DNA of 64,000 bases from Bacteroidota bacterium (lineage in GTDB: Bacteria > Bacteroidota > Bacteroidia > Chitinophagales > LD1), in assembly GCA_947475165.1 (NCBI GenBank), contig CANJLD010000003.1, positions 1-64,000 on the forward strand. Reading direction: 5' to 3'. This document shows, piece after piece, positions 1 to 64,000 of this stretch (positions within the stretch are counted from its first letter, which is position 1; every line of letters begins with the position of its first letter). A program made the position numbers and the translations under genes. The notes under the pieces are model-generated. The model was not told where the DNA came from. It saw only the letters and a list, made by a program, of their open reading frames with translations, and searched no databases.

Positions 1-21
1 ATGTTATAGGACTAACCTTAA

Positions 22-129
<108 letters not shown>

Positions 130-142
130 CCTTATTTTTTAT

Positions 143-172
143 AAGCCTCACAGAAATGTGAGGCTTTTTTTT
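143..172 (+). terminator. Intrinsic terminator after 5S rRNA
   Basis: A perfect stem AAGCCTCACA / TGTGAGGCTT with a GAAA loop is followed by a run of eight T. It sits 14 bp after the 5S gene and would end the rRNA operon. Confidence 0.9.
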
Positions 173-333
173 GAATTGTTACAAATTTCAAAAATTGTTT
201 GCTGAAACAATGAGAATGATCATGCATCTTAACTAAGTTGGTAACTGAGTAAACAGTCACCCTGCGTACGTTGAAAACTGCCAATACACCTACAGAGGCT
301 TTTTTGCACCTTCGGCATACAAACCACCGAAGC

Positions 334-1734
334 ATGGCAAATCCTCAACCCAAAACATCCGCACTAATAACTCTTATTTCTGTTTTCTTTTTTTGGGGCT
401 TTGTAGCTGCCAGTAACGATATTTTAATTCCTGTTTTTAAAGAAAAATTAAACTTGGAACAATGGCAAAGCCAAATGATTTCGTTTGCCTTTTATGTGGC
501 TTACACCGTAGGCTCGCTCATTTACTTTGCTTGGTCGCGCATAGCTGGTGGCGATGTGCTTAACCGCATAGGTTATAAAAACGGCATTGCACTCGGGCTT
601 ATTATTTCCGCACTTGGCACTATTCTGTTTTATCCCGCAGCGGAAACATCTTCATTCCCTATTTTCATTTCCGGATTATTCATTGTCGGGTTAGGGTTTT
701 CGTTACAGCAAATTGCCGCTAATCCGCTTGCCATTAATTTGGGTGACCCGAGCAAGGGCGCACAACGGCTCAGTTTAGCCGGAGGAATAAACAACATCGG
801 CACAACAATAGGGCCGGTGATAGTGAGCCTTGCCATTTTCGGCTCACTGGCTCCGGGTGCAAAACTGGAAAATCTGAGCTCTGTAAAAGGACCGTATTTA
901 ATTCTAGGTGTGGCGTTTATTATTGTGGCACTACTCATTAAATTTTCTTCACTGCCCAATCATATTATACACGAAGAAGAAGCCGTTACGAAAGATGCGA
1001 CTGAAGATAATAGAAGCATTTTCAGCTACCCTCAATTGTGGATGGGCATGATTGCTATTTTTCTTTACGTTGGTGTTGAAGTTTCTACGGCTTCAAACCT
1101 TCCGGAGTTTATGCGCCAGCATTTGGGAATTGCTACTGATAGCGTGGCACCTTATGTTTCGCTCTTCTGGGCAAGTTTAATGATTGGAAGATGGACCGGT
1201 GCCGTTGGCGCATTTGATGTAAGTAAAGGTGCTAAGCAAGCCCTCAATTTTATTCTGCCTTACGCAGCGTTCGCGCTTTTTCTGTTTGTCAATTACATGG
1301 CAAAACACGACCTGAAGCCATTTTATTTATATGCGGGCATTATTGTCATCATCATTATTGCAGACATGCTCAGCAAAGGAAATCCTGCGCGTCAACTCAT
1401 GCTTTTTTCTGCGCTCGGTATTGCCGCTTTAGTTATAGGTATGCTGGCAGACGGATTGGTGAGTGTATATGCATTCATCAGTGTAGGTTTATTCTGCTCC
1501 ACTCTCTGGCCTTGTATTTTTACTCTGGCAATTACCGGTCTTGGCAAACGCACCAACGATGCCTCCAGCTTTTTAATAATGATGATTATGGGAGGCGGAT
1601 TTGTGAGTTTACTGCAAGGTTTTTTAGCCGATGATGCTTATCTTGGTATTCAATGGAGTTATATAGTGGGTGTAGTTTGCTTTGCTTATCTAGCTTTTTA
1701 CGGATGGTCGAGAAGCAAAGCGGTGGCGCAGTAA
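334..1734 (+). CDS. Sugar MFS transporter (FucP/GluP-like, FHS family)
   Basis: About 466 residues with roughly twelve hydrophobic segments. The segment near residues 118-160 (LQQIAANPLAINLG, then AGGINNIGTTIGP) matches the signature of the fucose-galactose-glucose/H+ symporter family, so a proton-driven sugar uptake role in the inner membrane is likely; the substrate cannot be told. The ATG at 334 is preferred over an upstream TTG at 271 because the extra 21 residues are not membrane-like and have no family counterpart. It stands alone after the rRNA terminator, and its stop abuts the stop of the next gene on the other strand with no gap. Confidence 0.88.
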   Translation: MANPQPKTSALITLISVFFFWGFVAASNDILIPVFKEKLNLEQWQSQMISFAFYVAYTVGSLIYFAWSRIAGGDVLNRIGYKNGIALGLIISALGTILFYPAAETSSFPIFISGLFIVGLGFSLQQIAANPLAINLGDPSKGAQRLSLAGGINNIGTTIGPVIVSLAIFGSLAPGAKLENLSSVKGPYLILGVAFIIVALLIKFSSLPNHIIHEEEAVTKDATEDNRSIFSYPQLWMGMIAIFLYVGVEVSTASNLPEFMRQHLGIATDSVAPYVSLFWASLMIGRWTGAVGAFDVSKGAKQALNFILPYAAFALFLFVNYMAKHDLKPFYLYAGIIVIIIIADMLSKGNPARQLMLFSALGIAALVIGMLADGLVSVYAFISVGLFCSTLWPCIFTLAITGLGKRTNDASSFLIMMIMGGGFVSLLQGFLADDAYLGIQWSYIVGVVCFAYLAFYGWSRSKAVAQ

Positions 1735-2190
1735 TTAATCTCTCAACCGGTCTAAACTCTTTATAGTTTCTTCGTCTTTGCGGATGTAAACGAAGGCAAG
1801 AATTTCAAATACAATAGCAACAACTGAAAGTAGGTTCAGTTTGCGGAGAACAACATCGCCCATAAAAACTTTCGTTTGGAATTTGTAAAACACAAAGGCT
1901 TGTGCAGTAACAATCAGAATAATAGTGAACCAGCACAACAACATTTGCAGGTTTCTTTTCTTGTAAAGAAAAATAGCAATTAACGAAAGCCCCGCTGCCG
2001 AAGCCACCAGTATTAAGTTGAAGAAGATAATGTAAGGCTGGTCGCCCACCGGTAAAGTATGTCCCAATTCCCAACCCTTAACCGAACTGCTGAAGTTCGG
2101 AGCCTCAACAGTAATCAGCGGAAACCATAAAAATAAACTAAGCGCAACAATGGCAAGAAAAAGAAATACGGTTTGAATTCTTTGTATCAT
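1735..2190 (-). CDS. DUF4293 family membrane protein
   Basis: About 151 residues from the ATG at 2190 (MIQRIQTVFLFLA...), with four predicted membrane segments and a charged C-terminal tail (RKDEETIKSL). The N-terminal MIQRIQTxxLF pattern and the four-helix layout are typical of DUF4293, a Bacteroidota family of unknown function. A longer reading frame upstream runs into the divergent thiolase gene and is rejected. Only 55 bp separate its start from that of the thiolase, so the two share a divergent promoter region; a minus-strand TACGTTTG at 2224-2231 fits a Bacteroidota -7 element. Confidence 0.8.
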   Translation of the reverse strand: MIQRIQTVFLFLAIVALSLFLWFPLITVEAPNFSSSVKGWELGHTLPVGDQPYIIFFNLILVASAAGLSLIAIFLYKKRNLQMLLCWFTIILIVTAQAFVFYKFQTKVFMGDVVLRKLNLLSVVAIVFEILAFVYIRKDEETIKSLDRLRD

Positions 2191-2245
2191 GTATGAAGAT
2201 TTTGAAAAGTTATTTTTGACGCACAAACGTAAATTTTTTAGTGAT

Positions 2246-3439
2246 ATGAACGCATATATAGTAGATGCCATCCGCACACCCATAGGAAAATTTAACGGCA
2301 CATTAAGCACCGTCCGCCCTGATGATTTAGCCACTTTAGTAATTAAGAAGTTGGTAGAACGCAACGCCTCATGGCTAGATGTAAAACAAATTGAAGAAGT
2401 AATTTTAGGAGCAGCGAACCAAAGCGGAGAAGACAACCGCAACGTAGCGCGCATGGCGGCATTGCTGGCAGGCTTACCAATAGAAGTAAGCGGAGTAACC
2501 GTTAACCGGTTGTGCGCTTCGGGTTTACAGGCAATTGCCGATGCAAGCCGTGCAATAAAGTTAGGCGATGGGGAAATTTACATTGCCGGTGGAGTAGAAA
2601 GTATGACACGCGCACCTTATGTTTTATCAAAAGCCACCACAGGTTTCGACCGCACGCAACAAATGGTGGATACGGTTATTGGATGGAGATTCACCAACAA
2701 GAACTTTCCGAAAGAAACCACTTACAGTATGGGCGAAACAGCAGAGAACGTGGCGAAGAAATGGAAAATCAGCCGCGAAGAGCAGGATGAGTTTGCCTAC
2801 CGCAGTCAGGTAATGTATAACAAAGCGCATGTGGCTGAAAAGTTTGAAGATGAAATGATACCGGTGGAGATTGATAAAGGCAAAGGCGAGAAATTATTTT
2901 TTTCGCAGGATGAACATCCGCGCTTAACTTCTTTGCAAGACCTTGCCAAGCTAAAACCTGCTTTTGTAAAAGACGGAACAGTAACAGCCGCCAACTCATC
3001 GGGAATTAATGATGGAGCAGCAGCAACTTTAGTAGTGAGTGAATACGTGGTAAAGAAGTTTGACTTGAAACCGCTGGCAAGAATTGTATCTGTTGGTGCA
3101 GCAGGCGTTGATCCTGCCTGCATGGGAGTAGGGCCGGTACCGGCAACACTCAAAGCACTCAAACGCGCTGACCTGAAAATTGCTGATATTGGTTTAGTTG
3201 AACTGAACGAAGCCTTTGCATCACAGTCCATCGCCTGCATCCGCGACTTAGGTTTAAATCCGCAGATTGTAAATGTAAATGGAGGTTCAATTGCTCTCGG
3301 TCACCCGCTGGGTTGCTCCGGTGCGCGTATTACTACAACACTGTTACACGAAATGAAAAGACGCGATGTAAAATATGGACTTGCAACTATGTGTATTGGC
3401 GTTGGTCAGGGCTTGGCTGTAATCTATGAGAAAGTTTAA
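2246..3439 (+). CDS. Thiolase (acetyl-CoA acyltransferase / 3-oxoadipyl-CoA thiolase type)
   Basis: About 397 residues. The nucleophilic cysteine is C90 in VNRLCASG; the C-terminal half has the GHPLGCSGAR histidine motif and the second cysteine in MCIGVGQG. Thiolases of this class cleave a 3-ketoacyl-CoA with CoA, or condense two acetyl-CoA. The block ANQSGEDNRNVARMAALLAG resembles PcaF-type thiolases more than biosynthetic AtoB/PhaA, but no aromatic-degradation genes are nearby, so the substrate is uncertain. The ATG at 2246 begins the conserved AYIVDAIRTPIGKF start. Its stop overlaps the truA start by one base, so the two are probably co-transcribed. Confidence 0.9.
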   Translation: MNAYIVDAIRTPIGKFNGTLSTVRPDDLATLVIKKLVERNASWLDVKQIEEVILGAANQSGEDNRNVARMAALLAGLPIEVSGVTVNRLCASGLQAIADASRAIKLGDGEIYIAGGVESMTRAPYVLSKATTGFDRTQQMVDTVIGWRFTNKNFPKETTYSMGETAENVAKKWKISREEQDEFAYRSQVMYNKAHVAEKFEDEMIPVEIDKGKGEKLFFSQDEHPRLTSLQDLAKLKPAFVKDGTVTAANSSGINDGAAATLVVSEYVVKKFDLKPLARIVSVGAAGVDPACMGVGPVPATLKALKRADLKIADIGLVELNEAFASQSIACIRDLGLNPQIVNVNGGSIALGHPLGCSGARITTTLLHEMKRRDVKYGLATMCIGVGQGLAVIYEKV

Positions 3440-4263
3440 TGAGATACTTTCTTCATCTCTCTTATGACGGAACAAATTATTGCGGCTGGCAAGTGCAGGC
3501 TAACGCACCAAGTGTTCAACAAACAATTAACGAAGCATTAAAGAAACTGCTCGGGCATCACATAGCCAGTATGGGCTGCGGAAGAACAGATACCGGTGTA
3601 CATGCAAAAGATTTTTACATGCACTTTGATGCGGAGAAAGAGATTGAAGACAAGAAAGATTTTCTCTTCCGCTTAAACTGTGTGTTGCCTTCCGACATTA
3701 CCATCTTTAAAATTATTGATGTAGCAGAAAAAGCCCACACGCGTTTCGATGCTACCGAAAGAACCTACGAATACTACGTCCACTTCGATAAATCTTCTTT
3801 CATCAAAAAATATTCTTTCTATCAAGGTTTCTATCCAATTGATTGGGAGAAAGTTTTACCCGCAACAGAATTTCTGAAAGGTATAGAAGACTTTACCTCG
3901 CTCTGTTTACCAAGTGAAGATTTTAAAACCAATATCTGCTACATCAAAGAAGCTAAGTGGGATATTCTTCCCGCGCAGCATTTAGTCACGAAGCACTTTG
4001 ATTTTCCTGACAGCAGCAAACCGCTTACCGCTTCGCACCAAATGCAAAAAGGAGAAATGCTCCGCTTCACCGTAACCTCCAATCGTTTTCTTCGCGGCAT
4101 GATTCGCAAAATTGTCGGCACTGTTTTAATGGTTGGCAAAGACAGAATTACACTTGATGAATTCAAGGATAATGTAGCCAACAAAAAAGATTTCCGTATT
4201 CATTATCTCGCACCGCCCAATGGGCTATTTCTCTCCAAAGTGAGGTATCCGTATATTGATTGA
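3439..4263 (+). CDS. truA: tRNA pseudouridine(38-40) synthase TruA
   Basis: 274 residues, a normal TruA length. It isomerises uridines 38-40 of the tRNA anticodon arm. The catalytic aspartate is D51 in GRTDTGVHA; other family marks are the N-terminal LSYDGTNYCGWQ and the C-terminal FLRGMIRKIVGTV. The start overlaps the thiolase stop (TAATG). The ABC exporter starts 22 bp after its TGA, so thiolase, truA and the exporter look like one operon. Confidence 0.95.
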   Translation: MRYFLHLSYDGTNYCGWQVQANAPSVQQTINEALKKLLGHHIASMGCGRTDTGVHAKDFYMHFDAEKEIEDKKDFLFRLNCVLPSDITIFKIIDVAEKAHTRFDATERTYEYYVHFDKSSFIKKYSFYQGFYPIDWEKVLPATEFLKGIEDFTSLCLPSEDFKTNICYIKEAKWDILPAQHLVTKHFDFPDSSKPLTASHQMQKGEMLRFTVTSNRFLRGMIRKIVGTVLMVGKDRITLDEFKDNVANKKDFRIHYLAPPNGLFLSKVRYPYID

Positions 4264-4285
4264 ACCAATTACATTCGCGTTTTCA

Positions 4286-6076
4286 ATGAAAGAAGAGAAG
4301 AAACCGTTTCTTGATTTTAATCTGTTAAAGAGAATCATTCGTTTGGCTGACCCTTACAAACTGGTGTTCTATTCCTGCATATTTATGTCGGTGGTGCTGG
4401 CTATTCTTTCTATCGGCACACCGCTCATTATCATCTACACGCTTGACCATTACATCACTCATTTTGATTTAAGAAAACTTCAACAGGCAGCTGCGCTACT
4501 GGTTGCCATTCTCGTTGTCAGTTCGTTGCTCCGCTATTTTTTCAATTACATCACGGCATGGCTCGGGCAAAGCATTGTAAAAGATATGCGAGTGCGCGTT
4601 TACAGTCACCTGATTCATTCGCGGCTAAAATATTTCGATACCAACGCCATCGGCACATCCACCACCCGAACTATCAACGATATTGAAGCCATCAACGATA
4701 CTTTCAGCGAAGGGCTCATTAGTATCCTTGCGGATATTCTTACCATCATCACAGTAGTAACTGCCATGTTTTATATCAACTGGAAAGTAGCGGTGGCAAG
4801 CTTAACGGTGTTGCCGGTGCTCTTATGGTTTACCCGTTGGTTTCAGGAAGGAGTGAAGAAATCTTTTCAAGAAGAGCGTACACAAATCGGAAGACTAAAT
4901 GCCTTCCTGCAAGAACGTATTACCGGTATGCGCATCATTCAGATTTTTGCGGTAGAAGAAAAAGAGAAAAGGAAGTTTGAAGAAATAAACACGCAACTGC
5001 GTGATGCCAATATTCGCGGCATCTGGTATTATTCGTTGTTTTTCCCTGCGGTGGAAGTTTGTTCCGCTATTGCTATTGGCTGTATGGTCTGGATGGCATC
5101 TAATCAACTGTTAAGCGGTGCGGCTTTCAATGAGAATCCACTTGATATAAAAGGAGTAGGAATAATTCCCGGGTTTCTTTTGCTTATTAATATGCTTTTC
5201 CGACCGCTGCGTTTTATTGCAGATAAGGTGAATGTGATTCAGCGTGGCATTGTAGCAGCCGAGCGTGTTTTTAAATTGCTGGATAAAGATGAAACCATTC
5301 CGAACAAAGGAACGATTGTTCCCTCACAGATCAATGGCAAAATTGCATTTGAGAATGTATCGTTTGCTTACAACGATGCGGACTATGTGCTGAAGAATAT
5401 TTCGTTTGAACTGAAGGCGGGAAAAACGTTGGCAATAGTTGGAGCCACCGGTTCGGGAAAAACTTCTACCATCTCTATTCTCGGCAGATTCTACGATATT
5501 CAGGAAGGTTCTATTAAAGTAGATGATGTAGACATTCGTGATTACGAACTCTCTGCTTTACGCTCAAAGATGAGCGTAGTATTACAGGATGTTTTCCTTT
5601 TTGCAGGAAGCGTGTTTGAGAATATCACTCTCCGCAACGAGAACATTTCGCGTGAGCAGGTAATACATGCCGCCAAATTGGTTGGAGCGCACGATTTCAT
5701 CAACCGGTTGCCCGGTGGCTACGATTATATGGTAATGGAGCGTGGGGCAACGCTTTCTATGGGACAGCGACAACTTATTTCGTTTGTGCGTGCCTTGGTT
5801 TTCAATCCGAGTATTTTAATTCTCGATGAAGCCACATCTTCTATCGATAGTGAAAGCGAAGAGTTGATTCAAAATGCCATTGAAACTTTGGTGAAGGGAA
5901 GAACTTCTATTGTTATTGCACACCGTCTTTCTACTATCCGCCATGCGCATAAAATTATGGTGCTTGATAAAAGCGAGTTGAAAGAATTCGGCACGCACGA
6001 AGAACTACTTGCTATGAACGGCTACTACAAAAAACTGTACGATATGCAGTTTATGAAGAAGAAGATGGTGGCGTAA
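4286..6076 (+). CDS. ABC exporter, fused permease and ATPase (MsbA/MdlB-like)
   Basis: About 596 residues: an N-terminal six-helix ABC transmembrane domain (roughly 20-330) and a C-terminal ATPase. Visible motifs are Walker A GATGSGKT (386-393), the signature LSMGQRQ (about 489-495), Walker B ILILDEATSS (about 510) and the switch histidine in VIAHRLST. Half-transporters of this type work as dimers to export lipids, drugs or peptides; the substrate cannot be told. The ATG at 4286 is chosen over a TTG at 4256 lying inside truA. Its 3' end overlaps the convergent serC by 52 bp. Confidence 0.9.
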   Translation: MKEEKKPFLDFNLLKRIIRLADPYKLVFYSCIFMSVVLAILSIGTPLIIIYTLDHYITHFDLRKLQQAAALLVAILVVSSLLRYFFNYITAWLGQSIVKDMRVRVYSHLIHSRLKYFDTNAIGTSTTRTINDIEAINDTFSEGLISILADILTIITVVTAMFYINWKVAVASLTVLPVLLWFTRWFQEGVKKSFQEERTQIGRLNAFLQERITGMRIIQIFAVEEKEKRKFEEINTQLRDANIRGIWYYSLFFPAVEVCSAIAIGCMVWMASNQLLSGAAFNENPLDIKGVGIIPGFLLLINMLFRPLRFIADKVNVIQRGIVAAERVFKLLDKDETIPNKGTIVPSQINGKIAFENVSFAYNDADYVLKNISFELKAGKTLAIVGATGSGKTSTISILGRFYDIQEGSIKVDDVDIRDYELSALRSKMSVVLQDVFLFAGSVFENITLRNENISREQVIHAAKLVGAHDFINRLPGGYDYMVMERGATLSMGQRQLISFVRALVFNPSILILDEATSSIDSESEELIQNAIETLVKGRTSIVIAHRLSTIRHAHKIMVLDKSELKEFGTHEELLAMNGYYKKLYDMQFMKKKMVA

Positions 6077-7149
6077 GCCTTACTCTCAAACTTCTTTATT
6101 GCATCCACCAACACATCCACTGCACTTTCAGGCAATGCATTATAAATAGATGCGCGGAAACCACCTACTGACCGATGGCCATCTATTCCTACTATTCCTT
6201 TGGCTAAAGTGTATTCAGCAAATTTCTTTTCCAGCGATTGGTCTTTCATGGTAAAGCACACGTTCATTACCGAGCGGTCTTCTTTGGCTACGTTGCCGTT
6301 AAACAAACTGCTTGCATCAATAGCATCGTAAAGTTTCTTTGCCTTGCGATTATTCCGTTCTTCAATTGCTTTTATCCCTTCTTTCTTAATCCACTGCAAA
6401 GTGAGATAGGAAACATAAACTGCAAATACCGAAGGAGTGTTTAGCATACTCTCTTTTTCGATGTGCAAACGGTAATCAAGCATGCGCGGAATTTTCCTGT
6501 CTACCTTGCCTAAAATATTTTTGTTCACTACTACAATTGTTACACCAGCTGCTCCTACGTTCTTCTGACCGGCTGCATAGATTAAATCAAATTGGTTGTA
6601 GTCAAGCTCACGCGAAAAGATATCGCTGCTCATGTCCGCTACAAGCGAGTGGTAAGTGGAGATTGGCGAGTAGTCAGAAGGATTTAACTGCGTTCCGTAA
6701 ATGGTATTGTTGGAAGTAACATGAACGTATTTAGAATCAGGTGCAATGGAAATATCTTTCGGAATGTAATTGTAGTTCTTCTCCTTCGATGAACAGGCGA
6801 TGTGAACTTTGCCAAACAGTTTCGCTTCTTCAATTGCGCCATGCGCCCAGGTACCGGTATCGAAGTAAGAAGCCGTTTCATTTTCGTTCAGCAAGTTCAT
6901 TGGAACCATGTGAAACTGCGAGAGACCGCCACCATGCAGAAACAATACTTCGCGCTCGTCATTCAGCTGCATTAACTCCCGCACTAAGGCGCGTGCCTCA
7001 TCCATTATCTTCACAAATTCTTTACTGCGGTGCGATATTTCCAGAATGCTCAAACCGGTGCCGGCAAAATCCTTTACTGCTTCCTGTGCCTGTTGTAATA
7101 CCTCCTGCGGCAGAATAGCCGGACCTGCATAAAAATTTATTTTACTCAT
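6025..7149 (-). CDS. serC: Phosphoserine aminotransferase SerC
   Basis: 374 residues. This PLP enzyme transaminates 3-phosphohydroxypyruvate in serine synthesis (and the matching step of pyridoxal phosphate synthesis). The PLP lysine is K196 in AAGQKNVG; the N-terminus NFYAGPAILP and the HGGGLSQF segment are family marks. The ATG at 7149 starts the conserved region; the frame upstream to 7227 is not conserved. The tail after DAIKKFE is about 17 residues longer than usual (hydrophobic, ATIFFFINC), and that is the part overlapping the ABC gene. A minus-strand TATGTTTG (7154-7161) just before the start would give a nearly leaderless mRNA. Confidence 0.93.
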   Translation of the reverse strand: MSKINFYAGPAILPQEVLQQAQEAVKDFAGTGLSILEISHRSKEFVKIMDEARALVRELMQLNDEREVLFLHGGGLSQFHMVPMNLLNENETASYFDTGTWAHGAIEEAKLFGKVHIACSSKEKNYNYIPKDISIAPDSKYVHVTSNNTIYGTQLNPSDYSPISTYHSLVADMSSDIFSRELDYNQFDLIYAAGQKNVGAAGVTIVVVNKNILGKVDRKIPRMLDYRLHIEKESMLNTPSVFAVYVSYLTLQWIKKEGIKAIEERNNRKAKKLYDAIDASSLFNGNVAKEDRSVMNVCFTMKDQSLEKKFAEYTLAKGIVGIDGHRSVGGFRASIYNALPESAVDVLVDAIKKFESKAYATIFFFINCISYSFL

Positions 7150-7204
7150 GAGGCAAACATAAACATCGCAGTTATTATTTTCGAAACAATTCAATCCGTT
7201 TACC

Positions 7205-7669
7205 ATGAATACAGAAACTACGCGCATTCAAAAACTTTTAAAGAGAAACTGGGACGGCCCTATGTGGCACGGCAATACCATTAAAGAAGTGCTGAAAGAT
7301 ATCAGCTGGCAAAAGGCCTTCGCAAAGCCCGCTAACTTCTCGCACAACATTTACGAGTATGTAAAGCACATATGCTGCTGGCGGAAGTTTGTGCTGGAAT
7401 ACCTGAAAGGAAACGACACTTACTCGGTTGAGATAAATTCAGAGACCAACTGGATAACTAAATATGAAACCAGCGAAGCAAGCTGGCTTGAAGCATTAAG
7501 CGAACTGGAAACAAATCAAACCGAACTGGTGAACGCTTTTGGAAACTTTACGGATGCACGACTGGAAGAGAAAGTGCCGGGAAAGAAGTTTAACTGGTAT
7601 GTAATGATTCACGGACTTATACATCACGATATTTATCATTCGGCACAGATTGCTATACTTAAAAAGTAA
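7205..7669 (+). CDS. DinB/YfiT-like four-helix protein
   Basis: 154 residues. The spacing of histidines, one in FSHNIYEYVKH near residue 49 and a pair in HGLIHHDIYHSAQI near the C-terminus, matches the metal site of the DinB superfamily, whose members include thiol-dependent transferases and many proteins of unknown role. The helix-rich sequence and the WHGNTIKEVL start fit. It is divergent from serC, with 55 bp between starts, and convergent with the atp cluster. Confidence 0.75.
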   Translation: MNTETTRIQKLLKRNWDGPMWHGNTIKEVLKDISWQKAFAKPANFSHNIYEYVKHICCWRKFVLEYLKGNDTYSVEINSETNWITKYETSEASWLEALSELETNQTELVNAFGNFTDARLEEKVPGKKFNWYVMIHGLIHHDIYHSAQIAILKK

Positions 7670-7670
7670 A

Positions 7671-7701
7671 TACAACCCCCAAACCCCCTGAAGGGGACTT
7701 A
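7671..7701. repeat. Dispersed CCCC/GGGG repeat, copy 1
   Basis: AACCCCCAAACCCCCTGAAG then GGGACTTAA. The same sequence, with two substitutions, occurs in inverted orientation at 50159-50188. The CCCCTGAAGGGG core is a small hairpin. Repeats of this look are frequent between genes in Bacteroidota. Both copies here lie at tail-to-tail junctions. Confidence 0.7.
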
Positions 7702-7720
7702 ACAGCCGATGCAAAAAATA

Positions 7721-7749
7721 CAAAAGGCAACTCACGGAGTTGCCTTTTG
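7721..7749. terminator. Bidirectional terminator between dinB-like gene and atpH
   Basis: A perfect 13-bp stem CAAAAGGCAACTC / GAGTTGCCTTTTG with an ACG loop lies between the convergent genes. On the minus strand it is followed by a T-rich run (TATTTTTTG), so it should mainly end the atpBEFH transcript. Confidence 0.85.
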
Positions 7750-7780
7750 TATTCAATTACCCTTTATGGGTTTCGGGGAT

Positions 7781-8344
7781 TTAGCTGTATTTCTTGATAT
7801 AAGAATCATCATCTACAATATTGCGGAAGCCGCCCAGGTTTTTTACCACGCTGCTGTCAATCATCTTATCGCCATATTGCAGAATGTATCCTCCAATAAT
7901 GCTTTCGTCAATTACTTCTGTCAATTCAATTTCACCAAGCTTTTCTTTGGTCTTTAAAGCCGTCAGCATGCTTTGAACTAAGCCTGCATCTAACTTAACA
8001 GCTGAAGTAATAGTAACCGGTGTAATGTTTTTGATGACGTTGTATTGCAGAATAAAACTCTCTACCATTTCGTGGAAGTAGCGTTCTCTTCCTTTCTTAA
8101 TCATGAGCGTAAGAAAGCGATAAAGCAAGTCGGTGATTTTTCCTTCAAACAATTGCTTTACGATGTTCTGTTTCTTATCTGCCGGAATAATAGGGCTGCG
8201 GAACATCAACTTCAGGTCGCGGCTTTTTTCAAAGATGCCATCGATGCTTTTAATATCGGTAAACACTTTTGCCAGCTTGCCCTGTTCACCGGCTAACTGA
8301 ATAAGCGACTTTGCGTAACGCGATGCTATTCTGTATGAACTCAT
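7781..8344 (-). CDS. atpH: ATP synthase F1 delta subunit
   Basis: 187 residues, normal for the delta (OSCP-like) subunit, which links the b-subunit stalk to the top of F1. The N-terminal helical domain begins IASRYAKSLIQLAGEQGKL, and the C-terminal part has the usual VDESIIGGYILQYGDKMIDSSV block. It follows atpF by 2 bp. In Bacteroidota atpA and atpG usually follow atpH directly; here the cluster stops at a terminator, and atpA is found 39 kb away on the other strand. Confidence 0.93.
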   Translation of the reverse strand: MSSYRIASRYAKSLIQLAGEQGKLAKVFTDIKSIDGIFEKSRDLKLMFRSPIIPADKKQNIVKQLFEGKITDLLYRFLTLMIKKGRERYFHEMVESFILQYNVIKNITPVTITSAVKLDAGLVQSMLTALKTKEKLGEIELTEVIDESIIGGYILQYGDKMIDSSVVKNLGGFRNIVDDDSYIKKYS

Positions 8345-8346
8345 GC

Positions 8347-8841
8347 TTAGTTAAGGTTCGATTCTTTAGCCAATTTGTTTACATACTCTACCTGCTCGTT
8401 GTTGCTCTTCAGTTCCTTGCGGATTACCTTCTCTGCAATTTCCAAAGCCATTAAGCCTACCGAGTTTTTTACTTCTACAATAGCTGCTTTCTTTTGAATT
8501 TCGATTTCGCGGAAAGCCATCTGAATTTTATCTTCCGCTTCTTTCTGTGCTTTTACCAGAATATCTGCCTTCACTCTTTCCGCTGCTTCTTTAGCATCGT
8601 GCAGAATGCGGTTTCTTTCTTCTTTAGCCTGATTCAATAAATCTTCGTTCTTAGCAACAAGCTGGCTCATTTCTGCGCGGGCTTTGGTTGCTTCGTTTAA
8701 CGAGTTCTCGATGGTTTGCTCACGCTCTTTAATCATTGCAAGGATTGGTTTCCAGGCAAACTTGGTGAGGATGAAAATGAGGATGCTGAATGTAACGCAC
8801 ATCCAGAAAATGAGTCCTATGGCCGGTTTTACTAATTCCAT
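8347..8841 (-). CDS. atpF: ATP synthase Fo b subunit
   Basis: 164 residues: one N-terminal membrane helix (about 6-28, AIGLIFWMCVTFSILIFIL) followed by a long charged coiled coil rich in Glu, Lys and Ala, as expected for the peripheral stalk. It lies between atpE and atpH in standard order. The 105-bp gap to atpE holds a hairpin with a T-tract that could lower its expression relative to atpE. Confidence 0.93.
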   Translation of the reverse strand: MELVKPAIGLIFWMCVTFSILIFILTKFAWKPILAMIKEREQTIENSLNEATKARAEMSQLVAKNEDLLNQAKEERNRILHDAKEAAERVKADILVKAQKEAEDKIQMAFREIEIQKKAAIVEVKNSVGLMALEIAEKVIRKELKSNNEQVEYVNKLAKESNLN

Positions 8842-8888
8842 TGTTTTATCTTTTTACTTTTCTATTTACTCTTTCAATTCACTTCAGA

Positions 8889-8930
8889 AAAAAATTCGGG
8901 TAGCCAGGCCAACCGCTTTCGCTACCCGAA
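8889..8930 (-). terminator. Hairpin with T-tract between atpE and atpF (possible attenuator)
   Basis: Arms TTCGGGTAGC (8895-8904) and GCTACCCGAA (8921-8930) are perfectly complementary over 10 bp. On the minus strand, which is the direction of transcription, the stem is followed by a run of T (8889-8894). This looks like an intrinsic terminator placed inside the operon just after the c-subunit gene, so partial termination there is plausible. Confidence 0.7.
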
Positions 8931-8945
8931 ATAGTTTTAAGACTC

Positions 8946-9221
<276 letters not shown>

Positions 9222-9231
9222 TTATAATATT

Positions 9232-10353
9232 TTAATGATGTCCTTCTTCTAACGCGCTGCCGAAATACATGGCACTTAATAAAGTAAATACATACGCCTG
9301 TAAGAACGCTACCAGCAATTCAAGTAAGCCCATGAATACGGTAAAGGCTACCGATACTACGCTCACTCCCAAGCCTGCACCGGTGCTCATTTCACCAAAA
9401 ATGAAAATCATGGCGAAGAACGAAAGGGCAATGATGTGACCGGCTGTCATGTTCGCGAACAATCGTATCATTAATACGAATGGCTTTAAAAACACGCCTA
9501 ATATTTCGATAGGAGTAAGAATAAGCAAGACCGGTTTAGGAACACCCGGCATGGCAAATACGTGGTGCCAGTAATGCTTGGTTCCGTTAACTGTAGTAAT
9601 TACGAAAGTGATAAGTGCCAATACCATAGTAAAGGCGATGTTGCCCGAAAGGTTAGCACCACCCGGTATAACCGGCACAAGGCCTAATAAATTGTTGATG
9701 AGGATAAGGAAGAATACGGTAAGTAAGTAAGGAACAAATTTTTCGTATTTGGCACCAATGCTTGGCTTAGCTACTTCATCCCGAATGAAGATGATGAGCG
9801 GCTCTACAAAACTCTGCAAACCTTTCGGTGCTTTGTTCGGGTTCTTTTTGTATGCACCGGCTACCGATAAGAAAGCCCATAATAAAAGACTTGCGCTGAA
9901 TAGGAGAGTAGCTACGTTCTTGGTAATAGAAATATCGATAATGCTCTTGGTGGCTTCTTCGTTTACGGTGGCTTCGTGGGCATCTACTTCTCCCATTTCG
10001 TTTACGGCTACTAAGTGGTTTTCTTCTAACTTATAACCTCCGTAAGTTTTGTGACCGTGTTCGAATTTGTTTGACAAGAAACAAGCGAAACCACGGTTGC
10101 TGTATGCAATAACCGGAAGCGGAAGCGATACTGAGCTATGACCTTCGCCTAAAATGTGCCAGTCGTGGCTATCGCCAATGTGTTCTAATATCAGTTTACC
10201 GGCATCGAATTTCTTTTCCGTTTTAGCTTCTGTAGCTTGTTCGGTAGCATGCTCGGTTTCTTCAGCAAAAGCGGTGAAAGAAACAGAGGCGAAAAGAGCG
10301 ATAAAAACCGCTGTGAGTATGTGTTTCAAGGATGTTTTTGGAGTGTTGTTCAT
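9232..10353 (-). CDS. atpB: ATP synthase Fo a subunit
   Basis: 373 residues, long because of a signal-peptide-like start (about 1-30) and a roughly 110-residue periplasmic N-terminal extension, a form common in Bacteroidota. The essential arginine is R297 in LMIRLFANMTAGH, which works against the c-ring glutamate. Several membrane helices follow from residue 145. It is the first gene of the atpBEFH group. The small AtpZ and AtpI-like proteins that usually precede it are elsewhere in the window. Confidence 0.94.
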   Translation of the reverse strand: MNNTPKTSLKHILTAVFIALFASVSFTAFAEETEHATEQATEAKTEKKFDAGKLILEHIGDSHDWHILGEGHSSVSLPLPVIAYSNRGFACFLSNKFEHGHKTYGGYKLEENHLVAVNEMGEVDAHEATVNEEATKSIIDISITKNVATLLFSASLLLWAFLSVAGAYKKNPNKAPKGLQSFVEPLIIFIRDEVAKPSIGAKYEKFVPYLLTVFFLILINNLLGLVPVIPGGANLSGNIAFTMVLALITFVITTVNGTKHYWHHVFAMPGVPKPVLLILTPIEILGVFLKPFVLMIRLFANMTAGHIIALSFFAMIFIFGEMSTGAGLGVSVVSVAFTVFMGLLELLVAFLQAYVFTLLSAMYFGSALEEGHH

Positions 10354-10376
10354 GACCGTTTTTCAAAAAGCGGTGC

Positions 10377-10384
10377 AAACATAA
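10377..10384 (-). promoter_or_regulatory. Probable -7 element for atpB
   Basis: On the minus strand this reads TATGTTTG, a match to the Bacteroidota -7 consensus TAnnTTTG, 23 bp before the atpB start. No clear -33 TTG is seen at the right distance. Confidence 0.5.
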
Positions 10385-10433
10385 AAGAATATGGGAATTG
10401 AAGAAATGATGGCGGGTAAATAGTTGGAGAGAA

Positions 10434-10467
10434 AGCCACGAACCTGCCTGCGGCAAGCAGGTTGCAC
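10434..10467. repeat. Dispersed repeat CCACGAA/TTGCACGAATTAA split by a palindrome
   Basis: The sequence reads CCACGAA, then a 19-bp segment with CCTGC and GCAGG arms (10444-10462), then TTGCACGAATTAA. Joining the two outer parts gives CCACGAATTGCACGAATTAA, the dispersed repeat also seen near 41.7 kb and 51.8 kb. The inner segment looks like an inserted palindromic element related to one inside the GH92 gene. Confidence 0.65.
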
Positions 10468-10538
10468 GAATTAAAAGATGTTGCAAAAAACGCAGGAGGT
10501 TTTATTTTCGGAACCCTCAACATCTTAAACAATAGGTT

Positions 10539-11426
10539 ATGAAAGATAAGATTCTTGAAAAGGTCTACCACAAAATTTCAGAAACGTTTGGAGAGTTTCT
10601 TCCGCGTGAAAAGTTTGAACAGGAATTAAAAAGGATTTCTCCCTTGCTTAGCAAACGGGTTAGTGCCTTAAAGAAAGAATACGATGCGCTGCTTGAAGAT
10701 GACGGAAGAGGAAAAGCGGAACTCATTAAAATATCCCGCCAGGGGTATATCGATTCGCATGTCCGCTACGATTATCTGGGTAAAAAAGATAAAAGCGAAA
10801 GTGCGCGGCTGGGTAGAGTATATGATGGGCTGTGGGCAGACAAGGATGAAAGTATAGTAAGGCCTTTTTACGATTGGCTTACACTTTACGGCAAAGAAGT
10901 AGTGAATTTTGAATGTGAAAGGATATTGAAAGAACACTTGTGGCGCGGAGTAAGGAAATTGCGTGATAAATCTTATTCGTCAGAAATAGGTATGGTGGTA
11001 GATTTGGAACATGGCTGTAAGAGTAATAGCGAACCCGCTATGAGTTTGATGGAAATGCGTGAGAAGTATTTGGGCAGGGAAGAAGTGCCGCCCCGCTCAA
11101 GCTGGGTGATCAATGCGTTTAAACCGGAAGGGTATTCCAGCAAGGAACATCTGTATGTAAGAATTTTTTTATTGCTGAGTGCAAAGAACGAGCTGGTGGT
11201 TTTAGAAATGGATGACAAAAGCCTGCAGCGCAAATCTATTTACCATATAGCCCACGATATTCAGAAGGCGGACCTTATTAAGGGCAACACGGTAGTAGCC
11301 CATCTGAACAAGTATTTTGAACCGGAGAAAATAGTTTTTGACACCGAAGAGGAAGCCTTTACATTCTACCAAAAGCTTTCTGATATAAGAGTTGGGAGGG
11401 TTGCCAAGAATGCAAAAAGGCGATAA
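10539..11426 (+). CDS. Hypothetical protein
   Basis: 295 residues, soluble, very rich in Lys, Glu and Arg, with no signal peptide, no membrane segment and no motif I recognise. The N-terminal half is mostly charged helix; the C-terminal half has alternating hydrophobic patterns (YVRIFLLLSAKNELVVLEMD) that suggest a mixed alpha/beta fold, and the tail VGRVAKNAKRR is basic. It starts with ATG after a likely TATTTTCG -7 element (10502-10509). It is divergent from atpB and separated from the next gene by a tandem array. Function unknown. Confidence 0.75.
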   Translation: MKDKILEKVYHKISETFGEFLPREKFEQELKRISPLLSKRVSALKKEYDALLEDDGRGKAELIKISRQGYIDSHVRYDYLGKKDKSESARLGRVYDGLWADKDESIVRPFYDWLTLYGKEVVNFECERILKEHLWRGVRKLRDKSYSSEIGMVVDLEHGCKSNSEPAMSLMEMREKYLGREEVPPRSSWVINAFKPEGYSSKEHLYVRIFLLLSAKNELVVLEMDDKSLQRKSIYHIAHDIQKADLIKGNTVVAHLNKYFEPEKIVFDTEEEAFTFYQKLSDIRVGRVAKNAKRR

Positions 11427-11497
11427 AAAAACAGCAATGTCTTATACAACTCCACCAAAAACCGGGTTTCGGTAGTGGCACTGTCATTATATAGCCG

Positions 11498-11853
11498 CTC
11501 ATGTTTTCCGGAAATCCGATATCGTTAGCCCCATTCACGTTTTCGGGAATGCGCCTCCTAACCTTAGGAGCCAGGTTCACGTTTTCGGGAATGCACCTCC
11601 TAACCTTAGGAGCCAGGTTCACGTTTTCGGGAATGCACCTCCTAACTTTAGGAGCCCTGTTCACGTTTTCGGGAATGCGCCTCCTAACCTTAGGAGCCCT
11701 GTTCACGTTTTCGGGAATGTGCCTCCTAACCTTAGGAGCCCTGTTTCCTTTTTCGGAAATGCACCTCCTAACCTTAGGAGCCCTGTTTCCCTTTTCGGAA
11801 ATGCACCTCCCAACCTTGGGAGCCCTGTTTCCGTTTTCGGAAATGCCTGAAAC
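11498..11853. repeat. Tandem array 1: 42-bp dimer made of two palindromic 21-mers
   Basis: Seven full 42-bp units start at 11534, 11576, 11618, 11660, 11702, 11744 and 11786, with a degenerate copy before and a partial copy after. Each unit is two 21-bp halves: a 16-bp dyad (TTCACGTTTTCGGGAA or TTTCCGTTTTCGGAAA) plus 5 bp, then a second dyad CTCCTAACCTTAGGAG plus 5 bp. The seventh unit has CTCCCAACCTTGGGAG, with both arms changed together. The array fills the gap between two convergent genes. Open frames on both strands are a side effect of a period divisible by three. Confidence 0.95.
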
Positions 11854-11915
11854 AAGTCTTTGGCAGGTATTTTACGAATTTTTATCTAACGGATGGTGGC
11901 AAGCAGAACTGCCTG

Positions 11916-13173
11916 CTATTCGCAACCCGCATAGTTGCCACGTAAGCGCGCGGCAATTAACTCGCCAAGCACTTGATAGCCCTTGGCATTATGATGCAGG
12001 TCAACCGGCCAATAGAACTCACCGGAGTTGGCCTTGGTAATACGACCGGAGTTGGCAAACTCGTTTTTTCATATTGATGATAGTATAAGTAGTATCAGCC
12101 GCAAGTTTTGCGGCTAAGGCATCGTAAGGAAACTCACCGGTCTTTATCTCATCCTCGCGCGGATGAAAAACAACTACCAGCTTAAAACCTTTCTGCTTGC
12201 CTAATTCATGAAACCGCTTTATGCAATCGCCAATAGAATCTATGGCTTCGGCTTTTCTCATTTCTTTTTCTTTCATGGTCAGCAGTGTCCAGTCTAAATC
12301 AAAAGCGGTATGCATGGCGGCCCTGAAAATAAAACTGGTGGCATATAAAGGTTCCCACACCGGTGGCTTTCTGAATTGCAATCTGCCATCCGGTAAAAAT
12401 CTTTCTGTTCCGCCCTTTATTATCACATCATCTATATCTGAAGTATTAATGGCAACAACAACCGTATGCGGTTGATATTGCCGGAGGAGTTTTTCTAATA
12501 AAACATATTCAAAGTAAGGGTCGCTGCCGGAAACACCTGCGTTCAGTGTTCTTATTTTATTAGTGCTGCACGCATTTATATCGCGCTCAAAAAATTTAAT
12601 CCAGGTGGAATCCTGCGCGGTGCCAATGCCTTCGGTAAACGAATCGCCCATGCCAATTACAAGCTTGAGCGAATCGTCCGGAGCCGGTTGTTTTTCATCA
12701 TCGCGCAGCGAGAGCGAATTATAGTTATGGGAAAACGTATGCCCGTCAACAGTATATTTTCTTGAATAGTTGGGAGGAATCTGCAAATACCAATAGCTCT
12801 GCTTTTTGGTAAAATACATTTTTATTGACTCCCAGTTATCAAGGTAAGAATAGAACGACCGGTAGTTATAACCCAGCCGCTCGTTGTAGGTAATATACTT
12901 CTTCATGGTGTAACGAAGCGATATCTCTCCAACTAAAAGGCTCGCCCAAACCGTTACCAGCAACACTATCAAATTAGCCGGAACGGCATGCCTGAATTTC
13001 TTCTTTAATAAAAGAAAAAAGGCAGCACCAATTAAAATCGCAAGAAGGTAAAACGTTATAGTGGTGGATAAAGAAGCTACTCCGAAATAGAGCAGTATGG
13101 AAGATTTAATAAGGTGAAAAAGAAACCAGGCAGAAAGAGCAATGAGCAAACCGTAGAGCAGAATCTTTTTCAT
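11916..13173 (-). CDS. Membrane-anchored SGNH/GDSL hydrolase, frameshifted near the C-terminus
   Basis: The reading frame from ATG 13173 has three hydrophobic segments in residues 1-90, then an SGNH domain with block I GMGDSFTEG (near 172) and the NAGVSGSDPY glycine block. The uninterrupted frame stops at 12019 and lacks the catalytic Asp/His. One base fewer in the A6 run (T6 on the plus strand at 12064-12069) moves to a frame ending at 11916 that encodes FYWPVDLHHNAKGYQ, the expected DxxH block V. So the true gene is about 418 residues with either a sequencing error or a recent frameshift. Such esterases deacylate or transfer acyl groups on glycans or lipids; the substrate is unknown. It lies 4 bp after the AtpI-like gene, probably in one operon. 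Confidence 0.8.
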
Positions 13174-13177
13174 ACAG

Positions 13178-13567
13178 CTACTTCTTCATTTTCTGCAACT
13201 CTACATAAAGAAAGCCCACCTCCAACACGGTAAACACCGCGTAGTAAAACAGATAGTGGAGGATAAGAATGGTTTTGTTATCGCTCGAAAAAAGCAGCAG
13301 CACTATCAGCAGCAGAATGTAAAACATAAACTTAAACACCGTGCTGGCCATATACTTTCTTACAAACGCCTGCGGCTCGCCCTTGGCAGAACTTACCAGA
13401 AACAAATGAATAAGCGTAATAGAAACCGAGAAGATAGCCAGCAGCACATAACCGTTTTGCAACCGGTAGTGTTCCGGTGCCTGTTGGTTCCACAACATTT
13501 GCAAAGCCGCGCAAACCAGCGTGACCACCAAAACAGTAAATAGAAATTTAGACGAAGAAGATTTCAT
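13178..13567 (-). CDS. Small four-helix membrane protein, AtpI-like
   Basis: About 129 residues from ATG 13567 (MKSSSSKFLF), with four hydrophobic helices and a short basic tail (VELQKMKK). The pattern FVRKYMASTVFKFMFYILLL in the third helix and the four-helix size resemble the unnamed AtpI-like protein that sits between atpZ and atpB in many Bacteroidota ATP synthase operons. The match is by eye and the gene is not next to atpB here, so the link is tentative. It is the first gene of a two-gene unit with the SGNH hydrolase. Confidence 0.6.
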   Translation of the reverse strand: MKSSSSKFLFTVLVVTLVCAALQMLWNQQAPEHYRLQNGYVLLAIFSVSITLIHLFLVSSAKGEPQAFVRKYMASTVFKFMFYILLLIVLLLFSSDNKTILILHYLFYYAVFTVLEVGFLYVELQKMKK

Positions 13568-13611
13568 ACGCGCAAATCTAAAAAGCTGCTGATGTAATTG
13601 AAAGAAGAATA

Positions 13612-13752
13612 CCACCCTCTGTCACTCCATGACATCTCCCGCCAGCGGGAGACAGGATTTCTCCTCCGCTGGTGGAGGTGTCCCGCTGCTTTGAGCGGGA
13701 CGGAGGTGGTTGTATTTTGCGAACACCTGCTTCGACCCCGCTCAGCATGACA
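13612..13752. repeat. Composite of short hairpins between genes
   Basis: Three hairpins follow one another: CTCCCGCCAGCGGGAG, CCTCCGCTGGTGGAGG, and GTCCCGC...GCGGGAC. Then comes TTCGACCCCGCTCAGCATGA, a phrase frequent between Bacteroidota genes. It fills most of the divergent gap between the AtpI-like gene and the OmpA gene and ends just before the OmpA promoter. Confidence 0.65.
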
Positions 13753-13769
13753 TAAAACATACCTTTTTA

Positions 13770-13800
13770 TTGAATAACAAAAACCCTTCTCTTATATTCG
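13770..13800 (+). promoter_or_regulatory. Promoter of the OmpA-family gene
   Basis: TTG at 13770-13772, 20 bp, then TATATTCG at 13793-13800. This is close to the Bacteroidota housekeeping consensus and lies 24 bp before the ATG. Confidence 0.7.
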
Positions 13801-13824
13801 GCTCCGAAATCTAAACCAGTGCTT

Positions 13825-16239
13825 ATGAAGAAAAGTATACTCCTTCTAACCTTCCTCCTTTTCATTTTCGGCTTTAGCCACGCGCAACTCTTTACCGGTT
13901 TGCGCAGCAGCCCTTACGGAGGCGTAACCAACGTGGGCTGGAACCCCGCCATTGCCGATGCCCCTTTTATAGCCGATGTAAACCTGATTGGCATGGGCAT
14001 GAACTTCGGCAACAACTATGTGGGCCTCGACCGCAAGTATTTTATGACAAAAGACTACAAGGGAAATAACACCGGTAATTTTCAGGATGATTTTTTAAAG
14101 GAAAGATTAAACGGACGCAACAAATCGGTTTACCTGGGCATGCAGGTGCAGGGGCCGCTTTCGTTTATGTGCACCTGGGGCAAAGGCGAAAACAAAAACA
14201 AAAATGCGTTTGCCTTTACATGGAATGTAAATACCATTTACAATTTCGATAAAGCCGATGAAACCTTTGCCCGTATTGCCTACTTAGGTGCGGGCTATAA
14301 GGCAGACTCTGTTCTTGATTATATAAACAAGGGCTTAAACAATCAAAACATTAACACCCGCGCCAACGTATGGGCCGACTACGGGCTTACCTATTCGCGC
14401 GTGGTTTACGACAAAGGCGACCACTTTGTAAAAGTAGGCGGAACGCTCAAATTCATTCAGGGCATTGCCGGTGCTTACGTTTATGTAAAAGATTTAAAAT
14501 ACAAATGGCAGGATTTCGATACCCTGTCTGTTTTTCAAACTTCTGCGCGCTACGCCTACTCGCAGGGTTTTATTTCATCCAAGGGTTATCCTATTGATGA
14601 TATAAGTAGCGGTATCAAAAACCTCATGTCGTTTAAATATTCCTATCCATCCTTCGGTTTCGATATGGGAGCGGTGTACGAATGGCGACCTAAAAAAGAT
14701 AAATACAAATATCAAATGGATTGCAAAGACGAATGGCGCTTTGACCAGAACCGGTATACACTCGCTGCCGGTTTTAGTATTATTGATATTGGTGCTATTC
14801 GGTATAAGAAAGGCGAATACAGCGGAAGCTTTGACGCCAACATTACCGATTGGCTGGTAAAAGAAGCCAAGTTCCCTGATGGCTTACAAAGTATTGACGA
14901 TACCATCCGCGCCCGCTTTGTGTTTTCAGACGATAACAAAGATTACTTTACCATGTGGCTGCCTACGCGCATCAACTTGTTCTTAGACTACAACATTGCG
15001 TATGGCTTCGGCTTAAATCTATCGGGTGTAATTTCGCCTAACATGTCGCCTAATCGTAACATGGTTCATCATACTTCCTCTATTACGTTTACGCCTAAGT
15101 ACGACCACGCCTGGTTTGGTGCGTATTTGCCAATGACCTACGATGCGCTCGGTAATTTCAGTTTCGGAACCACGCTCCGCATAGGGCCGCTTATTGTCGG
15201 CACGCAGGATTTGCTCGGGCTGTTCGCCAAAAAATTTGTTTACAATGCCGATGTGCACGTAGCTTTAAAAATCACTATCCCATATCATAAAAAATACGAC
15301 CACGATAAAGACGGTGTTTCGAACAAACTTGATTTGTGCAAGAAAGAAAAAGGCACTTGCGAAACACAAGGCTGCCCCGACCGCGATAAAGACGGCATAA
15401 CTGATTCGCAGGATAAATGTCCGGATGTTCCGGGCCTGAAAGAATTGCAAGGCTGCCCTGATGCAGATGGTGACGGCATTACAGACTTAGAAGATTCATG
15501 CGTGAACGATAAAGGACCGCGAGAACTAAACGGCTGCCCTGACCGCGATGGCGATAAGGTAATTGACAAGTTGGATGAATGTCCTGATACACCGGGAGAA
15601 AAAGAATTCAACGGCTGCCCTGACCGCGATAAAGATGGCACACCGGATAAGACTGATTTGTGTCCTGATGTTCCGGGACCAAAAGACCACTTCGGCTGTC
15701 CTGATACGGATAATGACGGAACTTACGACAACGAAGACAAGTGTATTCAAACCCCGGGACCAAAAGAAAACCTCGGTTGCCCTTGGTCAGATAAAGACAG
15801 CGATGGGGTGTTTGATAAAGACGATGCCTGTCCTAACATTCCGGGCTTGCCGGAGAATAAGGGTTGCCCTAAGTTAGAGAAGAAAGAATTAGAGACCATT
15901 AAGTATGCTTTCGAAAATCTTGAATTTGAAACCGGTAAGGATATTATCCGTACCAGTTCTTATCCATCGCTTAACTCGCTGGCAGATCTATTGAAGAAGA
16001 AACCAAACTACGGACTAAAGATTGAAGGCCACACCGACAACGTAGGCAGCGATGAGAAGAACATGATACTCTCACAAAAACGTGCCGATGCGGTGAAAAC
16101 TTACCTGATAAAGAAAGGTGTAAGCGAAACATATCTTGAAACCTATGGCTATGGCGAAACCAAACCAATAGCTACCAACGAAACAACAGCGGGTAAACAG
16201 AAAAACCGCAGAGTGGAAATGACTATCACGTTCCATTAG
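13825..16239 (+). CDS. OmpA-family outer membrane protein with TSP type 3 repeats (DUF5723-like N-terminus)
   Basis: About 804 residues. A signal peptide (1-21, MKKSILLLTFLLFIFGFSHA) leads a beta-rich domain of DUF5723 type (LRSSPYGGVTNVGWNPA), then six or seven thrombospondin type 3 repeats (about 490-690) of the form DxDxDGxxDxxDxCP..PG, which bind calcium, and a C-terminal OmpA domain (about 700-804) with EGHTDNVGS and LSQKRADAVKTYL that binds peptidoglycan. It probably ties the outer membrane to the cell wall. ATG 13825 is preferred to GTG 13819 because the signal peptide begins there. It is monocistronic, with its own promoter and two terminators. Confidence 0.92.
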   Translation: MKKSILLLTFLLFIFGFSHAQLFTGLRSSPYGGVTNVGWNPAIADAPFIADVNLIGMGMNFGNNYVGLDRKYFMTKDYKGNNTGNFQDDFLKERLNGRNKSVYLGMQVQGPLSFMCTWGKGENKNKNAFAFTWNVNTIYNFDKADETFARIAYLGAGYKADSVLDYINKGLNNQNINTRANVWADYGLTYSRVVYDKGDHFVKVGGTLKFIQGIAGAYVYVKDLKYKWQDFDTLSVFQTSARYAYSQGFISSKGYPIDDISSGIKNLMSFKYSYPSFGFDMGAVYEWRPKKDKYKYQMDCKDEWRFDQNRYTLAAGFSIIDIGAIRYKKGEYSGSFDANITDWLVKEAKFPDGLQSIDDTIRARFVFSDDNKDYFTMWLPTRINLFLDYNIAYGFGLNLSGVISPNMSPNRNMVHHTSSITFTPKYDHAWFGAYLPMTYDALGNFSFGTTLRIGPLIVGTQDLLGLFAKKFVYNADVHVALKITIPYHKKYDHDKDGVSNKLDLCKKEKGTCETQGCPDRDKDGITDSQDKCPDVPGLKELQGCPDADGDGITDLEDSCVNDKGPRELNGCPDRDGDKVIDKLDECPDTPGEKEFNGCPDRDKDGTPDKTDLCPDVPGPKDHFGCPDTDNDGTYDNEDKCIQTPGPKENLGCPWSDKDSDGVFDKDDACPNIPGLPENKGCPKLEKKELETIKYAFENLEFETGKDIIRTSSYPSLNSLADLLKKKPNYGLKIEGHTDNVGSDEKNMILSQKRADAVKTYLIKKGVSETYLETYGYGETKPIATNETTAGKQKNRRVEMTITFH

Positions 16240-16244
16240 TAAAT

Positions 16245-16277
16245 AGACCTGCCAGGTTTTAAAAACCTGGCAGGTCT
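16245..16277 (+). terminator. Terminator of the OmpA-family gene
   Basis: A 16-bp perfect stem, AGACCTGCCAGGTTTT and its complement, is followed by TCTTTT. The GACCTGCCAGGTTTT arm is also a phrase common in dispersed Bacteroidota palindromes, so it may be a recruited repeat. Confidence 0.8.
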
Positions 16278-16288
16278 TCTTTTAAAAT

Positions 16289-16322
16289 CAAAAGCGTCCC
16301 GCAATTGCGGGACGCTTTTTTA
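16289..16322 (+). terminator. Second terminator before the MpaB-like gene
   Basis: Stem AAAAGCGTCCCGCAA / TTGCGGGACGCTTTT followed by T residues, only 11 bp after the first terminator. The double arrangement isolates the OmpA gene from the following operon. Confidence 0.85.
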
Positions 16323-16335
16323 TTTTCACTATGCC

Positions 16336-17214
16336 ATGAATTTTCTTAATCCATTTTGGGCGCGCAAGAAAATTGCCACACTCGATGCCGATAAAGACGC
16401 GCACGAAATTGCGCACCTTGCTTTTGAAGTTCGTTACGGCACTCCGTTGTTTACTCATTCTATTTTCTCGGTGGCGTTTGCAAGGCAAGCCGCTGTTCCT
16501 TCAATAGCAAGAGTTTTATACCGCAATGGCAAAGGCGGAATTATAACCAACACCAAAAAGCGAAACAACGATACACTTCTCTTCTTTGGAGAGTTCTATA
16601 AGCATGGCGATAACGGCACAGGAAGGCAGGCGATTGAACTGCTGAACTTTATTCACAGCCACTTTCAAATTACCAACGAAGAAAATCTTTACACGCTTGC
16701 CACTATTATTTGTGAACCAAAGCGCAATGCTATCTTTCTATGCAACCGGGATTTATTTTCACAGAAAGAATTTCGTGCCGTGTATAATATGTGGAAACGG
16801 ATGGCAGAGATGATGAACATTCACTCCATTCCCGAAGATGAAAACAAACTGTATGAATGGTATGAAGATTTTGAAAGGCGGCACTACGCTTACAGCGATG
16901 AAGGAAAACTGATTGTTGAAGCATTGGCAGCAGAATTTGCAGAACGTTGGTATCTATCGTTTATGAAATACAACGGCACGCAATACTACTACAGCCTGTT
17001 CGATGATTTTCTTTTGCAAACACTTCGAATACCAAAACCTAATTTCATGTACCGCTATGGAGTAAAGATTTACATGTGGATTCAACTCCGCATCATCTTC
17101 CAGCTCTTCCCTGACCCCAGCGACCGCAACGTTCTTGATTATTATACAAAAGATTATCCCGATTATCACATCAGCAAAGTCGGACCGTTTCCTAAACAAT
17201 CAACTCACGCATGA
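16336..17214 (+). CDS. Oxygenase MpaB family protein (DUF2236-like)
   Basis: 292 residues, soluble or membrane-associated, helical. The order of HEIAHLAFEVRYG, a central block ending EDFERRHYAYSDEGKL and the C-terminal FPDPSDRN region resembles the haem-dependent MpaB/latex-clearing oxygenase superfamily. Family members use a b-type haem and oxygen to cleave or oxidise hydrophobic substrates; the substrate here is unknown. It overlaps the SDR gene by 4 bp (ATGA), which points to a joint redox pathway. Confidence 0.65.
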   Translation: MNFLNPFWARKKIATLDADKDAHEIAHLAFEVRYGTPLFTHSIFSVAFARQAAVPSIARVLYRNGKGGIITNTKKRNNDTLLFFGEFYKHGDNGTGRQAIELLNFIHSHFQITNEENLYTLATIICEPKRNAIFLCNRDLFSQKEFRAVYNMWKRMAEMMNIHSIPEDENKLYEWYEDFERRHYAYSDEGKLIVEALAAEFAERWYLSFMKYNGTQYYYSLFDDFLLQTLRIPKPNFMYRYGVKIYMWIQLRIIFQLFPDPSDRNVLDYYTKDYPDYHISKVGPFPKQSTHA

Positions 17215-18023
17215 AGAACTTCAAAGACAAAAAAATAATCATCACCGGTGCCGGTTCGGGCATGGGCAGACATCTCGCTTGTCAATTGGCAAATGAAGGC
17301 GCAGAAGTTTTCATTACCGACATCAACGCACAAACGCTGAAAGAAACCGAACAGGAAGTAATTGCTAAAGGCGGCAAATGCAAAAGCTATGTAGTTGACA
17401 GTGGAAGTGAGGAACAGATTTATGCTTTCAGAGACAAATTTCTCTCAGAAGAAAAACATGTGGATGTGCTTTTCAATAACGCAGGAATGGCTCTTGGCGA
17501 AATTGAATTCATGGAAGTAAAAGATGAGCACCTCAAAAAAATAATTGATGTAAACATGTGGGGTGTTATTCATTTCACGCGTGCTTTTCTTCCCACTTTA
17601 ATTTCAAGACCAGAGGCGCATCTCGTAAATACATCAAGTGTGTTTGGTATTATAGGAGTACGAACGCAGGTTCCATACTGCACTACCAAGTTTGCTGTAC
17701 GCGGTTTCACCGAAGCCTTGCGGATGGAACTGTCCGATACAAATGTTACCGTGTCGTGCGTTCATCCGGGTGGAGTAAAAACAAATATTGCCCGCAACGG
17801 CATACACTATAAAGATGCCGAAAGGAGCAATGCACAATTTGATGAAGTAGCGGCTACTACTGCCGAAGATGCTGCAGCCATAATCATCAGCGGAATGAAA
17901 AAGAGCAAGCAGAAAATATTAGTAGGTTTAGATGCCTGGCTGATTGACAGAATTGCGCGTTGGTTTCCTGTAAAGTATTCGCACTTGTTTAAATGGATAC
18001 ATGAAAAGAAGTTTAAGAAGTAA
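17211..18023 (+). CDS. Short-chain dehydrogenase/reductase
   Basis: 270 residues with the classical SDR motifs: the nucleotide-binding TGAGSGMG near residue 12, NNAG near 89, the catalytic serine in NTSSVFG near 143 and YCTTK near 156. It reduces or oxidises a carbonyl or alcohol with NAD(P)H; the substrate is unknown. Start and stop overlaps place it in one transcript with the MpaB-like oxygenase. The MarR promoter begins within 20 bp of its stop. Confidence 0.88.
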   Translation: MKNFKDKKIIITGAGSGMGRHLACQLANEGAEVFITDINAQTLKETEQEVIAKGGKCKSYVVDSGSEEQIYAFRDKFLSEEKHVDVLFNNAGMALGEIEFMEVKDEHLKKIIDVNMWGVIHFTRAFLPTLISRPEAHLVNTSSVFGIIGVRTQVPYCTTKFAVRGFTEALRMELSDTNVTVSCVHPGGVKTNIARNGIHYKDAERSNAQFDEVAATTAEDAAAIIISGMKKSKQKILVGLDAWLIDRIARWFPVKYSHLFKWIHEKKFKK

Positions 18024-18035
18024 ACACTCGTCTGC

Positions 18036-18070
18036 AATAGTTGTCCATACAATTATTGCAACTATATTTG
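18036..18070 (+). promoter_or_regulatory. marR promoter with overlapping probable MarR operator
   Basis: TTG at 18041-18043, exactly 19 bp, then TATATTTG at 18063-18070: a full Bacteroidota promoter only 4 bp before the ATG, so the mRNA is nearly leaderless. Two copies of CAATNNTTG (CAATAGTTG and CAATTATTG) and an outer inverted repeat ATAGTTG / CAACTAT span the promoter. The same motif, as CAATTGTTG, recurs at the next promoter. Confidence 0.7.
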
Positions 18071-18074
18071 CGCC

Positions 18075-18530
18075 ATGGCAAGCATTGAAGAGGAAATTAA
18101 GCAGAATAAAAAATTTGAAAGTGAGCATCAAAAGGCTGCGGTAAACATTATGTTTACCAGCAGTTGGTTGTATAACATCAATGCCACGCGATTAAAAAAA
18201 CATGCTGTTACTCCCGAGCAATTCAATGTATTACGCATTCTTCGCGGCTCATACCCTAAACCCTTAATGCTGGGTAATGTTACTTGCCGTATGGTAGATA
18301 AGTCGAGTAACGCTACCCGATTGGTCGAAAAGCTTCGCCAAAAAGGATATGTAAAAAGAGAACTTTGTGAAACCAATCGCAGGCAGGTAGATATTGTGAT
18401 TACCGATAAAGGACTGGCCTTACTCACCAAAATAGATAACGAAGCCGAAGAATGGTTGGATACTATGAAAGGCATTACTAAAGCAGAAGCGGTAGAACTT
18501 AACCGATTGCTAGATAAGGTAAGAAAGTAA
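18075..18530 (+). CDS. MarR family transcriptional regulator
   Basis: 151 residues with a winged helix-turn-helix: TPEQFNVLRILRGSYPKPLM, then the recognition part around VDKSSNATRLVEKLRQKGYV and the wing RRQVDIVITDKG. MarR proteins bind palindromes as dimers and usually release DNA when they meet phenolic or oxidising ligands. Motif copies at its own promoter suggest autoregulation, and another at the following promoter suggests control of the YceI/pirin genes downstream. Confidence 0.9.
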   Translation: MASIEEEIKQNKKFESEHQKAAVNIMFTSSWLYNINATRLKKHAVTPEQFNVLRILRGSYPKPLMLGNVTCRMVDKSSNATRLVEKLRQKGYVKRELCETNRRQVDIVITDKGLALLTKIDNEAEEWLDTMKGITKAEAVELNRLLDKVRK

Positions 18531-18540
18531 AATTTTTTGT

Positions 18541-18578
18541 AACAATTGTTGTAAATACAAATATCATTACTACTTTTG
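18541..18578 (+). promoter_or_regulatory. Promoter of the DUF6069-YceI-pirin unit with probable MarR operator
   Basis: TTG at 18549-18551, 19 bp, then TACTTTTG at 18571-18578. The -33 element lies inside AACAATTGTTGT, a near-perfect palindrome that matches the CAATNNTTG copies at the marR promoter. Binding there would block the polymerase. Confidence 0.65.
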
Positions 18579-18623
18579 TTGTCGAAATCAAATTCATTAA
18601 AACAAAAACAAAAACAAAACAAC

Positions 18624-19016
18624 ATGAAACCAACTATCACACAGGCACTTAAAGGTGCGCTCATTAGCGGAGTAATCGCTTTAGTAATTAATCAAATTTG
18701 GAATTTTATTGCTCTCCATTTTTTAGGAGCAGTAGCACCAGCAGGTCCTTGGACAATTATGGTAGGAGTATCGTCTGTTGTCCCTTTATTATTGGCAGGG
18801 GTTGTTTATTTTCTTTTAGAAAAATATACCAGCAATGGGACTAAAATATTTACAGCACTATCTATAGTGCTAGCGGTTCTGAGTGTCTATGGAAACTTTC
18901 AACCTGTTTTACCGGACGGGACAGATACTCCTCAAGGATTCGCCTTATTGACTGTGCCTATGCACTTTGTGGCTGGCTTTGCCGCTGCGTTTGGTATTCC
19001 TCGTTTTAGTAAATAA
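18624..19016 (+). CDS. DUF6069-like four-helix membrane protein
   Basis: About 130 residues with four hydrophobic helices; the start GALISGVIALVINQIWNFIA and the fourth helix VPMHFVAGFAAAFGIPRF fit the DUF6069 family, which is of unknown function and often next to MarR and YceI genes. ATG 18624 is chosen because it follows the promoter at 18578 by a normal leader and starts the first helix. First gene of the MarR-linked unit. Confidence 0.7.
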   Translation: MKPTITQALKGALISGVIALVINQIWNFIALHFLGAVAPAGPWTIMVGVSSVVPLLLAGVVYFLLEKYTSNGTKIFTALSIVLAVLSVYGNFQPVLPDGTDTPQGFALLTVPMHFVAGFAAAFGIPRFSK

Positions 19017-19053
19017 TTCAAACCAATTTTCATAAACAACAAAACAAAATAAC

Positions 19054-19596
19054 ATGTCAACTCAAGCAATTTCAAAATGGTCTATTGACCCAATGCACAG
19101 TGAAATTCACTTTAAAGTGAAACACTTAATGATTAACACCGTAACCGGTAGTTTTAAAAAATTTGAAGGTTTACTCGAAGGTTCTAAGGAAGATTTTACC
19201 GATGCAAAAATTTCTTTCACAGCCGACATCAATAGTATTAATACCGGCGTGGAATACCGCGACACACACTTGAAGGGCGCAGAATTCTTCAATGCAGAAA
19301 AATATCCGCAATTGAAATTTGAATCAACTTCATTCGAAAAAATAGGAGATACCATTTATTTATTGAAAGGAAACATCACTATTCTTGAAACTACACTGCC
19401 TATTCAATTGGATGTGGAGTATGGTGGTAAGGCAACCGATTTTTATGGCAACACAAAATCGGGCTTCGAAATTTCAGGAAAATTGAAAAGAAAAGACTTC
19501 GGTTTGACTTGGGATGGAATAACCGAAACAGGCGGCATTGCCTTGGGCGATGAAGTTAAGTTAGTGCTTAACGTGCAGTTGCAATTATTGAAATAA
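19054..19596 (+). CDS. YceI family lipid-binding-like protein
   Basis: 180 residues with the YceI pattern: WSIDPMHSEIHFKVKHLMINTVTGSFKKF at the start, then a beta-rich barrel with SFTADINSINTGVEYRDTHLK. YceI proteins are lipocalin-like barrels that bind isoprenoid or polyprenyl compounds such as quinone precursors. No signal peptide is seen, so this copy is probably cytoplasmic. Third in the unit MarR, DUF6069, YceI, pirin. Confidence 0.9.
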   Translation: MSTQAISKWSIDPMHSEIHFKVKHLMINTVTGSFKKFEGLLEGSKEDFTDAKISFTADINSINTGVEYRDTHLKGAEFFNAEKYPQLKFESTSFEKIGDTIYLLKGNITILETTLPIQLDVEYGGKATDFYGNTKSGFEISGKLKRKDFGLTWDGITETGGIALGDEVKLVLNVQLQLLK

Positions 19597-19615
19597 GACT
19601 AGTAAAATTCAAGTT

Positions 19616-20323
19616 GTGAAATATCTATTGCGACCGGATAAGGACAGATGGCATAAGCAGGACTCTATGAAGAAAAGTGCCTATGCCTTTGTGCCTTTCC
19701 AAACAAATTTTGGAGAGTTGTGTGGTATGGCAGATGACGTTGTTTTTCCTGGAAAGGGATTCGGCATGCATCCTCACGAAAACATGGAAATAAGCACTAT
19801 TGTAATTAGTGGTGCACAGGCTCACAAAGACAATACGGGAAGCGAAGGAATTTTTGCCGGTAATTCTGTTCAAACCATGAGTGCTGGAACCGGAATAATG
19901 CATAGTGAATTCAACGCTTCTGATTCAGAATCTTTTCACAGCTTTCAGATTTGGGTTTATCCAAAAGTTAAAGATGTAAAACCTCATCACGAAAAATTTA
20001 CCTACGAGCCAGAGGAGAAGTTGAACAAAATATTGCTGGCACTTTCACCGGATGGCAGAAAAGGAACAGCATTAATTAATCAAGATGCTTTTTTCAGCGT
20101 TTCAAAATTGCAGTCAAGAAAAACCATTGAATATAAAATGAACAAGACAGATAATGGAGTTTATATTCATTGCGCTAACGGAAGTGTGCAGGTGGATGAC
20201 TATGTGTTAAATGCCGGAGATGCCATTGGAGCATATGATGGCGAGAGGGTAATTATATCAGCTAATGCTGATGCCGATTTAATTTTTGTTGAAGTTCCAA
20301 TGCAACACGGCATAAATGTTTAG
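19616..20323 (+). CDS. Pirin family protein (first copy)
   Basis: 235 residues, bicupin. The metal-binding histidines are in GFGMHPHENMEISTIV and a later histidine in GIMHSEFN. Pirins act as quercetinase-like dioxygenases or redox-sensing partners. The start is GTG at 19616, 20 bp after YceI. It is shorter and quite different from the second pirin 430 bp downstream, so the pair is not a recent duplication. Confidence 0.88.
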   Translation: MKYLLRPDKDRWHKQDSMKKSAYAFVPFQTNFGELCGMADDVVFPGKGFGMHPHENMEISTIVISGAQAHKDNTGSEGIFAGNSVQTMSAGTGIMHSEFNASDSESFHSFQIWVYPKVKDVKPHHEKFTYEPEEKLNKILLALSPDGRKGTALINQDAFFSVSKLQSRKTIEYKMNKTDNGVYIHCANGSVQVDDYVLNAGDAIGAYDGERVIISANADADLIFVEVPMQHGINV

Positions 20324-20390
20324 TGCGATTTTATTTCTGCTCCACTCAACATTATTTCCAAACCTTTTGTCAAATCAAAATGGTCATATT

Positions 20391-20750
20391 ATGAACGAAA
20401 CATTAATTAGAGAATTTAAAGCTGCTGACGTGAACGCTCCGGTAATAGTTCTGTTCGGAGGAAACCCGAACAGAATGAACGAAGTTGTTTCTCTTATCAA
20501 GAATATTGCTGGCATTACAGCCATTGGTTCTTTTTCTGAAGAAGAAGGAATGCAACTATTAAAATCACTTCCAAAAATTGATTTAGTTTTAATTGGAGGC
20601 AGATATACCGATGAGCAACGAATTAGAATTCGACAATATGTAAAACAGCATCTAACTAAAGTTCAAACTACAGAACCGGGATATCAATATCCCTATGATA
20701 ATGCTGAAATAATTAAGTATATACGGAAGAAATTAAATCTTGAACTATGA
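20391..20750 (+). CDS. Hypothetical protein, possibly receiver-like fold
   Basis: About 119 residues from ATG 20391 (MNETLIREFKAADVN); the upstream extension to 20316 overlaps the pirin gene and is rejected. Alternating strands and helices (PVIVLFGGNPNRM, ITAIGSFSEEEG, IDLVLIGGRYTDEQR) suggest a small Rossmann-like or receiver-like fold, but no phosphoacceptor pattern is clear. Its stop overlaps the next pirin start by 4 bp, so it is translated with that gene. I do not recognise the family. Confidence 0.65.
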   Translation: MNETLIREFKAADVNAPVIVLFGGNPNRMNEVVSLIKNIAGITAIGSFSEEEGMQLLKSLPKIDLVLIGGRYTDEQRIRIRQYVKQHLTKVQTTEPGYQYPYDNAEIIKYIRKKLNLEL

Positions 20751-21619
20751 AAAAGCAAATCGAAAAAGTTTTAACTCCTCCCGCACCACACATGGTGGGC
20801 GATGGGTTTAGAGTACATAATTTCTTCCCGGGTAACGATGGCGAAATGACGCGCATGAGTCCATTCTTTATGATGGACTACGGAGCCAAGATTGAGTTTC
20901 CCGCATCGGAACATCAGCGCGGAGTGGGTGTGCATCCGCATCGCGGGTTTGAAACCGTAACTATTGCTTATGCAGGAAAAGTTGCGCATCATGATAGTGC
21001 CGGCAACAGCGGTATAATTGGCGAAGGCGAAGTGCAGTGGATGACTGCTGCGTCAGGAATTTTGCACAAAGAATATCACGAGAAAGAGTTTGCGCGTAAA
21101 GGAGGAGCTTTCCAAATGGTGCAGTTGTGGGTGAACCTTCCTGCAAAAGATAAAATGAGCAAGCCGAAGTATCAGGGAATTTCTGTTAACCAAATGGGCA
21201 AATACAATTTGCCTGACAACGGTGGGCGTGTAGATGTAATTGCAGGTGAATTTAAAGGAGTGAAAGGTGCGGCTTCTACGTTTACACCTATGCACGTTTA
21301 CAATTTGTATTTGAACAAAGGCGCTAAGCTTTCTTTCGATTTGCCCGAAAACTTCAACACCGGTTTACTTGTTGCGGAAGGGGAAATAAAAGTGAACGAT
21401 GAAAGAAATGTTCCGCTTGACCACTTCTTGCTTTTTAAAATTTCCGGAACTGAAATTACGGTGGAAGCATTGAGCGATGTAAAAGTTTTAGTGCTGAGCG
21501 GTGAGCCTATTAACGAACCGATTGTTGCTTATGGTCCTTTTCTGATGAATACTAAAGCAGAAATTATTCAGGCTTATGAAGATGTGAATAGTGGTAAGTT
21601 TGGTGTGCTGGAAGATTAA
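20747..21619 (+). CDS. Pirin family protein (second copy, long form)
   Basis: 290 residues with both pirin cupin domains. The metal site is in GVGVHPHRGFETVTIAY with further ligands in AASGILHKEYHE; the C-terminal cupin includes FLLFKISG and GEPINEPIVAYGPFLMN. The long form is closer to enzymes with quercetin 2,3-dioxygenase activity. Translationally coupled to the small protein before it. Confidence 0.92.
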   Translation: MKKQIEKVLTPPAPHMVGDGFRVHNFFPGNDGEMTRMSPFFMMDYGAKIEFPASEHQRGVGVHPHRGFETVTIAYAGKVAHHDSAGNSGIIGEGEVQWMTAASGILHKEYHEKEFARKGGAFQMVQLWVNLPAKDKMSKPKYQGISVNQMGKYNLPDNGGRVDVIAGEFKGVKGAASTFTPMHVYNLYLNKGAKLSFDLPENFNTGLLVAEGEIKVNDERNVPLDHFLLFKISGTEITVEALSDVKVLVLSGEPINEPIVAYGPFLMNTKAEIIQAYEDVNSGKFGVLED

Positions 21620-21682
21620 ACAACAAAGGGCGAGAGCGAGGGACGAAGGACGAGGGAAATTCTAAAAATTATATTCGCATTT

Positions 21683-22243
21683 ATGAAAATTACCATAGTA
21701 TCAGGAAGCCCCAGACTTGAAAGTGTAACCGCACGTGTTGCCTATTACCTGGAGAAATTCTTTAAACAAAAATATCCGCAACATGAATTCACTTTGCTTG
21801 AGTTGAGAAATCATCAGATTCCTCTAATTCAAAAAGTGTGGACTAAGCCCGATGATGTTCCGGCAGAGTTTAAAGAGCTGGCAAATACTATAACCGGTAG
21901 CGAGGCTTTTGTATTGCTGACTCCGGAGTATAATGGCAGTATGTCTTCTGCTATCAGAAATTTATTCGACCACTTTCCGAAGCAAACGAAAAAAACTTTT
22001 GGAATTGTAACGGCTTCGGAAGGAGCAATGGGCGGAATACGCGCAGCGGTTGGAATGCAAAATCAAATCTGCGGCTGGTTCGGAATTCCCTGCCCTAATA
22101 TGCTTATTGTGCCGGGCATGGATAAAAAGTTTGATGAAAAAGGAAATCTGCTGGACGAAAAGTTCTCGAACAACATTATGACCTTCACGAACGAATTTAT
22201 CTGGCTGGCAGAAGCTGTAGCAACTAAAAAGCATGGTGCATGA
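21683..22243 (+). CDS. NAD(P)H-dependent FMN reductase
   Basis: 186 residues, flavodoxin-like. The FMN phosphate loop is SGSPRLESVT at residues 6-15; LTPEYNGSMSSAIRNLFDH near 77-95 is the second flavin contact. Family members reduce FMN, quinones or azo dyes with NAD(P)H. Its stop overlaps the haem-binding protein start by 4 bp. Confidence 0.9.
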   Translation: MKITIVSGSPRLESVTARVAYYLEKFFKQKYPQHEFTLLELRNHQIPLIQKVWTKPDDVPAEFKELANTITGSEAFVLLTPEYNGSMSSAIRNLFDHFPKQTKKTFGIVTASEGAMGGIRAAVGMQNQICGWFGIPCPNMLIVPGMDKKFDEKGNLLDEKFSNNIMTFTNEFIWLAEAVATKKHGA

Positions 22244-22746
22244 AATATGTGAAGAAGGTTTTGATTGGAGTAGTTATAGTGTTAGTGGTGATTCAATTCT
22301 TCCATCCCGAAAAAAATGTAGCGACCGGTGTTCAGGCAAACAGCATTGCTGCTGTGTTTACAACGCCCGAAGAAGTGCAAATTATTTTTGCAACAAGTTG
22401 TAACGATTGCCATAGCAACAACACTACTTACCCGTGGTATAATAATATTCAACCGGTGGCGTGGTGGCTTAACCATCATGTAAACGAAGGCAAAGAGAAA
22501 TTGAACTTTGATGAGTTCGCGAGTTACAGTCCGCGCAGACAGTATCATAAATTAGAAGAGGCCGAAGAAATGCTGAACGAAAACGAAATGCCTCTTTCAT
22601 CTTACACTTTCATCCACCGCGATGCGGTTCTTTCGGCACAGCAAAAACAAGTGCTGGTTGACTGGACAAAAAACATCCGCAAAGAGATGGAAGCAACATA
22701 CCCTAAAGACAGTTTAATTCGTAAACCACAAAATCTAAAACCATGA
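22240..22746 (+). CDS. Haem-binding domain protein (CxxCH)
   Basis: 168 residues with an N-terminal membrane anchor (5-22) and a periplasmic domain carrying one covalent haem site, SCNDCHSNNTTYPWY, followed by QPVAWWLNHHVNEGKEKLNF. The layout matches the Bacteroidota haem-binding domain family (PF14376 type). A role in periplasmic electron transfer is likely but unproved. ATGA overlaps on both sides couple it to the FMN reductase and DoxX. Confidence 0.88.
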   Translation: MKYVKKVLIGVVIVLVVIQFFHPEKNVATGVQANSIAAVFTTPEEVQIIFATSCNDCHSNNTTYPWYNNIQPVAWWLNHHVNEGKEKLNFDEFASYSPRRQYHKLEEAEEMLNENEMPLSSYTFIHRDAVLSAQQKQVLVDWTKNIRKEMEATYPKDSLIRKPQNLKP

Positions 22747-23159
22747 TTAAGAAATTTCTTTCTGTAAAATTTACAGAATCTAAAACAAACATTGCAGTAC
22801 TTGTTCTCCGGATATTTGTGGGTGTGCTTATGGCGCATCACGGTTATGGAAAGCTTACTCATTTTGGTGAATACAGCGAGAAGTTTATGGACTTCCTGTA
22901 CTTGGGGCCTAAAGTTTCTTTAGCACTGGTAATTGCTGCCGAGTTTTTCTGTTCGGTGTTTTTAATAGTTGGCCTGTTTACACAACTCTCTTTGATTCCA
23001 TTAATTATTACAATGGTGGTAGCCGTTTTTAAAGCACACAGCGGAGAGGTTTTTGGCGATGGCGAACATGGCCTTTTGTATTTGGTAATATATGTGGCAC
23101 TGTTTATTACAGGACCCGGCAAATACAGCGCAGACCATTATTTGTTTAAGGTTGATTAA
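22743..23159 (+). CDS. DoxX family membrane protein
   Basis: 138 residues, four membrane helices. LRIFVGVLMAHHGYGKLTHF and the helix LVIAAEFFCSVFLIVGLFT are DoxX-family marks; members are linked to quinone-dependent redox and thiol stress. The ending YSADHYLFK is also typical. Last intact gene of the redox unit. Confidence 0.88.
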   Translation: MIKKFLSVKFTESKTNIAVLVLRIFVGVLMAHHGYGKLTHFGEYSEKFMDFLYLGPKVSLALVIAAEFFCSVFLIVGLFTQLSLIPLIITMVVAVFKAHSGEVFGDGEHGLLYLVIYVALFITGPGKYSADHYLFKVD

Positions 23160-23342
23160 TCTTCCATGTATCGAGTTGATTTTCTCCGCAACTCTCTTCT
23201 CACCTATGCTTTCTACGATCGGTCTGATTGACAAGAGCGATGATATTTTTTCTTTAATGTCAAAGCCGTTGCCGGCTCGCTGACGATGACTTCGTTTAAA
23301 GCAGAATAATTTCTTTTCTATTTTCATCGAAAATTATTTCAA

Positions 23343-23567
23343 ATGAAAGAAGTAACCAAAGAATACACCAACGGAGAAGTAACCATAGTTTGGCAAAACG
23401 CGCTTTGTACACACTCTGCCAATTGCGTTAAAGGCTTGCCCGAAGTATTTCGCCCGAGAGAAAATCCGTGAATTACTCCTGAAAATTCAACTGCTGAAAA
23501 ATTAGTGGAGCAGGTAAAGAAGTGTCCGAGCGGTGCGCTCAGCTTTTATATGAATGCCGATAAATAA
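23343..23567 (+). pseudogene. Divergent 4Fe-4S mono-cluster protein (Fer4_19/YjdI-like), in-frame TGA
   Basis: From ATG 23343 the frame reads MKEVTKEYTNGEVTIVWQ, then ALCTHSANCVKGLP, then stops at TGA 23469-23471 (codon 43); it continues in the same frame with ITPENSTAEKLVEQVKKC and ends at TAA 23565. Relatives have a tryptophan at the stop position (PWITPE), so a single TGG to TGA change explains it. All cluster cysteines are still present across the two parts. Too short to appear in usual ORF lists. TGA is a normal stop in other genes here, so recoding is unlikely. Confidence 0.75.
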
Positions 23568-23572
23568 ATTCA

Positions 23573-23627
23573 AGCCACGAATGGCACGAATTGATTTTCC
23601 GTTTAATTCGTGTAATTAGTGGTTACG
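23573..23627. repeat. Dispersed repeat pair, inverted (CCACGAAT...GTGG type)
   Basis: AGCCACGAATGGCACGAATT (from 23574) is followed by TTTAATTCGTGTAATTAGTG, which is its inverted partner. Together they form a weak hairpin between the 4Fe-4S pseudogene and the phosphatase gene. The same repeat family occurs near 10.4, 41.7, 42.2 and 51.8 kb. Confidence 0.6.
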
Positions 23628-23668
23628 AATTTCTTAAACCGGTTACATTAGCGTAACAATTACGCAAC

Positions 23669-24886
23669 ATGAAAGCACTTTACGCTACAGTTTTTCTTTC
23701 GCTACAGTTTCTCTTTTCTTTTTCTTCTCAAAACCGCAAAGTTTTAATTATTGGTATTGACGGCACGCGCAGCGATGCGTTTCAGCAGGCAAACACCCCA
23801 CATATCGATGCCTTGCTGGGTACTTCAACTTACAGTTATAGTTCATGGCATACGGGTATTACCTGGAGCGGTCCATCGTGGTCAACTATACTTACCGGTG
23901 TAAACTGGAACAAGCACGGAGTTACCAATAATAATTTTACCGGTTCTAATTTCAATCAATATCCGCCATTGCCAACTTTAGCAAAGCAGATAAAACCAAA
24001 TTTGAATTGTTCGATTGTTGCCGAGTGGGACCCGTTGATTGACGATATTACCAACGCCAGTTGGAACCGGATGGTTAAAGTGGCAGACGGAAGTAATTTT
24101 CCAACAGCAGATTCTGCTATTATTGAATTGCAGAACCCCGATATCGATTTGTTGTTTGCATATTTCGATAAGGTTGATTTAACCGGACACACTTCTACTT
24201 TTTCGCCAAGCAATCCGCTTTACATAAATGCCATACAAGACGTTGATAGCGCGGTAGGTAAAGTGTTGAACGCGCTGTATGCGCGCCCAACATACGCTAA
24301 CGAAGATTGGTTGATTTTGGTAGTAACTGACCATGGCGGCAGCAGTTTTTTTCACGGAGGAAATTCAAATGCCGAGCGCCAAATCTGGTGGATTGCTTCG
24401 GGCGATATGGTAGCGCATCAGCAAATTACACAAGCCGACCCCGGCACTTACAGTTGCGGCAACAATACTGTGTTTGATACTACTTGTGTCGATTTGTCTT
24501 TGCTGAAAACATCACCGGTGCATGCCGATATTACAGTTACTGCTTTGCATTATCTCATTTACGATTCAGGAATTAACCCAGAAACAAGGCCCGAATGGAA
24601 TTTAGACGGAAAATCGTGGCTGATAAATTCAACCGGTGTAAATGAACTGGCAGAAGACAAAAATATTTCGGTGTTTCCTAACCCGGTGGAGGGTGAGTTA
24701 ACGGTTAGCGGTTTAAAGTTTGCTGCCGCAAAGCAAATGTCAATTGAATTATTTTCGATGGATGGAAAGAAAGTTTTCAGCACTGTTCCCGTTTCAGAAA
24801 ATATTTCCATCAACACAGAAAGTTTTGCAAAAGGCATTTATCTCCTGAAAGCCGGAAAGGTTTCAAAGAAAATTGTGATTGAATAA
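23669..24886 (+). CDS. Secreted alkaline phosphatase superfamily protein with T9SS sorting domain
   Basis: 405 residues. A signal peptide (about 1-20) is followed by a type I phosphodiesterase/alkaline-phosphatase fold: the metal-binding IIGIDGTRSDAF, the nucleophile region SGPSWSTILTGV, and TDHGGSSFFHGG for the second metal site. The C-terminal 75 residues (ISVFPNPVEGELTVSG... to KKIVIE) are a type A sorting domain for the type IX system, so it is secreted or placed on the cell surface. Its stop directly abuts the stop of a second superfamily member on the other strand. Confidence 0.9.
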   Translation: MKALYATVFLSLQFLFSFSSQNRKVLIIGIDGTRSDAFQQANTPHIDALLGTSTYSYSSWHTGITWSGPSWSTILTGVNWNKHGVTNNNFTGSNFNQYPPLPTLAKQIKPNLNCSIVAEWDPLIDDITNASWNRMVKVADGSNFPTADSAIIELQNPDIDLLFAYFDKVDLTGHTSTFSPSNPLYINAIQDVDSAVGKVLNALYARPTYANEDWLILVVTDHGGSSFFHGGNSNAERQIWWIASGDMVAHQQITQADPGTYSCGNNTVFDTTCVDLSLLKTSPVHADITVTALHYLIYDSGINPETRPEWNLDGKSWLINSTGVNELAEDKNISVFPNPVEGELTVSGLKFAAAKQMSIELFSMDGKKVFSTVPVSENISINTESFAKGIYLLKAGKVSKKIVIE

Positions 24887-25966
24887 TCAATCCAGAATTT
24901 CGTCTATCGGGTTTCCAAACTTATCGCCTTCATAAAATTTCTTGCCGAACAGTTTAGCGATAGTTGCCGCAATTTGTTTCTGATAAAATTTCCCCTTTTT
25001 CAATGAGCCTTCGCTTTTTATACCCGGGCCAATGGCTGCCATCCATATTTTATCGGCAGGCAAAATCAAACCGCCATGATGCCTCCACATTTGCGTTCCG
25101 GTTTTGCCGCGCCCGTGGTCACAGGTAATGATGAGCGTAGTATTGTCTTTGTATTGCGGGTCGCTTTGAATAAAATTCCAGAGGTCGCGCATATAAGCAT
25201 CTAACTGATTGGCAGAATGTAAATACGAATCGTATTCGCCTTCGTGACCAAAGTGGTCGGTCTCATCAAAACCAATAAACGCAAAGCGCGGATGGTTGCG
25301 GGCAATATACTCTTTGGCAAAACGATAAGTGAGTGAATCGGTAAGGATAAATCCATTTGACGCAGGACATTTTTCATTCCAGCCTTCAAAAATTAAATCG
25401 CCACTGCTGCATCTGCCTGCCGAGTCTTTAATGTTTACATACACAGGAACTCCGTTTCGTTTAGTGTTGATGATGCGTGGAAAGGCATCCCAGGTAGCAA
25501 CCGCTACCATTTTATTTTTGAATTGAGCATCGCTATTCAGCAAATCGAAAATGGTAAGGTTGGGATTATCGGGAAAATCGTTGCTGTTTACTTTAGGGTC
25601 ACCGTAACCGGAAAATATTTCGTTGTAACCGGGGTAAGAGAAGCGGTACCGGTTGGTCACTTTCATTTTACTGGCGTTCTTTCTTTCGCCAATAATGCTG
25701 CCTTGTTTAGCAATGGTGTTCCAGATGAACGGAGTAATTTTTTCGCGGCTGCTTACATTATCGCCTGTCCAATAATTTTTCCTCAGCGCATCCACATCGC
25801 GCACCAATTTTTTGCTGTTGATCAGTTTCTTTTCCGCGCCTTTAAAAACTTCCTGCCACCGGTAGCCATCCCAGGTTACCAAAATAATGTTATGCGTTTT
25901 GGCAGTGTCTTGTGCTGTAACAATTATTGTTGACAGAAGAAAAATGAAGGATAGAATTTTATTCAT
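24887..25966 (-). CDS. Alkaline phosphatase superfamily protein, periplasmic
   Basis: 359 residues with a signal peptide (1-18, ending VTAQ). Metal-binding motifs ILVTWDGYRWQEVF near the start, FDETDHFGHEGEYD and ITCDHGRGK are present; it lacks a sorting domain, so it should stay in the periplasm. It is only distantly similar to the neighbouring phosphatase, so the pair is probably functional clustering rather than a recent duplication. Substrate unknown. Confidence 0.88.
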   Translation of the reverse strand: MNKILSFIFLLSTIIVTAQDTAKTHNIILVTWDGYRWQEVFKGAEKKLINSKKLVRDVDALRKNYWTGDNVSSREKITPFIWNTIAKQGSIIGERKNASKMKVTNRYRFSYPGYNEIFSGYGDPKVNSNDFPDNPNLTIFDLLNSDAQFKNKMVAVATWDAFPRIINTKRNGVPVYVNIKDSAGRCSSGDLIFEGWNEKCPASNGFILTDSLTYRFAKEYIARNHPRFAFIGFDETDHFGHEGEYDSYLHSANQLDAYMRDLWNFIQSDPQYKDNTTLIITCDHGRGKTGTQMWRHHGGLILPADKIWMAAIGPGIKSEGSLKKGKFYQKQIAATIAKLFGKKFYEGDKFGNPIDEILD

Positions 25967-26030
25967 ACTGATTTTTTGCGAGAGTAGTCATGGTGTGTAA
26001 ATGAATTGTAACTATAAGGAAAATTTAAAG

Positions 26031-27560
26031 TCAATCTATCTTAGTTCCAATATGCCTGAATTTCAAAACCAATGTTTCGTGTGCCTTAATCGTCAACAGA
26101 ATCTTCTCCTTCAATTTTTCATTATACCAACGATGTTGCCAAACATCATAAGCGGAAAGATCCGGATCAATTCGGAACAGATATTTTGACCCTGTTAATT
26201 CCTCCCTGCTGAATCCACGGTTTATATCATTTCTTGAATTATTAAAAACAGCCAAAACAAAAGAGTTATCACTTAAATTTTTCTTATAAACCCAAACTCC
26301 ATTCATTTTTGAAATCAATTTTGCCTGCTCACCTTTTTCATCCTGATTGATGGATATAATTTCAGAATTCAGTAAAATATTTTTTGTCGGTTCATTCATA
26401 CTACGCAAATCGCAACTGGATAGGAGAGGAGCGTTCAGTATACACCACAAACTCATGTGCGTTTGATATTCAAGGTCGCTCATGCCTTTGTATTTCCCTC
26501 CGCCACCGGTAGCTTTTCCGTTTCCGTAATTGCCTACAATCATCATGTCAGGGTCGTTCCAATGCCCGGGTCCCGCATATTTGTAAAGCTTAGTTTGCTT
26601 CTTTAAAATGCTTTTAAAACTTCCATACCAAAATGGTCCGCCATTCCAGGTATCGATAATGTCAGGAGTAGTGCGCCAGTAATTTCCGTCAACGCTTTCT
26701 CCCCATTCCCAGGGTTTAAACAAACCCCAGTTGCATATACTGTAAACAATACTGCGACCGCTACCTTTCAACGCATCGCCCATTTTTTTATAGCGGGCAA
26801 TGGCTTCTTTTTTCTTCCAAGGCACAAAACAGAAATCGTATTTCAATAAATCAACTCCCCATTCGGCATAGACTTTTGCATCAATCTCTTCATGTTGAAA
26901 GCCACCGAAACATTTGCCGCAGGTCTTATCTCCTGCATCGGAATAGATGCCCAACTTCAAACCTTTAGAATGCACATAATCGGACAACCATTTAATTCCA
27001 TTCGGAAATTTTTGTGGGTTCGCCACCGGGCTGCCATCCGATGCACGAGTTGAATCGTGCCAGTAATCATCCATGTTAATGTATTGGTAGCCGAGGTCGC
27101 GCATGCCGCTGCTGACCATCGCATCGGCAGTTTCCATTACTAACTTCTCGTCAAGTGTATTGGTAAAAACGTTCCAACTGTTCCAGCCCATTGGCGGAGT
27201 AAGACAAAGTTTATCGCCAATTTCAATTTTCAAGTTTTCTTCTGCTTTGCCCTTTGCGTTGGTGGCAGTAATCTTTACGGTGTAAGAGCCTTTCTGTATT
27301 ACGTTGCCTCGAATAATTCCATTTGACGCATCAATTCGCAACCCTGGCGGTAGATTTTCAGCAGTAAAATTAATTGGTCGCTCACCGGTGGCAGGAACCG
27401 TAAACAGAAATTCTGTATTCGGAAAGTTGCCCGTAATTTTTGCTCCGTGAAAAACAGGTGCGCCTTCGTAAAGAAGCGAGGTGTTTTGTGCATGAATTTG
27501 AAAAGAAAGAAGAACTGCGGCAAGAGAAAAGAAATATTTCATAAGGAGTTTATGTTTCAT
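26031..27560 (-). CDS. Alpha-galactosidase, GH27 family
   Basis: About 503-509 residues; the signal peptide MKYFFSLAAVLLSFQIHAQ starts at the second ATG (27542), while the upstream ATG (27560) adds six residues. A beta-rich putative Ig domain (about 25-115) precedes the GH27 barrel, which begins LTPPMGWNSWNVF. The nucleophile is the Asp in LLKYDFCFVPW, and the acid/base Asp lies in the later region that includes GHWNDPDMMIVGN. It removes terminal alpha-galactose from glycans. Likely periplasmic; the TonB receptor is divergent from it with 75-110 bp between. Confidence 0.9.
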   Translation of the reverse strand: MKHKLLMKYFFSLAAVLLSFQIHAQNTSLLYEGAPVFHGAKITGNFPNTEFLFTVPATGERPINFTAENLPPGLRIDASNGIIRGNVIQKGSYTVKITATNAKGKAEENLKIEIGDKLCLTPPMGWNSWNVFTNTLDEKLVMETADAMVSSGMRDLGYQYINMDDYWHDSTRASDGSPVANPQKFPNGIKWLSDYVHSKGLKLGIYSDAGDKTCGKCFGGFQHEEIDAKVYAEWGVDLLKYDFCFVPWKKKEAIARYKKMGDALKGSGRSIVYSICNWGLFKPWEWGESVDGNYWRTTPDIIDTWNGGPFWYGSFKSILKKQTKLYKYAGPGHWNDPDMMIVGNYGNGKATGGGGKYKGMSDLEYQTHMSLWCILNAPLLSSCDLRSMNEPTKNILLNSEIISINQDEKGEQAKLISKMNGVWVYKKNLSDNSFVLAVFNNSRNDINRGFSREELTGSKYLFRIDPDLSAYDVWQHRWYNEKLKEKILLTIKAHETLVLKFRHIGTKID

Positions 27561-27670
27561 GCAATATCGAACAAAATAAGCGTTTCATTTGTTGTTTTCT
27601 GCGTTACGATTAAAATTCCCCGATAAGTAGTTATATGTTTTTTCATTTGCGCCCTAAACTGAATTTTAGA

Positions 27671-30028
27671 ATGAGACAAAATGTTTTACTGGTTGCCCTG
27701 TGTTTTTTGTTTTCTGTTTCGTCCTTCTCTCAAAATAAATCGGCTTCTGAAAAAATAACCATCAGCGGAACTATTAAGGATGGAAAGACCGGTGAAGAAA
27801 TGATTGGTGCGACCATTATGCTGAAAGATACTATCGGCATTGGCGCTGTAACTAATGCTTACGGTTTCTATTCGCTCACTATTCCTGTTTCAAAAAATCA
27901 ATTGTTAGTTCGCTATATCGGTTATCAGGATTTTTCAATTACACTCGATTCACTCAAAAATCAGACTATTAGTGTTTCGCTTTTGCCCGCTTCTAAAACA
28001 TTAAATGAGGTAGAAATAAAAGCAAGAAAGAGTGACGAGAATATTACAACTGCTCAGGTAAGTGCCATTAAGTTAGACATGAAACAACTGGAGAAAATTC
28101 CGGTGTTGTTTGGCGAAAAAGATATTCTAAAAACAATTCAGTTATTGCCTGGTGTGCAACCGGCAAGCGAGGGCAACAGCGGTTTTTATGTACGCGGAAG
28201 CAGCAATGACCAGAATTTAGTTTTGTTGGATGAAGCACCGGTGTATAACGCTTCGCACTTGCTCGGTTTCTTTTCGGTGTTTAATAATGATGCCATTAAA
28301 GACGCTACGCTTTACAAAGGCAATATGCCCGCAGAATATGGCGGACGTTTGGCGAGTGTGTTGGACATAAAAATGAAAGAAGGCAATAGCAAAGAGTACG
28401 TAATTGGCGGAGGCATTGGCTTGATTTCTTCGCGCTTAAATATTGAAGGGCCGATAGTAAAAGACAAAGGTTCGTTTATTGTTACCGGTCGCAGAACTTA
28501 TGCAGATTTGTTTTTGAAATTATCGAAGAACCAAGCTTTGAAAAAGAGTGTTCTTTATTTCTATGATTTGAACTTGAAGGCAAACTATCGCATTGGCAAA
28601 CGCGATAGAATTTTCTTATCCGGTTATTTCGGGCAAGATAAATTCGGCTTTCAAGACCGGTTTAGTATTGTTTACGGAAATGCAACGGCCACACTCCGTT
28701 GGAACCATATTTTCAGCGATAAGCTTTTCTCCAACACTTCGTTTATCTACAACGAATTCAATTACACCATTGGAATTAACGTGGCGAACATTGATGTAAA
28801 GTCACAGATTCGCGATTTTAGTTTGAAGGAGGATTTGGACTACTACCTCAATTCAAAGAACAAATTGAAGTTCGGTTTCCTTACCACGTTTCACACCATT
28901 GTTCCCGGGCAAGTTGTTTCCAGCGACACTTCGCGCATCGGCAATATCTTCCTTGCAAAAAATTACGGATGGGAAAATAATGTGTACGCACAGCACGAAA
29001 TTTCGCTTTTGAACAAAGTGAACATCAACTATGGCGTGCGGCTCTCTGTTTTCAGTCAGGTTGGTCCGTCTAAGTATTTCAAATTTCCGGGCGATGGGGT
29101 GATTGATACTTTTCAGTTGAAGTTAGGTCAGTTCAACAAGACATATTTTAATGCCGAGCCTCGCGTTTCTGTAAGCTATAATTTTTTCAAGAACATGAGT
29201 TTTAAAGCGGCTTACTCACGCAACGTGCAGAATCTGCATCAACTATCTGCTACTACCAGTTCTGCCCCAACCGACCGTTGGATAATGACCAGCAATAACA
29301 CCAAGCCGCAAATTGTTGACCAGGTGAGTGCAGGTTATTTTGTGAACTTCCATAAAGATATGTTCGAGCTTTCGGTAGAAGGTTATTACAAGTGGATGCA
29401 GAATCAAATTGATTATGTAAATGGAGCAACACTTCGTGCTAACGAAACGGTAGAGAGCCAATTGCTGTACGGTGTTGGTAGAGCTTATGGCGCAGAATTT
29501 TTCTTTAAGAAGAAAGAAGGAAAGTTTACCGGTTGGGTGAGTTATACTATTGCGCGCAGCGAAAGAAAGTTTGTAGGCGTGAACAATACCACTTGGTTTC
29601 CATCGCGCTACGACCGCACACACGATTTGAGTATTGTTTTGATGTATGACATTACTCCGCGAATCAACGTTTCGGCAACATGGGTTTATTATACGGGCCT
29701 TGCGGCAACATTTGCAAGTGGCAAGTATTTTTTAGATGGACAGATTGTTCCGTATTACGGGCCCAGAAACGAGGATAGATTTCCTGCTTATCACCGGTTA
29801 GATATTGGAGCTACTTTCGTTTTGAAGAAACGCAAAACATGGGAGCATGATTTGAACCTTAGCGTTTATAATTTGTATGCGCGTAAAAATGCTTACTCTA
29901 TAGATCTTAATGCAGATAAATCTAACGGAATTGTTTTTGCTGAGAAAACATATCTGTTCCGTATAGTTCCGTCTATCACTTACAATTTCAAGTTCAGTTT
30001 TTCACCGATAAAGAAGAAAGCAAAATGA
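27671..30028 (+). CDS. TonB-dependent receptor with carboxypeptidase-like regulatory domain
   Basis: About 785 residues. Signal peptide (1-20), a CarboxypepD_reg-like beta domain (about 30-110, ISGTIKDGKTGEEMIGATI), a plug (about 120-230, with VPVLFGEKDILKTIQLLPGV and GFYVRGSSNDQNLVLLDEAP) and a 22-strand barrel. It imports an unknown ligand across the outer membrane using TonB. ATG 27671 starts the signal peptide and is preferred to 27635. It overlaps the DUF4249 gene by 4 bp, the usual partner pair. Confidence 0.92.
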   Translation: MRQNVLLVALCFLFSVSSFSQNKSASEKITISGTIKDGKTGEEMIGATIMLKDTIGIGAVTNAYGFYSLTIPVSKNQLLVRYIGYQDFSITLDSLKNQTISVSLLPASKTLNEVEIKARKSDENITTAQVSAIKLDMKQLEKIPVLFGEKDILKTIQLLPGVQPASEGNSGFYVRGSSNDQNLVLLDEAPVYNASHLLGFFSVFNNDAIKDATLYKGNMPAEYGGRLASVLDIKMKEGNSKEYVIGGGIGLISSRLNIEGPIVKDKGSFIVTGRRTYADLFLKLSKNQALKKSVLYFYDLNLKANYRIGKRDRIFLSGYFGQDKFGFQDRFSIVYGNATATLRWNHIFSDKLFSNTSFIYNEFNYTIGINVANIDVKSQIRDFSLKEDLDYYLNSKNKLKFGFLTTFHTIVPGQVVSSDTSRIGNIFLAKNYGWENNVYAQHEISLLNKVNINYGVRLSVFSQVGPSKYFKFPGDGVIDTFQLKLGQFNKTYFNAEPRVSVSYNFFKNMSFKAAYSRNVQNLHQLSATTSSAPTDRWIMTSNNTKPQIVDQVSAGYFVNFHKDMFELSVEGYYKWMQNQIDYVNGATLRANETVESQLLYGVGRAYGAEFFFKKKEGKFTGWVSYTIARSERKFVGVNNTTWFPSRYDRTHDLSIVLMYDITPRINVSATWVYYTGLAATFASGKYFLDGQIVPYYGPRNEDRFPAYHRLDIGATFVLKKRKTWEHDLNLSVYNLYARKNAYSIDLNADKSNGIVFAEKTYLFRIVPSITYNFKFSFSPIKKKAK

Positions 30029-30825
30029 GAAGTATAAATATTTTAAGAAGCGTGTTTGTAATTGCCATAGCTGCGGCTATCAATTCGTCATGCACCGAAA
30101 AAATTAATTTGAAGCTGAATAATTCAGAGCCGAAAGTTGTAATTGAAGGAAACATAAGCGATGAGCCTGGACCATATTTCGTAGGCGTTACCAAGTCGAG
30201 ATTATACAGCGATAGCAATATACTTGTTGTAGTGCCTTCAGCACTGGTTATTATCAGCGATGATGCCGGTAATGCAGATACACTTACTGAAACTGCTTTT
30301 GCCGGTTTGTATCAAACCAATTTTATACAAGGCACTATTGGCAGAACATACAAGTTAAGTGTAACTGCTGAAGGAACTACTTACGTTAGCATTTGTAAAA
30401 TGCAGGCTCCGGTAGATATTGACAGCATTGTGCTTTCTACCGAAACCGAGTTTAATGGTGATTTAGATAATGAAGCCGATATTGAAGTGCGCGACCCCTT
30501 AGGTGTTGCCAATTATTATCGAGTGGTTTCTTATACCAATGGCAAAAGGAGTACAGGCTTTAGTGTTCATCGCGATAGATTGTGGGATGGCAAACTTCGT
30601 TCTTTCAATGTTCCTGATGATGATTATGAAGTAGGCGATACGCTGCGTGTAGATTTATGGAGCATTGATGAACACGTCTACACTTATTTCGACCAGTTTG
30701 ACCAAAATCAAAATAATTTTGGCGCACCGGCAGCACCCGCAAACCCCGATGCAATATTTACTCCCGCTACATTGGGGTATTTCAGCGCACATTCGGTAAA
30801 GAGTAAAACGGTAATTATTCCTTAA
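30025..30825 (+). CDS. DUF4249 family outer membrane lipoprotein
   Basis: 266 residues with a lipoprotein signal ending INSSC (Cys23), then beta-rich sequence with KVVIEGNISDEPGPYFVGVTKS typical of DUF4249. This family is normally encoded right after a TonB receptor with a carboxypeptidase-like domain and probably forms the surface lid or binding partner of it. Its end overlaps the convergent cytochrome-like gene by 11 bp. Confidence 0.88.
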   Translation: MRSINILRSVFVIAIAAAINSSCTEKINLKLNNSEPKVVIEGNISDEPGPYFVGVTKSRLYSDSNILVVVPSALVIISDDAGNADTLTETAFAGLYQTNFIQGTIGRTYKLSVTAEGTTYVSICKMQAPVDIDSIVLSTETEFNGDLDNEADIEVRDPLGVANYYRVVSYTNGKRSTGFSVHRDRLWDGKLRSFNVPDDDYEVGDTLRVDLWSIDEHVYTYFDQFDQNQNNFGAPAAPANPDAIFTPATLGYFSAHSVKSKTVIIP

Positions 30826-31222
30826 AAAGGCTTTTCTCAATCACCTGAATGGGTCCAGGGCATTCTTGCTTATGGCAGGTAACGCAACTACTCACCATCA
30901 GGTTGAATGAAACAACTCTCTCGGAGGAATCATTGGTGGAATTGTAAACATCCAGTTTTTGAAAGAAATTGCGAACATATTTTTCATGTTCGTTTACTAA
31001 TTTTTTGCCTGCAGTAATTTTAGCCTTGCTTACTTTTTGCAAATTGGTTGGGAAAGGCAAAGCAGTTTGGTTGTTTTCAATTTGCTTTTTCTCCTGCTGA
31101 ATGTAAGCAAGCATCTGTTTCATCAACTTCGCTAATTCGCTTGGTTTATCGGTTACAAAAGAGGATTGGGAAATTGTTACAACGAAAACAAGAAATAGGA
31201 TAAAACTGCTTTTTACTTTCAT
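30815..31222 (-). CDS. Small periplasmic c-type cytochrome-like protein
   Basis: 135 residues: signal peptide (about 1-22), a helical middle (LAKLMKQMLAYIQQEKKQIEN) and one haem-attachment site CVTCHKQECPGP near the C-terminus. The late CxxCH and the helical lead are like cytochrome c'-type or DUF-like small cytochromes. It starts a minus-strand group but is separated by only 12 bp from the NADP-binding gene upstream of it, so it may be the last gene of that operon. Confidence 0.7.
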   Translation of the reverse strand: MKVKSSFILFLVFVVTISQSSFVTDKPSELAKLMKQMLAYIQQEKKQIENNQTALPFPTNLQKVSKAKITAGKKLVNEHEKYVRNFFQKLDVYNSTNDSSERVVSFNLMVSSCVTCHKQECPGPIQVIEKSLFKE

Positions 31223-31234
31223 GCATGTATAGCT

Positions 31235-31849
31235 CTATCGCTTTATTAATTTGAAAATCATTTCTCTTCCTTGCCCTTGCATCATCGCTAGGTTAATCCA
31301 CGATAGTGCGAACTGTTCGAGCAAAGCCACTTTATCATCCCCACCAAAATTGTAGCAGTTTTCAAAACCTGCATCAATGGAAAGTTGTTTAGCAACTTCT
31401 TTTGCGCGTTCGCTGGTGCCTGCCGTATACATATCGGCTATAGTTTCGTTAAAATTGGTGTCTGCCATTACATTAAAGCCAACGCTGTTAAAACACTTTA
31501 CAATCTCAGCACTTGTTGCCAAAGCTTTCAGCGCTTCAAAACTGTTATTAAAACCATCCGGTTTTGTGCGAACGCTGTTCATGGCATCAATAATTACTTT
31601 GCCGGAAACATTGCCCATCAACTTTACAATATCCGCTGTGGCCTGAGGAACTGCAGCTATCAGAATTACATCAGATTTTTTTACAGCTTCTTCAATTTCA
31701 GCAACTGAAATATTTTTTTCATCCAACAGCTCTTTTCCTTTAAACTCAGTTGTGTTGCGAACACCTAACGTAACCCGGTGCCCTGCCCGAGCCCATTTGC
31801 GAGCCAATGCCCCGCCTACATTTCCTGTTCCAATAACTGCAATTTTCAT
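31235..31849 (-). CDS. NADP(H)-binding reductase, F420-dependent NADP oxidoreductase-like
   Basis: 204 residues. The dinucleotide loop is IGTGNVGGALARKWARAGH at residues 6-24; the rest (VIIDAMNSVRTKPDGF, IVKCFNSVGF) matches the NADP oxidoreductase coenzyme-F420-dependent fold. As F420 is not usual in this phylum, a different hydride partner is more likely. Lies in the minus-strand run carbonic anhydrase, this gene, cytochrome-like gene with 11-12 bp gaps. Confidence 0.8.
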   Translation of the reverse strand: MKIAVIGTGNVGGALARKWARAGHRVTLGVRNTTEFKGKELLDEKNISVAEIEEAVKKSDVILIAAVPQATADIVKLMGNVSGKVIIDAMNSVRTKPDGFNNSFEALKALATSAEIVKCFNSVGFNVMADTNFNETIADMYTAGTSERAKEVAKQLSIDAGFENCYNFGGDDKVALLEQFALSWINLAMMQGQGREMIFKLIKR

Positions 31850-31860
31850 TTTCTTTCGAT

Positions 31861-32490
31861 TTAAATTATTCTGTATATCTCCATTATCTCCGCTAAGATT
31901 TTCGGAAAATCAATTTTTAAGTCAATTAGTTTCCCGCTGTGTACATCAAATACCCAACCGTGCACAGAAAGCCCTCGCTCTTTGTATGCCTGCTGCACTA
32001 CCGCAGTTTTTATCAAATTCACACATTGCTCCTGAACGTTCAATTCCACTAACCGGTTATACCTTTCACCTTCATCGGTAAGGTTATTCAACTCGGTTTT
32101 ATGCAGGCGATAAACGTCACGTATATTCCTCAACCACGGATTTAGAATTCCTAAATCGCTGGATTGCATAGCCGCTTTTACGCCTCCACAAAAATAATGT
32201 CCGCATACTACAACCTGCTTTACTTTCAGATGACGAATAGCATAATTAACTACTGACATCACATTCATGTCAATGCTGATGACCATATTGGCTATGTTTC
32301 GGTGGACAAACACTTCTCCGGGTTGCACACCCATCAGGTCTTCGGCTGTTACCCGGCTATCGGAGCAGCCTATGTAAAGTATTTCAGGAGCTTGCCCTTT
32401 TGCAAGTTGTTCAAAATAGCCGGGGTCGAGAGTTAACTTCTGCTCTATCCAGTGGGCGTTGTTTTCAAATATCTTGTCGAAGGTGCTCAT
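31861..32490 (-). CDS. Beta-class carbonic anhydrase
   Basis: 209 residues, normal size. Zinc ligands C42 and D44 in CSDSR, H98 and C101 in CGHYFCGG are all present, with the catalytic Asp/Arg pair in CSDSR. It interconverts CO2 and bicarbonate. It lies 13 bp after the bestrophin gene on the same strand; pairing of a bestrophin-type anion channel with carbonic anhydrase suggests bicarbonate handling. Confidence 0.94.
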   Translation of the reverse strand: MSTFDKIFENNAHWIEQKLTLDPGYFEQLAKGQAPEILYIGCSDSRVTAEDLMGVQPGEVFVHRNIANMVISIDMNVMSVVNYAIRHLKVKQVVVCGHYFCGGVKAAMQSSDLGILNPWLRNIRDVYRLHKTELNNLTDEGERYNRLVELNVQEQCVNLIKTAVVQQAYKERGLSVHGWVFDVHSGKLIDLKIDFPKILAEIMEIYRII

Positions 32491-32503
32491 AGTTTATTAT
32501 TTT

Positions 32504-33526
32504 CTAAACAAGAATATTGTTTTCCGGTTTAAGCGGTTTCGGAATATCAATTTCGTTAAGCATTTCACGAAGATCAATCTCTATCGTCCGACTGATGGCT
32601 GTTATTGGCACATCGTTCGCGCTTCCCTCAAAAGGACTTTCGGAAGACTCGCCAATTTTTTCCATCGTTGTAAAAATCCAACCAGCTAAAGCGCTAAATG
32701 GAATATTCAGCCAAACTAAATTGTGGCCGAATTTTTCAAATTCGGGCAGCATGCCCAGCGGAAGCAAGATGGCAAAAATGCTGATAAACCATAAATTCAG
32801 AGTAGCGTACTGTCGTGGATAAGGGAAATTTTTAATCCGCTCCGAAGCCCCTTGTTGATTTAGAAATTCAGCTAAAATCTTTTCCAGTTCCATGTGCCGA
32901 AAATCCTCAATCAAACCTGCTTCGTGAATTTCTCTTAAGTGGGCAGACTGCAAGGCTATAATCTGCGCGGCCTTATTTGACTTGGTGATTATCAGTTTAA
33001 ATTCTTCTTTGGTCATCATAGGCCTTAACGCATCTTCTACTTTGCCCTCCTGTTCTTCTACTCTAAACCATTTGTTTTTATACTCCTGGTTATGCGGTTT
33101 GTAAATGGCTTCCCATGCTCTTGGTTCGCGCAATTGATAGCGAAGGGCAGTGAGCCAGGCAAAGTGCCGGTAAAATAATTGTCGGTGAACTTCTTGCAGC
33201 TCCTTTTCCGAAACAGGGTTCTTGGCATGCTTTGCCGTTACATAATCTTTCACCATGATACCCCAAATCCTGCTGCCATTGAGTATCGCTCCCCAAATTT
33301 TGCGAGCTTCCCACAGCCGGTCATAGGAGGCATTGTTTTTAAAACTGACCAGGAATGCTACCGAGGTTCCCAAAAGAGCAATAGGCAGCCACGGCAATCC
33401 CAGCCATGTCCAATCCAGCAAAATGTAAAGCGAAGTGGGCACAGCCGCCACCAAAAGATGGAGATAAATGTCCTTTCGGGTCCAAAATATTACTTCCTGA
33501 AAAGTGAAGTTTTTTCCTGCGTGCAT
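32504..33526 (-). CDS. Bestrophin family anion channel
   Basis: 340 residues with four main membrane helices and the bestrophin/UPF0187 pattern: FKNNASYDRLWEARKIWG after the first helices, and GWIFTTMEKIGESSESPFEG near the C-terminus. Bacterial members conduct ions as pentamers. First gene of the minus-strand set with carbonic anhydrase. Confidence 0.88.
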   Translation of the reverse strand: MHAGKNFTFQEVIFWTRKDIYLHLLVAAVPTSLYILLDWTWLGLPWLPIALLGTSVAFLVSFKNNASYDRLWEARKIWGAILNGSRIWGIMVKDYVTAKHAKNPVSEKELQEVHRQLFYRHFAWLTALRYQLREPRAWEAIYKPHNQEYKNKWFRVEEQEGKVEDALRPMMTKEEFKLIITKSNKAAQIIALQSAHLREIHEAGLIEDFRHMELEKILAEFLNQQGASERIKNFPYPRQYATLNLWFISIFAILLPLGMLPEFEKFGHNLVWLNIPFSALAGWIFTTMEKIGESSESPFEGSANDVPITAISRTIEIDLREMLNEIDIPKPLKPENNILV

Positions 33527-33625
33527 AGGGTGTGATTGATAGCCAAGTTATAAGAAAGTGTGTGATGGCGATGTGGAGCAAATATGGGCTAGAAAATTAC
33601 TTTTACAAAAATAAAATTCAGCCTA

Positions 33626-35296
33626 ATGAATCATCTTCAACCCATTGACTACGCGGTTTTTCTTTTCTATTTTTTAGTGGTTGCCGGTTATGGCTTATGG
33701 ATTTACCAACGCAAGAAAAAAGCGAACGTAGATTCTAAAGATTATTTTTTGGCAGAAGGTTCGCTTACTTGGTGGGCAATAGGTGCATCGTTGATTGCAT
33801 CCAATATTTCTGCTGAACAATTTATTGGCATGAGCGGTGCAGGTTTTAAACTCGGTTTAGCCGTAGCAAGTTACGAATGGATGGCAGCAGCAACACTTAT
33901 CATCGTGGCAGTTTTCTTTATGCCGGTGTATTTGAAAAACAAAATTTACACCATGCCGCAGTTTTTAAGCACGCGTTACAACGGCACAGTAGCCATGATT
34001 ATGGCGGTGTTTTGGTTGTTGCTTTATGTGGTGGTGAATCTAACTTCCATTTTATTCCTGGGTGCACTGGCTATATCAAGCATTTCCGGATTAAGTTTGA
34101 ATTTATGCATGTATTGTCTGGCAGTATTCGCCATATTTATTACGCTAGGCGGCATGAAGGTGATTGGCTTTACTGATGTAATTCAGGTTTTCTTTTTGGT
34201 GTTGGGCGGATTGGTTACAACCTATCTTGCATTAAATTTAGTAGCAGAAAAATTCGGCACTACTGGCGTAATGAATGGTTTTCATTTAATGACACAACAT
34301 GCCGGTGACCACTTTCACATGATATTAAAACGCGATAACCCGAGTTATCTTGATTTACCCGGGTTGACCGTATTACTTGGAGGAATGTGGATTGCCAATT
34401 TTAGTTACTGGGGCTGCAATCAATACATAACGCAACGCGCACTTGGTGCCGATTTACCAACTGCACGAAACGGAATTTTATTCGCTGCATTCTTGAAGTT
34501 ATTGATGCCCGTGATTGTAGTACTGCCCGGCATTGCTGCATTTGTTCTGTATCAGCAAGGAAGTTTTCAAACTGAATTACTAAATGCAGATGGAGTGATT
34601 GCGGGCGACAGAGCTTATCCTGTATTATTAAATCTGCTTCCGGCAGGTTTAAAAGGTTTAAGTTTTGCAGCGCTCACAGCGGCTATTGTTGCCTCATTGG
34701 CGGGCAAGACAAATTCAATTGCTACCATTTTCACATTAGATATTTATAAAAAGGTGCTGAACAAAAATGCTGATGAAAATAAACAGGTTCAAATTGGGAA
34801 AATAGTTGTGGTTGCTGCTATGCTCATTGCGGTTTTCATTGCACCGCATTTGGGTATTGATAAGGGAGGACTTAATTACATTCAGGAATACACAGGCTTT
34901 GTTAGTCCCGGCATATTTGCCATGTTCATAATGGGTTTCTTTTGGAAGAAGACAACATCAAACGCGGCTTTATTTGCTACCATTGACGGATTTCTTTTTT
35001 CTGTGCTGCTGAAGTTCTTACCGGGTATGGTAGATTTATCCTCTCTCGCGTCAATCGGCTTTTCGAAAGCAAATACAACGGGCATTTTTGAAATTCCATT
35101 TCTAGACAGAATGGGAATTGTATTTGCGCTTTGCATAGCCGGCATGTTTATCATCAGCATGATTGAAAATGCGGATGGAAAGAAATCGCACGCACTTGAA
35201 GTAGACACCACCCTCTTTAAAGTTTCCAATTCGTTCCTGGTTGGCTCGCTGATTATTTGCGGATTGCTGGTAGCTCTTTACACTATGTTTTGGTAG
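33626..35296 (+). CDS. Sodium/solute symporter (SSS family, SGLT-like)
   Basis: 556 residues with about 14 membrane helices. Family marks: LAEGSLTWWAIGASLIASNISAEQ with the sodium-site serines, MPQFLSTRYN, and GMWIANFSYWGCNQYITQRAL. The SGLT-like features suggest uptake of a sugar with sodium. Neighbouring glycosidases (GH27, GH92) fit sugar use. Divergent from bestrophin. Confidence 0.9.
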   Translation: MNHLQPIDYAVFLFYFLVVAGYGLWIYQRKKKANVDSKDYFLAEGSLTWWAIGASLIASNISAEQFIGMSGAGFKLGLAVASYEWMAAATLIIVAVFFMPVYLKNKIYTMPQFLSTRYNGTVAMIMAVFWLLLYVVVNLTSILFLGALAISSISGLSLNLCMYCLAVFAIFITLGGMKVIGFTDVIQVFFLVLGGLVTTYLALNLVAEKFGTTGVMNGFHLMTQHAGDHFHMILKRDNPSYLDLPGLTVLLGGMWIANFSYWGCNQYITQRALGADLPTARNGILFAAFLKLLMPVIVVLPGIAAFVLYQQGSFQTELLNADGVIAGDRAYPVLLNLLPAGLKGLSFAALTAAIVASLAGKTNSIATIFTLDIYKKVLNKNADENKQVQIGKIVVVAAMLIAVFIAPHLGIDKGGLNYIQEYTGFVSPGIFAMFIMGFFWKKTTSNAALFATIDGFLFSVLLKFLPGMVDLSSLASIGFSKANTTGIFEIPFLDRMGIVFALCIAGMFIISMIENADGKKSHALEVDTTLFKVSNSFLVGSLIICGLLVALYTMFW

Positions 35297-35326
35297 AATA
35301 ATTTTAATCCATTTAAAACACCACAA

Positions 35327-35653
35327 ATGAAATACGTCCTTCTCTACACCGCCATTATCGCCAACATTTTGACCAATGTAGGTTTTAACTTCTCTGCCAT
35401 TTACGATAAAGAGCCTGTGAAAAAATGGGGTTACCTTGCCATTGGCTTGGTGTTCGGTTTAATCAATTCGGTATTGTTTACCGAATCATTAAAAACAGTG
35501 CCGCTGCATATAGCCAGTGCCGTTTTCTTTTCCATCACCATTATCGGCTTGTTCTTAGTGTCTCATTTTTATTTTCATGAACCGGTTTCTACCAAGCAAA
35601 TAGCCGGAGTATTTGTAATTGTAGGTGGAGTGGTATTGGTATCTATGAAATAA
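35327..35653 (+). CDS. Small multidrug resistance (SMR)-like transporter
   Basis: 108 residues, four membrane helices. It lacks the EmrE-like N-terminal glutamate in the usual context, but the last helices (FHEPVSTKQIAGVFVIVGGVVLVS) fit the DMT/SMR fold. Likely works as a dimer; substrate unknown. It is followed 4 bp later by a fatty-acid-hydroxylase family gene. Confidence 0.75.
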   Translation: MKYVLLYTAIIANILTNVGFNFSAIYDKEPVKKWGYLAIGLVFGLINSVLFTESLKTVPLHIASAVFFSITIIGLFLVSHFYFHEPVSTKQIAGVFVIVGGVVLVSMK

Positions 35654-35657
35654 TTAC

Positions 35658-36305
35658 ATGCAGACCGTCATCACCTTTCGGGAAAGGTTTCGTGAAGAAA
35701 ACATCAGGAAGAGCTATTCCGGTAAGTTGCATTTTGTTTTCATCACGCTCTGGTGCCTTTCAGGCATTACGGTGTGTGCTTTAAATATTCATCAACCCAC
35801 CTGGAAACAGTTGCTGATTATTCCCATCACTTTTCTCTACACCAATCTTTTTGAATACATCGGTCACCGGTTTCCGATGCATCATCGCTATAATTTATTA
35901 AAGCCTGTGTTCAAGCGTCACACCTTGCAACATCATCATTTCTTCACGAACGAACACATGAATTGCGACAGCGTGAACGATTTTAAAATCATTCTCTTTC
36001 CTCCGGTGTTGCTCATATTCTTCTCGTTGTTTTTTGTACTCCCTATTTTCGCATTGATTTATTATTTCTTCTCGCTCAACGCTGCGCTGTTATATGTGGC
36101 CACTACGCTCGCTTATTATCTGAATTACGAATGGCTTCATCTTGCCTATCATTTGCCTGAAACACATTTCATTTATCATATCCCTTTTCTTAAAAGATTA
36201 AGAAGGCTACACCACAACCATCACGACCATAAAATGATGGACAAATACAATTTCAATATTTCGTATCCTGTTTTCGATTTTATTTTCGGTTCTTTGAAAA
36301 AATAA
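35658..36305 (+). CDS. Fatty acid hydroxylase superfamily membrane protein
   Basis: 215 residues with about four helices and the histidine boxes of the di-iron membrane hydroxylase superfamily: GHRFPMHH, HTLQHHHFF, HLAYHLPETH and HHNHHDHK. The enzyme class hydroxylates or desaturates lipids using oxygen. It starts 4 bp after the SMR gene and is followed by a second, dissimilar member, so the two may act on the same lipid. Confidence 0.8.
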   Translation: MQTVITFRERFREENIRKSYSGKLHFVFITLWCLSGITVCALNIHQPTWKQLLIIPITFLYTNLFEYIGHRFPMHHRYNLLKPVFKRHTLQHHHFFTNEHMNCDSVNDFKIILFPPVLLIFFSLFFVLPIFALIYYFFSLNAALLYVATTLAYYLNYEWLHLAYHLPETHFIYHIPFLKRLRRLHHNHHDHKMMDKYNFNISYPVFDFIFGSLKK

Positions 36306-36308
36306 ATC

Positions 36309-37103
36309 TTGCAAGTGTTTTCAAATCCATACGTAGAAGAATTTTTAGGCGGCTTAATTATAGACACTATCCGCTATTTTATTTTTGCCGGAACGCCTTT
36401 CTTGTTACTATACGTTGCTTTTAAATCAAAATTGGTTCGTTTCAAGATTCAGCAGAAGTTTCCGGAGAATAAACACATGGTTCGCGAAATAGGGTTCTCG
36501 CTTTTGTCGATGTTCATCTTCAGCATTTTCAGCGTTGGAGTTTTTGTGGCACAGCAACACGGCTATACAAAAATATATACCGACATTCATGAGCACTCCA
36601 TCGCCTATTTAGTTTTCTCTACTATCCTGTTTATATTAGCGCACGATACTTACTTCTACTGGAGCCACCGGTTGATGCACCACAAGAAAATTTACCCGTA
36701 TGTGCATCTCATTCATCACAAAAGTTTTAATCCAACCCCTTGGGCAACATTTTCTTTCCATCCCTTTGAAGCAGTGATGCAGGTTTTAATTCTTCCTATT
36801 ATGGTGTTTGCCATTCCGCTTCACCCGCTGGCAATTTTTGCATGGAGCATGTATCAACTCGTTCTTAACGTTGGTGGGCACACCGGTTATGAAGTTTTCA
36901 GAAGCGGATTTACAAAACGCATTCATACTTTCTGGAGCAACACGGCTACGCATCATAACATGCACCACAAGCACGTAACCTGCAATTACAGTTTATACTT
37001 CAACATCTGGGACAGAATTATGGGCACCAATCACGAGCGCTATCATGAAGAATTTGAAGCCGGTGTGGCAAGAAGAAAAGAAATGCCGGAGAAATCAGCA
37101 TGA
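36309..37103 (+). CDS. Sterol desaturase family membrane hydroxylase
   Basis: About 264 residues. Histidine boxes HDTYFYWSHRLMHH, HLIHHKSF and HHNMHHKH place it in the fatty acid hydroxylase/sterol desaturase superfamily. The start is TTG 36309 or GTG 36315, with no ATG in range before the first helix. It overlaps the GH92 gene by 4 bp. Substrate unknown. Confidence 0.85.
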   Translation: MQVFSNPYVEEFLGGLIIDTIRYFIFAGTPFLLLYVAFKSKLVRFKIQQKFPENKHMVREIGFSLLSMFIFSIFSVGVFVAQQHGYTKIYTDIHEHSIAYLVFSTILFILAHDTYFYWSHRLMHHKKIYPYVHLIHHKSFNPTPWATFSFHPFEAVMQVLILPIMVFAIPLHPLAIFAWSMYQLVLNVGGHTGYEVFRSGFTKRIHTFWSNTATHHNMHHKHVTCNYSLYFNIWDRIMGTNHERYHEEFEAGVARRKEMPEKSA

Positions 37104-39310
37104 GAAAACTTGTTGCGTTCATTTGTTTTCTCTTTCTGATAATTTCTTTTCAGAAAATTTTCTCCCAGCAACTTTCAGAATACGTAAATCCCCTCATCGG
37201 CACTAAAGGACTTTTCCTTTATGGCAGAACAACTCCGTTTGTCACTCCCCCATTTGGAATGACGCACTGGACACCGGTTACGCGCAAAGCGCGCATTGCC
37301 GTTCCGCTTTATAATTATTTCGATACGCGTATCCGCGGGTTCCGAGCCTCGCATAAGCCCGCTATGTGGATGGGCGATTACGGACACGTTACGCTTAAAC
37401 CGGTCATCGGATATATAAATGAGAAGCGATTGAAGCAAACATTTTTCTTTTCGCATTGCAGCGAGGTTTCAAAGCCGTATTACTACTCGGTTAATTTAAT
37501 TACGCAAAAGCTTTCGAAGATTAAAACAGAAATGACCGCCACTTCGCGTTGCGGTATATTGATGTTTCATTTCCCGAAAAATGAAAGTCCATCCGTTTTT
37601 ATTGAAGCAAGTGAATTGCCCGACTCCAACGGGTGGATAAAAATCATTCCCGAGAAAAAAGAAATCATCGGCTGGAATAAAGACCGTCAGTCCGCGCATC
37701 TCGGCCCGCCTCTTCCTAACTTCAAAGGATATTTTGTCATTCAGTTTGGTGAAGCTTTTGAATCGTTCGGAGTTTATGAAAATGGAAATCTGAAAAGCGA
37801 CAGCACCGAACTAACCGCTAATGCCTGCGGTGCATGGGTAAGTTTCAAAAAGAACACAAGAGATGTTGAAGCAAGAGTGGCTACTTCTTTCATCAGTATT
37901 GAGCAGGCGCGCGAGAATTTCAATAAGGAAGTTCAGGATTTTGGAAACGTTGCAAAAGAAACGCAACAGGAATGGGAGAAATATCTGAGCCGGTTAGAGA
38001 TTGATGCCACCAAAAAGCAGAAAGGAATTTTCTATTCCGCCATGTATCACACGCTGTTGTTTCCGCGTACGTTTTCTGAGTATGGTAAGTATTACAGCGC
38101 CTTCGATGATAAAATTCACACCGGTGTCAGTTATAACGATTACTCGCTTTGGGATACTTACCGTGCCGAGCATCCGTTGTTGATTCTCACTGCACCGGAG
38201 CATGTGCCCGGCATGGTGCAGAGCCTGGTGCAGATGTATCAGGAAGGCGGCTATATGCCCAAGTGGCCCAACCCCACTTACACCGGTATTATGATTGGCA
38301 CCCATGCCGATGCCGTAATTGCCGATGCGGTGGTAAAAGGCGTAAAGGGTTTCGATTTGCAAAAAGCGTATGAGGCCTGCATGAAAGATGCGATGGTGCC
38401 TTCGGGTAACGACAGCGTGAACCGGTGGGCTGACCGCACGCCCTTTACTTTTATTGAAGCGCGCAACGGTTTGTATTGGTATAAAAAACTCGGCTACGTG
38501 CCGGTGGACAAAACCAATGAATCGGTTTCGAATACTATTGAAGGAGCGTATGACGATTTTTGTGTGGCGCAGGTAGCCAAAGCAAACGGCCGCATAGATG
38601 ATTACGATATGCTGATGAAGCGCAGCAAAAATTATCAGAACGTTTACATCCCTGCCACCGGTATGATGGCCCCGCGCAATTCAGACGGCACCTGGAACCA
38701 AGACACCCGCACCGGTTTTACCGAAGGCAGCCCGTGGACCTATTTATTCGGAGCGCAACACGATATTCCCGGGCTGATTGAGCTGATGGGCGGCAAAGAA
38801 AATTTTATAAAAAAGCTCAACCGCAATTTCCGTGGCGTGCATTACATACACATGAACGAGCCGGGGCATCATTACACTTACCTCTACGATTATGCCGGTC
38901 AGCCGTGGCGTACACAAAAGCTGGTGGCGCTCAACCGTTACTTTTTATACCGCAACAATCCCGATGGAATGGATGGCGATGACGACTGCGGACAGATGAG
39001 CGCCTGGTATGTTTTCAGCGCGCTGGGCTTTTACCCGGTTACCCCCGGCACCGGTGATTACGCCATCGGCACTCCGCAATTTCCCAAAGCCACTGTTTAT
39101 TTTAATCCCGAAAACAGGCAGCAGAAACCTGCCTACCGGTCAGGCAGGTTTGAAATTATTGCGCACCATGTTTCACCCGTCAACCGGTATATTCAATCAG
39201 TTACCCTCAACGGAAAAAAATTACCGGAGCCCTTTCTGCACCATGCCGATATTATAAATGGCGGCACCCTCGAATTTGAAATGGGACCAAGGCCGAAGAA
39301 GAGTTGGTAG
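37100..39310 (+). CDS. GH92 family glycosidase (alpha-mannosidase type)
   Basis: 736 residues with a signal peptide (1-23), N-terminal beta-sandwich (VNPLIGTKGLFLYGRTTPFV) and an alpha/alpha-barrel. The motif HMNEPGHHY carries the general acid glutamate, and WNQDTRTGFTEGSPWTY and DDCGQMSAWYVFS are also family marks. GH92 enzymes are calcium-dependent exo-alpha-mannosidases; the linkage is unknown. A 27-bp palindrome at 39125-39151 adds exactly nine codons (KPAYRSGRF) near the C-terminus. Confidence 0.9.
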   Translation: MRKLVAFICFLFLIISFQKIFSQQLSEYVNPLIGTKGLFLYGRTTPFVTPPFGMTHWTPVTRKARIAVPLYNYFDTRIRGFRASHKPAMWMGDYGHVTLKPVIGYINEKRLKQTFFFSHCSEVSKPYYYSVNLITQKLSKIKTEMTATSRCGILMFHFPKNESPSVFIEASELPDSNGWIKIIPEKKEIIGWNKDRQSAHLGPPLPNFKGYFVIQFGEAFESFGVYENGNLKSDSTELTANACGAWVSFKKNTRDVEARVATSFISIEQARENFNKEVQDFGNVAKETQQEWEKYLSRLEIDATKKQKGIFYSAMYHTLLFPRTFSEYGKYYSAFDDKIHTGVSYNDYSLWDTYRAEHPLLILTAPEHVPGMVQSLVQMYQEGGYMPKWPNPTYTGIMIGTHADAVIADAVVKGVKGFDLQKAYEACMKDAMVPSGNDSVNRWADRTPFTFIEARNGLYWYKKLGYVPVDKTNESVSNTIEGAYDDFCVAQVAKANGRIDDYDMLMKRSKNYQNVYIPATGMMAPRNSDGTWNQDTRTGFTEGSPWTYLFGAQHDIPGLIELMGGKENFIKKLNRNFRGVHYIHMNEPGHHYTYLYDYAGQPWRTQKLVALNRYFLYRNNPDGMDGDDDCGQMSAWYVFSALGFYPVTPGTGDYAIGTPQFPKATVYFNPENRQQKPAYRSGRFEIIAHHVSPVNRYIQSVTLNGKKLPEPFLHHADIINGGTLEFEMGPRPKKSW
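39125..39151. repeat. Palindrome inserted in-frame in the GH92 gene
   Basis: Arms AAACCTGCC and GGCAGGTTT flank TACCGGTCA; the unit is 27 bp and keeps the frame. In another frame it would encode LPTGQAG, a peptide often seen where this palindrome family falls inside Bacteroidota genes. A related palindrome interrupts the repeat at 10.44 kb. Confidence 0.8.
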
Positions 39311-39445
39311 TTTGAGTTTGGCTTATGTTCGTTCAATTTCCAGTTAGGTTTGTCTTTCCCGAGTTGGGTTCACCAGATTTTCAATTCGATATTCAAAAAG
39401 CCTTAGGTTTTTAACAGTTTTGGCCGTGGGCTTCAACATTCCATT

Positions 39446-39886
39446 AAAGGATTCTTCGTGTAATCGAAAGGATTGGAAGTAAACTTGAAAGGATCGTTCG
39501 AATCTTTAAATGAATCGTTCGTGTACTCGAATAGTTTGATTCAAACCATTAAAGGATTCTTCGTGTACTCGAAAGGATAGCCCGAATCTTTAAATGAATC
39601 GTTCGTGTACTTGAATAGTTTGAATCGAACCATTAAAGGATTGATTGTGTACTCGAAAGGATTCGAAGTAAACTTGAAAGGATAGATCGAATCTTTGAAT
39701 GAATCGTTCGTGTACTCGAATAGTTTGAATCAATCTATTAAAGGATTCTTCGTGAACTCGAAAGGATTCGAAGTAAACTTAAAAGGATAGATCGAATCTT
39801 TGAATGAATCGTTCGGGTACTTGAATAGTTTCAATCAAACCATTAAAGGATTGATGGTATCTTTAAATAGTTTCGAATGAAACCTG
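39446..39886. repeat. Tandem array 2: twenty-one 21-bp monomers in 105-bp higher-order units
   Basis: Twenty-one monomers of exactly 21 bp run from 39446 up to the last base before the acyl-CoA dehydrogenase stop codon. Five monomer types (a, b and c start AAAGGAT; d AATGAAT; e AATAGTT) follow the order abcde, acde, abcde, abcde, a plus an e-like one. Copies start at 39446, 39551, 39635, 39740 and 39845. Most monomers carry a short dyad, e.g. TTCG-6-CGAA in a, AAGT-AA-ACTT in b, GAA-TCG-TTC in d and GTTTGA-A-TCAAAC in e. A degenerate e-like copy may precede it at 39425. The 135 bp between GH92 and the array hold nothing I recognise. Confidence 0.95.
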
Positions 39887-39887
39887 G

Positions 39888-41690
39888 TTAAACTATCTCC
39901 TCAGGCTTCGCATCAACCGTTACATTGTTCTTGCTTTTTAAGCGCGTAAGCAAGCCTTCTGTTTTAGGAATTTCGTATTCGAAGAAATATTGCAGCGTGT
40001 GCAGTTTAGATTGAAGAAACTCTGCCGAATATTTTTTAGAAGAAGAATTTTTGAGTTGCTCCGCAACAACGCCCTGCTTTAACCACTGCCAGCCAATGAC
40101 AATAATGCCGAAGAGTTCAAGATACAGCGTAGCATCGGAAAGGAAAATTTCCGGTCCGTGCTTTTGCGCCACGCCCATTAAACGCATGGTAAGTTCCTGC
40201 AGTTGCGTGAGTTTTTGTTCGAGCGCCTCGGCATAGGTTTTAAGCGATTCGAATTGCTTTGCGTTTTCTATATCGGCAAAAACATCCTGCATGAGCAGCA
40301 TGGTGGCCTGTCCGTTTTTGAGCATTACTTTGCGGCCGAGCAAGTCCATACCGTGTATGGCGGTGGCGCCTTCGTGCAGGGTGTGTATGCGGGTTTCGCG
40401 GAAGAACAATTCGGCCATAAACTCTTTGGTAAAGCCGTAGCCACCGAAAATTTGCAGCGCAGTGCTGGTGGTTTGTATGCTCATTTCGGCCGGATACGAT
40501 TTTACGATTGGCGTAAGCAGTTCGAGTTTGAGGAAATTGTTTTCGGCTTCTTCTCCGGTAGATGTTTTGGATTGGTCGAGATACATGCAGGCTTGCAGTT
40601 CGAGGGCAAGCGTTCCTTCTACCATTGCTTTTTGAAACAAGAGCATGCGCTTTACATCGGCATGATGGATGATAGGAATTTGCGGTTTAAGCGGGTCTTT
40701 CTCGGTAAGCTTACGCCCCTGCAAACGCACGTTGGCATAGTCTAACGAATAGTAATACGCAGCCGAAGCAATGGCGGTGGCGCTAACGCCTACACCAATG
40801 CGCGCTTCGTTCATCATCTGAAACATGTAGCTTAAACCTTTGTGCTCTTCGCCTACCAGGTAAGCGTGGCAATCGTTCTGCTCGCCCATTATCAAGTGCG
40901 CGATAGGTGCACCGTGGTAACCCATTTTATGGAAGAGGCCTGCGGTGTGTACGTCATTAAAAACAAGCTCACCGTTTTTACCGGGGCGCATACGCGGCAC
41001 TACAAAAAGCGAAATGCCTTTGGTGCCTGCCGGTGCGCCTTCAATACGCGCAAGCATGAGGTGAACGATGTTATCGCAGCCATCGTGGTCGCCACAGCTG
41101 ATAAATATTTTTTGTCCCTTTAGTAAATAATGTCCTTCTGCGGTGCGGGTAGCTGTGCTTACTATATCAGAGAGCGAACTTCCGGCTTGCGGCTCGGTCA
41201 TGGCCATAGTGCCCTGCCATGCACCGCTCATCATTTTAGGAATAAAAGTTTCCTGCAGTTCTTTGTTTCCGAAGGCTTCAATTAAATGCGCGGCACCGGT
41301 GGTGAGAAACGCATAAGCCATTGGGGAATAATTAGCAGCCGCCATAATAAATGCCGCTGCCTGCATGATGGTAAACGGCACCTGTTGTCCGCCAAATTCA
41401 TGTGGTGCAGAAATCGAAATCCAACCATCTTCCCCAAACTTTTTCATCAACTTGCCCATTTTGGGGTGCACTTTTATCCGCGCATTTTCTACATAAGGAG
41501 GATTGCGGTCCATCTCTAACAATATAGGGCGAAGGTGATGAGTGGAGAGCGAATCAGCGGCTTCCACTATCATATCAAAGTTCTCAAGAGTGTGCTCTTT
41601 AAAGTATTCGCGCTTGCAAAGTTCTTCTACATGAAAAACTTCGTGGAGTAAAAATTTGAGATTTTCTTTCGAGTAAAACTTTCCTGCCAT
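39888..41690 (-). CDS. Acyl-CoA dehydrogenase
   Basis: 600 residues, the long form with an extra C-terminal domain. FAD-binding blocks MTEPQAGSSLSDI and ISCGDHD (residues about 165-205), and THTLHEGATAIHGMDLLGRK with the region of the catalytic base. It oxidises an acyl-CoA to the 2-enoyl-CoA and passes electrons to ETF. First in a minus-strand run with a GxxExxY-type gene, an SDR and proC upstream, though the dispersed repeats in the 78-bp gap may separate it. Confidence 0.92.
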   Translation of the reverse strand: MAGKFYSKENLKFLLHEVFHVEELCKREYFKEHTLENFDMIVEAADSLSTHHLRPILLEMDRNPPYVENARIKVHPKMGKLMKKFGEDGWISISAPHEFGGQQVPFTIMQAAAFIMAAANYSPMAYAFLTTGAAHLIEAFGNKELQETFIPKMMSGAWQGTMAMTEPQAGSSLSDIVSTATRTAEGHYLLKGQKIFISCGDHDGCDNIVHLMLARIEGAPAGTKGISLFVVPRMRPGKNGELVFNDVHTAGLFHKMGYHGAPIAHLIMGEQNDCHAYLVGEEHKGLSYMFQMMNEARIGVGVSATAIASAAYYYSLDYANVRLQGRKLTEKDPLKPQIPIIHHADVKRMLLFQKAMVEGTLALELQACMYLDQSKTSTGEEAENNFLKLELLTPIVKSYPAEMSIQTTSTALQIFGGYGFTKEFMAELFFRETRIHTLHEGATAIHGMDLLGRKVMLKNGQATMLLMQDVFADIENAKQFESLKTYAEALEQKLTQLQELTMRLMGVAQKHGPEIFLSDATLYLELFGIIVIGWQWLKQGVVAEQLKNSSSKKYSAEFLQSKLHTLQYFFEYEIPKTEGLLTRLKSKNNVTVDAKPEEIV

Positions 41691-41703
41691 GATTGAGATT
41701 TTA

Positions 41704-41761
41704 AAAAGCCACGAATTACACGAATTAATTTTGAAGAACAGCCAAGAATTGCACGAATTAA
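41704..41761. repeat. Dispersed repeat, two direct copies
   Basis: AGCCACGAATTACACGAATT and then AGCCAAGAATTGCACGAATT, in the same direction about 35 bp apart. These belong to the CCACGAATTNCACGAATTAA family. Confidence 0.75.
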
Positions 41762-41768
41762 ATATGAT

Positions 41769-42155
41769 TTATAAAACAAGGCGTTTGTATTCAAGAGATG
41801 GGTTTCCGAAATTCACTAATAATGCAAGTTTCAATTTTGATACGGCAAGGTAGTTAAGCGATTGGGCGATGTGATTAGGTGTAAGTGCACTGCAATTTTT
41901 TACTTCAAGAATTATTTTGTCCATCATCACAAAGTCGGCATAAAATTTATGCGGCATTACTACGCCTTTGTATTCAACTTCATATCCCACTTCTCTTTCA
42001 AATTTTATTTTCTGTAAATCAAATTCATACTGGAGCGCATCCTTAATTACAATTTCAGAAAACCCACCGCGTCCTAAATGTTTATGCACTTGCATACAAA
42101 TGCCAATTACTTTATAACTCTCTTCCGGATATACAAGATGTTTTTTGTCTTCCAT
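41769..42155 (-). CDS. GxxExxY family protein (PD-(D/E)XK-like fold)
   Basis: 128 residues. GRGGFSEIVIKDALQYEF aligns with the GxxExxY signature, but the final tyrosine is isoleucine here. Later KFYADFVMMDKIILEVKNCSALTPNHIAQ has the nuclease-like D...E.K core. The family is widespread in Bacteroidota and its function is unknown. It is flanked on both sides by dispersed repeats, which suggests it may have moved as a unit. Confidence 0.85.
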   Translation of the reverse strand: MEDKKHLVYPEESYKVIGICMQVHKHLGRGGFSEIVIKDALQYEFDLQKIKFEREVGYEVEYKGVVMPHKFYADFVMMDKIILEVKNCSALTPNHIAQSLNYLAVSKLKLALLVNFGNPSLEYKRLVL

Positions 42156-42157
42156 TT

Positions 42158-42178
42158 TAATTCGTGAAATTCGTGGCT
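42158..42178. repeat. Dispersed repeat, inverted orientation
   Basis: TTAATTCGTGAAATTCGTGG is the reverse complement of the CCACGAATTNCACGAATTAA family. Together with 41704-41761 it encloses the GxxExxY-like gene. Confidence 0.7.
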
Positions 42179-42184
42179 TCTCTC

Positions 42185-42985
42185 TTAAGCTAATTTGTTA
42201 TTGCTGATAAATTTTGAAAACAATCCCGGTGCAAAGCGTTTCATTAATACGCCAAACTTTTCTTTACTGCCCGCTAAAAGAATTTCCTCCTTGTTGTTTT
42301 GAATGGCAGAAAGAATTTGTTCCGAAACATAAATAGGGTCTAGACCGGTTTCAATCATCTTGTTGTTTCTGCCGATTGGATTTCCGTTTCTGTCCAAAGA
42401 ATTTTTAGCCACGTTGGTATTCACAAAACCCGGACAAACAATCAGCACTTTAATGCCATCGCTGCCGTATTCTGCGCGAAGCGTATCGAAAAAACCATGC
42501 AGCGCATGTTTGCTGGCATTGTAAGCCGCTTGCTTATGCGTTACAATTTTACCGAGGATAGACGAGATGACAACAATCTGTCCTTTCTTTTTTTCAAGCA
42601 TTGAAGGAAGAACTGCTTTAGTCAATGCAGCACCGCCAAAAAAATTGGTATCCATAATTTGCTTAAGCACATCCATCGTCATGTCTTTGATTTTGCTCCA
42701 ATGGCTGAGTCCGGCATTGTTCACCAGAATATCTATCTGTCCGAAATGATGCAACACTTCTTTGGCCTTTGCTTCTGCTGCTTCATATCTCGAAACATCG
42801 AAAGGAAGGATGAGAATTTTATCCATAGCGATATTGCAAGCTGCGGCAACGCGCTTCAACTCCTCTTCACGTCTTGCAGAAAGAACAAGCTTTGCTCCTG
42901 CTTTTGCAAACGTGTACGCCAAGGCTTCACCAATTCCCGATGATGCACCGGTTATCCAGATTACTTTGTTTTCGAAAGATGCCAT
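42185..42985 (-). CDS. Short-chain dehydrogenase/reductase
   Basis: 266 residues with TGASSGIGEALA (residues 12-23), NNAGLSHW near 90, the catalytic serine in VVISSILGK and YNASKHAL. Similar SDRs reduce fatty or steroid-like ketones, but the substrate is not clear. It is unlike the SDR at 17.2 kb (different C-terminus). It follows proC by 40 bp on the same strand. Confidence 0.88.
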   Translation of the reverse strand: MASFENKVIWITGASSGIGEALAYTFAKAGAKLVLSARREEELKRVAAACNIAMDKILILPFDVSRYEAAEAKAKEVLHHFGQIDILVNNAGLSHWSKIKDMTMDVLKQIMDTNFFGGAALTKAVLPSMLEKKKGQIVVISSILGKIVTHKQAAYNASKHALHGFFDTLRAEYGSDGIKVLIVCPGFVNTNVAKNSLDRNGNPIGRNNKMIETGLDPIYVSEQILSAIQNNKEEILLAGSKEKFGVLMKRFAPGLFSKFISNNKLA

Positions 42986-43025
42986 TGTATTTGTTTTGTG
43001 TAGTGAAAATAAATTTTGTGTTGAA

Positions 43026-43826
43026 TCAGTTTCCTAATTCTTTAGCACGATTGAATGCAGCAAACAAAGCGGATTCAATATTTGCTTCAACGGTATTCTC
43101 GCTCATAATTTTAAGAGCCGCTTCGGTAGTTCCGCCTTTTGAGGCAACTCGTGCAATCCACTCTTCGCAAGTTAAATCGCTTTGGTTATGCAAATGCACC
43201 GCACCCATAAAAGTCTGGTTCACCAACAACTCTGCCTGCGATAAAGTGAAGCCCATTTTGATACCCGCCTGAATCATTGCTTCCATAAAGTAATAAACGT
43301 AAGCCGGTCCGCTGCCAGAGATAGCCGTAGCCGCATCAATCTTGTTTTCATCTTCCACATACACAGATTTACCTGTGGTGTTGATTAGATTCTGCATAAT
43401 GAAAAGCTCTTTCTTATCAATATCTGCCGAAGAAGTAAACACCGTCATCCCCATGCCTATTTGTGCCGGAAGGTTGGGCATTGCGCGCACAATTTTCGGA
43501 GCACCAATCGCATCATATATTGCAGCAATTTTTATTCCCGCCATAATAGAAAGAATGAGTTGCCCAGGTTTTACATAAGGCATAATATGCCGGCCTAGTG
43601 TTGGAAAATCCTGCGGCTTTACCGACAGGATAATTATATCGGCCTGCGAAATAAACTCGCCTGCCTGAGGATGAATATTGCCTTGCGGAATTTCCTTGAT
43701 GCCCGCCACACTCCCGGTGGAGCGTTCAAGAATGTATAAATCATTCGCATCAATAAACCGCGATGCCAGAAAACTGCGGGCATAGGTTTTACCCATATTG
43801 CCGGCTCCAATTATCAATACCTTCAT
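43026..43826 (-). CDS. proC: Pyrroline-5-carboxylate reductase ProC
   Basis: 266 residues. The NADPH-binding loop is IIGAGNMGKTYARSFL at residues 4-19; ILSVKPQDF and the proline-binding signature GSGPAYVYYFMEAMIQAGIK are present. It performs the last step of proline synthesis. First gene of this minus-strand run. Confidence 0.93.
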   Translation of the reverse strand: MKVLIIGAGNMGKTYARSFLASRFIDANDLYILERSTGSVAGIKEIPQGNIHPQAGEFISQADIIILSVKPQDFPTLGRHIMPYVKPGQLILSIMAGIKIAAIYDAIGAPKIVRAMPNLPAQIGMGMTVFTSSADIDKKELFIMQNLINTTGKSVYVEDENKIDAATAISGSGPAYVYYFMEAMIQAGIKMGFTLSQAELLVNQTFMGAVHLHNQSDLTCEEWIARVASKGGTTEAALKIMSENTVEANIESALFAAFNRAKELGN

Positions 43827-43898
43827 GCTGTATAAATTAAATGGCGAATGTAATTGTTGCGAGTAAGTTTTCGATAAAAGAAATTATCTTCGGACTAC

Positions 43899-44456
43899 AT
43901 GAAGTGGCTTCTTATCTTTTCTTCTTTTATTCTTCAAACAGAAATTTCCTGTCAGCAGTTTAACCGGCAACAGTTGCGCGATTTGTTTTTGCAGGCAACT
44001 GATAGGAAAACTGCATTGGATTCTTTGGCAACAAAATTAGAAGCTATACAAAACAAAACTCCGACTGAGGAAAGTTATTACGGCATGTGTAACGGATTGT
44101 ATTGCCAGTATGATGACGGTAATTGGGCGAAACTTAAACACGTAATAAAATCGAAAAATCATTTGAACAGTGCGGTGGAACGGGATGCAAAAGACCCTGA
44201 ACTTCGTTTCCTGCGCGTAATGCTTGAACATTTTCTGCCTTCGTACCTTGGATTGAACAAGCACATCGCTGAGGATTTGAACGTGATATTTGCCAATCCG
44301 CATTTTATTGATGACAATCCTTCGCTGAAGAAGAAAATAATTGAATTCTTGCTTTGGAGCAAGCGGTGTACTGCCGAGCAAAGTAAATTGCTTCAAGCTC
44401 AAATGGATGAGTTGAATAAAAAACTCAATCCTGTAGTGGTGAAGAAAAATGGTTAG
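43899..44456 (+). CDS. Hypothetical exported protein
   Basis: 185 residues. A signal-peptide-like start with a possible lipobox (ISC, Cys18) is followed by an all-helical, charged sequence with the pattern of tetratricopeptide-like helices (SAVERDAKDPELRFLRVMLEHF). I do not recognise the family. It is divergent from proC; a 62-bp gap separates it from the O-acyltransferase pair, so a link to that pair is uncertain. Confidence 0.7.
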   Translation: MKWLLIFSSFILQTEISCQQFNRQQLRDLFLQATDRKTALDSLATKLEAIQNKTPTEESYYGMCNGLYCQYDDGNWAKLKHVIKSKNHLNSAVERDAKDPELRFLRVMLEHFLPSYLGLNKHIAEDLNVIFANPHFIDDNPSLKKKIIEFLLWSKRCTAEQSKLLQAQMDELNKKLNPVVVKKNG

Positions 44457-44518
44457 AGTTCTATTTTAAGTTCTTTGCATTCGGTTATTATTACAACTCA
44501 ATACAGTCTTAACCCAGA

Positions 44519-45946
44519 ATGATTTTTAGCAGCATTATTTTTCTTCTATACTTCCTTCCAGTCTTTCTTACGCTTTATTTTATCGCTGATGTTCGTTTTA
44601 AAAACGTCATCGTGCTGTTTGCCAGTATTCTGTTTTATAGTTGGGGCGCACCACTATTCATTTTTGTAATTCTCGGAACTACTTTCATAGACTTTCATTT
44701 AGTTAAGTGGATGCATAACGCAAGAAATAATTCTATGCGTAAATTCCTACTTGTGCTTTCTGTAAGCATGAATCTCGGATTGCTTTTCTATTTCAAGTAT
44801 TCATTTTTTTTAATCGACAACCTTAATGTGTTGCTCCATATTGCTGGGACAAAAAATATTATTTGGGAGAAAATTGCACTGCCGATTGGTATTTCATTTT
44901 TCACGTTCGAGTCGCTTACCTATGTAATAGATGTTTATCGTGGAGTGCATGCTCCGCTGAAAAAATTCTGGAACTACCAGCTTTACATTATTTTATTTCC
45001 AAAGTTAATTGCAGGTCCTATTGTACGCTATCATGATATTGCAGATCAAATCACTGACCGGTTTAGCAAAGAAACAATTGACAATAAGCTATCGGGGCTC
45101 CATCGGTTTATAATTGGGTTAAGCAAAAAAGTAATTATTGCCAATTCAGTAGCGGTATATGCCGATGAGGTTTTTAAATCTGACATCTCAGATTTAAGCA
45201 CAGGCTCTGCTTGGTTGGGAATCTTGTGTTATACTTTTCAGATTTATTTTGACTTTTCCGGCTATTCAGATATGGCAATAGGAATTCTGAAAATGATTGG
45301 CTTTGATATCAACGAAAACTTTAACCAGCCTTATACTGCAAATTCGATAACCGATTTTTGGCGCAGGTGGCATATATCGCTTGGTGCGTGGATGCGCAAC
45401 TATCTTTATATTCCTCTTGGTGGTAATCGGGTAACTTCTCAATGGCGATTATATTTTAATTTATGGCTAGTGTTTTTGGCTTCCGGTTTATGGCATGGTG
45501 CTTCATGGAATTTTGTGATTTGGGGGGCTTATCATGGCCTATGGTTAGTGGTAGAAAGAGCGTTTCTTCTTAAGTTATTTGCTCGTATTTGGAATCCTGT
45601 TCGCGCTATTATTACATTTTTCATTGTAGTAATTGGTTGGGTATTTTTTAGGGTAGAAACGCTGAATGATGCGCTTGCCTATTTGCATAAATTATTTGCT
45701 TTCAGTAGCGGAAAAACAATTCTTTCTTTCACTCCGGAACTTATTTTTTATTTCTCGATTGCTGTTTTCTTCAGCTTTATCGGGCTAACTACTTTTGGTA
45801 AAAAGCTAACAAATAGTTTTTATAAGAAAATATATTCTAATAAAGCAGCAGCAGGTTGGGGAATAGTTTGTTTGCTGTTACTTATTCTTGATATCAGTGT
45901 ATTAGCATCTAAAGGGTTTAATCCATTTATTTATTTCAGATTTTGA
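44519..45946 (+). CDS. MBOAT family O-acyltransferase (AlgI-like)
   Basis: 475 residues, about eleven helices. The MBOAT signature region is ITDFWRRWHISLGAWMRNYLYIPLGGN and the active-site histidine lies in ASGLWHGASWNFVIWG. AlgI-like enzymes pass acetyl groups across the inner membrane for glycan O-acetylation. It overlaps the next gene by one base (TGATG), and that gene supplies the periplasmic acetyltransferase, as in alginate-type systems. Confidence 0.92.
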   Translation: MIFSSIIFLLYFLPVFLTLYFIADVRFKNVIVLFASILFYSWGAPLFIFVILGTTFIDFHLVKWMHNARNNSMRKFLLVLSVSMNLGLLFYFKYSFFLIDNLNVLLHIAGTKNIIWEKIALPIGISFFTFESLTYVIDVYRGVHAPLKKFWNYQLYIILFPKLIAGPIVRYHDIADQITDRFSKETIDNKLSGLHRFIIGLSKKVIIANSVAVYADEVFKSDISDLSTGSAWLGILCYTFQIYFDFSGYSDMAIGILKMIGFDINENFNQPYTANSITDFWRRWHISLGAWMRNYLYIPLGGNRVTSQWRLYFNLWLVFLASGLWHGASWNFVIWGAYHGLWLVVERAFLLKLFARIWNPVRAIITFFIVVIGWVFFRVETLNDALAYLHKLFAFSSGKTILSFTPELIFYFSIAVFFSFIGLTTFGKKLTNSFYKKIYSNKAAAGWGIVCLLLLILDISVLASKGFNPFIYFRF

Positions 45947-47097
45947 TGGAAAAGAAAACAGCAAAACATTTGCTTCTCTTACTTTTCTTTATCCTGCTGT
46001 GGGCACCTATTGTTCAGGATAGTTTTCATTTGTTTAAAGGAGGTGGTCTAAAAGGGGCATACACCTCGCCTTCAGATATTAGTTTCGATTTCAAAAAATG
46101 GTTTGACGGTTCTTACCCTGAAAAAAAAACAGAGTATTTGAGTTTTAATTTCGGGTTCCGTCCGGACTTCGTTCGCATGTATAACCAACTAAAATTTTGG
46201 CTTTTCAAATCTTCTGGCAACGAAAATATCGTTATCGGAAAAGAAAACTACTTGTATGAGCAGCAATATATTAGTGAGTATTTCGGAACCAATTATGTGG
46301 GAGAAAAGGAAATAAATACCAAGATTTCTCAGTTAAAAGAGCTCCAAGACACTTTGAAGAAAAGAGGAGTTTTTCTCTTTACCGTTTTTGCTCCGGGTAA
46401 AGGGTCTTTCTATCCCGAATACATTCCAGATAACGCAATTCAACCAAAAAAAAGGCACACTAACTATACCTCGTACATAGCTGCATCTAAAAAGGCGGGA
46501 ATAAATTTTATAGATATGAAAGCCTGGTTTTTGGCTATGAAGGATACTTCACGCTATCGCCTTTTCCCACGCTACGGAGTGCATTGGAGTGAGTATGGAG
46601 ATTTTCTTGCTTTTGATTCGCTGGTTCGTTATGTAGAAAATGAAACCGGAAAAGATTTGCCGGATATAAAGTTAGATGGAATACAACTTGCAGTAAAACC
46701 TCGTGGGCGCGATTACGATGCGGGTGATGGACTAAATATAATAACCGAAAATTACAACGACACATTGGCCTACCCATTTTTTTCTGTAAAGTGGAAAGGT
46801 AAAGACGAAGTATCTTCTTTAACTATTGGAGATAGTTACTATTTCAATATGTATGGGCATATGGGAGCTGCTGTTTTTAAAGAGGTTGATTTTTGGTACT
46901 ATTTTTCTGAATTTTGGTCAATAAACGGAAATACTTCTCGCAGGGAAGACATAAAAGAATTGCTATGTAAGCGCAACGTGGTTTGTTTGATGTACACTGA
47001 TGCTACTTTAGGCGGTTTCGGTTCGGATTTTCTCAAAGTTGCTCACGAGCAATTTCAAGTTAAAAAGGGGGATTCTATTGCTGTTAAAAGCAAGTAG
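45946..47097 (+). CDS. AlgJ/AlgX-like SGNH acetyltransferase
   Basis: About 383 residues, an N-terminal membrane anchor (8-25) and a periplasmic SGNH-like domain: KENYLYEQQYI, a DxH-like site in RYGVHWSEYGDFLAFD, and the serine motif SSLTIGDSYYFNMYG. This layout matches the acetyltransferases that work with AlgI-type partners. The polysaccharide acceptor is unknown. ATG 45946 is preferred to TTG 45943. Confidence 0.85.
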   Translation: MEKKTAKHLLLLLFFILLWAPIVQDSFHLFKGGGLKGAYTSPSDISFDFKKWFDGSYPEKKTEYLSFNFGFRPDFVRMYNQLKFWLFKSSGNENIVIGKENYLYEQQYISEYFGTNYVGEKEINTKISQLKELQDTLKKRGVFLFTVFAPGKGSFYPEYIPDNAIQPKKRHTNYTSYIAASKKAGINFIDMKAWFLAMKDTSRYRLFPRYGVHWSEYGDFLAFDSLVRYVENETGKDLPDIKLDGIQLAVKPRGRDYDAGDGLNIITENYNDTLAYPFFSVKWKGKDEVSSLTIGDSYYFNMYGHMGAAVFKEVDFWYYFSEFWSINGNTSRREDIKELLCKRNVVCLMYTDATLGGFGSDFLKVAHEQFQVKKGDSIAVKSK

Positions 47098-47149
47098 AAA
47101 CAAAACCTTCCTTCTCTCGCTCTTACCTTTTACACATACATAAATTTCA

Positions 47150-47180
47150 TTTGAAAATGTGGCTTGCGCGTGTATATTTG
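47150..47180 (+). promoter_or_regulatory. Promoter of atpA
   Basis: TTTG at 47150-47153, exactly 19 bp, then TATATTTG at 47173-47180, 35 bp before the atpA ATG. This is a full match to the Bacteroidota consensus and shows that this isolated atpA has its own promoter. Confidence 0.8.
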
Positions 47181-47215
47181 CGCGCGTTTAAAAAAATCAT
47201 TCAAACAATAATAAT

Positions 47216-48793
47216 ATGGCAGATGTAAAACCCGATGAAATTTCATCGATTCTCCGTGAGCAACTCGCTGGATTTAAGAGTGCTGCGGAATTGGAAGAAG
47301 TAGGTACAGTATTACAGGTAGGTGACGGTATTGCCCGCGTTTACGGCTTAACTAACGCCCAGGCGGGTGAATTGGTTGAGTTCAATAACGGAATCAAGGC
47401 AATCGTGTTGAACCTGGAAGAAGATAACGTGGGTGTGGTGTTGATGGGACCTTCTGAAAAAATTAAAGAAGGCGACACGGTGAAGAGAACAGGCGTTATC
47501 GGCTCTATAAAAGTAGGCGAAGGTCTTGTTGGACGTGTTGTAAATACATTGGGTGAGCCAATTGACGGAAAAGGCCCAATCACTGGCGACCTTTACGATA
47601 TGCCATTGGAAAGAAAAGCTCCGGGTGTAATTTACCGTCAGCCGGTAAACGAGCCGTTGCAAACAGGTATCAAAGCGATTGACGCTATGATTCCAATTGG
47701 GCGCGGACAACGTGAGTTGATTATCGGTGACCGCCAAGTAGGTAAAACTGCTGTGGCAATCGATACCATTTTGAACCAAAAAGAATTTTACGAAAAGGGC
47801 GAACCTGTTTTCTGTATTTATGTTGCCTGCGGTCAGAAATCATCTACCGTAGCACGTATTCAAAAAACTTTAGAAGATAACGGAGCAATGGCTTACACGG
47901 TTGTTGTTTCTGCTTCTGCTGCTGACCCGGCTCCTCTTCAATTCTACGCACCGTTCGCAGGTTGCGCGATTGGCGAATTCTTCCGCGACACCGGTCGCCC
48001 TGCATTGATTGTTTATGATGATTTATCTAAGCAAGCTGTGGCTTACCGCGAGGTTTCTCTTCTATTAAAACGCCCTCCGGGACGTGAGGCTTACCCTGGT
48101 GATGTATTCTACTTACACAGCCGGTTGTTGGAGCGTGCCGCTAAGGTTAACGCCAACTTAGAAGTGGCTTCTCAAATGAATGATATTCCACCTTCAATCA
48201 AACATTTAATAAAAGGTGGTGGTTCATTAACCGCTCTTCCAATTATCGAAACACAGGCAGGTGACGTTTCTGCTTACATTCCTACCAACGTAATTTCGAT
48301 TACTGATGGCCAGATATTCTTGGAGTCGAACTTGTTCAACTCGGGTATTCGTCCGGCAATTAACGTAGGTATCTCGGTTAGCCGAGTGGGTGGTAACGCT
48401 CAGATTAAATCGATGAAGAAAGTTGCGGGAACTTTGAAGCTTGACCAGGCTCAATACCGCGAGTTGGAAGCGTTCTCTAAGTTCGGTTCTGATTTGGATG
48501 CTGCAACTAAAGCCGTTCTTGATAAAGGTGCGCGCAACGTGGAAATTTTGAAACAAGCACAGTTTTCTCCGTTTACTGTAGAAAAGCAAGTTGCTATATT
48601 ATATGTAGGAACTAAGAACTTGGCTTCGAAAGTGCCGGTAGCTAAAATCAAAGAATTCGAAAAAGATTTCTTGACTCAGTTAGAGTCTCGTTTCCCTGAT
48701 AAACTAAAAGGATTGAACAAGCCAATGGACGAAGCAATGGAAAAGCTGTTGCAGGATTTAGCGGCTGAAGTTTCTTTGAAGTTTAGTCACTAA
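47216..48793 (+). CDS. atpA: ATP synthase F1 alpha subunit
   Basis: 525 residues, full length. Walker A GDRQVGKT is at 171-178; the arginine finger region is [11 protein letters not shown]. It forms the F1 hexamer with beta. Unusually it is alone: atpH is 39 kb away on the opposite strand, and no atpG follows. It has its own promoter and terminator, so it must be matched in level to the others without sharing a transcript. Confidence 0.97.
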
Positions 48794-48813
48794 AAAATCA
48801 GTAACTTAAATAC

Positions 48814-48846
48814 AAAAGCCTCTCGTTAAAATCGGGAGGCTTTTTT
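48814..48846 (+). terminator. Terminator of atpA
   Basis: Arms AAAAGCCTC and GAGGCTTTT surround a short inner CG pairing and an A-rich loop; the 3' arm ends in TTTTTT. It lies 20 bp after the atpA stop. Confidence 0.85.
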
Positions 48847-48879
48847 GTTTTTCTATATTCCCGTTACAATTAACCACGA

Positions 48880-50154
48880 ATGCAGTCAGCATCTTTAGAT
48901 TATTGGGGAGTAAGTAAGAAAGCAGCATTCCGGTTTTTCTTTGTTTTCTTTTTGTTTACGCTGTTTCCTTTCCCGTTTACACAATTTACTTTTCTCGATT
49001 TTCCTCTTTCGGGCTACGAAAAACTTTGGGATGCAATCACCTTATGGGTAGGCAGCAATGTTCTTCATCTTAATTATGAATTTTCAAGCGAACCGAATGG
49101 GAGCGGAGACAGAACATTTGATTATGTTTTTCTTTTGACAACCGTTAGTGTTGCTTTTGTTGTTTGTATAGGTTGGTCTTTTGCGGATAGAAGGCGCAAT
49201 AATTACACAACGCTTTATCAATGGTTAAGTGTGTATGTGAGGTTTTATTTGGCAGTTGCCATGTTCGAATACGGGTTTGCAAAAATTTTTCCGAACCAAT
49301 TTTCTCCGCTAACTCCTAGTCAGTTATTGCAAACCTACGGACATTCATCGCCCATGAATTTGCTGTGGACGTTTATGAGTTACTCTGCCGGGTATAATTT
49401 TTTTGCCGGAATGGCAGAGGTTGTTGCAGGAATTTTTTTGTTGTTCAGACGAACGTCAGTTTTTGGTGCGTTAATCACTATTGTAATAATGGGCAACGTG
49501 GCAGCATTGAATTTTTTCTATGATGTTCCGGTGAAAATATTTTCAGTTGAACTGTTGTTGCTTGCTGCATTTCTTTTACTGAAAGATGCTAACCGGTTAA
49601 TCAGATTCTTTGTTTTAAATAAACAGGTAGAAGCTGCAACTGTAGAACCTTATTTTACCAATCAGAAAATGAAATATACGCAATGGTCAATCAAATTTTT
49701 ATTCATCGGTTATGTTCTTTATTCAAATATCTCTGACGCTTATGCTACTCAAAAAGAATATGCTAAACGACCTTTTCTATACGGTATTTATAACGTTGAA
49801 ATGTTTGTAATGAACAACGATACTTTGCAACCACTCACAACAGATTCAGTACGTTGGAGTAAACTGATAATAGAGAATAATGATTTTGCCAGCCTGAGAA
49901 TAATGAATGAACGGAAAGAATATTTGTCGTTTGAAACTGATGCACTGCGCAAAACAATTTCTGTCTTCGGTTATGCAGACACTACTCAAAAATCTCTTTT
50001 GCATTTTAATCTGCCGGACAGCAATTATTTGGTGCTGAACGGAAAATTCAAAAAAGATTCAATAGTTGTAACGATGAAAAAAGTTGACCTCAATAAATTT
50101 CCATTAGTCAGTCGGGGATTTCATTGGGTAAATGAGTACCCTATGAATTATTGA
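48880..50154 (+). CDS. DoxX-like multi-helix membrane protein
   Basis: 424 residues: about eight hydrophobic helices up to residue 250 and a soluble C-terminal domain (about 280-424) that looks beta-rich (LIIENNDFASLRIMNERKEY). The phrase MFEYGFAKIFPNQF is shared with DoxX-like large proteins of Bacteroidota. Function unknown. It stands between two ATP synthase fragments (atpA and AtpZ) with no clear link. Confidence 0.7.
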   Translation: MQSASLDYWGVSKKAAFRFFFVFFLFTLFPFPFTQFTFLDFPLSGYEKLWDAITLWVGSNVLHLNYEFSSEPNGSGDRTFDYVFLLTTVSVAFVVCIGWSFADRRRNNYTTLYQWLSVYVRFYLAVAMFEYGFAKIFPNQFSPLTPSQLLQTYGHSSPMNLLWTFMSYSAGYNFFAGMAEVVAGIFLLFRRTSVFGALITIVIMGNVAALNFFYDVPVKIFSVELLLLAAFLLLKDANRLIRFFVLNKQVEAATVEPYFTNQKMKYTQWSIKFLFIGYVLYSNISDAYATQKEYAKRPFLYGIYNVEMFVMNNDTLQPLTTDSVRWSKLIIENNDFASLRIMNERKEYLSFETDALRKTISVFGYADTTQKSLLHFNLPDSNYLVLNGKFKKDSIVVTMKKVDLNKFPLVSRGFHWVNEYPMNY

Positions 50155-50158
50155 AATG

Positions 50159-50188
50159 TATTAAGTCCCCTTCAGGGGATTTAGGGGT
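50159..50188. repeat. Dispersed CCCC/GGGG repeat, copy 2 (inverted to copy 1)
   Basis: TTAAGTCCCCTTCAGGGGAT then TTAGGGGTT is the reverse complement of 7671-7701 with two differences. It fills the convergent junction between the DoxX-like and collagen-like genes. Confidence 0.7.
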
Positions 50189-51702
50189 TAATTCTCTTTC
50201 GTAACTGTATAAGTAACCTTAGCAGAATACAATCTCAACAGATTAGTTGTCTCCTTTGTTTTAAATCGCAGATAGTAAGAGTAACCCGAGTTATCAATAG
50301 TTTGATTTATACCTGACGCACTAAGTGTATTTGCTCCTGCAGCAAAAGCGGAACCTGAGGAATTAGTTGCGGCTAAACTTTGCGGAGTAGTGCTGCCGTT
50401 TTGCAGACTGTATAATTCAGCACTTACTTCATCGGTGGTAACTCCATCATAGGCGTAAACATCTATTGTAGTAATTACTGCACCGTCAGGCAGATTAAGC
50501 GGAGCAAACAAATAAGCATCTGTTCCCGCTGTGCCTCCCTGTACCCATCTTGCCTGGCCGGTAGAAAAACCGCCCAGCGAAATGCCTGTAGGAGTAGACA
50601 CCAGCAATACATTTTCTAAAATAAATGCTGAAGCAGGAACCGACAAGTATTTTGTTTTGGCAGCAGCATACATATAGCTATTAGCAGCAGGTATGCTGAT
50701 GTTGCCGTTTACTTCTAATTTTTGAGAAGCAGCAGTTTGCCCTATACCTACATTGCCTCCGTTGTTATAAATATTGCTGTTGTTGGTTACCCATTGCGTT
50801 CCGTTCCAATAAGGGGTGTTGCCTGCTGCGGAGCCATTAGGTAAAGTTCCTGTTGCACCGGTAGCACCTGTTGCTCCTGTTCCCCCATTTAATCCGTTCG
50901 TTCCATTTGTTCCTGCTATACCTGTAGGACCCTGAATACCCTGTGCGCCTTGCACTCCCTGTATTCCCTGTAAACCTTGTGGCCCGGTGCTTCCTGTTGC
51001 ACCTGTAGTTCCTGTTGCACCGGTAGGACCTGTCGGTCCTCCACCCGGTCCTGTGCTTCCTGTTGCTCCTGTAGCACCGGTAGGCCCTGTTGGTCCTCCT
51101 GCCGGTCCTGTATCACCTGTTGCACCGGTAGGTCCTTGCAGGCCTATACCTGTGGCTCCTGTTGGTCCTGTTGTACCGGTGTTACCTTGCACACCCGCGT
51201 TTCCCTGCGGTCCGGTTACGCCAATTGGTCCTTGTGTGCCTTGCACACCTTGTAAACCTTGTGGTCCGGTAGGGCCGGTTGGTCCTGCACTGCTGGCAGA
51301 AGCTGCGGCATATAAAGCATACGGCACGCTCATCAGTTGCGAAGTTCCCATATCGGTGTAGCCGCTTCCGGCATCGAATTCTACCTGTAAATATTTGTTG
51401 CCTGTTGCCCAGTTAATTCCGTTGAAAGTTCCTGAATCGACAATACCAGCACCAATAGTTACACTAAATAGTCCGAATTGGTTCGTTAATGCAGTCTGAT
51501 GTTCCTGAAATACGATTGTTCCCGTAGGTGAGCCATTATGAATAGTAAAACGAACGGAAATGTTTGTGCTTATCAGTTCATTGCCTGAAGCATTCCGCGC
51601 CACTGCCTGATAGTTGATGCCCTGAGGAGCCTGCGCATCGGCTAACAAAATGATTAAAAAAGCTATGACTGTTACAAGTATATTCTTTACCATACATTTC
51701 AT
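50188..51702 (-). CDS. Secreted protein with collagen-like Gly-X-Y repeats
   Basis: 504 residues (ATG 51702, or 51693 which starts the signal peptide). After the signal peptide come an N-terminal domain starting [15 protein letters not shown] (about 28-135), a collagen-like tract of about 45 Gly-X-Y triplets rich in GPTGATG (about 140-285), and a beta-rich C-terminal head. It probably forms a trimeric fibre at the cell surface. The N-terminal domain is common in Bacteroidota surface proteins. The repeat tract is GC-richer than the rest, and its copy number may vary. Confidence 0.85.
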
Positions 51703-51735
51703 TTATAAACGAAAATAATTTTTTAGGAAAGATAG

Positions 51736-51795
51736 AGCCACGAATTACACGAATGAATACGAAATAGCCAATACCAGTTCGTGCAATTCGTGGCT
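51736..51795. repeat. Inverted pair of dispersed repeats forming a hairpin after AtpZ
   Basis: AGCCACGAATTACACGAA (51736-51753) pairs with TTCGTGCAATTCGTGGCT (51778-51795) over 18 bp with one mismatch. It covers the end of the AtpZ gene and may act as its terminator. In the frameshifted AtpZ frame this repeat is translated as SHELHEL, a mark of a spurious tail. Confidence 0.8.
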
Positions 51796-52020
51796 ATTGT
51801 TTTGGTTTAATAAACTCTCTAAGCCCGATATAAAGCCCCAGAAACACAAACAGCAAAGAAACAATCGCAGTAAAATATGGCTTGGAAGTTTCCAGCATTT
51901 ATCCAGTTCATAACCGATAAAAACACCAATTGCCACCGTACCCGCAATTTGAAAACCCAGGCCGGAATATCTCAAATAATTGTTTATCCCCTTCTTGCCT
52001 TTTTCTAATTCCTCGTTCAT
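51794..52020 (-). pseudogene. AtpZ/AtpI family protein, frameshifted by one base
   Basis: From ATG 52020 the frame reads NYLRYSGLGFQIAGTVAIGV then FIGYELDK, as expected for AtpZ, the small membrane protein encoded near ATP synthase operons. At about 51895-51897 one G is missing (TGCTGG instead of TGGCTGG). Adding it back gives KWLETSKPYFTAIVSLL and an end at 51794 after FIKPKQ. Without it the frame runs into the dispersed repeat and ends at 51745. Corrected length about 75 residues. AtpZ may help Fo assembly or ion transport. Either a sequencing error or a real loss. Confidence 0.8.
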
Positions 52021-52031
52021 AGTTTAAAAAG

Positions 52032-52059
52032 AAAAGCCAATGCTCTCACATTGGCTTTT
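52032..52059 (-). terminator. Terminator between bactofilin and AtpZ
   Basis: An 11-bp stem AAAAGCCAATG / CATTGGCTTTT with a short loop. On the minus strand it is followed by CTTTTT, so it should end the M23-bactofilin transcript, perhaps only in part, before AtpZ. Confidence 0.75.
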
Positions 52060-52079
52060 ATAGTTTCTGATAAATAGAA

Positions 52080-52490
52080 TTATTCTACGTTCTTGGGTTG
52101 TGCGCCCGGTGTTTGGGTGGTGGCACTGTGCAGGTTTGTACCCATTGAGCATCTGCCGTTGAACTTTGCGCCTTCTTCTACCACCAATTTCTTGATTTTA
52201 ATATCGCCAGATACATAAGCGGTTTTGCTCAGGATTAGCAGTTCGCTTACCTCGATATTGCCGTTTACGCGGCCATCAATGTAGGCGTTCTGACAATAAA
52301 TATCGCCTTCTATTACACCTGTGGAACCAACCACGGCTTTTGATTTGGAGGTAACACTGCCGTTTACCTTGCCGTCAATACGTATATCGCCTTCGGTGGT
52401 AATATCGCCATTTAGGGTAGTTCCCTGCCCGAACTGGTTCATAACGCGGAGGGCTGCGTTAGCTTCTTCTGATTTGTTTTTGTTAAACAT
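52080..52490 (-). CDS. Bactofilin (polymer-forming cytoskeletal protein)
   Basis: 136 residues. The central beta-helix repeats GDITTEGDIRIDGKVNGSV, VVGSTGVIEGDIYCQNAYID and VNGNIEVSELLILSKTAYVS are typical. Bactofilins form filaments at the inner membrane and recruit cell-wall enzymes. It lies just downstream of an M23 endopeptidase on the same strand, a pairing known from other bacteria where the two shape the cell. Confidence 0.92.
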   Translation of the reverse strand: MFNKNKSEEANAALRVMNQFGQGTTLNGDITTEGDIRIDGKVNGSVTSKSKAVVGSTGVIEGDIYCQNAYIDGRVNGNIEVSELLILSKTAYVSGDIKIKKLVVEEGAKFNGRCSMGTNLHSATTQTPGAQPKNVE

Positions 52491-52554
52491 GAGTATAAGT
52501 TTTAAGGGTTAACTCAAATTTTTGCGAATGCAATATAACCCTTTTGGGCAAAGG

Positions 52555-53430
52555 TTAAAACACGATGTAATCGCGCGGGTTCAGGCTTCTGCCTTCGTGC
52601 CAAAGTTCGAAGTGAAGATGTGGGCCGGTGCTAAGTTCTCCGGTATTTCCTACAATGGCAATTACCTCACCTGCTTTTACTATTGAGCCCTCTTTTTTCA
52701 GGAGCCTGGAATTGTGCTTGTATATAGAAATCAGGTTATTCTGATGCTGCACCATGGTCACGTAACCGGTTTCGAAAGTATAGGTGGCAGAAATAATTTT
52801 ACCGTCAAGGACAGCTTTTACAGGTGCTTCTTCTTTGGCAGCAATATCAATTCCGAAGTGCTCTTTCTTTACATCAAATTCATCGGTCACGAAACCTTCC
52901 ACCGGATCCATCAGGTGCATTTGCTTTACTTCATCTACCGCCCCGCTGTTTTGGTTGCTATTGTAACTCAACGAATAGTTATCGGCTTCTTCCACTTCTT
53001 TCCGTAATTCCTGGTCTTCTTCTTTTACATCGTTCAGGTTAACCTGCGATTTGTCGGTAGTGTTGGCGGCTGTCTTAGGCGGTTTGGTGGAATCAATAGT
53101 TCCGTTGGCAACGTTTACTACGTTTTCGAGCCATACGGCACGGGCATCTAAAGCATTTTGAAGCGAGTCGGTTTTAAACTGCAATTGCAGAATCTGGCTA
53201 CGGTAGTTGTAGTCGCCAAAGCCGGGAATAAAATACTTGAGCGGGGTGTAGATGATAGCCGCTGCGGTTAAGAAGATGAGGGTGAAGGCGACCACGCTCA
53301 GAAATATCCAAACGTTGGTGCGCGTAAGTGAGAGAGAAAACTTTTCCTCAAACGTTACATCGTTCAGCACCACGAACCTGAATTTGTTTTTCAGGTTTTT
53401 ATTCTGCTTGGTCTTTATTTTTTCTGCCAT
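52555..53430 (-). CDS. M23 family peptidoglycan endopeptidase
   Basis: About 291 residues from ATG 53430 (MAEKIKTKQN). A cytoplasmic basic N-terminus, one membrane helix (about 38-62), a coiled region, and the LytM domain with zinc site HFGIDIAAKE (H and D) and GPHLHFELWHEG (HxH), so it should be an active metallopeptidase. It cuts peptide cross-links in the wall. It is transcribed with bactofilin (64 bp gap) and is divergent from porW. Confidence 0.92.
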   Translation of the reverse strand: MAEKIKTKQNKNLKNKFRFVVLNDVTFEEKFSLSLTRTNVWIFLSVVAFTLIFLTAAAIIYTPLKYFIPGFGDYNYRSQILQLQFKTDSLQNALDARAVWLENVVNVANGTIDSTKPPKTAANTTDKSQVNLNDVKEEDQELRKEVEEADNYSLSYNSNQNSGAVDEVKQMHLMDPVEGFVTDEFDVKKEHFGIDIAAKEEAPVKAVLDGKIISATYTFETGYVTMVQHQNNLISIYKHNSRLLKKEGSIVKAGEVIAIVGNTGELSTGPHLHFELWHEGRSLNPRDYIVF

Positions 53431-53550
53431 CTTAATTTGCAATTACACCACTCGCTGCTTACCTCTTACTACTCACCATCTTTTATTTCTGCTAAAACAA
53501 AATATTTTTGTTGCTATTGAGTTAAATAACTCGCAAAACTGTTTCCTGCT

Positions 53551-56500
53551 TTGAAGCTGACAAAACTATTATTATTTCTCTTTTACATTTCGCTGGTGCT
53601 GCTGTGGGGTTGTTCAACCACCAATCACGCTATTCTGCCTACACAGGCGTTTCTGGATATTACATCGCATTACAACGCTTATTTTAACTCGAACGAAAAG
53701 CTAAAGAACGTTTATAAACTTTCGCTCGAAAGCCATAAGGATAAATTCGATTCGGTTATTCCGGTTTACCATTATAACGACTTCCGCGAGTTTGCCAGTT
53801 ACAGCAGCGATTTGGAAGATGTGGTAAAGCGTTCCACCCTAGCTATTCAATTGCGCGGTGCGGCTAACTGGAGCGATGACCACTTTTTGCTGATTGGTCA
53901 GGCGAACTATTTAAAGGGCGATTACGATAAGGCGAGTGCCAGTTTCAAATACATTACTACCGAGTATAAAGAAGGGGTGGATTATGTAAAGGTGATGAAG
54001 AGCCTGGGCAAGCCGGTGAAAAATTATGTAAAGGCGAAAAAGAAAAAGAAGAAGCCGGTAGTGAAAGTGATAGTGAATAAAGACGGCACGCAAACGTTGG
54101 AGAAAGTAGACCAGCGCCCGGAGGTTTCAATATGGATTCATACCCCTGCGCGGAGTTTGGCGTTGCTGTGGTTAATTAAAACCTACACCCGCCAAAATAA
54201 ATTTGATGAGGCATCAACGGTGGTAACATATGTAAGAGGCGATGATTTGTTCTACAAAACGTTTGACCCGCAGTTAGATTTAGTGGAAGGCGATTTACGC
54301 GTTTCGCAAAAAGAATATGCTGCGGCTATTGAGCCTTTAGAGAAATATGTAAACGCTAAGAAGATACGCAAGAAGAAGAGATTAGTGGTGCGTCCGCATT
54401 TTGTGTTGGCGCAGTGCTATGCTATAACCGGTAACAACGGAAAGGCAATTGAGCATTACAAAAAAGTGCTGAAGAGCAATCCGAATTACGATATGGAGTT
54501 TTACGCCAAAATTAAAATGGCGAAACTGGGCAGAGGCGGAAGCAACAATGCTGAGATGCGCTCGCTGCTGGCAAAGATGGCGAAGGATGGTAAATACAAA
54601 GACTACTGGGACCAGGTTTACTACGAGTTGGCTTTGCTTTCGTTGGCAGAAAACAACCGGGCTGATGCAAGAAAGTTTCTTCACAAATCCGTTGATTTCT
54701 CTACCACGAATGACGACCAGCATGCTTTGTCGTTTATGAAACTGGCAGAACTGGATTATGAAGACGAAGCATACGTAACTTCGAAATTCCTCTACGATTC
54801 TACCATGACTTTTATGGCGAAGAACGATGCGCGCTATGCAGAAGTAGAAGAGCGCGATAAATTGCTGGGCAATCTGGTAACGCAACTGAACATTATTGCC
54901 GATGAAGACAGTCTGCAACGCTTAGCGGCATTGCCCGAAGCGCAGCAAAAGAAAATTGTGACGGATGCTATCTTCAAAAAGGAGCAGGAAGAAGAAGAGA
55001 AGAAAAACAACGGAGGCTCTACGCAAAGTCAGCAGTTGACTAATTTCCAAAACGCTAATAACAACAGCAATAGTAATACGCAGCAAAATCAATTGCAGGG
55101 CATTACCTTTAACTGGTATTTTTATAATCCTACCACCCGCGCCACCGGTTATAACGATTTCGTAAAAAAATGGGGCAGAAGAAAACTGGAAGAGAACTGG
55201 AGAAGGAAGAACAAGAGCACAGCTATTACAGAAGATGATAATTCAACTACTGTAGATACTTCTTCTGCCTCTGCTAAAGATTCTTTACCGGTGGTTGTGC
55301 TTGGAACTATCGAAGAGCAAATGTTGGCGAATATTCCTACTACTCCTCAAAAATTAGATAAGTCTAACGACCGGTTGATTGATGCTTACTACGCGGCCGG
55401 CACTATTTATAAAGACGGACTGGATAACGACCGCAAGGCAACCGAAATGTTCGAAACACTGAATGCGCGTTTCCCTAAAAACAAATTGCTGCTCGAAAGC
55501 TATTACAACATTTACCTGATTGCGCGCCATCAAAGTCAGACGACCAAAGCAGAAGAATACAAGAATAAAATACTCGCAGAGTTTCCGGAGAGTGTAATTG
55601 CTAAAGTGCTGCGCGACCCTAACTATATTAATGCCGCTAAACAGAAAGAGCAGGCAGTGGATGATTATTACCAGTTAGCATACAACGATTATTCGAGAGA
55701 TAGCTTAGACAGTGCCTGGTATAAAACCGAAATGGCGGATAATCTTTTTAAGCCGAATCCGCTTAGTGCTAAGTTCCAGTTGCTGGCTGCGCTTATTCTT
55801 GCCAAGCAAAACCGGTTGGGCGATTATGTGCAGGAGTTGAACAAAATAATTAATAAGAGCAAGGATGTAGAAGTGAAGAAAACCGCTTCTGAACTTCTTT
55901 CTAACCTCAACAAATCTGCCTTGCCGCAAATAGATTTAAGTAAGGACTCCACCATGCGCGATTCGCTCAACGCACAATATTTCGGCATCAGTTCGCAGAA
56001 CGATACTACGGTTAGTGAGCTTCAACAAAAACTGAACGAAGCCAAAGCACAGGCAATTAAGAACGGTGCACAAATACAGGTAGCAGACACCGGCAACAAA
56101 GCGCAAAATGCAAATGGCAATACGCAAATAGCAGCCGGTGACTCTATTACCAAAAACAACACAACCGTAAAAGATACCGTTGCCAAGCAACCGGAGGTAG
56201 TGGCAGAAGATACCACTTCGGCATACTCGCGTTCCGATGCGGCAATTCACTATTTTATTATTTACATTAAAGACCCGGCTACTCCGCAAAGCTCGGTAAT
56301 GAGCACTATGGCAAAAGTGGATGCTTACAACTCTTCGGTAGTTCCTGAAAAGCGTTTGGTGAGCAAGCAGGTATTGATTGACAGCAAGAACAAACTGATT
56401 AACGTGCGCCAGTTTGAAAACCGCGATGATGTGCTGGCTTACTTTAAACAGATTAAAAAGCAAACACAATTGTTCGATGATTTAAAACCCGAGCAATACG

Positions 56501-56595
56501 CCATTACCTGTATCTCCACCACTAACTTCAGTATACTGCTTTCTGAAAAGAATGTAGATGAATACAACAAGTTCTTTAACAGGGTTTATAAATAG
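53551..56595 (+). CDS. porW: PorW/SprE-type T9SS lipoprotein with TPR repeats
   Basis: 1014 residues. The lipobox is LLWGCS (Cys21), followed by FLDITSHYNAYFNSNEKLKN, the conserved start of PorW/SprE. Tetratricopeptide-like repeats fill residues 90-450 and 620-800, with a low-complexity Gln/Asn stretch near 490-520 and a C-terminal domain (about 900-1014). PorW is needed for type IX secretion and gliding in relatives. The start codon is TTG 53551; no ATG fits before the signal peptide. It fits with the T9SS cargo genes in this window. Confidence 0.88.
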   Translation: MKLTKLLLFLFYISLVLLWGCSTTNHAILPTQAFLDITSHYNAYFNSNEKLKNVYKLSLESHKDKFDSVIPVYHYNDFREFASYSSDLEDVVKRSTLAIQLRGAANWSDDHFLLIGQANYLKGDYDKASASFKYITTEYKEGVDYVKVMKSLGKPVKNYVKAKKKKKKPVVKVIVNKDGTQTLEKVDQRPEVSIWIHTPARSLALLWLIKTYTRQNKFDEASTVVTYVRGDDLFYKTFDPQLDLVEGDLRVSQKEYAAAIEPLEKYVNAKKIRKKKRLVVRPHFVLAQCYAITGNNGKAIEHYKKVLKSNPNYDMEFYAKIKMAKLGRGGSNNAEMRSLLAKMAKDGKYKDYWDQVYYELALLSLAENNRADARKFLHKSVDFSTTNDDQHALSFMKLAELDYEDEAYVTSKFLYDSTMTFMAKNDARYAEVEERDKLLGNLVTQLNIIADEDSLQRLAALPEAQQKKIVTDAIFKKEQEEEEKKNNGGSTQSQQLTNFQNANNNSNSNTQQNQLQGITFNWYFYNPTTRATGYNDFVKKWGRRKLEENWRRKNKSTAITEDDNSTTVDTSSASAKDSLPVVVLGTIEEQMLANIPTTPQKLDKSNDRLIDAYYAAGTIYKDGLDNDRKATEMFETLNARFPKNKLLLESYYNIYLIARHQSQTTKAEEYKNKILAEFPESVIAKVLRDPNYINAAKQKEQAVDDYYQLAYNDYSRDSLDSAWYKTEMADNLFKPNPLSAKFQLLAALILAKQNRLGDYVQELNKIINKSKDVEVKKTASELLSNLNKSALPQIDLSKDSTMRDSLNAQYFGISSQNDTTVSELQQKLNEAKAQAIKNGAQIQVADTGNKAQNANGNTQIAAGDSITKNNTTVKDTVAKQPEVVAEDTTSAYSRSDAAIHYFIIYIKDPATPQSSVMSTMAKVDAYNSSVVPEKRLVSKQVLIDSKNKLINVRQFENRDDVLAYFKQIKKQTQLFDDLKPEQYAITCISTTNFSILLSEKNVDEYNKFFNRVYK

Positions 56596-56610
56596 AACGT
56601 AGCATCATAA

Positions 56611-56652
56611 AACTAAAAAGCCCTCCGAATTTTTCGGAGGGCTTTTTAGTTT
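56611..56652 (+). terminator. Terminator of porW
   Basis: A long stem AACTAAAAAGCCCTCCGAA and its complement with a TTT loop. The stem core AAAAGCCCTCCGA is repeated in the next terminator 200 bp downstream. Confidence 0.9.
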
Positions 56653-56682
56653 TATATTCGTATAGGAATAAAAGCGAAGACT

Positions 56683-56838
56683 ATGAATACACTAACCATT
56701 GAGCGCAAAGAATATGTAGTAGTTCCTAAAAAGGAATACGAAACATTATTAGTAAAGGCTGCGGCTAAAAGCTCACCGGTGCGAAAACTTTCGTTGGCGC
56801 AAGGAAAAAAACTGGCTTACAAACTGATTGATAAATAA
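56683..56838 (+). CDS. Small antitoxin-like protein, orphan
   Basis: 51 residues: ATG 56683, MNTLTIERKEYVVVPKKEYE, then a basic tail ending KKLAYKLIDK. The N-terminal half resembles small Bacteroidota proteins that act as RelE antitoxins. No toxin gene follows; a terminator lies 20 bp after it. It has a likely -7 element TATATTCG at 56653-56660. It is below usual ORF size limits. Confidence 0.7.
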   Translation: MNTLTIERKEYVVVPKKEYETLLVKAAAKSSPVRKLSLAQGKKLAYKLIDK

Positions 56839-56858
56839 AGATTAATGCCTCATAATTG

Positions 56859-56891
56859 AAAAGCCCTCCGAAAAAATCGGAGGGCTTTTTT
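56859..56891 (+). terminator. Terminator of the small antitoxin-like gene
   Basis: Stem AAAAGCCCTCCG / CGGAGGGCTTTT with an A-rich loop, followed by TT. The stem is identical to the core of the porW terminator; only the loop differs. Confidence 0.9.
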
Positions 56892-56933
56892 GTTGCCCTG
56901 TTTCGGGCACTGGTTTCAAGCTTATCAGCTAAG

Positions 56934-57122
56934 GAAGATAAGTTAGGAGTGCTTACTCCTAATTTATAAGTTGATACTCCTAAAATGAAAGTGCGAACTT
57001 ATAACTTATAAGTTGATACTCCTAAAATGAGAGTGCGAACTTCTAACTTAAAAGTTGATACTTATAAAATAGGAGTGCGAACTACTAACTTAATAGTAAG
57101 GACTCCTAACTTAGGAGTCCTT
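56934..57122. repeat. Tandem array 3: nine 21-bp palindromic monomers
   Basis: Nine monomers, each a 17-bp core of the form ACTnnTAAcTTAnnAGT plus a 4-bp spacer, start at 56934 and then every 21 bp to 57102. Spacers alternate TGAT and GCGA over six monomers, giving a 42-bp dimer. Two cores are perfect dyads with different arms (ACTTATAACTTATAAGT at 57018? see next: 56997; ACTCCTAACTTAGGAGT at 57102). The array lies between convergent genes and ends about 100 bp before the T9SS gene stop. Confidence 0.93.
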
Positions 57123-57223
57123 GCTATTAAAAGATAAAAGCACCAAAAATGCTTTTAAAAGAGTGTTTTTTGTTTAAAAACACGTAAAATATGGAAAAAT
57201 GAATGTAGGATATGGTAATAACC

Positions 57224-59260
57224 CTACTGCTTAACCAACTGCCTCACACTCCTTTCGCCACCGGCAATTATTTCTAAAAAATAAACACCGGCAGGCAGGT
57301 AGCCAAGCTCAAGGGTTTTGGTGTAGGTGCTGCTTAGGTTGCTCTCGTGTTTAGTGTAAACCGGTTGGCCTATTATATTGGTTATGGTAAAATCGGCTTG
57401 TTGGAGGTTTTCTTTTTGGAGGGAGATGGAAATGGAAGATATAAATGGATTAGGGGAAACGAAGAGATAGGTTGAGTTCAAATTATCAATGCCAGAAACA
57501 ACAATAGGATTTGAAATTGTGTGACATCCATTTGTATCCGTAACTTCAACTGAATAGAACCCTGCTTGATTAGAAATATAAATACTAGAGTTGGCTCCGT
57601 TAATAGGACTGCCGTTAAAATACCATTGATAAGTAATTGCATTGTAAGCGCTAAGTGTATCGCCATTTACGCTGATTGAAACCGATGGCAAAGAATAAAC
57701 TGTAATGGCTAGGTGATTTGACTCAGCAGAACAGCCATTGTTATCGGTAACAGTTACATAGTAATTACCTGCCAGGTTTGTTGTAATACAACTTGTGGTT
57801 GCACCGTTGTTCCATAGGTAAGAAGTAAAACCAGATTGAACACATATTTGTGCGCTATCGTTGGCACAAAAAATAGTTTGACTTGCATCGATAGTTGTTG
57901 AAGATAAGTTGCAATGGAAAGTAGTATCACAAAGTTTAATAAGCCAAAAATCATAACCACCTCTATTCAATTGGGTATTGTACCCGCCTATATTTGCATT
58001 TGTATAGTTTGCAATTGCATAACAGCCGCCTTTGGTTTGAATAGGATAACCACCTTCATCATGACCGTTTGTAAAAAGGGTCTTATCCCATTCTTTATTC
58101 CCCCAGTCATCGATTTTCACTAGCCATGTTTGTTCAATCCCGAGGTTATTTTCAGTCTTATCGCCACTTAAATTAGAGTAAGAACCACCACCAAAAAGAA
58201 AGCCACCATCATTCGTTTGTTTTATATGCCCGAAATCATCTTCGAGAGCAGCTCCACCATAAAGCCTATTCCAATGTTCATAACCAAATGAATCAATTTT
58301 TATGATCCAAAAATCGTATCCCCCTCTTGTATGCTGCAAAACCTCTCCGGTACTATCAGAATTTGTGGTTCCCCCTAAAATGTATCCTCCATCGCTGGTT
58401 TGTTGGAGGGAATGTAATTCGTCATTATTACTTCCACCAAATCTTCTATCCCAAATCTTGTTTCCCAAAAAATCCGTTTTAAGAATCCAGTAATCTTTTC
58501 CTCCTCTTGGATACTCCGAAACATCATTGCTAATCTCAGAATCTGTATAACCGCCTAAAATATATCCTCCATCGCTTATTTGTTGAAGCAAGAACATTAA
58601 ATCATCACCTGTTCCACCAAACCTCTTATCCCAAATCTTATTGCCTGCCGAATCTGTTTTTACAAGCCAATAATCTGAGCCCCCAAGTTTGGGTTGCGAA
58701 ACATCACCTGTTATACCGGAATGCGTCCATCCACCTAGAATATATCCCTCATCGTTTGTTTGTTGAATGGAATACAAATAATCGGTACTATCCCCTCCAA
58801 ACCTCTTATCCCATTGTTTGTTTCCGATGGAATCTGTTTTTACAATCCAATAATCATTGTGCCCTCTTGTATGTTGTGAAACATCACCGCTACTATCAGA
58901 ATATGTCCATCCTCCCAAAATATATCCACCATCTTTTGTCAAACCCAAAGTATATAGATAGTCATAATAATTTCCTCCAAATCTTTTATCCCATTGTTTA
59001 TTGCCAAGCGAATCTGTCTTTAACAGCCATTGATCCATTTGACCAAAAAGTGGACCATTGGAAATTTGTGAAACATCACCACTACTATCAGACCGTGTAT
59101 ATCCTCCCAAAATGTACCCGCCATCGTTAGTTTGCTGAAAAGCAAATAGCTGATCCCAATCGTTCCCTCCAAACCTTTTATCCCATTGTTTGACTAAATT
59201 GTTTTGTGCAGAACAGAAAAAGAAACTAAACAAAAAGGAAGAGAAGAGTAAATGTTTCAT
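57224..59260 (-). CDS. Large T9SS-secreted protein with beta-propeller-like repeats
   Basis: 678 residues. Signal peptide (1-18), then about eight repeats of roughly 50 residues built on KxWDKRFGGxxxDxLxxxQQT and DGGYILGGYTxSDSSGDVSQ (about 22-430), which probably form a propeller or similar beta structure. Immunoglobulin-like segments follow (about 450-590), then a type A sorting domain (FVSPNPFISSISISLQ to QLVKQ). It is a likely surface or secreted cargo of the type IX system whose PorW component is encoded nearby. Function unknown. Confidence 0.88.
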   Translation of the reverse strand: MKHLLFSSFLFSFFFCSAQNNLVKQWDKRFGGNDWDQLFAFQQTNDGGYILGGYTRSDSSGDVSQISNGPLFGQMDQWLLKTDSLGNKQWDKRFGGNYYDYLYTLGLTKDGGYILGGWTYSDSSGDVSQHTRGHNDYWIVKTDSIGNKQWDKRFGGDSTDYLYSIQQTNDEGYILGGWTHSGITGDVSQPKLGGSDYWLVKTDSAGNKIWDKRFGGTGDDLMFLLQQISDGGYILGGYTDSEISNDVSEYPRGGKDYWILKTDFLGNKIWDRRFGGSNNDELHSLQQTSDGGYILGGTTNSDSTGEVLQHTRGGYDFWIIKIDSFGYEHWNRLYGGAALEDDFGHIKQTNDGGFLFGGGSYSNLSGDKTENNLGIEQTWLVKIDDWGNKEWDKTLFTNGHDEGGYPIQTKGGCYAIANYTNANIGGYNTQLNRGGYDFWLIKLCDTTFHCNLSSTTIDASQTIFCANDSAQICVQSGFTSYLWNNGATTSCITTNLAGNYYVTVTDNNGCSAESNHLAITVYSLPSVSISVNGDTLSAYNAITYQWYFNGSPINGANSSIYISNQAGFYSVEVTDTNGCHTISNPIVVSGIDNLNSTYLFVSPNPFISSISISLQKENLQQADFTITNIIGQPVYTKHESNLSSTYTKTLELGYLPAGVYFLEIIAGGERSVRQLVKQ

Positions 59261-59308
59261 GAGGGCTATAGAACCTAAAGGTAGATTTATTTAAAACAAA
59301 AAGCCTCG

Positions 59309-59372
59309 CAAACCATCATTCCTCAAAACAAGTTTCTTTCTACATTCGCCCCGATGAAGAATAAAAAATTCT
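59309..59372. repeat. 64-bp direct repeat, left copy
   Basis: Identical to 60106-60169. It contains the start of the PBP1A gene (ATG and five more codons) and the upstream TACATTCG element, but here the frame ends after 12 codons. The two copies enclose the DUF4926/DUF6883 genes. Confidence 0.92.
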
Positions 59373-59420
59373 CGTCCCGGGACTCTGCGTGAGTGAAAGA
59401 GAAAACTAATCAGTAACCAA

Positions 59421-59462
59421 AAACCAAAAAGCCCTTCGCTAACGCGAGGGGCTTTTTGGTTT
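59421..59462 (-). terminator. Terminator of the DUF6883-DUF4926 unit
   Basis: A stem of about 19 bp (AAACCAAAAAGCCC with TCGC, paired with GCGA and GGGCTTTTTGGTTT, one mismatch) with a TAAC loop. It lies 15 bp past the DUF4926 stop and is bidirectional. Confidence 0.85.
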
Positions 59463-59476
59463 ATTAAAGTAGCTTT

Positions 59477-59707
59477 CTAAGCCGCTATATCCTGTATATG
59501 TATTACACGCTTTATTCCTGCACAAGATTTTACCTGCTCGGCAAGCACTGTTTCAACACCTAAGGTAGAGCCATCTACAGCAAAAAATTCTATCTCGAAC
59601 CCCTTTCCGTTTTCATGAGTCATGGCTACCACGCCTACATCGCCTTTTACAAAGGCAGTTCCCGGTAAATTTTCGGTAAGGTAAACGCGTTCAAATTCTT
59701 TTATCAT
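59477..59707 (-). CDS. DUF4926 family protein
   Basis: 76 residues: FERVYLTENLPGTAFVKGDV, then VGVVAMTHENGKGFEIEFF, a small beta-barrel-like protein of the DUF4926 family. Its start overlaps the DUF6883 stop by 4 bp. The two families are often neighbours; a toxin-antitoxin-like or regulator role is possible but unproved. Ends in QDIAA. Confidence 0.75.
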   Translation of the reverse strand: MIKEFERVYLTENLPGTAFVKGDVGVVAMTHENGKGFEIEFFAVDGSTLGVETVLAEQVKSCAGIKRVIHIQDIAA

Positions 59708-60042
59708 AAACTTATTTTATAAGCCGTTACAAATTTAATCACATTTTCTGTTTTGTCCTCTATCCAAACGCTGCGTATCAAATGCTTTTTGCCGTTAGGA
59801 AATAGCAACTCTGTTTCAAAAATATATTTCAAACCAAAAACGGTTGGTTGCGTTTTAATGTAATCGCTTGTTCTTGCCTGTTCAATTAAAAGTGTTTCTA
59901 AAACAATTGGTTCTTGCAGCGTAATACCATTGGCGAAAAAGAATTCTGCTTTCGGTTTTCCATCTACGCTGTTTGCGTTCAACAGGTAATCTGCAATCTT
60001 CCCTTTATCAATAACAAGGTTTGCGCTATCAGAAATTTTCAT
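59704..60042 (-). CDS. DUF6883 family protein
   Basis: 112 residues. The N-terminal half (DKGKIADYLLNANSVDGKPK, then AEFF) and the C-terminal strand pattern (LIRSVWIEDKTENVIKFVTAY) match DUF6883, a family found alone or at the end of polymorphic-toxin-like proteins. It is the first gene of a two-gene unit with DUF4926, placed between direct repeats. Confidence 0.72.
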   Translation of the reverse strand: MKISDSANLVIDKGKIADYLLNANSVDGKPKAEFFFANGITLQEPIVLETLLIEQARTSDYIKTQPTVFGLKYIFETELLFPNGKKHLIRSVWIEDKTENVIKFVTAYKISL

Positions 60043-60105
60043 TCACTTATTTGTGCTTGCAAAATAAAAAATATTGCATTTAGACTTTGTTGGCGTTACC
60101 ACCCA

Positions 60106-60169
60106 CAAACCATCATTCCTCAAAACAAGTTTCTTTCTACATTCGCCCCGATGAAGAATAAAAAATTCT
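60106..60169. repeat. 64-bp direct repeat, right copy (PBP1A promoter and start)
   Basis: The same 64 bp as 59309-59372, offset by 797 bp. This copy is the functional 5' end of the PBP1A gene: TACATTCG (60138-60145) and ATG at 60151. Confidence 0.92.
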
Positions 60170-62379
60170 TTCTCGTTCTGTGGACGGGTTTCTTTAGCAG
60201 TATTTTATTAGTAGCAGGTTTGTTCTGGTTAATTGCCATTGGCAAAATGGGCTACATGCCCAGCTTTGAGGAGCTGGAAAACCCCAATAGCAGTCTGGCA
60301 ACCGAGGTTATAAGCACTGATAAACAGGTAATAGGCCGGTATTATTTGCAGAACCGCAGCAACATTGCCTACGAAAACATTAACCCCAATTTAAAGAACG
60401 CCCTGCTGGCTACTGAAGACATCCGCTTCTTCGACCACACCGGTGTTGACCTTCGCGCCTTGATGCGAGTATTAAAAGGATTGGTAGGTCAGGATGGCGG
60501 AGGCGGAGGAAGCACGGTTACACAACAACTGGCAAAAAATCTTTTTCCGCGCGAGCGGCTCAGCAAACTGCAGCTCATCTTCCGTAAATTGAAGGAATGG
60601 ATTATTGCCGTTAAGCTCGAACGCTCCTATACCAAGGAGGAAATAATGGCCATGTATTTCAACACCGTGCCGTTCAGCGATAATGCGTTTGGTATTAAGT
60701 CGGCCTCGTATGTATACTTCGGCAAGCCTACCGATTCGCTTAAGGTAGAAGAAGCCGCTGTGCTGGTGGGTATGCTCAAAGCGCCTACGCAATACAATCC
60801 GCGCTCAAGGGGCGAAGCATCTATGCAGCGCAGAAATGTGGTGATTGACCAGATGTATCGCTACAATTTTATTTCTAAAGTTCAGCGCGATTCGCTTTTC
60901 AAACTTCCCATCAAATTAGATTTCCATCCCGATACACAACGCGAAGGAATGGCAGCATACTTCCGCGAGTATCTGCGCCTGTGGATGAAAGACTGGTGCG
61001 AAACACACCGCAAACCCGATGGCAGCAAATACAATATTTATAAAGATGGATTGAAGATTTACACCACCATAGATTCGCGCTTGCAAAAATATGCCGAGCA
61101 GGCACAGCGCGAACATTTAAAAGAAGTGCAGCAAAAGTTTTTTGCGTACTGGACGGGCAAAGACCCATGGAAAGAATTTCCAGTGGAGTGGCAGGCCATT
61201 TATTCGCACTGTCCGCAATACATTGATTTAAAAAAGCAGGGCAAAACCGAAGCAGAGATTGATGCGGTGTTGAAGAAGCCAGATATGCGCAAAGTATTTT
61301 CGTATGATGATGCCGGAGAAAAAGATACGCTCATCAGCGTGTATGATTCTATCCGCTACCACCGGATGATTTTGCAAAACGGCTTTTTGGCTGTTGACCC
61401 GCAATCGGGCTTTATCCGTGCATGGGCAGGTGGTGTTGACTACAAATATTTTCAGTACGACCATGTAAACATCAACACCAAACGGCAAATCGGTTCAACC
61501 TTCAAGCCGTTTGTTTACACCGTTGCCATTCGCGATAAAGGTTACTCGCCATGTTTTCAGGTACCTAACCAACCGGTTACGTTTGAGAAGACCGACCCGC
61601 GCTTTGGCTTGCTGCAGGACTGGACTCCGCGCAACAGCGATGGAAAATACGGAGGTATGTTGACCTTGCGTAAAGCACTGGCGAATTCTATCAATTCAGT
61701 TACTGCTTATTTAATGCACGAGATAGGACCGGAAGCGGTGGTGAAACTGGTGCAGACTATGGGTGTAAAAAGCGATATACCGGTGCAGCCTTCAATTTGT
61801 CTCGGCTCGGCTGATATTTCGTTGTTCGAAATGGTAGGCGCATACACTACTTACGCTAACAGCGGTACGCACGTAGAACCAATATTTATTACCCGCATTG
61901 AAGACCGCAACGGGAACGTGTTGCAGGATTTTGTAGCGAACAAAAACGAAGCGCTCGATGAGCAGACTACTTACGTAATGACAGAAATGCTGCGCAGTGT
62001 AGTGCAGGGCGGAACAGCTTCGCGTTTGCGCTACCGGTGGAAACTGATGGGAGATATACTCGGCAAAACCGGTACCACACAAAATTATTCTGACGGATGG
62101 TTCATTGGCTTAACGCCCGATTTAATTGCGGGCTCATGGGTGGGCTGCGATGACCGGTATATTCGTTTTCATAGTATGGAGAACGGTCAGGGGGCGAGTA
62201 CCGCTCTTCCCATCTGGGCAAAGTTTTTTCAGAAGGCATACACCGACAGCACTAATTTTAAGAATGAAATAAATGCCGAGCATAAATTCCCTCCGCCTAC
62301 CGAGCGTATTAACATAGAAATGGATTGCGGAAAGTTTAAAGGCAATAGCAGTGGTGACAAAGGAAACGAGTACGAATAA
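60151..62379 (+). CDS. Penicillin-binding protein 1A (bifunctional glycosyltransferase/transpeptidase)
   Basis: 742 residues from ATG 60151. One N-terminal membrane helix (8-30), a GT51 domain with the catalytic glutamate E89 in ATEDIRFFDHTGVD and QQLAKNLFPR, and a transpeptidase domain with the serine in GSTFKPF (near 448), SIN and GKTGTT (near 638). It polymerises and cross-links peptidoglycan. The longer frame upstream to 59914 is antisense to DUF6883 and is rejected. uvrC starts 3 bp after its stop. Confidence 0.94.
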   Translation: MKNKKFFLVLWTGFFSSILLVAGLFWLIAIGKMGYMPSFEELENPNSSLATEVISTDKQVIGRYYLQNRSNIAYENINPNLKNALLATEDIRFFDHTGVDLRALMRVLKGLVGQDGGGGGSTVTQQLAKNLFPRERLSKLQLIFRKLKEWIIAVKLERSYTKEEIMAMYFNTVPFSDNAFGIKSASYVYFGKPTDSLKVEEAAVLVGMLKAPTQYNPRSRGEASMQRRNVVIDQMYRYNFISKVQRDSLFKLPIKLDFHPDTQREGMAAYFREYLRLWMKDWCETHRKPDGSKYNIYKDGLKIYTTIDSRLQKYAEQAQREHLKEVQQKFFAYWTGKDPWKEFPVEWQAIYSHCPQYIDLKKQGKTEAEIDAVLKKPDMRKVFSYDDAGEKDTLISVYDSIRYHRMILQNGFLAVDPQSGFIRAWAGGVDYKYFQYDHVNINTKRQIGSTFKPFVYTVAIRDKGYSPCFQVPNQPVTFEKTDPRFGLLQDWTPRNSDGKYGGMLTLRKALANSINSVTAYLMHEIGPEAVVKLVQTMGVKSDIPVQPSICLGSADISLFEMVGAYTTYANSGTHVEPIFITRIEDRNGNVLQDFVANKNEALDEQTTYVMTEMLRSVVQGGTASRLRYRWKLMGDILGKTGTTQNYSDGWFIGLTPDLIAGSWVGCDDRYIRFHSMENGQGASTALPIWAKFFQKAYTDSTNFKNEINAEHKFPPPTERINIEMDCGKFKGNSSGDKGNEYE

Positions 62380-62382
62380 ACT

Positions 62383-64000
62383 ATGACCTCCGAAGAGTTT
62401 AAATCTTATCGCGAAACACTTCCCGGCCAGCCGGGCATTTACAAATACATCAGCGAGCAGGAAGAAATTATTTACATAGGCAAGGCGAAAGATTTGAAGA
62501 AGCGCGTGAGTTCGTATTTCACGAACAATATGCACAGTAACCGCATTAAGCGGATGATTTTCTTCATTCATAAAATTGAATTTGTAATTGTAGATACCGA
62601 GCAGGATGCTTTTCTGTTAGAGAATTCGCTCATCAAAAAATATCAGCCGCGCTACAACGTAATGCTGAAAGATGATAAGACTTACCCTTTCATCTGCATT
62701 AAGAAAGAACCTTTTCCGCGCGTATTCTTTACGCGCAGAGTTATAAAAGATGGCTCAGAATATTTAGGCCCTTACACTTCGCAGTATAACGCCAAGATTG
62801 TTTTGGATTTGATGAAAGAAATTTTTCCGCTGCGCACTTGTAATTTGAATCTTACAAAGCAGAATATTGAAGCCGGAAAATTTAAAGTGTGTTTGGAGTA
62901 TCATTTAAAAAATTGTCTCGGTCCTTGCCAATCGTTTCAAACAACAGAAGATTATGATGAAGAAATTGTACAGATACGAAACGTACTCAAAAGCAATTTT
63001 GGTTCGGTAAAATTTTATTTAAAGAAGAAGATGGCAGAATACGCTGCCGATATGCAATTTGAAAAAGCTGAGGAGTTTCGTCAAAAGATTGAAATACTTA
63101 CCGGTTACGAAAACAAGTCCACTATAGTTAATCCGAAGTTGACGGACATTGATGTATACGGTTACACCGAAAACGAAACAGCCGCGTTTATGAATTATCT
63201 GAAGATTGTAAACGGAACGGTGGTGAAGACAAGAGCAATGGAAGTAAAGCGCGTATTAGATGAAACGCGCGAAGAACTTTTGCTACGCGCCATCATCGAA
63301 CACTCGATGGAAGAAACAGAACCTGCGCATGAAATAATTGTTCCGTTCGAAATTGATTTTCCGTTTGAGCAGATAACACTCACCGTTCCGCAGGCAGGAG
63401 ATAAAAAGCGATTACTTGACTTGGCTGTAAAGAACGCCCTTTACATGCGTCAGGAACGCGTAAAGCAAAACATGACTTCGGAGGAAAAGAAACCGGCTTT
63501 CCGCATTATGAAAACGCTGAAAGAAGATTTAAAACTGAAAGACCTTCCGGTGCATATCGAATGTTTCGATAATTCAAACATTCAGGGAACCAATCCGGTT
63601 AGTGCTTGTGTGGTTTTTAAAAATGCGAAACCATCTAAGAAAGATTACCGCCACTTCAATATTAAAACCGTAGAAGGTCCCGATGATTTTGCTTCCATGC
63701 ACGAAGTAATTACGCGCAGATACAAACGCATGATGGAAGAAGAACAACCGCTTCCACAACTCATTATCGTAGACGGAGGCAAAGGACAACTGAGCAGTGC
63801 AGTAGATGCATTGAAACAACTTGGCATTTACGGACAGATTCCCATTGTGGGAATTGCAAAACGGTTGGAAGAAATTTATTTCCCAGAAGATACCCTGCCG
63901 CTTTACATCAACAAAAAATCTGAATCTCTTAAGTTGATTCAACGTATGAGAGATGAAGCACATCGCTTTGGTATTACGCATCATCGCCTGCGCAGAAGTA
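62383..64000 (+). CDS. uvrC: Excinuclease ABC subunit UvrC, 3' end beyond the window
   Basis: 539 codons are visible, about nine tenths of a normal UvrC. The GIY-YIG nuclease domain (GIYKYI...IYIGKAKDLKKR) is at residues 18-45; the conserved cysteines CNLN...CLEYHLKNCLGPC are near 150-180, the UVR motif FEKAEEFRQKIEIL near 226-240, and the C-terminal RNase H-like nuclease starts IECFDNSNIQG. It makes both cuts in nucleotide excision repair. It follows PBP1A by 3 bp and is probably co-transcribed. Confidence 0.95.
   Translation, partial: MTSEEFKSYRETLPGQPGIYKYISEQEEIIYIGKAKDLKKRVSSYFTNNMHSNRIKRMIFFIHKIEFVIVDTEQDAFLLENSLIKKYQPRYNVMLKDDKTYPFICIKKEPFPRVFFTRRVIKDGSEYLGPYTSQYNAKIVLDLMKEIFPLRTCNLNLTKQNIEAGKFKVCLEYHLKNCLGPCQSFQTTEDYDEEIVQIRNVLKSNFGSVKFYLKKKMAEYAADMQFEKAEEFRQKIEILTGYENKSTIVNPKLTDIDVYGYTENETAAFMNYLKIVNGTVVKTRAMEVKRVLDETREELLLRAIIEHSMEETEPAHEIIVPFEIDFPFEQITLTVPQAGDKKRLLDLAVKNALYMRQERVKQNMTSEEKKPAFRIMKTLKEDLKLKDLPVHIECFDNSNIQGTNPVSACVVFKNAKPSKKDYRHFNIKTVEGPDDFASMHEVITRRYKRMMEEEQPLPQLIIVDGGKGQLSSAVDALKQLGIYGQIPIVGIAKRLEEIYFPEDTLPLYINKKSESLKLIQRMRDEAHRFGITHHRLRRS

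Follow-up and report, generated by a model that had tools for sequence, protein, structure and literature searches.

The parC and tubC sites of type II and type III partition systems are tandem repeats, type III toxin-antitoxin systems have a lone protein gene with tandem repeats immediately upstream of it, and the alpha satellite of centromeres consists of 171-bp monomers, of which divergent forms are assembled into near-identical higher-order units. In ParR-parC and TubR-tubC the centromere-binding protein also represses transcription, and TubR-tubC forms a superhelical DNA-protein complex (PMC9178275). The parS site of pSM19035 is built of heptad repeats that are bound by a small ParB protein of the RHH type, and at least four contiguous repeats are needed, so that array length matters there (PMC9499535). 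ToxIN is an example of a type III toxin-antitoxin system (PMC8860590). The 21-bp arrays considered here would share with parS the arrangement of contiguous short binding sites for a small protein; parS differs in being a set of plasmid heptads accompanied by a ParA ATPase, whereas here the unit is 21 bp, the loci are many and chromosomal, no ATPase partner was noticed next to the units, and the protein has no family match. Likewise, type II and type III partition systems need ParM or TubZ, neither of which was noticed here, and lie on plasmids, whereas the present arrays are dispersed on the chromosome. Partition centromeres and operator arrays serve here as a working likeness, with no claim of family membership.

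The window, that is, the whole stretch of DNA that was analysed, is 64,000 nucleotides long, and the locus at its centre of interest (called array 2) is composed as follows.

37100..39310, + strand: left neighbour, an ORF of 736 aa; array 2 begins 116 bp past its stop
39440..39880, strand not applicable: array 2, 21 monomers of 21 bp, types a to e, in units of 105 and 84 bp
39888..41690, - strand: right neighbour, a convergent ORF of 600 aa, acyl-CoA dehydrogenase-like (a name taken from the first-pass annotation)

The left neighbour appears to resemble glycoside hydrolase family 92 (GH92). Cut in steps of 21 from position 39440, array 2 contains no indel. The first-pass annotation had placed the same array at 39446-39886, in a register displaced by 6, and its monomer order abcde, acde, abcde, abcde, a, e' stands, the letters being assigned manually. 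Monomers of one type are 89% identical (28 pairs) and those of different types 53% (143 pairs), figures for 19 monomers with two odd ones excluded; the array matches itself at 0.48 at lag 21 and 0.76 at lag 105, compared with 0.27-0.28 (maximum 0.345) in 200 dinucleotide shuffles. These monomer and lag statistics bear out the earlier reading as a higher-order repeat. One unit had been said to have lost exactly monomer b; a monomer was indeed lost by in-register exchange, but a fused monomer was left behind. This is monomer 7, which is b through base 13 and then c (90% fit; an e+c fusion fits equally), as unequal exchange within a shared core would produce. Monomer 21 is ambiguous in type (57% to b, 57% to e). 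The periodic stretch delimited by the detector runs from 39426 to 39887 and so ends flush with the dehydrogenase stop codon, which starts at 39888, as had been stated, and stops in all six frames (19, 12, 4, 6, 4, and 3) agree with the statement that no present gene lies there. Array 2 shares with alpha satellite the divergent monomers within near-identical units, and differs from it in the 21-bp monomer and the mostly unrelated sequence between loci. The comparison with alpha satellite made in the first-pass annotation took array 2 as a single curiosity and missed both the 21-bp quantum that recurs across many unrelated arrays and the tie of related arrays to small-protein genes.

A second array with the monomer set of array 2 lies on contig C8 (78% identical); read by eye, its 84-bp unit consists of a, b, a c/d fusion, and e, so unit composition has changed between the C3 and C8 copies. 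Array 2 and its edges gave one match (31 bp, E 7.6e-4) among 59 other relatives, and array 2 had no match on plasmids. Orthologues of the left neighbour are present in 13 of the 18 genomes of the genus (the own genome included), 11 of them with at least 443 bp of downstream sequence, and orthologues of the dehydrogenase in 15 of 18 (own included), two with less than 450 bp downstream. Arrays of 21 bp lie 3' of the GH92-like gene in G000, G001, and G010, and 3' of the dehydrogenase in G000 and G017; those at the sister positions are unlike the array 2 monomers (z -0.9, -0.6, and -1.2). The two flanking genes are on different contigs in four of the five relatives compared (the left gene was not found in G008), and array 2 thus probably also marks a junction of gene order. 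Next to array 2 there is no small gene. Both flanking genes adjoin an array with a gene of about 80 aa in a sister genome, the GH92-like gene in G001, where the 80-aa gene is truncated by the contig end, and the dehydrogenase in G017.

Array 2 is one of many such arrays. Tandem Repeats Finder, applied to the window together with twenty 20-kb stretches of the own genome (five of them picked for hits), reported many unrelated arrays with periods of 21, 42, 63, 84, 105, and 126 bp; the remaining periods are mostly collagen-like or pentapeptide-like and apparently coding, with a 14-bp repeat within an ORF (L020). In the part of the own-genome DNA that was taken without regard to hits (364 kb), windows outside ORFs with a strong match to themselves fall at lags 42 (1991 windows), 84 (1377), 21 (1144), 63 (1014), 126 (953), and 105 (912), and the next-best lag after these multiples of 21 has only 56. 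A detector working at multiples of 21 found 26 segments in 464 kb, or 21 after removal of five within long ORFs (window 50985, L015 17507 and 1300, L016 307, and L014 3153); in the unselected 364 kb it found 17, or 15 after two were set aside as coding. Arrays partly overlapped by ORFs of 118-513 aa (window 11505, L011, L012, L013, L025, and L029) were retained. With the lags moved by -1, +1, -2, and +2, the detector gave 0, 2, 0, and 1 stretches in the own-genome sample; two of these three are a 43-bp array in L019, and the third belongs to the L024 array, a 21-bp one, which must therefore contain a one-base shift. The 43-bp tandem array (L019 1630-1829) lies over a 100-aa ORF; no other array in the unselected own-genome DNA departs clearly from the 21-bp rule. 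The collagen-like repeat at 50985-51159 of the window lies within a 504-aa ORF and stands outside the noncoding set.

By extrapolation the 3.88 Mb genome should hold about 160 arrays, and in the unselected sample they occupy 14 of 66 intergenic regions of at least 150 bp. Many of them, array 2 included, adjoin apparently ordinary genes. In the 464 kb, 10 arrays lie between tandem, 6 between convergent, and 5 between divergent genes, which resembles the long intergenic regions as a whole (43, 17, and 24), so that any preference for orientation is not strong; their presence in all three contexts speaks against a role as terminators only. Two further arrays of the window are as follows.

11505..11875, strand not applicable: 21-bp array with a 42-bp unit and two alternating dyads; two relatives on C11 and one on C1; dyad p 0.005
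56917..57139, strand not applicable: 21-bp array with a 42-bp unit and strong dyads; relative on C7; dyad p 0.005

In both cases the p value is the floor of 200 permutations. The first of the two contains a paired change, CTCCTAACCTTAGGAG to CTCCCAACCTTGGGAG.

Sister genomes carry 21-bp arrays of other sequence: three in 233 kb of G001, nine in 147 kb of G017 (one of them in the contig taken for its dehydrogenase), and one in 20 kb of G010. None was found in 120-140 kb each of G009, G005, and G016, in 140 kb of G007 (a CRISPR array aside), or in the DNA sampled from other members of the family (117 kb) and of the order (177 kb). Removed from the relatives' counts were N stretches (L148, L159, and L162), the CRISPR array of L325, a within-ORF stretch of G004 (L131), and one of 84 bp from G013 (L140) which, on inspection by eye, codes for a glycine-rich membrane protein.

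In G001 and G017, arrays are followed by the same small gene of about 80 aa. At E 0.001, 23 copies of its family occur, spread over 9 of the 18 genus genomes, and a 21-bp array lies directly 5' of 20 of the 23; four shifted lags gave nothing at these loci. A profile of 20 members (A1) finds the family in 15 of 149 relatives (10 of 18 in the genus, 0 of 12 elsewhere in the family, and 5 in the order), three of which (G011, G455, and G472) score below 27 bits only, and among 394 genomes of the phylum the one positive is the own genome. That genome has only two strong and two weak copies, compared with its estimated 160 arrays. Among the 24 copies scoring at least 75 bits, 22 have a detected 21-bp array directly 5', all on that side; the remaining two, both of G009, encode one and the same protein, and lag 21 ranks among the highest lags there. 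Below 75 bits, an array accompanies G476, a partial G001 copy, and L296 (a 448-aa protein), and none was detected at two G007 copies (one with stops), L318 (with stops), L297, L315, L306, L307, and L308; three further hits below this score, all in G010, are outside the array count. The G007 copies L314 and L318 have in-frame stops and no detected array. Two further families of the order show the arrangement of array and 80-aa gene as well, with copies in G502, G506 (two), and G476 (L303, L304, L311, and L305). As background, an array lies within 450 bp 5' of an ORF in 12 of 352 cases in G000, 10 of 145 in G017, 3 of 223 in G001, and 0 of 361 in five other genomes, a rate of 0 to 7% over all ORFs of at least 60 aa.

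The best matches of the 80-aa protein are at E 0.022 in Pfam (20 members; one member each), 0.0022 in PHROG (an entry without function), and E 0.68 in PDB, and one member searched against NCBIfam gave none. Single members had no match on plasmids and phages, nor two sub-alignments on viral contigs, and sequence comparison gave no sign of a ToxN/AbiQ-like endoribonuclease. The family is uncharacterised, and its members are likely DNA-binding proteins.

Six units have a codirectional gene for a 162-aa protein ahead of the 80-aa gene, and in five of these the detector placed an array between the two; in three units a divergent gene of 309-343 aa lies at the array. The DNA examined encodes seven different proteins of the 162-aa family, and an array is found just downstream of six of them; six members were found by way of the 80-aa gene, and the seventh, L024 of the own genome, independently. 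The array of L024 is similar to one of the linked arrays of G017 (z 4.9), and it therefore appears to be a unit that lacks the 80-aa gene. By eye the 162-aa protein appears to be helical. Its family (for example L291:677-1162) is carried by 17 of 197 genomes of the class. For the 162-aa and 309-aa proteins, Pfam and NCBIfam offer no convincing family, and neither was found on plasmids. Reading by eye of the genes closest to 25 units showed no common NTPase (ParA, ParM, or TubZ). ParABS, ParMRC, and TubZRC systems have tandem centromere repeats beside a small centromere-binding protein; the 21-bp arrays lie 5' of a small gene whose product may or may not bind them.

Arrays and proteins vary together. 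The 45 pairs with at least 50% protein identity have a mean array z of 2.9-3.9, and the 255 pairs below 50% a mean of 0.1-0.4, single pairs among them reaching 4.2; the Mantel r is 0.58 (p 0.0002, 25 arrays). Shared descent of the linked DNA could account for part of this covariation.

Some arrays have partners of another kind. Three orphan arrays of G017 lie 5' of small HTH genes that match HTH_26 or HTH_3 at or above the curated cut-off, and these partners are of the Cro/C1 type; a fourth lies at a weaker candidate.

L192:1099-1530 (G017): array 5' of an HTH gene; HTH_26, E 1.6e-11
L205:3444-3812 (G017): array 5' of an HTH gene; HTH_26, E 3.8e-7
L191:1565-1846 (G017): array 5' of an HTH gene; HTH_3, at its cut-off
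L192:4491-4847 (G017): array 5' of a small gene that is weakly HTH

Iterated profile hits from the HTH-like ORFs of L012 and L191 were discarded, as they were contaminated by translated arrays. Further arrays adjoin genes of 215-450 aa with no convincing family. Proteins of 215-320 aa beside arrays, with no convincing Pfam match, are encoded at L198:1054-1731, L014:9597-10310, L016:10412-11056, L030:12351-13070, L183:1394-2356, and L191:2248-3189; those of L198 and L014 are related to one another.

The analysis shows a 21-bp quantum, mostly private sequences, a 5' position of the linked arrays at the small genes, no clearly protected reading frame, and neither an RNA fold nor a pooled wobble signal. 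The reading that we favour, at about an even call, is that array 2 is an orphan of a protein-DNA module in which arrays of sites are paired with small, mostly self-regulating binding proteins. Such a module would consist of about 5-14 sites at an exact spacing of two helical turns (21 bp) and an adjoining gene for a small DNA-binding protein, which would be a member of the 80-aa family or, elsewhere, a Cro/C1-type HTH protein. As the simplest mechanism in keeping with the spacing, the protein would occupy adjacent sites along one face of the helix in a cooperative manner, and it would regulate its own gene plus a neighbour, for example that of the 162-aa protein. Each protein would keep its private repeat sequence, selection on spacing would hold the 21 bp as the sequence drifts, and unequal exchange would extend the arrays and build higher-order units; orphan arrays such as array 2 would be copies whose gene was lost or never present. 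The extension from linked arrays to orphans is the weakest step, since the orphans have no partner, no common sequence, and more dyads. Dyads exceed column-permuted controls (p 0.05) in 15 of 38 arrays, a set that includes two linked ones (array 2, p 0.12), and in 1 of 24 linked arrays, so that orphan and linked arrays may be two phenomena sharing one period. The two kinds are alike in the mean share of the commonest base per column (0.73) and unlike overall in sequence (900 pairs, mean z 0.00, 2 above 4).

Selfish or neutral satellite DNA is a possible but doubtful alternative. Orphans including array 2 would then have arisen and multiplied through slippage, unequal exchange, and copying from one locus to another, and the 21 bp would be ancestral and functionless. 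The small sequence families found at several loci (array 1 at four places, array 2 and array 3 at two each) fit it, as do the fusion monomer of array 2, the different unit make-up of its C3 and C8 copies, and the occupation of all gene orientations much as in long intergenic regions; the array of L019 shows that another period can occur. Yet pairwise comparisons recovered no universal motif and most pairs of arrays have no common sequence (703 pairs, mean z 0.25, 29 above 3), while the shifted lags gave only three stretches, and a satellite does not readily explain an array on the same side of 22 of 24 copies of one gene family.

An RNA antitoxin of the type III kind, in which the 21-nt repeats would be transcribed and would neutralise the small protein, is improbable. 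The gene order is the same, with tandem repeats directly 5' of a small gene, repeat and protein covary, and read-through transcription is likely where a codirectional 162-aa gene precedes the array. However, ToxIN acts as RNA, and the present arrays differ in having no fold, no pooled wobble signal, a shorter unit, and a smaller protein, the 80-aa protein being half the size of type III toxins. In a folding test against column-permuted controls, none of the 24 linked arrays reaches z <=-2, whichever strand is taken; the means for the two strands are z 0.25 and 0.19, and the test is blind to pseudoknots. The mispairs pooled over the 15 most dyadic arrays are 41 G.U and 48 A.C, and this lack of a G.U excess speaks for DNA over RNA. 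Such a pooled sum can hide lopsided cases, of which there are two among the 15 (14 G.U to 1 A.C in L011 and 2 to 10 in L022), and single arrays such as these may act as RNA. Searches of Rfam with 16 loci gave nothing at gathering score except a tRNA, and no type III family; array 2 had two matches below gathering score, the best (E 0.014) to the histone 3' stem-loop. Finally, the motif TAnnTTTG, presumably a -7-like promoter element of Bacteroidota, occurs 7 times between array and start codon compared with 2.3 expected (within arrays 5 compared with 3.2, upstream of arrays 7 compared with 4.5), and in three FGKKH-type units of G010 and G004 it is placed past the array, 52 bp ahead of the start codon of the gene.

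That the arrays are coding minisatellites of seven-residue repeats, decayed or cryptic, can be dismissed almost entirely: 21 bp is seven codons, so that a frame persists, and over 38 arrays open frames are in mild excess (61 compared with 47 expected), but best-frame stops (18 compared with a permuted expectation of 17.6) do not point to clear protection, array 2 is closed in every frame, and an open conserved frame, which the first-pass annotation had itself named as what would overturn its reading, was not seen after the orthologous flanking genes at the places examined, where there are other arrays or none.

A broader claim can be put forward tentatively and as something less than probable: that these are a new class of self-diversifying modules, in which unrelated small DNA-binding proteins with private arrays at two-turn spacing would have multiplied in one Bacteroidota clade to about a fifth of long intergenic regions, the spacing being inherited and not the sequence. 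Dispersed repeats of prokaryotes are normally recognised by a common sequence, and we know of no prokaryotic repeat class that inherits spacing instead; a literature search, with most subscription journals outside it, found no description of such 21-bp arrays. Since the shared property is the period, sequence-based repeat annotation would show only unrelated arrays. The unnamed protein family gives a direct experimental handle on whether these are binding arrays, and if they are, they would form a natural set of protein-DNA pairs for the co-evolution of binding specificity and repeats.

Several other repeat types were considered and set aside. Dyads in only 15 of 38 arrays and the mean between-array z of 0.25 do not fit REP/BIME elements, which have a palindrome of common sequence at many loci, and for helical curvature the 10.5-bp Fourier terms are weak and inconsistent (purine/pyrimidine z 2.6, A+T z -1.7). 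The 21-bp arrays are not CRISPR arrays, in which unrelated spacers part identical repeats, as their monomers are contiguous, their variation is spread, and within one array the variable columns are similar to one another. G007 does carry a long CRISPR array (L325:3638-7972), whose 36-nt repeat appears to resemble Cas12a repeats.
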